This document shows positions 1 through 35,303 of a stretch of 35,303 bases of DNA, in pieces. Location: contig NZ_JAFIWB010000038.1 of assembly GCF_017163705.1 (NCBI RefSeq), forward strand, positions 1 to 35,303, given 5' to 3'. This DNA is from Xanthomonas bonasiae (lineage in GTDB: Bacteria > Pseudomonadota > Gammaproteobacteria > Xanthomonadales > Xanthomonadaceae). Under the pieces are notes generated by a model. That model was not told the origin of the DNA. It worked only from the letters and a program-made list of their open reading frames with translations, and did not search any database. A program made the translations under genes and the position numbers. Position 1 is the stretch's first letter. Every line of letters starts with the position of its first letter.

Positions 1-77
1 GGGACTCGGGACTCGGGACTCGGGACTCGGGACTCGGGACTCGGGACTCGGGACTCGGGACTCGGGACTCGGGACTC
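1..77. repeat. Perfect tandem heptamer array, 11 x GGGACTC
   Basis: Eleven uninterrupted copies of GGGACTC begin at the first base of the window, so the array may extend further left. Related heptamers occur in opposite orientation at 270-318 and in the lepA-lepB gap (3110-3180). Such short GGGA(A/C)TC arrays are common intergenic decoration in Xanthomonas. A perfect array like this should vary in copy number by slippage. No function can be read from it. Confidence 0.95.
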
Positions 78-269
78 CAGGATGCTGTCCGGCGGCAAAT
101 CGCTGTCAAGCGATTTGAGGAAAAAGCAGCCGTGCTGCGAAGAGAAGCGGCAGCCGTATTCCGGCTCAGCGGTTTTTGTGGGAAGGGCTTCAGCCCCGAC
201 GCGTTATCGGTAAGGCGTCGGGGCTGAAGCCCTTCCTACAGAAAAGCGGAAATGCGGTGCACTTGCGAA
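78..269. other. Gene-free spacer with a perfect stem-loop
   Basis: Between the two heptamer arrays I see no credible gene. The segment holds a perfect 9-bp stem with a 4-base loop (CAAATCGCT at 96-104, AGCGATTTG at 109-117) and the REP pair described separately. The stem-loop has no T-run on either strand, so it is not an obvious intrinsic terminator for era. Confidence 0.6.
177..240. repeat. Inverted pair of GTAG-type REP palindromes
   Basis: Two 24-base REP units (177-200 and 217-240) face each other across a 16-base spacer. Each has the inner palindrome GGGCTTCAGCCC. The left unit reads GTGG where the right one has GTAG at its head. They belong to the same family as the pairs at 10757-10824 and 34658-35303. 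In enterobacteria and Stenotrophomonas such elements are mobilised by RAYT (TnpA-REP) proteins; none is encoded in this window. Confidence 0.85.
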
Positions 270-318
270 AATCCCGAATCCCGAATCCCGAATCCCGAGT
301 CCCCAGTCCCGAGTCCCG
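270..318. repeat. Heptamer array, 7 copies of AATCCCG/AGTCCCG
   Basis: Seven abutting heptamers: four AATCCCG, then AGTCCCC, then two AGTCCCG. They are the reverse complement of the CGGGACT/CGGGATT frame of the array at 1-77, so the two arrays form an inverted pair around the REP element. The array ends three bases before the era stop codon. Confidence 0.9.
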
Positions 319-321
319 GCC

Positions 322-1224
322 TTACTCCCCGTACCCGAACGCCTTCAACGCGGCCTCGTCGTCCGACCAGCCCTCGCGCACGCGCACCCAGGTCTCCAGG
401 AACACCTTGGCGCCGAACAGGCGCTCCATCTGCTGCCGGGCCTTGGCGCCGATGTCCTTCAGGCGGGTGCCGCCCTTGCCGATCACGATCGCCTTCTGGC
501 CCTCGCGCTCGACCCAGATCACCGCGCCGATGCGCAGCAGCGCGCCGTCCTCGGCGAAGCGCTCGATCTCCACCGTGGTCGCGTACGGCAGCTCTTCGCC
601 GAGCTGGCGCATCAGCTGCTCGCGCACCAGTTCGCCGGCCAGGAAGCGCTGGCTGCGGTCGGTGATCTCGTCCTCGCCGAACATCGCCGGCGCTTCCGGC
701 ACCAGCGCCAGCAGGTCGCGCACCAACGCTTCCAGGCCCTTGCGCTTGAGCGCGGAGATCGGATGCACCGCGGCGAAGCTGCGGCCGTCGCTGACCTGCT
801 GCAGGAACGGCAGCAGCGCGGTCTTGTCCTTGAGCCGGTCGACCTTGTTCACCACCAGCACCACCGGGATGCCGGAATCGCTGAGTACGTTGAACGCCAG
901 CGTGTCCTCGTCGTCCCAGCGCCCGGCCTCGATCACCAGCAAGCCGGCGTCCACGCCTTCCAGCGAGCCGCGCGCGGCGCGGTTCATGACCCGGTTCATC
1001 GCGCGCTTCTGCTCGCGGTGCAGGCCGGGGGTGTCGACCAGCACCAACTGCCCTTCCGGGAAGCTGGCGATGCCCAGCAAGCGGTGCCGGGTGGTCTGCG
1101 GGCGGTTGGAGACGATGCTGACCTTGGCGCCCACCAGGGCGTTGGTCAGGGTGGACTTGCCCACGTTGGGGCGGCCGATCACGGCCACGCTGCCGCTGCG
1201 GTAAGGGGACGCTTGCTCGTTCAC
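322..1224 (-). CDS. era: GTPase Era
   Basis: Era is a 300-residue GTPase that binds the 3' end of 16S rRNA and helps mature the 30S subunit. The G1 motif GRPNVGKS is at residues 17-24, DTPG at 64-67 and NKVD at 126-129. A C-terminal KH domain (about 205-285) contains the VIGKGG RNA-binding loop. I place the start at a GTG (1224) whose GTGA overlaps the rnc stop codon, which implies translational coupling; the frame stays open 65 codons further upstream but only inside rnc. It is the last gene of the lepA-lepB-DUF4845-rnc-era cluster within the window. recO commonly follows era in related genomes, but none is visible before the window edge. Confidence 0.97.
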
Positions 1225-1901
1225 TTGCTGGAATCCAGTTGCTCGATGGCGGCGGCGGCGGCCTGTTGTTCGGCCAGCCGTCGCGAGGTGCCCTCGCCCT
1301 CGGTGGTGAGGGCAGGCTCGGCGAGTACGCAGCGTACCCGGAATAGCTTGGCGTGTTCGTCGCCGGTTTCGCTGATCAGCTCGTACGCCGGCAGGGCCCG
1401 CTGCCGGGCCTGCAGCCATTCCTGCAGGCGGGTCTTGGCGTCCTTCTCCGGCTTGCCGACCGGCAGTGCGGCCAGCGCCGTCTCGAACCAGGGCAGGATC
1501 ACCGCACGGCAGGCCTCGAATCCGGCGTCCAGGTAGATCGCCGCGACCACCGCCTCGACCGCGTCGGCCAGGATCGAATCGCGGCGATGCCCGCCGGACT
1601 TCATCTCGCCCGGCCCCAGGGTCAGCCGCTCGCCCAGTTCCAGCTGGCGGCCGATGGTGGCCAGCGAGGCCTCGCGCACCAGTTCGGCGCGGGCGCGGGT
1701 CAGCGCGCCTTCGTCGGCCTTGGGCCAGCGCCGGTACAGCGCCTCGGCGATCAGCTGGTTGACGATGCTGTCGCCGAGGAATTCCAGCCGCTCGTTGTGC
1801 GGCGCGCCGGCGCTGCGATGCGTCAGCGCCTGCGCCAGCAGCTGCGGGTCGGCGAAGCGGTGACCGATGCGGTCGCCGCGCAGGATCGTTTTACTCGCCA
1901 C
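1221..1901 (-). CDS. rnc: Ribonuclease III
   Basis: RNase III is the double-strand-specific endoribonuclease that processes rRNA precursors and degrades structured RNAs. The 226-residue protein has the family signature NERLEFLGD at 36-44. The second acidic cluster has Asp113 and Glu116, the expected metal ligands. A double-stranded RNA-binding domain follows from about 153 to 222. The start is a GTG at 1901 that overlaps the last 11 bases of the DUF4845 gene, and the stop overlaps the era start by four bases. All three genes should therefore be translated from one message. Length and motifs match the family, and nothing is missing. Confidence 0.97.
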
Positions 1902-2268
1902 CGCGCGTCGTCAGGTCCTGGGTGATGTCGAACTTGCCGACCACGTCCAGGTTGGCGACCAGCGGCTTGCGCACTTCGTAGGCCACATGCATCTTCCAGC
2001 CCGAATCCATGCGATCGAACTTGACGTCGTCCGGCTTCACGTTGTCCGAATTGTTGATGTCCAGGCGGCGGAACAGCAGCATCTTCGCCTGCGCCGGATC
2101 CATGTCGGCGCTGCCCGGCTCGGCGGCCAGGCCCTTCATCGCCGAGCGCACCGCGTAGTACTCCATGTACATCGGGAACAGCTTCATGCCGATGTAGGCG
2201 AAGAAACCGACCACCGCCAGCACGATCACGAACGACGTCAACGTCATGCCACTTTGCTTGTGCTTCAT
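1891..2268 (-). CDS. DUF4845 family membrane protein
   Basis: This small protein (125 residues) is found in many gammaproteobacteria between lepB and rnc; its function is not established. The N-terminus is short and basic, followed by SGMTLTSF and a hydrophobic helix (about 9-31). This resembles a type IV pilin-like N-terminus or a signal anchor, with the remainder presumably outside the cytoplasm. The ATG at 2268 is chosen because GGGGAAG lies just upstream; the frame is open 29 codons further, but that would run into lepB. It starts 23 bases after the lepB stop and its 3' end overlaps rnc. Confidence 0.85.
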
Positions 2269-2291
2269 CGCGCTTCCCCTTACGCCAGAAA

Positions 2292-3092
2292 TCACTGGAT
2301 GCCGGTCCCGATCCGCGAGGGATCGAAACTGCCGCTGCAGAACCAGCCTTCGCAATTGAGCCAGACCAGGAACGCCTTGCCGCGCAGGTTCTCTTCGGGC
2401 AGGAAGTGGGTCTGGGTCCAGAAGCGGCTGTCCTCGCTATTATCCCGATTGTCGCCCATCACGAAATACTGGCCCGGCGGCACCACCCAATCGCCCTGGC
2501 CGGCCGGATTGTTGCGGTCCAGCCACTCCAGTTCGGTGTGGGTGCGGCCCGGCAGGTATTCGGTGAGCAGCGTGGACCCGGTCATCTCCGCGCCCTTGCC
2601 CTTGCCGACGTACTCGCCGCGCACCTGGTACTTCATCGGCGTGCCGTTGATGTACAGGGTATCGCCGTGGAAGCCGATGCGGTCGCCGGGCAGGCCGATG
2701 ACGCGCTTGATCCAGTTCTCGTCCGGCTTGTGCGGCGGCTTGAACACCACCACGTCGCCGCGCTTGGGCTCGCTGGTCGGGATCACCTTCTGGTTGGTGA
2801 TCGGCAGGCGGAAGCCGTAGGCGAACTTGTTGACCAGGATGAAATCGCCGACCAGCAGGTTCGGCATCATCGAGCTGGACGGAATCTTGTACGGCTCGGC
2901 GATGAAGCTGCGCAGGATCAGCACCACCGCCAGCACCGGGAAGAACGCCCGCGAATAATCGACCAGCACCGGCTCGGTATCCAGCAGGCCGGCGCGCGCG
3001 GCGCGGCGCTTGGCGAAGAACAGCTTGTCCAGCAACCAGACGATGCCGGTGGCGAAGGTCAGGACCACCAGCGCGATTTCAAACCATTTCAT
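2292..3092 (-). CDS. lepB: Signal peptidase I
   Basis: LepB cleaves Sec and Tat signal peptides at the outer face of the inner membrane. The 266-residue protein has two N-terminal membrane segments (about 4-21 and 49-62). The catalytic serine box IPSSSMMP follows, with Ser74 aligning to the nucleophile. The lysine general base is Lys129 in WIKRVIGLPGD, and the conserved GDNRDNS box is at 213-219. All catalytic parts are present. It lies 100 bases downstream of lepA, a gap filled by heptamer repeats, and 23 bases before the DUF4845 gene. It is likely needed to mature the many exported proteins encoded in this window, among them the GH53 galactanase and the Tat-exported hydrolases. Confidence 0.97.
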   Translation of the reverse strand: MKWFEIALVVLTFATGIVWLLDKLFFAKRRAARAGLLDTEPVLVDYSRAFFPVLAVVLILRSFIAEPYKIPSSSMMPNLLVGDFILVNKFAYGFRLPITNQKVIPTSEPKRGDVVVFKPPHKPDENWIKRVIGLPGDRIGFHGDTLYINGTPMKYQVRGEYVGKGKGAEMTGSTLLTEYLPGRTHTELEWLDRNNPAGQGDWVVPPGQYFVMGDNRDNSEDSRFWTQTHFLPEENLRGKAFLVWLNCEGWFCSGSFDPSRIGTGIQ

Positions 3093-3107
3093 TCGTATTC
3101 CTTCGGA

Positions 3108-3180
3108 ATGGGAATCGGGAATCGGGAACGGGGAATCGGAAAGGCAAGAGCGCCGCTCTTCCCATTCCCGATTCCCTACT
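3108..3180. repeat. GGGAATC heptamer cluster between lepA and lepB
   Basis: Imperfect direct copies of GGGAATCG fill about 3110-3140, and reverse-complement copies (CCCATTCCCGATTCCC and relatives) lie at about 3160-3175. The two halves can pair into a stem in the lepA-lepB message. The heptamer is a one-base variant of the GGGACTC unit at the left edge of the window. Confidence 0.75.
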
Positions 3181-3192
3181 CACCATTCCCAG

Positions 3193-4998
3193 CTACTTAT
3201 CCATCTGCAGCACAGCCAGGAAGGCTTCCTGCGGGATCTCCACGCGGCCGACCTGCTTCATGCGCTTCTTGCCTTCCTTCTGTTTTTCCAGAAGTTTCTT
3301 CTTGCGCGACACGTCGCCACCATAACATTTGGCCAGCACGTTCTTGCGCATCGCCTTGACCGTGCTGCGCGAGATGATCTGCGAGCCGACCGCGGCCTGG
3401 ATCGCCACGTCGAACATCTGCCGCGGGATCAGGTCCTTCATCTTTTCGCACAGTTCGCGGCCGCGCCGGTCGGCATGGCTGCGGTGCACGATGATCGACA
3501 GCGCATCGACCTTGTCGCCGTTGATCAGCGTGTCCACGCGCACGAACGGGCCGGCGTCGAAACGCAGGAAGTGGTAGTCCAGCGAGGCGTAGCCGCGCGA
3601 CACCGACTTGAGCTTGTCGAAGAAATCCAGCACCACCTCGGCCATCGGCAGTTCGTAGCTGATCTGCACCTGGCTGCCCAGGTAGTTGATGCCGATCTGG
3701 CTGCCGCGCTTTTCCTCGCACAGGGTGATGATGTTGCCGACGTAGTCCGGCGGGGTCAGGATGTTGGCGCGGATGATCGGCTCGCGGATCTCCTCCACGT
3801 TGTTCAGCGGCGGCAGCTTGGACGGGTTGTCCATCGGGATCACGCTGCCGTCGGTCTTGAGCACCTCGTAGACCACGGTCGGCGCGGTCGAGATCAGGTT
3901 GAGGTCGTACTCGCGCTCCAGCCGTTCCTGCACGATTTCCATGTGCAGCATGCCGAGGAAGCCGCAGCGGAAGCCGAAGCCCATCGCCTCGGAGCTTTCC
4001 GGCTCGAAGCGCAGCGCCGCGTCGTTGAGGCGCAGCTTGTCCAGCGCCTCGCGCAGGTCCGGGTAGTCCTCGGCATCGACCGGGAACAGGCCGGCGAACA
4101 CGCGCGGCTGCATTTCCTGGAAACCGGGCAGCGCATGCGGCGCCGGGTCGGCGGCCAGGGTCAGGGTGTCGCCGACCGGCGCGCCGTGCACGTCCTTGAT
4201 CGAGGCGTTGATCCAGCCCACTTCGCCGGCGCCCAGCGCGGGCAGTTCCTTGCGCTTGGGGGTGAACACGCCGACCTTGTCGACCAGGTGGGTGCGGCCG
4301 GTGGACATCACCAGGATCTTGCTGCCCGGCTTGATCTCGCCCTGCATCACCCGCACCAGCGAGACCACGCCCAGGTAGTTGTCGAACCACGAGTCGATGA
4401 TCAGCGCCTGCAGCTTGTCGGTATCGCGCGGCTTGGGCGGCGGGATGCGATGCACGATCGCTTCCAGCACCAGGTCCACGTTGAACCCGGTCTTGGCGCT
4501 GACCGCCACCGCGTCCTCGGCGTCGATGCCGATCACCGCCTCGATCTCGGCCTTGGCGCGGGCGATGTCGGCGGTGGGCAGGTCGATCTTGTTGAGCACC
4601 GGCACCACTTCCAGGCCCTGCTCCACCGCGGTGTAGCAGTTGGCCACCGACTGCGCTTCCACGCCCTGCGCGGCGTCGACCACCAGCAGCGCGCCCTCGC
4701 AGGCGGCCAGCGAGCGGCTGACTTCGTAGGAGAAGTCCACGTGGCCAGGCGTGTCGATGAAGTTCAGGTGGTAGACCTGCCCGTCCTTGGCCGTATACGG
4801 CAAGGACACGGACTGGGCCTTGATGGTGATGCCGCGCTCGCGCTCGATCGGGTTGGAGTCGAGCACCTGCGCTTCCATCTCGCGCGCCTGCAGGCCGCCA
4901 CAGAGCTGGATGATGCGATCGGCCAGGGTCGATTTGCCGTGGTCGACGTGGGCGATGATGGAGAAATTGCGGATGTTCCGCATCGAATCAGAGGACAT
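3193..4998 (-). CDS. lepA: Elongation factor 4 (LepA), back-translocating GTPase
   Basis: LepA/EF4 is a ribosome-associated GTPase related to EF-G that acts in translation fidelity or ribosome assembly. The 601-residue protein has the G1 motif AHVDHGKST at 16-24, then DTPGH and NKID, followed by EF-G-like domains and the LepA-specific C-terminal domain ending in [15 protein letters not shown]. The ATG at 4998 is used; a second ATG at 4983 gives the [12 protein letters not shown] start typical of shorter family members but has no ribosome site. A GATAAT box (5040-5045, minus strand) may be its -10 element, though no good -35 is visible. It lies 198 bases downstream of mucD, beyond a strong hairpin, so it is probably transcribed separately. 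Confidence 0.97.
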
Positions 4999-5139
4999 GA
5001 GGTGGGCGGCGGCCAGGACCGTCGTCAGGATAACGGGCCATTATCGCATGGCCGGAGGGAGCCAGGCGCCCCGGCGGCGGCGCGCGGGCGCCCGCGGCGG
5101 CGCGGGCACGGTTTCGGGACACAAACCCCAATGAAATCA

Positions 5140-5175
5140 ATGGCGGCCAGCGAACCGGGGTTCGCTGACCGCCAT
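5140..5175 (-). terminator. Long hairpin downstream of mucD
   Basis: The 17-base arms (5140-5156 and 5159-5175) pair with a single mismatch around a 2-base loop, starting 22 bases after the mucD stop. On the minus strand the stem is followed by TGATTTCATT, a weak U-tract, so it could be an intrinsic terminator or an RNA-stabilising stem that separates the sigma-E operon from lepA. Confidence 0.6.
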
Positions 5176-5197
5176 GGGCACTAGCGCGATCGGCCGC

Positions 5198-6754
5198 TCA
5201 GTCGACGCTGATCGCGATGAACTGGCTGGCCGGGCTGCCCGGCGCGCGCACCAGCAGCATCACCACGTCGCCCTTCTTCGCGCCGGCGGTGAGCTTGCGG
5301 AACTGCGCCGCATTGGACACCGGAGTGCGCCCGACCTGCAGCACGATCATGCCCGGACGCAGCTGCGACTTGCTCGCCACCGCGCGGCTGACCTGCGCCA
5401 CCTGCACGCCCTCGTCGGCGCGCAGCCCGAGCTTCTGCCGCACCGGCGCCGGGATCTCCTCCACGCTGATGCCCAGCGCGCTGCTCTCGGCGGCCTGCGG
5501 CGCCGGCGCCGCGCCACCGCGGCCCGGCTGCTGCTGGCCCATGGCCACGCCGTCGTCGCTGAGCTCGCTCAGGGTCACGCTGATGTCGCGCGGCTTGCCG
5601 TCGCGGATCACGGTGACCCGCGCCTTGCTGCCCGGCGGCAGCATGCCCACCAGCGGCGGCAGGTCCTCGCGCGTGTTGATCTTCTGCCCGTTGAAGGCAA
5701 CGATGAAGTCGCCCGGCTCGATCCCGGCCTTGGCCGCGCCGCTGCCCGGCTGCACGCCGTTGACCAGCGCGCCGCGCGTATCGGTCAGGCCCAGGCCCTT
5801 GGCCTCCACATCGCTGATGTTCGGCTGCATGGTCACGCCGAGCATGCCGCGGCTGACCTTGCCGGTCTTCTTGATCTGCTCGACCGCGCTCATCGCCAGG
5901 TCGATCGGGATCGCGAAGCTGATGCCCATGTAGCCGCCGGACGCGGAGAAGATCTGCGAGTTGATGCCGACCACCTCGCCGCGGGTATTGAGCAGCGGAC
6001 CGCCGGAATTGCCCTGGTTGATTGCCACGTCGGTCTGGATGAACGGCACGTAGCGCTGGTCGGCGTACGGGTTGCTGCGGCCGGTGGCGCTGACGATGCC
6101 GGCGGTGACCGAGTGGTCCAGGCCGAACGGCGAACCGATCGCGACCACCCACTGGCCGGGCTTGAGCATGTTGGAATCGCCCACGCGCACCGTCGGCAGG
6201 TTCTTGCCGTCGATCTTCAGCAGCGCCACGTCGTACTGCTGGTCGCTGCCGACCACCTTGGCGGTGAACTCGCGGCGGTCGGTCAGCTTGACCTTGACCT
6301 CGCTGGCGCCATCGACCACGTGGTGGTTGGTCAGCACGTAGCCGTCGGGCGAGATGATGAAGCCCGAGCCCATCGAGCGGCCGCCGGGGGTCGCGTCGTC
6401 TTCGTCCGGCCCTTGCTGGCCAGGCATGCCCGGCTGGCCCGGGATCCCGTCCGGCCCGAAGAAGCGGCGGAAGAATTCCGGGATCTGCGCATCGTCGGGC
6501 ATGCCGCCGGCGCCGGCGCGCGTGGCCGCGGCCTTGCGGCTGATCGTGGTCTCGACGTTGACCACGCCGGGGCCGACCTGTTCGACCAGGTTGGTGAAAT
6601 CGGGCAAGCCGGCGACCAGCTGCGGCGCAGGCGCCGCGCGCGCGGCCGGCGCGGCGGCAGCGGGCGCGGCCGACTCGGGCTGCTGCGCGCAGGCGGCCAG
6701 CGGCAGGGTCAGGGCCAACACGCCCAGCAGATGGTTGCGGATACGGTGAGTCAT
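5198..6754 (-). CDS. mucD: DegP/MucD-type periplasmic serine protease and chaperone
   Basis: This is a trypsin-like HtrA protease of the envelope stress response, 518 residues. The catalytic triad reads His145 (TNHHVV), Asp175 (YDVALLKI) and Ser250 (QGNSGGPL). Two PDZ domains follow, about 285-375 and 425-515. The N-terminus ends in a lipobox-like LPLAAC, with Cys22 followed by Ala, so the mature protein may be an outer-membrane-directed lipoprotein rather than freely soluble. A Pro/Ala-rich linker (about 26-45) precedes the protease domain. The start is the ATG at 6754; the frame is open far upstream, but only in shadow of rseA. It is third in the rpoE-rseA-mucD unit, 100 bases after rseA, and so likely under sigma-E control. 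Confidence 0.95.
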   Translation of the reverse strand: MTHRIRNHLLGVLALTLPLAACAQQPESAAPAAAAPAARAAPAPQLVAGLPDFTNLVEQVGPGVVNVETTISRKAAATRAGAGGMPDDAQIPEFFRRFFGPDGIPGQPGMPGQQGPDEDDATPGGRSMGSGFIISPDGYVLTNHHVVDGASEVKVKLTDRREFTAKVVGSDQQYDVALLKIDGKNLPTVRVGDSNMLKPGQWVVAIGSPFGLDHSVTAGIVSATGRSNPYADQRYVPFIQTDVAINQGNSGGPLLNTRGEVVGINSQIFSASGGYMGISFAIPIDLAMSAVEQIKKTGKVSRGMLGVTMQPNISDVEAKGLGLTDTRGALVNGVQPGSGAAKAGIEPGDFIVAFNGQKINTREDLPPLVGMLPPGSKARVTVIRDGKPRDISVTLSELSDDGVAMGQQQPGRGGAAPAPQAAESSALGISVEEIPAPVRQKLGLRADEGVQVAQVSRAVASKSQLRPGMIVLQVGRTPVSNAAQFRKLTAGAKKGDVVMLLVRAPGSPASQFIAISVD

Positions 6755-6854
6755 CGGACGCGAGCCTCCGGTTCGGGAAAGGGATGGAAAACAACGGCGG
6801 TGCCGCGGGCACCGCGCGCCGGAGCGAAGCACGCGCTTCGACCGACGCCTGGGT

Positions 6855-7811
6855 TCAAGGCTGCTGCGGCAACGGCGCGGGCGCCGCGTCGGCCGGCAGC
6901 CGCGGCTCGAACGGATAGAACGCCGCCGACGCGCCCTGGCGCGGGAAACTGGCGGTGAACTCGCCGCTGGACGCCGCCGGCGCCAGTGCCGAGCGCGGCC
7001 ATGGCCGCGCCTGCAGCGGTGCGGGCTGGTGCGCGAACGGATCGCCGGCATGTTGCTGCGCGAGCGCCTGGCCGGTCGCCGTGGCCGGCAGCGGCAGCGC
7101 GGTCGCCGCTGGCCGCGACGGGGCCGCGGCGGCGATCGCGCGTACCGGCTCGGCGGCCCGCGCCGCGCTGCTGCGCGCGGCCTGCTGGGTTCGGGTCGCG
7201 CCGCGGCGGGTGGCGGCGTCCTGGCGCCGGTGCGCGGCGATGGCCACTGCCGGCGCCGCGGCGACCGCCGCGCCGAGGTCGCCCTGCGGATCTGCCGGTG
7301 CCGGTGCCGGCACCTGCGGCACGGCCGCCGGAACCGCAGGCGCGGCGGCAGGAGCGCTTGAGCTGGCGACCTGCACGGGCGCTGCCGCCGGCGCCGCATC
7401 GGGCAGGCGCTCGCGGGTCATGAACAAGGCGATCGCGGCGACCGAGGCCGCCAGCGCCGCGCTTCCGCCCCAGCGCCAGGTGCGGCGGCTGCCGGCGGCA
7501 TCGCTGGCGCGCGCCACCTCGGCGCGTTGCGCCTTGGCCGCCACCGCCTGGCGCACGCGCTCGCCGAAATCGGCGGGTGCCGGCATGCAGACGCGGCCGC
7601 GCAGGATGTCGCCGCACAGCTGCCAGCGTTCGTGGCAACCGGCAAGCTCCTCGTCGTGCTGCAGCCGGCGCACCACGAAGCGCGCCTCGTCGGCCGGCAG
7701 CTCGCCGTCGATCAACGCCGACAGCTGCTGCCGGTAGTGCAGTTCGAACTTGTCCGGCGGCGTGGCGCCGGGCGTCGGCTCGGGCTGGGAAATGGGCGTG
7801 CTATCGGTCAT
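6855..7811 (-). CDS. rseA: Anti-sigma-E factor RseA/MucA family
   Basis: This is an inner-membrane anti-sigma factor that holds RpoE inactive until cleaved on envelope stress. It has 318 residues. The N-terminal cytoplasmic RseA domain (about 25-95) contains LSALIDGELPADEARFVVRR. One transmembrane segment (about 114-131) is followed by a long Ala/Pro-rich periplasmic region that is low in complexity and poorly conserved in this family. Its ATG overlaps the rpoE stop as ATGA, which should keep the sigma and anti-sigma factors in fixed ratio. No rseB/mucB gene follows: mucD comes directly next. E. coli RseA is shorter (216 residues), so the extra length lies in the periplasmic tail. Confidence 0.9.
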   Translation of the reverse strand: MTDSTPISQPEPTPGATPPDKFELHYRQQLSALIDGELPADEARFVVRRLQHDEELAGCHERWQLCGDILRGRVCMPAPADFGERVRQAVAAKAQRAEVARASDAAGSRRTWRWGGSAALAASVAAIALFMTRERLPDAAPAAAPVQVASSSAPAAAPAVPAAVPQVPAPAPADPQGDLGAAVAAAPAVAIAAHRRQDAATRRGATRTQQAARSSAARAAEPVRAIAAAAPSRPAATALPLPATATGQALAQQHAGDPFAHQPAPLQARPWPRSALAPAASSGEFTASFPRQGASAAFYPFEPRLPADAAPAPLPQQP

Positions 7812-8428
7812 ACGCGGTGTCGCTCACGAGTGGCGCTGTCGGTATCCAGCAGGGGACGGAGTTCGGCGTCGATGGCGTCCCGCGCACGGAAGATGCGCGA
7901 GCGCACCGTGCCGATCGGGCAACCCATCTTCTGCGCGATGTCCTCGTAACTCATCCCGTCCACCTCGCGCAGGGTGATGGCGGTTCGCAATTCCTCCGGC
8001 AACGCATTCACCGCCTTCATCACCGTCTGTTCCAGCTCCTGGCGCATCAGTTCGCGCTCGGGCGTGTCGGTGTCGCGCAAGCGCGTGCCGCTGTCGAACT
8101 GCTCGGCATCGAGCACGTCGACGTCGTCGGTCGGAGGCCTGCGGTTGTGCGCAACCAGGTAGTTCTTGGCGGTGTTCACGGCGATACGGTGCAACCATGT
8201 AGAGAACTGGGCGTCGCCACGGAAGTTCCCTATCGCGCGGTAGGCGCGGATGAAGGTGTCCTGTGCCACGTCCTGACATTCGCTCCAGTCGGCGATGTAG
8301 CGCCCGATCAGGCCGACGATCCGGTGTTGGTACTTGCGCACCAGCACATCGAACGCCGCGCTTTCGCCGCGCTGCACACGCCGGACCAGTTCCAGGTCCA
8401 GCTCCTGAGGTGTTTCGACATCGGCCAT
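7808..8428 (-). CDS. rpoE: ECF sigma factor sigma-E (RpoE/AlgU)
   Basis: This extracytoplasmic-function sigma factor directs the cell-envelope and heat stress regulon. It has 206 residues. Region 2 (about 20-95) contains ECQDVAQDTFIRAYRAIGNF and region 4 (about 135-190) contains SYEDIAQKMGCPIGTVRSRI, the helix-turn-helix that reads the -35 GAACTT. I choose ATG 8428 rather than the GTG at 8440, because AGGAG (8440-8444) lies 11 bases upstream of the ATG and overlaps the GTG itself. The promoter upstream is a consensus sigma-E site, so the gene should activate itself. It is translationally coupled to rseA. Confidence 0.97.
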   Translation of the reverse strand: MADVETPQELDLELVRRVQRGESAAFDVLVRKYQHRIVGLIGRYIADWSECQDVAQDTFIRAYRAIGNFRGDAQFSTWLHRIAVNTAKNYLVAHNRRPPTDDVDVLDAEQFDSGTRLRDTDTPERELMRQELEQTVMKAVNALPEELRTAITLREVDGMSYEDIAQKMGCPIGTVRSRIFRARDAIDAELRPLLDTDSATRERHRV

Positions 8429-8439
8429 AACGGGCCGCA

Positions 8440-8444
8440 CTCCT
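8440..8444 (-). promoter_or_regulatory. rpoE ribosome-binding site (AGGAG) that fixes the start
   Basis: AGGAG on the minus strand sits 11 bases before ATG 8428. The alternative upstream GTG (8440-8438) overlaps this sequence and could not use it, which decides the start. Confidence 0.6.
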
Positions 8445-8468
8445 GTCAGCCCAACCTACGTCGGACCA

Positions 8469-8495
8469 TCTGACCGCCAATTCGGAAAAAAGTTC
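8469..8495 (-). promoter_or_regulatory. Sigma-E autoregulatory promoter of rpoE-rseA-mucD
   Basis: On the minus strand the -35 element GAACTT lies at 8495-8490 and the -10 element TCAGA at 8473-8469, with exactly 16 bases between. This matches the sigma-E consensus known from E. coli (GAACTT, 16-17 bases, TCTGA-like). Transcription would start near 8462, leaving a leader of about 34 bases that contains AGGAG before the rpoE ATG. Confidence 0.88.
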
Positions 8496-8599
8496 AGCGT
8501 CCCTGCGGACCGCCGCCCCACGACGTTAACCCGCATTCCGTTAGGCTGGCGGCATGCCAGCGGTCGCGGGACCCGCGTCACTCCCCTGTGGATTGGGAT

Positions 8600-8629
8600 T
8601 TGACGCAACGGAAACAACCTCTGGATGAT
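8600..8629 (+). promoter_or_regulatory. Possible sigma-70 promoter for the fatty-acid oxidation gene
   Basis: TTGACG (8600-8605) and GATGAT (8624-8629) are separated by 18 bases and face the gene that starts at 8667. The -35 is good and the -10 is poor, so this is only a candidate. The rest of the 238-base divergent gap holds a small GCTGGC/GCCAGC hairpin (8545-8561) and the rpoE promoter. Confidence 0.35.
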
Positions 8630-8666
8630 AACGATCTTCTCCATACATAAGCGGATGGTCCTCCCC

Positions 8667-10730
8667 ATGCTTTCAGGCTTCGACGGGCTCCGATTCAGTC
8701 ACTGGCAAGCGGATATCCGCGACGACGGCGTCGTCGTGCTCAGCCTCGACCGCCAGGACGCGCCCGTCAACGCGCTGTCGCAGGACGTGCTGCTGGAGCT
8801 GGGCGATCTGCTCGAACGCATCGCCATCGACCCGCCCAAGGGCGTGGTGATCCGCTCGGCCAAGGCCAATGGCTTCATCGCCGGCGCGGACCTGAAGGAA
8901 TTCCAGGAATTCGACCGCCGCGGCACCGTCAACGACGCGATCCGCCGCGGCCAGGCCACCTTCCAGAAACTGGCCGAACTGCCCTGCCCGACCGTGGCCG
9001 CGATCCACGGTTTCTGCATGGGCGGCGGCACCGAGATCGCGCTGGCCTGCCGCTACCGGGTCGCCTCCAGCGACGGTTCCACCCGCATCGGCCTGCCCGA
9101 GACCAAGCTCGGCATCTTTCCCGGCTGGGGCGGCAGCGCGCGCCTGCCGCGGCTGATCGGCGCGCCCGCGGCGATGGACCTGATGCTGACCGGGCGCACC
9201 GTATCGGCATCGGCGGCCCGCGCGATGGGCCTGGTCGACAAGGTCGCCGCACCGGCGGTGCTGGTCGATACCGCGGTCGCGCTGGCCTTGACCGGCAGCG
9301 CGCGCCCGTTCAAGCAGCGCGCCACCGCCTGGGCCACCAACACCTGGCCGGCGCGCAAGCTGCTGGCGCCGCAGATGCGCAAGCAGGTCGCGCGCAAGGC
9401 GCGCAAGGAACACTACCCGGCGCCGTACGCGCTGATCGGCGTCTGGGAGCGCAGCGGCGGCGGCGGCATCCAGGCGCGGCTGGACGCCGAGCGCAAGGCC
9501 GTGGTCAAGCTGGCGAGCACGCCGACCGCGCGCAACCTGATCCGCATCTTCTTCCTCACCGAGCGGCTCAAGGCGCTGGGCGGGAAAGACCATGGCATCC
9601 GCCACGTGCACGTGGTCGGCGCCGGGGTGATGGGCGGCGACATCGCCGCCTGGTCGGCCTACAAGGGTTTCGAGGTGACGCTGCAGGATCGCGAGCAGCG
9701 CTTCATCGATGGCGCGCTGAGCCGCGCCGGCGAGCTGTTCGCCAAGCGGGTCAAGGACGACAGCAAGCGCCCGGCGGTGGCGGCGCGGCTGAAGGGCGAC
9801 CTGGCCGGCGACGGCGTGCCGGTGGCCGACCTGGTGATCGAGGCGATCGTGGAGAATCCGCAGGCCAAGCGCGAGCTGTACCAGTCGCTGGAGCCGCGGA
9901 TGCAGCCCGATGCGCTGCTCAGCACCAACACCTCCTCGATCCCGCTGACCGAACTGCGCGAGCACATCCAGCGCCCGGCGCAGTTCGCCGGCCTGCACTA
10001 CTTCAACCCGGTGGCGCAGATGCCGCTGGTGGAGATCGTCTGCCACGACGGCCTGGCCGCGGACAACCAGAAGCGGCTGGCCGCGTTCTGCAAGGCGATC
10101 GACAAGCTGCCGGTGCCGGTCGCCGGCACGCCCGGCTTCCTGGTCAACCGGGTGCTGTTCCCGTACCTGCTGGAAGCGGCCACCGCGTACGCCGAGGGCA
10201 TCCCCGGCCCAGCGCTCGACAAGGCCGCGGTGAAGTTCGGCATGCCGATGGGGCCGATCGAACTGATCGACACCGTGGGCCTGGACGTGGCCGCCGGGGT
10301 CGGCGCGGAACTGGCGCCGTTCCTGGGCCTGCCGATCCCCGCCGCGCTGCAGACGGTGGAACCGGGCAAGCGCGGCAAGAAGGATGGCCAGGGCCTGTAC
10401 GCCTGGGAAAACGGCCGCGCGAAAAAGCCGGAAGTGGACAAGGACTACCAGGCGCCGGCCGATCTGGAAGACCGCCTGATCCTGCCGCTGCTCAACGAGG
10501 CGGTGGCCTGCCTGCACGACGGCGTGGTCGCCGATGCGGACCTGCTCGACGCCGGGGTGATCTTCGGCACCGGCTTCGCCCCGTTCCGCGGCGGTCCGAT
10601 CCAGTACATCCGTGCGGCCGGCGCCGACGCGCTGCTGGAGCGCCTGCGCGCCCTGCAGGCGCGCTACGGCGAGCGCTTCGCGCCGCGCCCGGGCTGGGAT
10701 TCGCCGGTGCTGCGCGAGCCGGTGGCCTGA
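8667..10730 (+). CDS. FadB/FadJ-type enoyl-CoA hydratase / 3-hydroxyacyl-CoA dehydrogenase
   Basis: This bifunctional beta-oxidation alpha subunit has 687 residues. The N-terminal crotonase domain has the oxyanion loop IAGADLKEF and the two hydratase glutamates, Glu123 (GGGTE) and Glu145 (GLPETKLGI). The dehydrogenase half begins with the NAD-binding loop GAGVMGG (318-324) and contains the catalytic histidine His444 in GLHYFNP. I start at ATG 8667 (MLSGFDGLRF); ATGs at 8655 and 8625 are in frame and cannot be excluded. No thiolase (fadA/fadI) gene is adjacent, so its partner must be elsewhere. It is divergent from rpoE. FadB and FadJ cannot be separated from sequence alone. Confidence 0.93.
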   Translation: MLSGFDGLRFSHWQADIRDDGVVVLSLDRQDAPVNALSQDVLLELGDLLERIAIDPPKGVVIRSAKANGFIAGADLKEFQEFDRRGTVNDAIRRGQATFQKLAELPCPTVAAIHGFCMGGGTEIALACRYRVASSDGSTRIGLPETKLGIFPGWGGSARLPRLIGAPAAMDLMLTGRTVSASAARAMGLVDKVAAPAVLVDTAVALALTGSARPFKQRATAWATNTWPARKLLAPQMRKQVARKARKEHYPAPYALIGVWERSGGGGIQARLDAERKAVVKLASTPTARNLIRIFFLTERLKALGGKDHGIRHVHVVGAGVMGGDIAAWSAYKGFEVTLQDREQRFIDGALSRAGELFAKRVKDDSKRPAVAARLKGDLAGDGVPVADLVIEAIVENPQAKRELYQSLEPRMQPDALLSTNTSSIPLTELREHIQRPAQFAGLHYFNPVAQMPLVEIVCHDGLAADNQKRLAAFCKAIDKLPVPVAGTPGFLVNRVLFPYLLEAATAYAEGIPGPALDKAAVKFGMPMGPIELIDTVGLDVAAGVGAELAPFLGLPIPAALQTVEPGKRGKKDGQGLYAWENGRAKKPEVDKDYQAPADLEDRLILPLLNEAVACLHDGVVADADLLDAGVIFGTGFAPFRGGPIQYIRAAGADALLERLRALQARYGERFAPRPGWDSPVLREPVA

Positions 10731-10756
10731 ATCCGCCGTGCGTCCTCTGCGCTCCC

Positions 10757-10824
10757 TGTAGGAGCGGCTTCAGCCGCGACAAGCGTTACCGAGAGATCCT
10801 GTCGCGGCTGAAGCCGCTCCTACA
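10757..10824. repeat. Inverted pair of REP palindromes between convergent genes
   Basis: Two perfectly complementary 24-base units (10757-10780 and 10801-10824) with inner palindrome GCGGCTTCAGCCGC flank a 20-base spacer. The pair sits between the converging ends of the fatty-acid oxidation gene and the CDF transporter gene. It could fold into a long stem in either transcript and act as a shared 3' boundary. Confidence 0.9.
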
Positions 10825-10850
10825 GGAAGGGGAAGACGCCTGATCCCGTG

Positions 10851-11861
10851 TCACGGATGCGAATGCCCATGCGCGCCGTGCGCATGGCCGTGCCGATGCC
10901 CATGATCGTCGTGCTGGCCGTGCCCGTGATCCGCATGCTCGTCGCGCGCTCCCTGCGCAGCGCGCGCCGGCGTGCCGCACGGCTCTGCGCCGCAGTGCCC
11001 GGCTTCCATCTGCAGGGTGATGTGGTCGATGTCGAAGCGCGCATGCAGGCCATCGCACAGGGCCGCGCGCAACGCGTCGGCATCGGCGCCGTCGGCGATC
11101 ACCACGTGCGCGGTCAGCGCCGGCGTGCTGGAGGCCAGCGCCCACACGTGCAGGTCGTGCACGTCCTCCACGCCGGGAACGCCGCGCAGATAGCCGCGCA
11201 CCGCGGCCATGTCCACGCCCTTGGGCACGCCTTCCAGCAGCACGTTGATCGCCTCGCGCAGCAGCACCCAGGTGCGCGGCAGCACCCACAGGCCGATCAG
11301 CACCGCCAGGATCGGATCGATCACCTTCCAGCCGGTGAGGCGGATCGCCAGCGCGCCGGCGATCACCGCCACCGAGCCGAGCATGTCGCTCCACACTTCC
11401 AGGTAGGCACCCTTCATGTTGAGGCTCTCGCCGCTGCCGGCCTTGAGCAGGCGCATCGAGATCAGGTTGATCAGCAGGCCGAACGCGGCGATGCCGAGCA
11501 TGCCGACCGTGGCCACGTCCTGCGGCTGGCGGAACCGTTGCACCGCTTCCCACAGGATGTAGGCGGCGACCACGAACAGCATGCCGCCATTGAACAGCGC
11601 GCCCAGCGCCTCCAGCCGCGCGTAGCCGTAGGTACGCTTGGCATCGGGCGGGCGCCGGCTCAGCCGCACCGCGACCAGCGCGATCATCAGCGCCAGGGTG
11701 TCGGTGGCCATGTGCGCGGCGTCGGACAGCAGCGCCAGGCTGTTGGTCAGGAACGCGCCGGCGATCTCCACCAGCAGGAACGTGGCGGTCAGCCCCAGCG
11801 CCCACCACAGGGGTTTCTCGTGGCGGATCTCGGTCGGTGCGTGGCTGTGGTCGTGTCCCAT
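10851..11861 (-). CDS. Cation diffusion facilitator (CDF) metal exporter, CzcD/ZitB-like
   Basis: This inner-membrane proton antiporter probably exports zinc or similar divalent cations. It has 336 residues and six predicted membrane segments between about 18 and 205. Segment 2 carries the metal-site motif SDAAHMATD (Asp47, His50, Asp54). In segment 5 the motif reads EVWSD (Glu155, Asp159), where many zinc CDFs have HxxxD. The C-terminal cytoplasmic domain contains VHDLHVW (234-240). Both ends are His-rich: GHDHSH at the start and an extended His/Gly/Asp tail from about 309 to 336. The gene stands alone, so metal specificity cannot be inferred from neighbours. Confidence 0.92.
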   Translation of the reverse strand: MGHDHSHAPTEIRHEKPLWWALGLTATFLLVEIAGAFLTNSLALLSDAAHMATDTLALMIALVAVRLSRRPPDAKRTYGYARLEALGALFNGGMLFVVAAYILWEAVQRFRQPQDVATVGMLGIAAFGLLINLISMRLLKAGSGESLNMKGAYLEVWSDMLGSVAVIAGALAIRLTGWKVIDPILAVLIGLWVLPRTWVLLREAINVLLEGVPKGVDMAAVRGYLRGVPGVEDVHDLHVWALASSTPALTAHVVIADGADADALRAALCDGLHARFDIDHITLQMEAGHCGAEPCGTPARAAQGARDEHADHGHGQHDDHGHRHGHAHGAHGHSHP

Positions 11862-12155
11862 GAGCTGGCCTGGCGGTGCGTGCGAAGAAGATGCGCCACC
11901 TTAGATCGGCCCTGCGGCGGAGACTATTACACCGCGGCTGCATGCGGCTGGCCCATTGAGCCACTGCGCGGATGCAACGCTGGAGCCGCTACCGGCGACG
12001 CAGCGTGAAGTGATCGATCCAGCGGCAGCCGCACCGTCGCCAGGAGTCGCTGCCGCACGCGAACGCAGCGGCGCGATGCGTTCCGGGGATCGGTTCGCTC
12101 CTGCTGGCTGCGACAGCGCGCAGCATGCGCACAGCATCTGCGGCCATCCCGCGCG
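11862..12155. other. Intergenic region upstream of the CDF exporter
   Basis: This is a 294-base gap between two minus-strand genes. It presumably holds the CDF promoter. I found no convincing -10/-35 pair, metal-regulator palindrome or small gene in it. Confidence 0.5.
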
Positions 12156-13172
12156 TCACGGCAGCCACCACACCAGCAGCGCGCTGATGCCGGCCAGCGC
12201 CAGCAGCGACAGCGTGCCCGCGGCCAGCACGCGGCCGCCGGAGGCCAGCACCGAGCGCAGGTTCACCGACAGGCCCAGCGCCGCCATCGCCACCAGGGTC
12301 AGCAGCGCCGACACGCGCTGCGCCGCGTCCGCCAACGCCAGCGGCAACAGGCCCGAGGAGCGCAGCAGCAGCATGCCGACGAAGCCCAGCACGAACCACG
12401 GCAGCAGGCGGTGCAGCGGCAACCGCGCGGCGCCCGGCCGGCCGGCGGTCAGCCCGAGCAGCAGCATCACCGGCCCCAGCATCACCACCCGCATCAGCTT
12501 GACCAAGGCGCCGACCTGCGCGCTGATGGCACCCACCGGCAGCGTCGCCGCCAGCACCTGCGGCACCGCGTACACGGTCATGCCGGCGAGGATGCCGTAG
12601 TGGCGCTGATCCAGGCCGAACAGCGGCACCGCCAGCGGCAAGGCCAGCACCACCACGATGCCCAGCGCCGCAGTGAACGCGATCGAGGCGGCCACCTCGT
12701 CCGAATCGGCGTCGATCACCGGCGCCGCGGCGACGATCGCCGAGTTGCCGCAGATCGCATTGCCGCAGGCCACCAGCGTGGCCAGCCGTGCCGGCAGCCC
12801 CAGCAGGCGGCCGATGCCGTAGCCGATGCCGATCGCCAGCAGCACGGTGGCCGCGATCAGTCCCAGCAGCAGGCCGCCAGCCGCGCCGACCGCACTGAAG
12901 CTGACCGATGCGCCGAGCAGCACGATCGCCACTTCCAGCGGCAGCTTGGCGGCGAACGCGATGCCGGCGTCAGCGCGTGCCGGCAGATGCGACGCGGTGC
13001 GCAGCAGCGTGCCGAGCGCGATCGCGAACACCAGCGCATCGATCCACGGCCGGCCCAGCCAGCGCAGTTGCGCCTGCTCCGTCAGCGACGCCAGCGCGGC
13101 GACCGCGATCGCCAACAGCAGCCCCGGCAACAGTGCCGCGCCCTTGTCCCGTGCCTTGTACATTGCCGCCAC
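12156..13172 (-). CDS. YeiH/UPF0324 family putative sulfate exporter
   Basis: This polytopic inner-membrane protein has 338 residues and roughly ten hydrophobic segments. The conserved family core CGNAICGNSA lies at 136-145, followed by an acidic DADSDEV loop. The family (Pfam Cons_hypoth698) is classed as putative sulfate exporters, and in enterobacteria yeiH is paired with the LysR regulator yeiE, which has been linked to sulfite response. The same divergent layout exists here. The start is a GTG at 13172; an ATG three codons later (13163) is equally possible. The substrate is not shown by the sequence. Confidence 0.9.
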   Translation of the reverse strand: MAAMYKARDKGAALLPGLLLAIAVAALASLTEQAQLRWLGRPWIDALVFAIALGTLLRTASHLPARADAGIAFAAKLPLEVAIVLLGASVSFSAVGAAGGLLLGLIAATVLLAIGIGYGIGRLLGLPARLATLVACGNAICGNSAIVAAAPVIDADSDEVAASIAFTAALGIVVVLALPLAVPLFGLDQRHYGILAGMTVYAVPQVLAATLPVGAISAQVGALVKLMRVVMLGPVMLLLGLTAGRPGAARLPLHRLLPWFVLGFVGMLLLRSSGLLPLALADAAQRVSALLTLVAMAALGLSVNLRSVLASGGRVLAAGTLSLLALAGISALLVWWLP

Positions 13173-13202
13173 CCTGTCGAAGTGGCCGCAGGATGCGCCC
13201 GG

Positions 13203-13236
13203 CTATCCTGTCATTCCATCGCATAATGCCGGATAG
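13203..13236. promoter_or_regulatory. Second inverted repeat in the yeiH-lysR gap
   Basis: CTATCC (13203-13208) pairs with GGATAG (13231-13236), and inside it CATT (13212-13215) pairs with AATG (13225-13228). It lies directly beside the T-N11-A operator and may be a second binding site for the LysR protein or a dyad over the yeiH promoter. Confidence 0.45.
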
Positions 13237-13237
13237 T

Positions 13238-13258
13238 TCGTTCGTCCCAATCGAACGA
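13238..13258. promoter_or_regulatory. LysR-type operator (TCGTTCG-N7-CGAACGA)
   Basis: A perfect 7-bp inverted repeat with a 7-base spacer lies 8 bases before the lysR start codon. It contains the T-N11-A core (T13242, A13254) typical of LysR-type binding sites. Its position fits autorepression of the regulator and activation of the divergent yeiH gene. Confidence 0.65.
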
Positions 13259-13265
13259 TCCCGCC

Positions 13266-14162
13266 GTGACCCTGGAACAACTCGCCCTGTTCGTCGCCGT
13301 CGCCGAACGCCAGCACCTGACCCTGGGTGCGCAGGCCGCGCATCGCACGCCGTCGGCGGCCAGCGCCGCGATCAAGGCGCTGGAAACCCGGTACGGCGTG
13401 CCGCTGTTCGACCGGGTCGGGCGCGGCATCGCGCTGACCGCCGCCGGCGCGGCATTCTTCGAGGAAGCCAAGGCGATCCTGGCGCGCACCCGCGCCGCGG
13501 AACTGGCCTTGAGCGAATGGCGCGGCGTGCTGCGCGGCACCCTGGACCTGCACGCCAGCCAGACCGTGGCCAGCTACTGGCTGCCGACGCGGCTGATGGC
13601 CTTCCACGCGCGCTTCCCGCAGATCCAGATCCGCCTGAGCGTCGGCAACACCGAAAGCGTGGCGCGCGCGGTGCTCGAGGGACGTGCGGAACTGGGTTTC
13701 GTCGAAGGCGGCGTGCACGATCCGCAGTTGCAGCTGTCCGCGCTCGGCCACGATCGCCTGCTGGTGGTCGCCGCGCCGGCCCATCCGCTGGCCGGACGCC
13801 TGCGCCTGGGCCTGCCGCGGCTGGCCGAGGCCAGCACCTGGATCATGCGCGAAGCCGGCTCGGGCACGCGTTCGGAGTTCGAAGCGGCGCTGCGCGCGGC
13901 CGGGGTCGCACCGGAACGCCTGCGCGTGGCGCTGACCCTGCCCTCGAACGAGGCGGTGCTGTCGGCGGTGCACGCCGGCCACAGCCTGGCGGCGATCTCG
14001 CAGCTGGCGGCCGCGCCGTGGCTGGAGAGCGGCCGCCTGCAGCGCGTCGGCACGGCGCTGGGCGCGCGCACGTTCCACGCGTTGCGCCATCGCGAACGCA
14101 GCCTGGGGGCGGCGGCGGCGGCACTGCTCGACAGCGGTGACGCCACGGATGCACCTGGCTGA
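13266..14162 (+). CDS. LysR-family transcriptional regulator (YeiE/CysB-like)
   Basis: This DNA-binding regulator has 298 residues. The N-terminal winged helix-turn-helix (about 1-60) includes TPSAASAAIKALETRYGVPL and LFDRVGRGIALTAAG. A periplasmic-binding-protein-like effector domain (about 90-290) follows. The GTG at 13266 places the conserved family start TLEQLALFVAVAE at the N-terminus; no strong ribosome site precedes it. It is divergently transcribed from the YeiH transporter gene across 93 bases that carry a perfect LysR-type operator, so the transporter is the likely main target. The effector is unknown; a sulfur oxyanion is a guess based on the YeiE-YeiH pairing. Confidence 0.92.
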   Translation: MTLEQLALFVAVAERQHLTLGAQAAHRTPSAASAAIKALETRYGVPLFDRVGRGIALTAAGAAFFEEAKAILARTRAAELALSEWRGVLRGTLDLHASQTVASYWLPTRLMAFHARFPQIQIRLSVGNTESVARAVLEGRAELGFVEGGVHDPQLQLSALGHDRLLVVAAPAHPLAGRLRLGLPRLAEASTWIMREAGSGTRSEFEAALRAAGVAPERLRVALTLPSNEAVLSAVHAGHSLAAISQLAAAPWLESGRLQRVGTALGARTFHALRHRERSLGAAAAALLDSGDATDAPG

Positions 14163-14638
14163 GGCCGACACCCGCCGGCACAATCGCGGCGATCGGCGCG
14201 CCGCGCGCAGCCGCGTCGGCACACACACTTCGGTCTTGCGCAGGCGCCACAGCGAAGGCGCCGCGCCGCCCTGCCCCGCCGCGGCGGGCGCCGTGCGCAG
14301 CCGCCGACAGCGCCGCAGCGCTTGCTGCCATGCCGCTTTGCAACATGGCGATCAATTCCAAAACAAGATAGCCGACGCAAAATGCTTCATTGGAATGGAA
14401 TGGCTACGCCTCCTATGCTCGCCCCAGTTCCAGGCAATCGCAGCGGCGGCAAGGGGCCACGTCCGCCACCGACGGCGACCGGAACGCAACAAGCCTCGCG
14501 CAGCGAGGCCGCGATGCACCACACGTTCGCAATGTCCGCATGGCTACAGGCCCTGCGACCCTGCCAGCGCGGCCAGGATCGGATTGCCCGGTCCCATTTC
14601 AACTTGCTCGGTAACTTTCGTCCTGGGAGGGAACAAAG
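14163..14638 (+). other. Long leader/intergenic region before the TonB-receptor operon
   Basis: These 476 bases contain no gene I can support. A possible promoter is TTGGAA (14390-14395) and TATGCT (14414-14419) with an 18-base spacer. A short perfect stem, GCCTCGC (14493-14499) with GCGAGGC (14503-14509), lies in the would-be leader. A strong ribosome site, GGGAGGG, precedes the ATG at 14639. I see no LacI/GalR-type operator palindrome. Confidence 0.4.
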
Positions 14639-17326
14639 ATGCCTTTTCAACACCAGTGTCGCCCGGCTTGCCGGCGCGCGCAGCACCAGGCCGCCCGCAC
14701 GCTGCTCGGCTCGGCCATCGTCCTGGCCCTGGCCAGCAGCTTCGGCGCCCACGCGCAGAGCGTCGCCGCCGATCCGGCGCCGCCGGCCGGCACCGCGAGC
14801 GGCGATGCCGGGCAGGCACCGGTCACCCTGGACAACGTGATGGTGATCGGCCAGCGCGCCAGCCTCGACCAGGCGGTGCAGGCCAAGCAGCTCGACGACC
14901 ACGTGGTCGAGGTGATCTCTGCCGACAACATGGGGCAGATGCCCAACGTCACCGTGGCCGAGGCGCTGGTGCGCCTGCCCGGCGTCAACGGCACCCGCGA
15001 CCGCGGCAACGAAAGCCTGGCCACGGTGCGCGGCCTGGGTCCGCGCATGACCATGGGCACCGTCAACGGCCGCGAGATCGCCTCCTCCGAACCCAACCGC
15101 GCGGTGCGCTGGGAAGTGTTCCCCACCGAGATCGTCTCCACGGTCAAGGTCTACAAGACCCAGTCGGCGGACCTGGTGGCCGGCGGCATCGCCGCCACGG
15201 TGGACATCTCCACGATCAGCCCGCTCGACCATACCGGCCCCACGTTCGTCGGCACCGCCGGCCCGATCTACTACGACGAGGCCAAGGACGTGGACGGCTA
15301 TTCGCCATGGGGCAGCCGCCTCGGCGCCAGCTGGATCCACCGCTTCAACGACAACCTGGCCATTGCGCTCGGCGCCACCTACCAGAAGCAGAAGAACGCT
15401 GGCGTCTCGATCGGCAGCTGGGGCTACACCGACGACAGCAACGCGCGCGACGTCGATGGCGACGGCAAGGTCGATTACACGCCGTGGGGCGCGGCCGACC
15501 AGCTCAAGCTGACCGAACAGACCCGGACCGGCGCGATGGGCACCGTGCAGTGGCGCTCGGGCAACTTCGAACTCAAGCTCGACGGCCTGTATTCGCGGAT
15601 CAAGATCGACGAGGACCAGCGCCAGAACTGGTTCAACAACCTCGGCTACAGCATCTTTTCCGCCAGCAACCCTTACACCACGCCGGGTTCGTCCTACACC
15701 ATCGTCGACGGCGACGTGGTCGCCGCCACGCTGGCCGATTCCAACCTGCAGGTGGACCACGTCATCAGCCACTACAGCGAGGTCAAGACGCTCGCCGCCG
15801 GCGGCCTCAACGCGAAGTGGAGCGGCGACGTGTGGACCCTGGGCGGCGACCTGTCGTTCTCGCAGGCCAAGCGCGACAACGACTGGCGCGCGGTGCGCTT
15901 CGGCAGCAATCCGGACACCGTGTCCTTCGACTTCCGCCACGGCGTCACCCCCACCATCAGCACCAGCTCCGACACGCCGGAATGGGGCATCAGCGGGCAG
16001 ACCGAGCCGCAGGCGCTGCGCGACCGGATCGCGGCGCTGGCGCTCAGCGCCAGCCGCACGATCGCCGATTCGCCGATCACCGCGCTGCAGTTCGGCGCGC
16101 GCGCGGCGCGGCGCGAGAAGGAGAACCGCCACTTCACCAGCTTCCAGTCCGGCTACGACCAGCCGATCTCCGCCTACCAGGACCTGATCCATCCGGTGCA
16201 GATGCCCGACCTCAACGTGCCGACGCTGACCGGCGGCGATCTGGACGCGATCGCCAGGCTCGGCTTCGGCGGCTTCGATCCGGGCCTGAACACCGAACAG
16301 CTGCTGGACCACTGGAACGTCAAGGAAAACGTGCGCGAAGCCTTCGCCAAGGCGGTGTTCAGTTCGCAATGGTTCGGCATCGACGTCACCGGCAACATCG
16401 GCGTGCGCGCGGTCCACACCGACACCACCAGCGACGGCTACGACACGGTCGGCGGCGTGGTCCAGCCCAGCAGCGCCAGCAACGACTACACCGACGTGCT
16501 GCCCAGCGCCACGCTCAACTTCCTGCTCGACGACGAGCGCATCCTGCGCTTCTCGGTGGCCAAGGTGATCGCGCGGCCCCCGCTGGACGAACTGCGCACC
16601 GGCCGAGCGCTCGACGACCCCAACACCACCGTCGGCCAGCTCACCGGCAGCGGCGGCAACCCGCAACTGAATCCGTTCCGCGCCACCCAGCTCGACCTGT
16701 CCTACGAGTGGTACTTCCACAAGGAAGCGCTGGCCGCGCTGGCGCTGTACCGCAAGTGGGTGGACTCGAGCATCGGCTACAAGACCCAGCACGAGACCAT
16801 CGACGGCCGCGACTACCTGATCAGCGGCCCGTTCAACGGCGGCGGCGGCTACATCAACGGCGCCGAACTGACCTTCCAGACGCCGTTCTTCTTCATCCCG
16901 CACATGGAGAACTTCGGCGTCTACTCGAACTATTCCTACGTCGAGTCCAACCTGCACGAGTTCTCGCCGGCCGACGATCCGCTGCCGCTCAGCGGCCTGG
17001 CGCGCAACACCGGCACCTTCGACCTGTGGTACAGCAACAGCAAGTTCGAAGCGCGCGTGGGTTACAAGTACCACAGCCCCTACACCGTGGTGTACGGCTG
17101 GAACGCCGCGCGCCTGGCGCGGCTGGAAAGCGAAGGCACGGTGGACCTGAGCCTGGCCTGGCGCTTCAGCGAGCACCTAGGGCTGAAGTTCCAGGTCGGC
17201 AACCTGACCAACGAGCCGTTGCGCGCCTACAGCGACAACAAGCGCAACCGCCTGGCCAACCAGGACGACGGTGGCTATCAGCTGTTCGGCCGCCGCTTCG
17301 CGCTGGAAGCCACCTACACGTTCTGA
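14639..17326 (+). CDS. TonB-dependent outer-membrane receptor (Xanthomonas/Caulobacter type)
   Basis: This is an outer-membrane active transporter energised by TonB-ExbB-ExbD, 895 residues. A Sec signal peptide ends near AHA-QS (about residue 40). The plug domain (about 62-190) contains VAEALVRLPGVNGTRDRG and VRGLGPRMTMGTVNGREI. The rest is the 22-strand beta-barrel, closing with LEATYTF and a C-terminal Phe, the outer-membrane assembly signal. The start ATG has GGGAGGG upstream. The galactanase and beta-galactosidase genes follow at once (22-base gap, then an ATGA overlap), so the likely cargo is galacto-oligosaccharide released from plant galactan. This substrate is inferred from context only. 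Confidence 0.93.
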   Translation: MPFQHQCRPACRRAQHQAARTLLGSAIVLALASSFGAHAQSVAADPAPPAGTASGDAGQAPVTLDNVMVIGQRASLDQAVQAKQLDDHVVEVISADNMGQMPNVTVAEALVRLPGVNGTRDRGNESLATVRGLGPRMTMGTVNGREIASSEPNRAVRWEVFPTEIVSTVKVYKTQSADLVAGGIAATVDISTISPLDHTGPTFVGTAGPIYYDEAKDVDGYSPWGSRLGASWIHRFNDNLAIALGATYQKQKNAGVSIGSWGYTDDSNARDVDGDGKVDYTPWGAADQLKLTEQTRTGAMGTVQWRSGNFELKLDGLYSRIKIDEDQRQNWFNNLGYSIFSASNPYTTPGSSYTIVDGDVVAATLADSNLQVDHVISHYSEVKTLAAGGLNAKWSGDVWTLGGDLSFSQAKRDNDWRAVRFGSNPDTVSFDFRHGVTPTISTSSDTPEWGISGQTEPQALRDRIAALALSASRTIADSPITALQFGARAARREKENRHFTSFQSGYDQPISAYQDLIHPVQMPDLNVPTLTGGDLDAIARLGFGGFDPGLNTEQLLDHWNVKENVREAFAKAVFSSQWFGIDVTGNIGVRAVHTDTTSDGYDTVGGVVQPSSASNDYTDVLPSATLNFLLDDERILRFSVAKVIARPPLDELRTGRALDDPNTTVGQLTGSGGNPQLNPFRATQLDLSYEWYFHKEALAALALYRKWVDSSIGYKTQHETIDGRDYLISGPFNGGGGYINGAELTFQTPFFFIPHMENFGVYSNYSYVESNLHEFSPADDPLPLSGLARNTGTFDLWYSNSKFEARVGYKYHSPYTVVYGWNAARLARLESEGTVDLSLAWRFSEHLGLKFQVGNLTNEPLRAYSDNKRNRLANQDDGGYQLFGRRFALEATYTF

Positions 17327-17348
17327 GCCCTTCTGCCGCAGGTACCGC

Positions 17349-18530
17349 ATGCCGCACACACGCCGTCACTGGATGCCAGCGCTCGCGCTGGCCCTCGCCG
17401 CCGCCCTCGTCTCCGCCGCCGCAGGCGCCGGTCCGCTGTACCTGGGCGCCGACCTGTCCTACGTCAACGAAATGGAGGACTGCGGCGTGCAGTACCGCGA
17501 GCACGGCGCGGTGCAGGACCCGTTCGTCCTGTTCCATGCGCACGGCGCCAATCTGGTGCGCGTGCGCCTGTGGAACGATGCGCGCTGGACCCGCTACAGC
17601 GACCTCAGCGACGTCAAGAAGACCATCCGCCGCGCGCGTGCGCAGGGCATGCAGGTGCTGCTGGACTTCCACTACTCCGACGACTGGGCCGATGGCGAGA
17701 AGCAACTGATCCCCAAGGCCTGGGCCGCGATCACCGACCAGGACGAACTGGCGCGCACGCTGTACGGCTACACCTACGACACGCTGAGCGCGCTCGATCG
17801 CGCGGGGCTGATGCCGGAGCTGGTGCAGGTCGGCAACGAGAGCAACTCGGACCTGATGGACAGCCAGCCGTGGGACAAGCGGCGGCCGATCGACTGGGCG
17901 CGCAACGCCAAGCTGCTGCGCGCCGGCATCCAGGCGGTGCGCGACGCCGGCGCACGTTCGGCGATCAAGCCGAAGGTGATGCTGCACATCGCCCAGCCGG
18001 AAAACGTGGAGCCGTGGTTCGCCGCGGCCAGCAAGGCCGGCGTGCGCGACTTCGACTTCATCGGCATCAGCTACTACCGCAAGTGGTCCAGCGAATCGAT
18101 GGCCGGGCTCGGCGCCACCATCAAGCGCCTGCGTAACCGCTACCCCGCCGAAGTGATGGTGGTGGAGACCGCCTACCCGTGGACGCTGGCCAGCGGCGAC
18201 GCCTCGCACAACCTGCTGGGCGAGGACTCGCTCATCGCCGGCTACCCGGCCACCCCGCAGGGGCAACTGGACTACCTGGTCGATCTCACCCAGCTGGTGA
18301 TCGACAACGGCGGCAGCGGCGTCGTGTACTGGGAGCCGGCCTGGACCAGCAGCAGCTGCAAGACCCGCTGGGGCACCGGCTCGTCGTGGGAGAACGCCAG
18401 CTTCTTCGATTTCGCGCACGGCAACGAGCTGCTGCCCGGCATCGGCTTCATGCGCCACGCCTACCGGCCTGCGCCGCAGGCCAGGACAGACGCGGCGGCG
18501 ACGCCGCAGGTAAAGGACCCGCAACCATGA
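17349..18530 (+). CDS. galA: GH53 arabinogalactan endo-beta-1,4-galactanase
   Basis: This secreted enzyme cleaves beta-1,4-galactan side chains of pectin (type I arabinogalactan). It has 393 residues. A Sec signal peptide covers about 1-27 (basic start, then an Ala/Leu-rich stretch ending AAAGAG). The GH53 (alpha/beta)8 barrel shows YLGADLSYVNEME, VRVRLWND and the catalytic pair: acid/base Glu164 in QVGNES and nucleophile Glu273 in VVETAYPW. The ATG at 17349 is used because the signal peptide follows it directly. It lies 22 bases after the receptor gene, and its stop overlaps the start of the next gene as ATGA. The three form one operon. Endo-acting release here and exo-trimming by the next enzyme make a complete galactan route. 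Confidence 0.95.
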   Translation: MPHTRRHWMPALALALAAALVSAAAGAGPLYLGADLSYVNEMEDCGVQYREHGAVQDPFVLFHAHGANLVRVRLWNDARWTRYSDLSDVKKTIRRARAQGMQVLLDFHYSDDWADGEKQLIPKAWAAITDQDELARTLYGYTYDTLSALDRAGLMPELVQVGNESNSDLMDSQPWDKRRPIDWARNAKLLRAGIQAVRDAGARSAIKPKVMLHIAQPENVEPWFAAASKAGVRDFDFIGISYYRKWSSESMAGLGATIKRLRNRYPAEVMVVETAYPWTLASGDASHNLLGEDSLIAGYPATPQGQLDYLVDLTQLVIDNGGSGVVYWEPAWTSSSCKTRWGTGSSWENASFFDFAHGNELLPGIGFMRHAYRPAPQARTDAAATPQVKDPQP

Positions 18531-21082
18531 TCGAACTGAGCCGACGCGACCTGCTGCGCTCGCTGGTCGCCGGCGGCGTCCAGGTGGCCGTTCCCGGCGC
18601 GGCGGCGGCCTTGGCGCCGGCAGCGCTGGCCGCGAGCGCCACCGGCGCAGGTCCGGCGCTGACCTGGGACGAGGATGCGCCGGCACCGCGCGAACGCCTG
18701 CTGTGCGACGTCGGCTGGCGCTTCCACTTCGGCCATGCCGACGATCCGGCGCGCGACTTCAACTTCGGGACGTTCCAGCGCACCTACGCCAAGGCCGGCA
18801 AGGACACCGCCGACGCGGCCCTGCCCGGTTTCGACGACAGCCGCTGGGACGCGATCGATCTGCCGCACGACTGGGCGGTGGCGTTGCCGCCGCGCCAGGA
18901 TCCCGCCTCCGCCAGCATCCTGGTCGACGATCCCGCAGCGGCGCACGGCTACAAGCCGCTCGGCCGCAACGACCCGCAGACCAGCATCGGTTGGTACCGG
19001 CGCGAACTGGAGATTCCGGCCGACGATCTGGGCAAGCGGATCTGCCTGGAATTCGACGGCGTGTTCCGCGACTGCATCGTGTTCTGCAATGGCCATATCG
19101 TCGGCCGCAACGGCAGCGGCTACTGCGGCTTCGAGGTCGATCTCAGCGACGTGCTCGACTACGGCAAGCGCAACGTCATCGCCGTGCGCGTGGACGCCAC
19201 CCTGGGCGAAGGCTGGTTCTATGAGGGCGCGGGCATCTATCGCCACGTGTGGCTGCGCAAGACCGATGCGCTGCACGTGCCGCTGGACGGCGTGTTCGTG
19301 CGCAGCCCGTGGCAAGGCGGCGCCGCGCAGGCGCTGGTCAGCACCGAACTCGGCAACAGCGGCGCCGAAGCGCGCAATTGCAGCGTCACCTCGGTGATCC
19401 GCGCGCCGGACGGGCGCATCGTCGCGCGCGCGACCAGCGCGCAGGTCACCGTGGCGCCGGGCGTGGTGCAGCGCGTCGAACAGGCGCTCGATCTCGGCAC
19501 GCCCGCGCTGTGGTCGCCGGACACGCCGCAGCGCTACACCCTGACCACCCACCTGCACAGCGACGGCCGCGCCTGCGACGCGCTGCGCACGCGCTTCGGT
19601 GTGCGCAGCCTGCAGTTCGACCCGCAGCGCGGCCTGCTGCTCAACGGCGCGCCGTTCAAACTGCACGGCACCAACAACCACCAGGACCACGCCGGCGTCG
19701 GCACCGCCATCCCCGAACGCCTGCACGAATGGCGCCTGCGCCAGCTCAAGTCGATGGGCTGCAACGCGTACCGCAGTTCGCACAACCCGGCCGCACCGGA
19801 AGTGCTGGAGCTGTGCGACCGCCTCGGCCTGCTGGTCATCGACGAGACCCGGCGCATGTCTTCCGACAGCGAGGCGCTGGCGGAACTGGAAACGATGGTG
19901 CGGCGCGGCCGCAATCATCCCTGCGTGATGCTGTGGTCGCTCGGCAACGAGGAACCGCAGATGGTCACCGCGCGCGGCGCACGCATCGTCGCGCGCATGC
20001 AACAACTGGTGCGGCGCCTGGATCCGACCCGCCCCACCACCTTCGCAATGGACAAGGGCTTCGACGACGGCGTCGGCCAGGTGGTGGACGTGGTCGGCTT
20101 CAACTACCGCACCCCGCAGATGGATGCCTTCCACGCGCGCCATCCCGGCATCCCGATCTATGGCAGCGAAACCGGCAGCACCGTCGGCGTGCGCGGCAAT
20201 TACCGCACCGACGACGCGCGCGGCTACGCCCGCGCCTACGACCTCGACTACCCGTGGTGGGCGAGCAGCGCCGAAGCCTGGTGGAGCTACGTCGCGCAAC
20301 GGCCGTACATCGCCGGCGGCTTCGTCTGGACCGGCTTCGACTATCGCGGCGAACCCACTCCGTACAACCGCTGGCCGAACGTGGCCTCGCAGTTCGGCAT
20401 CCTCGACAGCTGCGGCTTCCCCAAGGACAACTACTGGTACTACCGCGCGCAATGGACGCGCGAGCCGGTACTGCACCTGTTCCCGCACTGGAACTGGGAC
20501 GGCCTGCTGGACGAACGCGACAACGGCATGGTCGACGTCTGGTGCCACAGCAACCTGGACGCGGTGGAACTACTGGTCAACGGCGCCAGCCAGGGCCTGC
20601 AGCAGGTGCCCGCCTACGGCCACGTCGAATGGCGGGTCAAGTACGCGCCCGGCACCATCGAGGCGCGCGGCTATCGCGACGGCAAGCAGGTGCTGGTGCA
20701 GACCCGCGCGACCGTCGGCGCAGCTGCCGCGATACGCCTGCGCAGCGACCGCCCCGAGTTGCTGGCCGACGCCGAGGACGTCGCCGTGGTCGTGGTCGAG
20801 ATCGTCGATGCGCAAGGCCGCGTGGTCCCCACCGCCGACACCGCTGTGCGCTTCGCCGTACGCGGTGCGGGTCGGCTGATCGGCCTGGGCAACGGCGATC
20901 CGGCCAGCCACGAGAACGACAAGGGTGACAGCCGCCGCGCGTTCAACGGACTGTGCATGGCGCTGCTGCAGACCACGCGCACGGCGGGCACGCTGGTGCT
21001 GGAAGCGACCGCGCCTGGGCTGGCGCCAGCGCGGCTGGCGCTGAAGAGCGTGCGAACCAAGGTGCGGCCGTTCGTGGCCTGA
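18527..21082 (+). CDS. GH2 family beta-galactosidase, Tat-exported
   Basis: This exo-acting beta-galactosidase has 851 residues and probably finishes galacto-oligosaccharides from the GH53 enzyme in the periplasm. The N-terminus SRRDLLRSLV followed by a hydrophobic, Ala-rich stretch is a twin-arginine signal. Domains in order are a sugar-binding jelly roll (about 60-245), an Ig-like domain (250-360), a catalytic barrel (362-625), DUF4982 (about 665-725) and a C-terminal Ig-like domain (about 740-840). The catalytic residues are Glu475 (LGNEEP) and Glu548 (YGSETG). The ATG overlaps the GH53 stop. An intrinsic terminator begins inside the stop codon. Other GH2 activities such as beta-mannosidase are less likely given the galactanase neighbour and the DUF4982 architecture. 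Confidence 0.92.
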   Translation: MIELSRRDLLRSLVAGGVQVAVPGAAAALAPAALAASATGAGPALTWDEDAPAPRERLLCDVGWRFHFGHADDPARDFNFGTFQRTYAKAGKDTADAALPGFDDSRWDAIDLPHDWAVALPPRQDPASASILVDDPAAAHGYKPLGRNDPQTSIGWYRRELEIPADDLGKRICLEFDGVFRDCIVFCNGHIVGRNGSGYCGFEVDLSDVLDYGKRNVIAVRVDATLGEGWFYEGAGIYRHVWLRKTDALHVPLDGVFVRSPWQGGAAQALVSTELGNSGAEARNCSVTSVIRAPDGRIVARATSAQVTVAPGVVQRVEQALDLGTPALWSPDTPQRYTLTTHLHSDGRACDALRTRFGVRSLQFDPQRGLLLNGAPFKLHGTNNHQDHAGVGTAIPERLHEWRLRQLKSMGCNAYRSSHNPAAPEVLELCDRLGLLVIDETRRMSSDSEALAELETMVRRGRNHPCVMLWSLGNEEPQMVTARGARIVARMQQLVRRLDPTRPTTFAMDKGFDDGVGQVVDVVGFNYRTPQMDAFHARHPGIPIYGSETGSTVGVRGNYRTDDARGYARAYDLDYPWWASSAEAWWSYVAQRPYIAGGFVWTGFDYRGEPTPYNRWPNVASQFGILDSCGFPKDNYWYYRAQWTREPVLHLFPHWNWDGLLDERDNGMVDVWCHSNLDAVELLVNGASQGLQQVPAYGHVEWRVKYAPGTIEARGYRDGKQVLVQTRATVGAAAAIRLRSDRPELLADAEDVAVVVVEIVDAQGRVVPTADTAVRFAVRGAGRLIGLGNGDPASHENDKGDSRRAFNGLCMALLQTTRTAGTLVLEATAPGLAPARLALKSVRTKVRPFVA

Positions 21083-21100
21083 CGCGGGCGCGTCTTTTTT
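21081..21100 (+). terminator. Intrinsic terminator of the galactan operon
   Basis: GACGC (21081-21085) pairs with GCGTC (21090-21094) around GGGC, followed directly by six T residues (21095-21100). The stem starts at the second base of the GH2 stop codon. It closes the receptor-GH53-GH2 transcript before the convergent fucosidase gene. Confidence 0.75.
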
Positions 21101-21353
21101 AAGAATCCACGCCGGCGCGCGCACAGCGGGCGCCGGGCGCTCCCGACGTCCCTCCTGCGCAGACGCCCAGGCGCACCACCCAAGGCCCACCCATGCCGTG
21201 GTCGGCGCGATGGCGACGCACGCTGGGGTGACGTCGCCGACGCTTCACTCCGAAGCCGATCCTCACCGCCCCAGGCATCTCCAAGCCCGTGAAGCTGCGT
21301 CGCCCCAGCGATCCGCTACCCCCACCGCGCATGCGGTGAGGGAGCGCGAGCCG

Positions 21354-23282
21354 TCACCGCAAGCGCGAGAATGCACCGATCCCGGCGATCGCCAGCCGCT
21401 CGGCGGGCACCGCCGTTTCGGCGAAGGACAGCCGCAGGTAGCGGATCTGGCGGACCTCGGGGAAATTCAGGCGCTGGGTCGAGAGCGCATAGGCGATATT
21501 GGACAACTCGCCGGCGCCGGCCGGCTGCCAGTGCTGGCCATCCTCGCTGCTTTCGGCGCGATAGCCTTTCGGTGGCGCCGCGCCGTTCAGCACCGCGCGC
21601 GAAGGCGTGAGGCTGAAGCCGGCGACCTGGCGCAGCGCGCCGAGGTCGATGGTCACCTGCGCGGGATGGCCCGGCTTGGGCGCGGGCACGATCCAGATCG
21701 TGCCGGCATCGTCGTCGAGCAACTTCTCCGCCCCCGGCGCGCTGGCCTCGACGATTCGCCAACCCGCGGTGGACAGCACGTCCGGCGCGTTCGCCGTCGG
21801 CCGCGCGACCGCAACCGGCGCAACCGCGCGGAACAGCGCGAATTCGCTGATCGCCGGGCAGACCGGCGCCTCGAGCACGAGCAGACGCACGCGGCGCGCA
21901 GTGACCGGGGCATCGAGCCGCAGGATCCGTTGTGCACCGATGCACTGCGCTTCGGCCAACCGCCGCCATTGCCCATCGACCTCGGCTTCGATCGCGAAGC
22001 GGGTGACGCGCACGCCCAGCGGCAGGTATTCGCGCAGCCGGATCAAATCGAAGCTGCGCAGCGCCGACAGCTCCAGCGTCAGCGTCGGCGTGGTGACGTC
22101 GTCCGGCGTGGACCAGTAGCTGTCCGGCTGGCGGTCGAGCACGCGCGCCGGCTCGAAGCCGGGACCGCGCGACGCGCTGGCGCTGGCCTTGGCGCCCTTG
22201 GCCAGATCGATGGCGAAGCTGGCGCGGATCGCGTCGCCGAAGCTCTGCAGCACCGCGACGTCGTGGTCGGCGATGCGGCCGCGCCGGTCGGGCGGAAGAT
22301 TGAGGTTCATGTTGGTGCCGCGCGCGACCGAGGTGTCGAAATAGCGCACCAGGTTCTCCGGACTGCGCACCTTGCCGTCTTCGTCGGCATGGTAGAACCA
22401 GCCCGGACGGATCGAGGTGTTGGTTTCGGCCGGCCACCACAGCGCCGCCCCGCGCACGCCGGCATTGCCGTTTTCCTGGGTGTAAGGCGCATTGGGCATG
22501 GTCGGCCAGCACGGATCGCCGGCGACGCCGTCCTCGTTGCCGACCCAACGGATATCGGCGCCGAGCGGGTCGAAGGTGCAGGCCATCGGCTGGTGCTGGT
22601 GGACCAGCTCGATCATCCGCGGCCAGTTGTAATAAGCGGGCGCATCGATCTTGCGCGTTTCGCGCGCTCCACCGTAGTAGCCGTCGCCGCCATTGGCGCC
22701 GTCGAACCAGAACTCGAACAAGTCGCCGTAGCCCGTGCACAGTTCGACGATCTGCTTGCGGAAATAGTCGAGATAGCCGGGGCGGCCATATTCGGCGTGG
22801 TTGCGGTCCCAGGGCGACAGGTAGATGCCGAAGGCCAGGCCGGCGCGCCGACACGCCGCGGCCATTTCGCCGACGATGTCGCCCTTGCCGTTCTTGTAGG
22901 GCGAATTGCGAATGCAATGCTCGGTCAGGCGTGTCGGCCAGAGGCAGAACCCGTCGTGGTGCTTGGCGGTAAAGATGATCCCTTTCAGATTGCCGGCCTT
23001 GGCCGCGGCGACGATTTGATCGGCGGAGAAATCGCTGGGATCGAATTTGCGCGGATCTTCGTCGCCGTAGCCCCATTCCTTGTCGGTAAAGGTGTTCATC
23101 GCAAAATGCACGAAGGCGTATTGCTCCCACCGATGCCACCGCAGCTGCCGCGCGCTGGGTACGGCGCCCCACGGCGCCGGCCCCTTCGGGCGCGGCGCAG
23201 CCGCGAGCTGCGCGGCGGACGCGCTGAAACCTGCGGCGACGGCCACAACACCCGTGGCAAGAAAGGTACGACGATCGATCAT
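21354..23282 (-). CDS. GH29 alpha-L-fucosidase (subfamily B-like), Tat-exported
   Basis: This exported fucosidase has 642 residues. The N-terminus MIDRRTFLATG is a twin-arginine signal. The catalytic domain (about 35-345) has the nucleophile Asp194 in FEFWFDGANGG. The likely acid/base Glu250 is in RWVGNEDG, the arrangement known for GH29-B enzymes, which prefer alpha-1,3/1,4-fucose on branched glycans. A beta-sandwich (about 355-490) and a C-terminal F5/8-type (CBM32-like) domain (about 500-640) follow. The ATG at 23282 has GGAGG five bases upstream; the longer open frame above it lacks any signal. It converges on the galactan operon and has its own promoter region. Its substrate is uncertain: Lewis-a type plant N-glycans or fucosylated arabinogalactan are both possible. 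Confidence 0.92.
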   Translation of the reverse strand: MIDRRTFLATGVVAVAAGFSASAAQLAAAPRPKGPAPWGAVPSARQLRWHRWEQYAFVHFAMNTFTDKEWGYGDEDPRKFDPSDFSADQIVAAAKAGNLKGIIFTAKHHDGFCLWPTRLTEHCIRNSPYKNGKGDIVGEMAAACRRAGLAFGIYLSPWDRNHAEYGRPGYLDYFRKQIVELCTGYGDLFEFWFDGANGGDGYYGGARETRKIDAPAYYNWPRMIELVHQHQPMACTFDPLGADIRWVGNEDGVAGDPCWPTMPNAPYTQENGNAGVRGAALWWPAETNTSIRPGWFYHADEDGKVRSPENLVRYFDTSVARGTNMNLNLPPDRRGRIADHDVAVLQSFGDAIRASFAIDLAKGAKASASASRGPGFEPARVLDRQPDSYWSTPDDVTTPTLTLELSALRSFDLIRLREYLPLGVRVTRFAIEAEVDGQWRRLAEAQCIGAQRILRLDAPVTARRVRLLVLEAPVCPAISEFALFRAVAPVAVARPTANAPDVLSTAGWRIVEASAPGAEKLLDDDAGTIWIVPAPKPGHPAQVTIDLGALRQVAGFSLTPSRAVLNGAAPPKGYRAESSEDGQHWQPAGAGELSNIAYALSTQRLNFPEVRQIRYLRLSFAETAVPAERLAIAGIGAFSRLR

Positions 23283-23731
23283 TAGCGCCTCCGACTCTGC
23301 ACAAGTTTCGATCTTAGCTTTTCCAATAGCGAAAGAGTCCGCCCCACGAAGCTGCGGAAGAGCGTGCAATGAGGAAAAGGTCAATCCGTGTGGCGATCCT
23401 TTGCCGCATGATTGGAGATTGACTGCGCGCTGTCGCCGATCCCCATTTCCACGGACACTTGCAGCTGACGCCCAGACGACTCGACCGCACTTGGCATGGA
23501 CTCGGCATTGCACGTACTGCATACCGACCGGACATTCCTTGCCTCCCGATTGGCCTTCCTGCAAGTCTCCATGGAAACGGAGCGGCACCCGGCGTTCCAC
23601 AGTGGATCGGCAGGTGGCGCGTGGGGCCATGGAGCCAGGCTGAAGCCGCGCCGCCCTGTCCTTTGCTGGCTTCACACGTCCATACTTGCCCACAGCCCGC
23701 CGACCTGAAATTCCTTAAACCATTGAATCAG
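23283..23731. other. Divergent intergenic region between fucosidase and mutS
   Basis: These 449 bases separate two divergent starts. They should hold both promoters, but no convincing pair of hexamers stands out on either strand. The mutS reading frame is open back to 23459, but the translated extension lacks family similarity and I do not count it as coding. No small RNA or other gene is recognised. Confidence 0.5.
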
Positions 23732-26344
23732 ATGCAAAATCGAGAAAAAACCCAAGCTCCCGGAAGCGCAGCGGAGCACACCCCGCTGATGAAGCAGTTC
23801 TTCGCCGCCAAGTCCGAGTACCCGGACCTGCTGCTGTTCTTCCGCATGGGCGATTTCTACGAACTGTTCTACGACGACGCGCGCAAGGCCGCGCGCCTGC
23901 TGGACATCACCCTGACCCAGCGCGGCAGTTCCGGCGGCGCGCCGATCCCGATGGCCGGGGTGCCGGTGCATGCCTACGAGGGCTATCTGGCGCGGCTGGT
24001 GGCGTTGGGCGAGTCGGTGGCGATCTGCGAGCAGATCGGCGATCCGGCGCTGGCCAAGGGCCTGGTCGAGCGCAAGGTGGTGCGCGTGGTCACGCCGGGC
24101 ACGGTCACCGACGAGGCGCTGCTCGACGAGCGCCGCGACACCTTGCTGATGGCGATCGCGCGCAACAAGCACGGCTACGGCCTGGCCTGGGCCGACCTGG
24201 CCGGCGGCCGTTTCCTGGTCAACGAGGTCGACAGCGAGGACGCGCTGGAAGCGGAGCTGGCGCGGCTGGAGCCGGCCGAACTGCTGGTGCCCGACGAGGA
24301 CCAGTGGCCGGAGTTCCTGCGCGAGCGCCGCGGCGTGCGCCGCCGCGCACCGTGGCTGTTCGACGCCGACAGCGGCCGCCGCCAGCTGTTGAACTTCTTC
24401 CAGTTGCACGACCTCACCGGCTTCGGCATCGACGACAAGCCGCGCGCCACCGCCGCTGCCGGCGCCCTGCTCGGCTACGTGGAGGAAACGCAGAAGCAGC
24501 GCCTGCCGCACCTGACCGCGATCGCGATGGAAACCGCGGCCGAGGCGATCGCGATGAACGCGGCCACGCGCCGCCATCTGGAGCTGGATACGCGGGTGGA
24601 TGGCGACACCCGCAACACCTTGCTCGGCGTTCTGGACAGCACGGTCACGCCGATGGGTGGTCGCCTGCTGCGGCGCTGGCTGCACCGCCCGCTGCGCCTG
24701 CGCGAGGTGCTGGTGCAGCGCCACCACGCGGTCGGCACGCTGATCGACCGCGGCGCCGATGCCGATCTGCGCGACGCGTTCCGCGCGCTCGGCGACATCG
24801 AACGCATCCTCACCCGCGTGGCGCTGCGCTCGGCGCGTCCGCGCGATTTCTCCACGCTGCGCGACGGCCTGGGCCTGCTGCCGACGGTGCGCACGATCCT
24901 GGCGCCGCTGGATTCGCCGCGGCTGGCCGCGCTGGCCGCGGAACTGGGCCAGCACGACGAGATCGCGCACCTGCTGGCCTCGGCGATCGCCGAGCAGCCG
25001 CCGCTCAAGCTCAGCGACGGCGGCGTCATGGCCGCCGACTACGACGCCGAGCTGGACGAACTGCGCCGGCTCAGCACCCATGCCGACCAGTTCCTGATCG
25101 ACCTGGAAGCGCGCGAGCGCGCCAGCAGCGGCATCGCCACGCTGAAGGTCGGCTACAACCGCGTGCACGGCTACTACATCGAGATCAGCAAGGGCCAGGC
25201 GGAAAAGGCGCCGGTGCACTACACGCGGCGGCAGACCCTGACCAACGCCGAGCGCTACATCACCGAGGAACTGAAGAACTTCGAGGACAAGGTGCTGTCG
25301 GCGCGCGAACGCGCGCTGTCGCGCGAGAAGCTGCTCTACGAAGCCTTGCTGGACACCTTGGGCGATCGCCTGGAACCGCTCAAGCGCGCCGCCGCCGCAC
25401 TCAGCGAACTGGACGTGCTCGCCGGCTTCGCCGAACGCGCGCAGGCGCTGGACTGGGCGCAACCGGAACTGGAGACCGCGCCGTGCCTGCGCATCGAACG
25501 CGGCCGCCACCCGGTGGTGGAAGCGGTGCGCGAGCAGCCGTTCGAACCCAACGACCTGGACCTGCATCCGGACCGGCGCATGCTGGTGATCACCGGCCCG
25601 AACATGGGCGGCAAGTCCACCTACATGCGCCAGAACGCGTTGATCGTGCTGCTGGCGCACATCGGCAGCTACGTGCCGGCGACGCGTGCGGTGATCGGCC
25701 CGATCGACCGCATTCTGACCCGCATCGGCGCCGGCGACGACCTGGCGCGCGGCCAGTCCACCTTCATGGTCGAGATGGCCGAGACCAGCTACATCCTGCA
25801 TCACGCCAGCGCGCAGTCGCTGGTGCTGATGGACGAGATCGGCCGCGGCACCTCCACCTACGACGGCCTGGCCCTGGCCGACGCGGTGGCGCGCCACCTG
25901 GCCCACCACAATCGCTGCTACACCCTGTTCGCCACGCACTATTTCGAGCTGACCGCACTCGCCGACGAATCGGTGGAAGGCGGCGCCAGCGGCATCGCCA
26001 ACGTGCACCTGGACGCAGTCGAGCACGGCGACAAACTGGTGTTCATGCATGCGGTCAAGGATGGCCCGGCCAACCGCAGTTTCGGCCTGCAGGTGGCGGC
26101 GCTGGCCGGCCTGCCCAAGGCCACCGTCGCGCAGGCGCGGCGGCGGCTGGCGGAACTGGAGCAGCGCGGCGGCGAGAGCCACGCCTCGCAGATGGCGCCG
26201 CAGGCGCTGGACGCGCCGCAGCAGTTCGGCCTGTTCGCGGCCGCCCCGTCGGCGGCGCAGGACGCGCTGGCCGCGCTGGATCCGGACGAGCTGACGCCCA
26301 AGCAGGCGCTGGAAGCCTTGTACCGGCTCAAGTCGCTGCTGTAG
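23732..26344 (+). CDS. mutS: DNA mismatch repair protein MutS
   Basis: MutS finds mismatches and recruits MutL. It has 870 residues, the usual length for bacterial MutS1. The N-terminal mismatch-reading motif is GDFYELF, with Phe42-Tyr43-Glu44 as the wedge. The ATPase domain has Walker [10 protein letters not shown] (622-630) and Walker [14 protein letters not shown] (Asp701-Glu702), followed by the FATHYFELT switch. The C-terminus carries the tetramerisation tail ([21 protein letters not shown] region). The ATG at 23732 gives the MQNREKTQ start expected for Xanthomonas; no ribosome site is obvious. It appears to be a single-gene unit, with tandem repeats immediately downstream. Confidence 0.97.
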
Positions 26345-26359
26345 CGCGTGCGTGCGGCC

Positions 26360-26677
26360 TCAGCCCCTCTCCCACCGGGAGAGGAGTTGGGGTGAGGGTA
26401 CGGCGCGAAGCGTCTCGCGGTGTTTGGATGCACGAAGCTGGCCCGTACCCTCACCCGCCCCTGCGGGGCACCTTCCCCCGAAAAGGGGGCCATGGTCCCG
26501 ACGGGAGAAGGAACCGCGTCAGCCCCTCTCCCACCGGGAGAGGGGTTGGGGTGAGGGTACGGCGCGAAGCGTCTCGCGGAGTTTGGGTGCACGAGGCTGC
26601 ACCCGTACCCTCATCCGCCCCTGCTTGGCACCTTCCCCCGAAAGGGAGCCCATGGTCCCGATGGGAGAGAAGGAACA
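26360..26677. repeat. Two tandem copies of a 159-bp repeat with nested inverted repeats
   Basis: The units start at 26360 and 26519. Each opens with a CCCCTCTCCC/GGGAGAGG palindrome, contains TGAGGGTAC facing GTACCCTCA about 40 bases on, and ends with a short C-run/G-run pair (CCCCCGAAAAGGGGG in copy 1). Copy 2 differs by scattered substitutions. Together with flanks it fills the 337 bases between mutS and the converging GST gene. I see no coding sequence in it. The stems could end transcription from both sides. Confidence 0.88.
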
Positions 26678-26681
26678 GCCG

Positions 26682-27338
26682 CTAGGCGGTCGCCGGCGCC
26701 ACGCTTGCCGGCATGTCCGGATGTGGATGCGCCGCGATCAACGCAGCATCGATCGCACTGGCACGCAGCAATGCAGGACGATCGCCATGGCGCTGCGCGA
26801 ACGCGGCGAATGCCGGGCGCGGCTCAAGCTGGCCGATGCGCAGGTAGTACCCCAGACATGCGGCGGCATACAGGTCGGCCGCGCTGAAGCGGTCGCCGGC
26901 CAGGTAGTCGCGGTCCGCGACCGCCTGTTCCAGGGTCTGCAGCAGGTCGGCCTCGCGGCCATAGCCGGCGCTGCGTGCCGGTGCCAGCATCCCACCCTCC
27001 TTCGCGGTCAACAGCGCCTCGAACGGCCCGGCCAGGAAGAACAGCCAGCGGTAGTAGTCGGCGCGCGCCGGCGATCCCGGCGGCGGCGCCAGCTGCCGCT
27101 CCGGCACCAGATCGGCCAGGTAGGCGCAGATCGCCGCATTCTCGGTGACCACGGTGTCGCCATGGCGCAGCGCCGGTACCTTGCCCATCGGGTTGATCGC
27201 CAGATAGGCCGGCGCCTTCATCGTGGTGCCGTAATCGAGAATGACCGCCTGATACGGCAGGCCGGTTTCCTCCAGCATCCAGCGGGCGACGCGGCCGCGC
27301 GACATGGGGTGGGTGTAAAGCACGATCTCGGTGGACAT
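26682..27338 (-). CDS. Glutathione S-transferase family protein
   Basis: This is a cytosolic GST-fold protein of 218 residues. The N-terminal thioredoxin-like domain (about 3-78) contains YTHPMSRGRVARWMLEE, the cis-proline segment NPMGKVPAL and the TENAAICAYL glutathione-contact helix. The all-helical C-terminal domain spans about 88-200. It is a beta- or theta-like form; Ser13 of HPMSRGR is a possible glutathione-activating residue. The gene lies 58 bases after the WYL regulator gene on the same strand, so the two are probably co-transcribed and the regulator may control it. The specific electrophile substrate is unknown. Confidence 0.92.
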   Translation of the reverse strand: MSTEIVLYTHPMSRGRVARWMLEETGLPYQAVILDYGTTMKAPAYLAINPMGKVPALRHGDTVVTENAAICAYLADLVPERQLAPPPGSPARADYYRWLFFLAGPFEALLTAKEGGMLAPARSAGYGREADLLQTLEQAVADRDYLAGDRFSAADLYAAACLGYYLRIGQLEPRPAFAAFAQRHGDRPALLRASAIDAALIAAHPHPDMPASVAPATA

Positions 27339-27396
27339 GGGCAGACTTCCGTTGTGAACAGCCTGCAGTCTGGTCCTGCCCTGCTGACAGGTGCTG

Positions 27397-28092
27397 TCAG
27401 TAGTCGGCGCCGTAGCCGGTGGCCGCGCGCCAGCGCTTGATCAGCAGGTGCCGGCGCGAGGGATAGCGTTCGCCGTCGTCGGCCAGGGCCAGCACCCGGT
27501 CGGCGCGGAAGTGGCGGAAATCGCGGCGCAGTTCGCACCACGCGGCGATCATGCCGTAGCTGCCGAAGAAGGCCATCGCGAACGGCCAGATCAACCGTTG
27601 CGAGACCGCGCCATTGGCATCGCTGTAGTCCATCCGCAGCACGTGCTCGAGGCGGATGCCACGGCGCAGCACCGGCAGCCACGGCGCCGGCGGCGGCACG
27701 TCTGCGGCGGCGGGCACCAGCAGTCCGCTGGTCTCGATCGACAGGCGCAGGTTGCCGGGCAGCGTGGCCGCGATCCGCGCCACCGCGCGCTGCGCCGCCT
27801 GCGCCAGTTCCGGATCGGCCTGGCGCGCCACCCAGCGTGCGCCCAGGGTCAAGGCCTCCAGTTCGTCCTCGCTGAAATTCAGCGCCGGCAGCAGGAAGCC
27901 CGGACGCAGCACGTAGCCGACGCCGGGATCGCCGAGAATGTCGGCGCCTTGCACGCGCAAGGTCGCGATATCGCGGTACAGCGTGCGCAGGCTGACGCCC
28001 AGCGCAGTGGCGAGCTGGGCACCGGCCACCGGCCGGCGCCGGCCGCGCAGGGCGTCGAGCAGATGCAGCAGACGGGTCGCACGGATGGCCAT
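27397..28092 (-). CDS. WYL-domain helix-turn-helix transcriptional regulator (YafY-type)
   Basis: This transcription factor has 231 residues. The N-terminal HTH_11 winged helix (about 1-55) contains ATRLLHLLDALRG and LGVSLRTLYRDIATLRVQG. A ligand-sensing WYL domain (about 130-200) follows, ending in a segment with WPFAMAFFGSYGMIAAWCEL. The ATG at 28092 starts directly at the HTH; the upstream open frame is GC-driven. It precedes the GST gene on the same strand, and this regulator-enzyme pairing suggests a detoxification switch. Whether it represses or activates cannot be read from the sequence. Confidence 0.9.
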   Translation of the reverse strand: MAIRATRLLHLLDALRGRRRPVAGAQLATALGVSLRTLYRDIATLRVQGADILGDPGVGYVLRPGFLLPALNFSEDELEALTLGARWVARQADPELAQAAQRAVARIAATLPGNLRLSIETSGLLVPAAADVPPPAPWLPVLRRGIRLEHVLRMDYSDANGAVSQRLIWPFAMAFFGSYGMIAAWCELRRDFRHFRADRVLALADDGERYPSRRHLLIKRWRAATGYGADY

Positions 28093-28383
28093 CGCGACAG
28101 GATAGTGGGCTTTGCCGTGTGCTGGTCGCTGCCGGGAAGGATCCGCTCCCGCTTCCAGGCATGTCGTGCGAGCGCGCGCAGGCCATCGAACCGGTGCGGG
28201 GTGACACGCCGGCGTGCGCAAGCCGGCCGCTGCCGGGTGGCGGCTCGCGTCGCGGCTGTAGCCCGCCCGAAACACGCGCCCCTATACTCGCAAGGCCGTC
28301 GCTGGCCGCATTGCCGGCGCATGCGCCGGCGAGGGATCAGCCGCGCGGGTGGACGCGCTCAGCACAAGGAAGCAAGGCAACGC

Positions 28384-28518
28384 ATGTCGATACGCCCGCA
28401 AGCCACGGCACCGCAACCGGCGCGACCAGGCATGGCGCTCGACGCAGCCGCGTCCGGCACCCCGGCCGCCATCCAGCACCGCGACGTGGCCGCTTCCAAC
28501 CGCATCGGTAGGCACTGA
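28384..28518 (+). CDS. Possible 44-residue leader ORF
   Basis: An ATG-started frame of 44 residues (MSIRPQATAPQPARPG...) ends with TGA two bases before the GGAG ribosome site of the ATPase gene. A weak AAGG lies 6-13 bases before its ATG. The peptide is Ala/Pro/Arg-rich, with no membrane segment or recognised motif. Translation ending here could couple to the TTG start of the next gene, 11 bases on. Chance is a real alternative in DNA this GC-rich. Confidence 0.25.
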   Translation: MSIRPQATAPQPARPGMALDAAASGTPAAIQHRDVAASNRIGRH

Positions 28519-28522
28519 AGGA
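28517..28522 (+). promoter_or_regulatory. Ribosome site GAAGGA/GGAG fixing a TTG start
   Basis: AAGGAG lies about eight bases before TTG 28530. No ATG or GTG in a better position precedes the membrane-anchor sequence [13 protein letters not shown], so the TTG is taken as the start. Confidence 0.6.
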
Positions 28523-28529
28523 GCCTCGC

Positions 28530-31500
28530 TTGGAGATCTACCTGTTCGTGATCGGCGTCGTCGTGGGCGGTTTGCTGTTGCACGTCTTCAGACACGCGGG
28601 ATCGGCCGCTCCGCGCACGCCGCAGTCGGCACCCGAACCCGACCCCAAGCCGGAAGCGCCCGAAGCGCTGGCCGGGGAAACCCCGGCCCAGCACCTGCAG
28701 CGATTGCGCCAGCAGGTGGAAGCGCTGGACGACCAGATCCAGAGCCCGGCCGATCTGTTGCGGATCGCGCAGTTCCAGCAAGGCGCGACCCTGCTGGCCA
28801 GCGCGGAGTTCTCCGACCAGGCGGTGCTCGAAGCGCTCGGCAGCCCCGGCTACGCGCTGCCGTCGATGGCCGCGGTGGCGCTGCCGCAGCGACGCCGCAG
28901 CGATCCGGACGCGGTGCTGGAACTGCTGCCGCACCTGGGCTCGTATCCGCTCAACTTCGTGCTCGACTACCTGCAGACGCTGCCGGACGCCGATCACCTG
29001 CATCTGCTGCTGCGCCAGGCGCGCGACTGGTGGTGGGGCTTCGTGCCGTTCCGGCAGCGCCTGCGCGGCTATCTGCACTGGGCGGCGGGCAAGGCGCCGG
29101 CGGACCGCGCGGTGGAGTTCGACGGACTGGACGACGAGGCGCTGGCCAAGCTGGCCGACACCCTCGGCCAGTTCAAGGAGCCGGTGCTGGAGCCGTTCCT
29201 GCAGCGCCTGCAGGACGCGCGCAGCCTGCGCCGCGAGCAGCGCGTGCTCGGCGGTTTCGGCCGCGTCGTCGCCACGCTGCCGCCGCGCCTGCGCCTGCGC
29301 CACCCCGCGCTGGACGCAGCGCTGCAGCGCGCCTACGAGCAGTTGGTGGCCACGCCGCCGCAGCCGGTGCTGCTGGTCGGCGAGCACGGCGTCGGCAAGA
29401 GCGTGCTGATCGATCTGCTCAGCGAACGCCTGCTGGCCGAAGGCTGGCGCGTATTCGAAGCGTCGGCGGCGGAGATCCTCGCCGGGCAGAGCTACATCGG
29501 CGAGCTGGAAGGCCGCATCCGCGAGATGCTGGCGGTGCTGCACCGCGAACGCGCGTTGTGGCGCGCGCCCGACTTCTACGACCTGCTGCACAAGGGCTCG
29601 CACTCGCGCGACCCGCGCGGCATCCTCGACCTGGTGCTGCCGGCGCTGGAGCGCGGCGAACTGCGCCTGATCGGCGAGATCACGCCGCGGCAGCTGGCGC
29701 AGCTGCAGGTGGCGCGGCCGGCGACGCGCTCGCGCTTCGAAGTGGTCACGCTGGCGCCGGCCGCCCCCGCCGCACTGGCGCAGATCGGCGAACGGTGGGC
29801 GCAGGCGCAGCGGCAGACGCTGCAGGCGGAGGTGATCGACGCGCGCACCCTGGCCGAGGCCGAACGCATGGCCGCACAGTACTTCCCCGAGCAGCACGAG
29901 CCGGGGCGGCTGCTGCAGTTGCTGGACGAGACCTTGCAGGCCGCGACCGGCGCCGAGACGCCGCGCCTGCCGCTCGACGACGATGCGCTGCTGCAGGCCG
30001 TGGCCAAGCGCAGCGGCCTGCCGCTGGACGTGATCGACGATCGCCAGCGGCTGGAACTGGACGCGCTGCGCCGGTTTTTCCGCCAGCGCGTGCTCGGCCA
30101 GGACGAAGCGGTGGAGACCCTGCTCGATCGCATCGCCATGCTCAAGGCCGGCCTGGTCGACAGCCATCGCCCGATCGGCGTGTTCCTGTTCGCCGGCCCC
30201 ACCGGCACCGGCAAGACCGAACTGGCCAAGGCGCTGGGCGAACTGCTGTTCGGCAACGCCGAGCGCCTGCTGCGCCTGGACATGAGCGAATTCCAGGGCG
30301 AGGACGCGCTGTCGCGGCTCACCGGCGACGACAGCGCCGGCCAGCGCACGCTGATCGCGCGGATCCGCGAGCAGCCGTTCTCGGTGGTGTTGCTGGACGA
30401 GTTCGAGAAGGCCCACCCCAAGGTCTGGGACCTGTTCCTGCAGGTGTTCGACGACGCGCGGCTGAGCGATCGCAACGGCAACACCGCCGACTTCCGCCAC
30501 AGCATCATCATCCTGACCAGCAACGTCGGCGCCACCCTCGCCCGCGGCGCCGGCCCCGGCTTCGCCACCGTCGCCGGCGGCTACTCGCGCAGCGCGGTGG
30601 AGAAGGCGGTGTACGACACCTTCCGCCGCGAGTTCATCAACCGGCTCGATCGGGTGGTGCTGTTCAACCCGCTGGACCGCGCGCTGATGCGCGAGATCCT
30701 GCACAAGGAGCTCGATCGCACGCTGACCCGGCGCGGCCTGCGCAACCGCGCCTGGGCGGTGGAATGGGAGCCGTCGGCGATCGAATTCCTGCTCGATCGC
30801 GGCTTCACCCCGGACCTGGGCGCACGCCCGCTGCGCCGCGCGATCGAGCAGCACCTGCTCGCGCCGCTGGCGCGCAGCATCGTCGAACAGCGCGCGCCGG
30901 AAGGCGACCAGTTCCTGTTCGTGCGCGGCGCCGGCGATCGCCTCGACGTGCGCTTCATCGCCCCCGATGCACCCGCGCCCATGCCCGCAGCGGGCACCGT
31001 CGCCGACCCGGCGGCGCCGGCGGACCTGCGCGACATCGTCTACGCGCCGGTCACCGGCGGCGCGGCGCTGACGCGCCTGGACACGGCCCTGCACGTCCTG
31101 CACGAGGCCCACGCCGCAAGCGCATGGCGGCTGGCGCGGGAAGCGGATTTCGCCAGCATGGGCGAACCCGATTTCTGGTCGCAGCCCACCCGCTTCCAGG
31201 TGCTGGACCGGATCGAACGCCGCGACCGCATCGAAAGCGCGCTGGACAGTGCCGGACGCATGCGCGCGCGGCTGGACGGCGCGCAGCGCGACGGCGAATT
31301 CGTCGCCCGCCTGGCGCAATTGCTGTGGCTGCTGCAACTGGCCAGCGACGCGCTGCAGGAGCAACGCCCGCAGGACGCGCTGCTGGACCTGCGCATCGGC
31401 GCCAGCGAACTGCACCGCCATCCCGCCGACGCGCGGCGCTGGTGGCAGCAGTTGCTGCAGATGTATCTGGCGTGGGCCGCGCAACGCAACATGCGCGTGG

Positions 31501-31832
31501 AGGTGCTGCAGCAGGATCCGGAGCAGGGCCGCGCCTGGCTGGCGATCGCCGGCTTCGGCGCGCTGGATCTGCTGCAACCGGAGACCGGCCTGCACGTGCA
31601 GGAACAGGACGCCGACGAACCGGCGCTGCGCCGGCTCAGCGCACAGGTGCGGGTCGCGCCGGACCTGCCCGGACAGGCCCGGCGCGCGTCGGATGCCGAC
31701 GACGAACTGCGCGTGTGCCGCCGCTACCGCATCGCGCCGGCGCCGCTGGTGCGCGACAGCATGCGCGGTTGGCGCAGCGGCCGGCTGGAGCGCGTGCTGG
31801 GCGGCGATTTCGACGTGATGCCCAGCGCCTGA
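28530..31832 (+). CDS. Membrane-anchored Clp-like double AAA+ ATPase with a C-terminal RF2-like domain
   Basis: 1100 residues. A single N-terminal membrane helix (about 4-20) is followed by a Pro/Glu-rich linker and a helical region (about 50-250) unlike the Clp N-domain. AAA module 1 has Walker A GEHGVGKS (284-291) and pore motif SYIGE (321-325), but its Walker B region (about 341-352) lacks the DE pair. There is no ClpB middle domain. Module 2 is complete: GPTGTGKT (556-563), LLDEFEKA (Asp623-Glu624), TSN (663-665), Arg705 and GARPLRR (764-770), but it lacks the GYVG pore loop and any ClpP-binding IGF/IGL loop. Residues 833-1100 resemble release factor 2 domain 1 joined to the RF2 C-terminus, without GGQ or SPF. 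The start is TTG. I know no characterised function; an inner-membrane ribosome or quality-control role is speculation. Confidence 0.85.
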   Translation: [1100 protein letters not shown]

Positions 31833-34396
<2,564 letters not shown>

Positions 34397-34404
34397 GGTC
34401 GAGG

Positions 34405-34469
34405 GCCTGCCCGGTGCATTGGGCAGGCTGCTGATCGATCGGACCTGCCCGGATGATCCGGGCCAGGTC
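34405..34469. other. Two stem-loops just after katG
   Basis: GCCTGCCC (34405-34412) pairs with GGGCAGGC (34421-34428). GACCTGCCCGGAT (34442-34454) pairs imperfectly with ATCCGGGCCAGGTC (34456-34469). Neither has a U-tract. They may protect the mRNA 3' end ahead of the terminator. Confidence 0.5.
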
Positions 34470-34504
34470 GGCGGTTGCAGTTGCTGCACTGCGCGGCCTA
34501 TGTA

Positions 34505-34533
34505 AAAAACCGCCCCGGCTTGCCGGGGCGTTT
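34505..34533 (+). terminator. Bidirectional-type intrinsic terminator after katG
   Basis: A 9-bp perfect GC stem, CGCCCCGGC (34511-34519) with GCCGGGGCG (34522-34530), has a TT loop. It is preceded by an A-run (34504-34509) and followed by TTT. It lies about 110 bases after the katG stop. Confidence 0.75.
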
Positions 34534-34657
34534 GCGTGAGCGTCATGACATAGGCATCGCGACGCCAAGGCTGATGCAAGTCGGTCGTTGAAAGTGACTC
34601 GGGGTCTCGGGTCCTCAATCCCACGCTACCCGACACCGACAGGTCACCGCTTCGTTC
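34534..34657. other. Gene-free spacer with degenerate heptamers
   Basis: No gene is supported. GACTCGG-GGTCTCG-GGTCCTC at about 34597-34617 is a decayed run of the heptamer seen at the left edge of the window. Confidence 0.4.
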
Positions 34658-35303
34658 GTCGCGACTGAAGTCGCTCCCACAGGGACTCGCGGCACGTGGG
34701 CTGTTGCGCTGATGTGAGACTTCGAGTGGCCTTGGGCCATCTGCCCCGCGCTGCCTGACCAATCGGGTTCACCACGTTGTTTGTCGCGGCTGAAGCCGCT
34801 CCTACAGGGACTTGCGGCACGCCGGCTGGATGCACTGTAGGAGGGGCTTCAGCCCCGACACTCTCCAACACCGATCGGTCCCCACTTCGTTCGTCGCGGC
34901 TGAAGCCGCTCCTACAGGAACTCCGCGGCGCGCCGGCTGGGTGCACTGTAGGAGGGACTTCAGTCCCGACACTCTCCGACACCGATCGGTCCACCGCTTC
35001 GCTCGTCGCGGCTGAAGCCGCTCCTACAGGAACTCCGCGGCGCGCCGGCTGGGTGCACTATAGGAGGGGCTTTAGCCCCGACATTCTCCAACACCGATCG
35101 GTCCACCGCTCCGCTCGTCGCGGCTGAAGCCGCTCCTACAGGAACTCCGCGGCGCACCGGCTGGGTGCACTGTAGGAGGGGCTTCAGCCCCGACACTTTC
35201 CAACACCGATCGGTCCACCGCTCCGCTCGTCGCGGCTGAAGCCGCTCCTACAGGAACTCCGCGGCGCGCCGGCTGGGTGCACTGTAGGAGGGACTTCAGT
35301 CCC
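34658..35303. repeat. REP/BIME-like array of alternating inverted REP units, 112-bp period
   Basis: Eleven REP units are present. Orientation A (GTCGCGGCTGAAGCCGC core) is at 34658, 34783, 34893, 35005, 35117 and 35229. Orientation B (GTAGGAGGGGCTTCAG core) is at 34836, 34947, 35059, 35171 and 35283, the last cut by the window edge. From 34893 onwards the A units recur every 112 bases exactly, with near-identical spacers. The first unit (34658) is the most diverged. Every unit keeps a perfect or near-perfect inner palindrome although the stem bases differ between units. Confidence 0.93.

Follow-up and report, generated by a model that had tools for sequence, protein, structure and literature searches.

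What might a release factor that has lost its enzymatic part be doing at the end of a protein-unfolding motor? The question is raised by a gene of Xanthomonas bonasiae, located at 28530..31832 on the forward strand of the window analysed (the whole stretch of 35,303 nucleotides, contig NZ_JAFIWB010000038.1). It starts with a TTG codon, a little downstream of an AAGGAG, and encodes a Clp-type AAA+ ATPase of 1100 residues, probably membrane-anchored, with a C-terminal tail resembling bacterial release factor 2 (RF2), called here pseudo-RF2. A preliminary description had recognized this arrangement and its reading frame, residues and coordinates are correct (residue 833 lies at base 31026). Release factors are generally thought of as soluble termination enzymes. 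Our preferred reading, to which we give a probability of roughly 0.4, is a new Clp/Hsp100 family held at the membrane, coupled to ClpP and using pseudo-RF2 as a recognition module.

The pseudo-RF2 domain (residues 866-1100; 31125..31829, forward strand) comprises the counterparts of RF2 domain 1 and superdomain 2/4, with domain 3 missing. The RF2 similarity proposed earlier for residues 833-1100 holds, but begins near residue 866. The part which passes the Pfam threshold for PCRF (PF03462) lies at 31428..31595 (forward strand; 27.9 bits, E 5.2e-6, profile positions 114-173 of 194). Against the PCRF cut-off of 24, the score was 27.9 bits in the genome search, 25.7 with the whole protein and 29.5 (E 8e-7) with the tail alone, while NCBIfam prfB gave E 5e-7 on the tail with 29.1 bits, far under its whole-protein cut-off of 370. 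A phmmer comparison with the PDB identified RF2 at 1.1e-6, colinear over tail residues 42 to 193, and a 14-sequence tail profile retrieved RF2 (2.5e-8) followed by RF1 and no other credible match. Profile-profile comparison with RF2 scored 118.9 (probability 98.7) and was higher than with RF1 (72.7, from an alignment of just 10 sequences, one over-long); controls reached at most 18.6 in 20 column shuffles and 12.8 with a reversed alignment.

The tail has low identity with RF2 (26-38% in homology matches, about 22-24% in the profile-profile alignments) and only 21 of the 85 aligned RF2-conserved columns keep their residue, as would be the case if the resemblance were a generic similarity between helical proteins. 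The shuffled and reversed profiles, at 8-19 against 118.9, contradict this objection, the PCRF region and the C-terminal strand-helix are aligned in the same order as in RF2, and a PCRF match is present within the ATPase frame of 17 out of 18 genomes, 16 of which exceed the Pfam cut-off (G440 is below it, G439 has no match and G438 exceeds it only together with its in-frame neighbours). Generic similarity is thus hardly credible, and the comparisons indicate that the tail, about 240 C-terminal residues, derives from bacterial RF2. Its end carries the signature RRY...LVRD..RGWR.G....V..G.FD (residues 1064-1095; 31719..31814, forward strand), which aligns to the RF2 C-terminus. The signature is present in 39 of 40 family members, the single exception (L083) ending with its contig, and in none of 41 release-factor sequences (28 RF2, 10 RF1, 3 untyped). 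Taken alone, the last 75 tail columns match RF2 322-359 weakly (P 0.0021, probability 13), in line with the earlier assignment of residues 1074-1092 to the RF2 C-terminal region. The tail's net charge (-3 over 268 residues, against -21 in 373 for the RF2 of the same organism) is uninformative.

The tail has lost those parts by which RF2 acts. The distance between the ExGxH and RRY motifs is 38-60 residues in 39 members against 129 in 28 RF2, indicating that domain 3, which includes GGQ, has been excised. GGQ strings do occur in the last 300 residues of six of the 40 members (in five as SGGQFLFV, where D2 ends, and in L072 as SGGGQ), at locations other than the GGQ site of RF2. The stop-codon reader SPF is found in none of the 40 members; all 28 RF2 carry it, although it was SPF that typed them as RF2. 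GG(T/D/S)E, which has a role in stop-codon reading, occurs in a single member (L084, out of place) against 27 of 28 RF2 and 10 of 10 RF1, and no tryptophan equivalent to that of the RF2 switch loop is present among the 14 residues ahead of RRY in any of 39 members. The absence of GGQ and SPF and the deletion of the corresponding stretch, noted earlier, are therefore borne out, and both stop-codon reading and peptide release are predicted to have been lost. The positions retained, colinear with RF2, are the W of FW, MYxxW, ExGxH and the C-terminal VL.G..D, and the FW element (F882, W883) is invariant in 18 aligned members. Among the parts of RF2 which touch the ribosome or the codon, just the domain 1 fold and the domain 2/4 scaffold remain, as judged from sequence profiles.

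This pattern bears on the idea of a ribosome-docked factor acting without proteolysis, in which domain 1 would grip the L11 stalk while the ATPase clears or splits stalled membrane ribosomes, or in which the A site would be blocked. Domain 1, with its invariant FW element, is the part of RF2 which binds the L11 stalk according to PMC5378476. With SPF, GG(T/D/S)E, the switch-loop Trp and domain 3 all lost, however, the canonical A-site contacts are gone, and the six pseudo-RF2 domains of a hexamer would presumably fit poorly into an A site. We regard such a factor as unlikely.

The layout recurs elsewhere: 39 loci which carry it were identified in a genome scan. The hosts include Xanthomonas, Lysobacter, Luteimonas, Tahibacter, Rudaea and Solirubrobacter together with metagenome-assembled genomes labelled Acidobacteria, Gemmatimonadetes and Planctomycetota; the gene is absent from 9 of 20 Xanthomonas genomes, a patchiness that counts against our preferred reading. 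In a tree, 37 pseudo-RF2 tails form one clade (support 100/100) on a long branch outside the RF1 and RF2 clades. Tree and profile omit L047 and L048 (twins of genus genomes), the cut L083, and those release factors for which the script gave no reading or type. The fusion apparently had a single origin and is now scattered across distant phyla. An RF2 of one particular phylum was considered as donor, but the long branch and the placement outside both RF1 and RF2 mean that none can be named. The dN/dS of the tail is 0.12-0.29 in nine Xanthomonas comparisons and 0.43 against one other genus, values which are rough because the complementary strand is also open over the full length of the gene; they indicate purifying selection on the tail. 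Among other readings considered, a mobile origin was set aside, the tail having no plasmid, phage or viral-contig match, as was a defence system, since PADLOC matches are restricted to the AAA part with none to the tail.

At the other end of the protein, residues 3-20 (28536..28589, forward strand) form a hydrophobic segment predicted to be a single N-terminal membrane anchor. The highest 18-residue mean Kyte-Doolittle value in the first 70 residues is 2.51, and 13 of 18 aligned homologues reach at least 1.6 at their N-terminus; a clear anchor was not found in the remaining five rows (L060, L072, L073, L080, L081), whose starts are unsure and one of which (L081) is cut by a contig end. Such a segment suits the membrane tether suggested in the preliminary description, and the protein is probably anchored. 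It is followed by helical repeats (residues 51-250; 28680..29279, forward strand), whose 16-sequence profile has its best match (E 1.7e-9) among designed alphaRep proteins; we call them HEAT-like on the assumption that alphaRep is a HEAT-like design. These repeats had been overlooked, as had the degeneration of D1, the loss of the D2 pore loop, the ClpP-docking-like loop and the spread over phyla.

The ATPase itself is Clp-like, as had been stated, with Pfam AAA_2 at 134.2 bits (cut-off 27) and ClpB_D2-small at 58.1 bits (cut-off 21.9). Of its two modules, D1 (29283..30029, forward strand) keeps Walker A and the pore-loop aromatic and has lost the Walker B Asp-Glu: of 18 rows, 16 have K and two have R at position 290, 16 have Y or F at position 322, and 16 have P at position 347, which is aligned to Walker B. 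D2 (30030..30965, forward strand) has Walker A, Walker B and the arginine finger, with K562, D623, E624 and R705 in all 18 rows, and is active-looking, so that a hydrolysis-competent Walker B is found in D2 only and not in both modules. The D2 pore loop GYVG is absent from all 38 members read, being replaced by a short variable stretch which includes an aromatic residue in L074 only (two further aromatics flagged by the script lie ahead of this stretch, not within it). Normal threading by D2 is consequently doubtful.

A PGF tripeptide (residues 676-678; 30555..30563, forward strand) lies in D2 after sensor 1 and before the arginine finger, at the spacing seen in ClpA, and is equivalent in position to the ClpP-docking IGF of ClpA. 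The form [PILVM]GF, 7-8 residues past TSNxG, occurs in 35 of 37 members with a readable loop (L058, with its loop unread, and the truncated L065 and L067 make up the 40), the exceptions, L078 and L066, having AGF or PAF; the 22 rows with PGF are not independent of one another. Comparison with Clp chains (29 fetched, the loop read in 22, of which 20 were named by score) revealed IGF at the same place in 5 of 5 ClpA and no such tripeptide in 12 of 12 ClpB. All 12 ClpB exceed the NCBIfam ClpB cut-off and the three ClpA scanned of the five exceed that for ClpA, while five chains with LGF, called ClpC-like, exceed neither. ClpA and ClpX dock on ClpP via this tripeptide, as stated in PMC7707817. A clpP gene is present in all 18 family genomes but also in 12 of 14 control genomes, which makes its co-occurrence weak evidence. 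From hexamer geometry, a domain following D2 would sit near the ClpP face, and one of ~270 residues might block ClpP docking. The chances that the ATPase is coupled to ClpP seem to us evenly balanced.

The main competitor of this coupling is a ClpB-like membrane remodelling ATPase working without ClpP, in which pseudo-RF2 would be a structural or substrate-binding addition with no tie to translation. ClpB is the closest PDB relative of D2 (303 bits, against 286 for ClpC and 227 for ClpA) and also the best whole-protein NCBIfam match (chaperone_ClpB, TIGR03346), at 292.6 bits far under the cut-off of 1232, and the loss of the codon-reading parts of RF2 also speaks for this reading. ClpB is not known to bind ClpP, and ClpB/Hsp104 disaggregases have no RF2 tail. 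The confirmed ClpB chains of the same genomes lack xGF (12/12), however, whereas the family has kept xGF at ClpA spacing across phyla, and in the D2 tree it forms a separate clade outside ClpB and outside the ClpA/ClpC rows (the ClpB and ClpC labels in this tree were taken from the docking loop itself, and the chains were later named by score). We hold such a remodeller to be possible, though on the doubtful side. Neither is the protein a ClpA equivalog (NCBIfam TIGR02639, 281 bits against a cut-off of 993): it shares with ClpA/ClpC two AAA+ modules, the active-looking D2 and the tripeptide, but differs in its hydrophobic N-terminus, HEAT-like N-domain, degenerate D1 Walker B, pseudo-RF2 tail and lack of GYVG.

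In the ClpP-coupled reading which we prefer, the N-terminal helix would hold the ATPase at the inner membrane, where it would most likely assemble as a hexamer with D2 as its power source; D1 would bind nucleotide and hardly hydrolyse it. The aromatic D1 pore loop might then pull client proteins, and the xGF loops of D2 hand them to ClpP. Pseudo-RF2 would serve for docking or recognition; its target could plausibly be the translation machinery or a release-factor partner, and clients would thereby be picked at or near membrane-bound ribosomes. Here RF2 descent, the loss of catalytic domain and codon motifs, the domain order, the spread of the family and the xGF loop are read directly from the sequence; the hexamer, anchoring and topology, ClpP coupling and translation-linked docking are what we infer. 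The last of these is rather doubtful. The presence of pseudo-RF2 on a Clp motor suggests that the making of proteins and their destruction are linked. A bolder form, a ribosome-quality-control protease head whose enzyme-less release factor docks on stalled membrane-bound ribosomes at the L11 stalk side and which extracts the unfinished chain and passes it to ClpP, appears improbable.

Aimed literature searches found no description of a Clp ATPase with a pseudo-RF2, in agreement with the earlier remark that no characterized protein has this layout. RF2 (prfB) has domain 1 and the core of domain 2/4 in common with the tail, in the same order, but also has domain 3 with GGQ, SPF, GG(T/D/S)E in place and the switch-loop Trp, all missing from pseudo-RF2, which in addition is fused to a Clp ATPase and forms its own clade. 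Release-factor parts have been reused outside normal termination in the bacterial rescue factors ArfB/YaeJ and PrfH/RFH, which, according to section 2.4 of PMC6514570, keep the domain with the catalytic glutamine and have no N-terminal domain; pseudo-RF2 keeps domain 1 and has lost the hydrolase. PMC6514570 also describes the release-factor-type protein Vms1/ANKZF1 together with the AAA+ ATPase Cdc48 in eukaryotic ribosome quality control. A protease head as outlined above would be a one-protein, independently evolved analogue of Vms1-Cdc48, and an analogy only, as Vms1/ANKZF1 has an unrelated release-factor fold, binds by a VIM motif and is not fused. In pseudo-RF2 the hydrolase is gone and the scaffold has been maintained by selection within a protein-unfolding motor. 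Should the tail contact the translation machinery, it would connect translation directly and physically with regulated proteolysis at the membrane; if it makes no such contact, the RF2 fold would have found an unexpected second use.

The genes surrounding the 39 loci were called by a simple script and read by eye: ORFs beside the loci were clustered, and the families present in at least three loci were inspected among the first 70. Among these ORF families, no neighbours common to the Xanthomonas/Lysobacter loci and the distant phyla were seen, for which reason an operon-based function was rejected. Nor was a translation or protease gene seen as a shared neighbour, which speaks for a remodeller without ClpP and against our preferred reading. 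Upstream, in 17 loci, all from the Xanthomonas/Lysobacter family, is an ORF family which we take to be the mismatch-repair protein MutS, a different protein from the ribosome splitter MutS2. Downstream, in 14 loci and at distances of 67 to about 7100 bases, is another, presumably KatG.

The 1100-residue Clp-type AAA+ ATPase is the product of an open reading frame at 28530-31832 on the plus strand, which starts with TTG and has AAGGAG upstream. Its C-terminal tail (residues 833-1100), which the preliminary description had lined up by eye with release factor 2 (RF2), was examined alone and as a profile. The Pfam PCRF model gives 27.9 bits in the genome search and 29.5 bits with the tail alone (cut-off 24). 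Against solved structures, the best matches of the single tail sequence are RF2 chains (1.1e-6), while a 14-row tail profile retrieves RF2 first (2.5e-8) and RF1 next; beyond these, neither search gave a match better than chance, the other hits being designed proteins or strays (0.23 to 0.82 for the single sequence; 0.27 and 0.6 for the profile). Profile-profile comparison of 37 tails with 28 RF2 sequences yields a local score of 118.9 (probability 98.7; global probability 99.4), versus 72.7 against 10 RF1, at most 18.6 for 20 column-shuffled controls and 12.8 for a reversed alignment. At the sequence level, RF2 descent of the tail is thus confirmed and the original alignment is borne out. The register proposed for the C-terminal part also agrees, if weakly: the last 75 tail columns alone find the RF2 C-terminus (P 0.0021, probability 13). 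Among the 18 genomes carrying the family, PCRF matches inside the ATPase frame in 17, of which 16 exceed the cut-off (G438 only when neighbouring matches in the frame are included) and one, G440, falls below it; none was found in G439.

What the tail has kept and lost is clear from a joint alignment. There are 141 RF2 columns with at least 90% conservation; the family occupies 85 of these and has the identical residue in 21, including the W of FW, MYxxW, E.G.H, R and the C-terminal R.Y, D and VL.G..D. The spacing between ExGxH and the RRY strand is 38-60 residues in 39 members versus 129 in 28 RF2, indicating removal of domain 3, which carries the GGQ hydrolase function, and the stop-codon motif SPF occurs in none of 40 members; both losses had been proposed from the first reading and both hold. 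The GG(T/D/S)E string, another reader of the stop codon, is present in 27/28 RF2 and in a single member of 40, where it is out of place. The stretch before RRY, which in RF2 holds the switch-loop Trp319 (PMC5378476), contains no Trp in any of 39 members. The end of the tail is its best-conserved part across phyla: in 18 sequences, residues 1064-1095 hold 17 of the 36 invariant columns found from residue 850 on, and the signature of this segment is present in 39/40 members and 0/41 release-factor sequences. Rough dN/dS values for the tail (0.12-0.29 against nine Xanthomonas homologues; 0.43 against L044, from another genus) indicate that it is under constraint.

Upstream of the tail, module D2 retains intact Walker A, Walker B and arginine finger, with sensor 2 in most members read. 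None of 38 members read has the GYVG pore loop of ClpA/B/C in D2, and the short stretch replacing it contains an aromatic only in L074; in Xanthomonas sp. NCPPB 1128 (L047) and Xanthomonas sp. F10 (L048) the residue picked up precedes this stretch and is not counted. In D1, Walker A has K in 16/18 and R in 2/18, the aromatic pore-loop residue is present in 16/18, and 16/18 have Pro where the Walker B Asp would align. D2 forms its own clade (100/100), apart from ClpA, ClpB and ClpC-like chains. The AAA+ modules are preceded by HEAT-like repeats (alphaRep match 1.7e-9) and by a hydrophobic segment, clear in 13/18 rows.

In the segment of D2 that leads from sensor 1 to the arginine finger, 7-8 residues past TSNxG, 35 of 37 members carry [PILVM]GF (PGF 22, IGF 5, LGF 5, VGF 2, MGF 1; exceptions AGF 1 and PAF 1). 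The comparison covers 22 of 29 Clp chains, seven being unread: ClpA has IGF at the same spacing in all five chains read and five ClpC-like chains have LGF, whereas the tripeptide is absent from 12 ClpB chains. NCBIfam naming confirmed 12/12 ClpB and 3/3 scanned ClpA. The tripeptide docks into ClpP in ClpA and ClpX (PMC7707817; PMC9035409), and ClpP is encoded in 18/18 family-carrying genomes.

Scanning 84,980 species genomes for homologues of the same layout brought up 39 loci, a lower bound because the scan requires exact short patterns. By record name they belong to Xanthomonas, Lysobacter, Pseudoxanthomonas, Luteimonas, Tahibacter, Rudaea and Solirubrobacter, and to MAGs whose possibly wrong labels are Lysobacter, Woeseia, Acidobacteria, Pyrinomonadaceae, Eisenbacteria, Gemmatimonadetes, Planctomycetota, Thermoleophilia, Hyphomicrobiales and Rhodospirillales. 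The long frame occurs in 14/60 relatives (own genome among them) and the ATPase in 11 of 20 genomes of the genus, nine lacking it; class-wide, 2/369 genomes match at 1e-9, including that of the window. The 37 tails form a single clade (support 100/100) in an unrooted tree with long branches.

MutS and KatG still border the site in seven of the nine ATPase-less genomes of the genus, with no ATPase remnant seen between them; in the other two (G002, G016) KatG is located elsewhere. Glutathione S-transferase and HTH-WYL regulator genes, which lie between mutS and the ATPase gene in the window (26682-28275, minus strand), are retained at these seven empty sites, except in G010, which has only a GST piece. 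Directly downstream of the ATPase gene is a catalase-peroxidase-like gene (Pfam peroxidase; 32144-34396, plus strand), the one that, with mutS, borders the seven empty sites. The intergenic region downstream of mutS (26350-26690) is, from its pattern of matches, a short repeated element: sister genomes match it in several overlapping pieces (blastn, 26362-26641). A 1202-codon open frame antisense to the entire ATPase gene (28359-31967, minus strand) is probably a side effect of G+C-rich codons. Elsewhere, the ATPase follows a mutS-like frame almost without a gap in several Lysobacter loci, five loci of the Tahibacter type (L063, L064, L066, L068, L083) have a common upstream ORF family, and in three loci of close kinship the ATPase is followed by a 681-residue ORF with an almost identical sequence start (L070, 12009-14054; L075, 5447-7492; L077, 12824-14869).

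The alignments and searches establish the domain order, RF2 descent, loss of codon-reading and hydrolysis motifs, spread and xGF loop. We picture a hexamer that would be tethered to the membrane and driven by D2, with D1 gripping client proteins, probably for delivery to ClpP, and the pseudo-RF2 tail used for docking. The search for a partner of the tail would naturally start with translation, given that the retained domain 1 is the part of RF2 touching the L11 stalk (PMC5378476) and ClpXP recognises alanine-tailed chains from bacterial RQC (PMC8012679). With so much of RF2 lost, however, a canonical fit into the A site is doubtful, and docking on the translation machinery is a tentative proposal, to which we give a probability of about 0.3. 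No description of a Clp ATPase with a pseudo-RF2 was found in the non-subscription literature searched; section 2.4 of a survey of release-factor evolution (PMC6514570) covers RF1/RF2, ArfB and PrfH, and neither 'Clp' nor 'PCRF' occurs in the main text of that section.

The window also encodes, by family match, a two-domain enoyl-CoA hydratase/3-hydroxyacyl-CoA dehydrogenase (8625-10730) and a glycoside hydrolase family 2 protein (18179-21082), both on the plus strand. At the end opposite the ATPase is a GTPase with a KH_2 domain (322-1419, minus strand), which we take to be Era-like.
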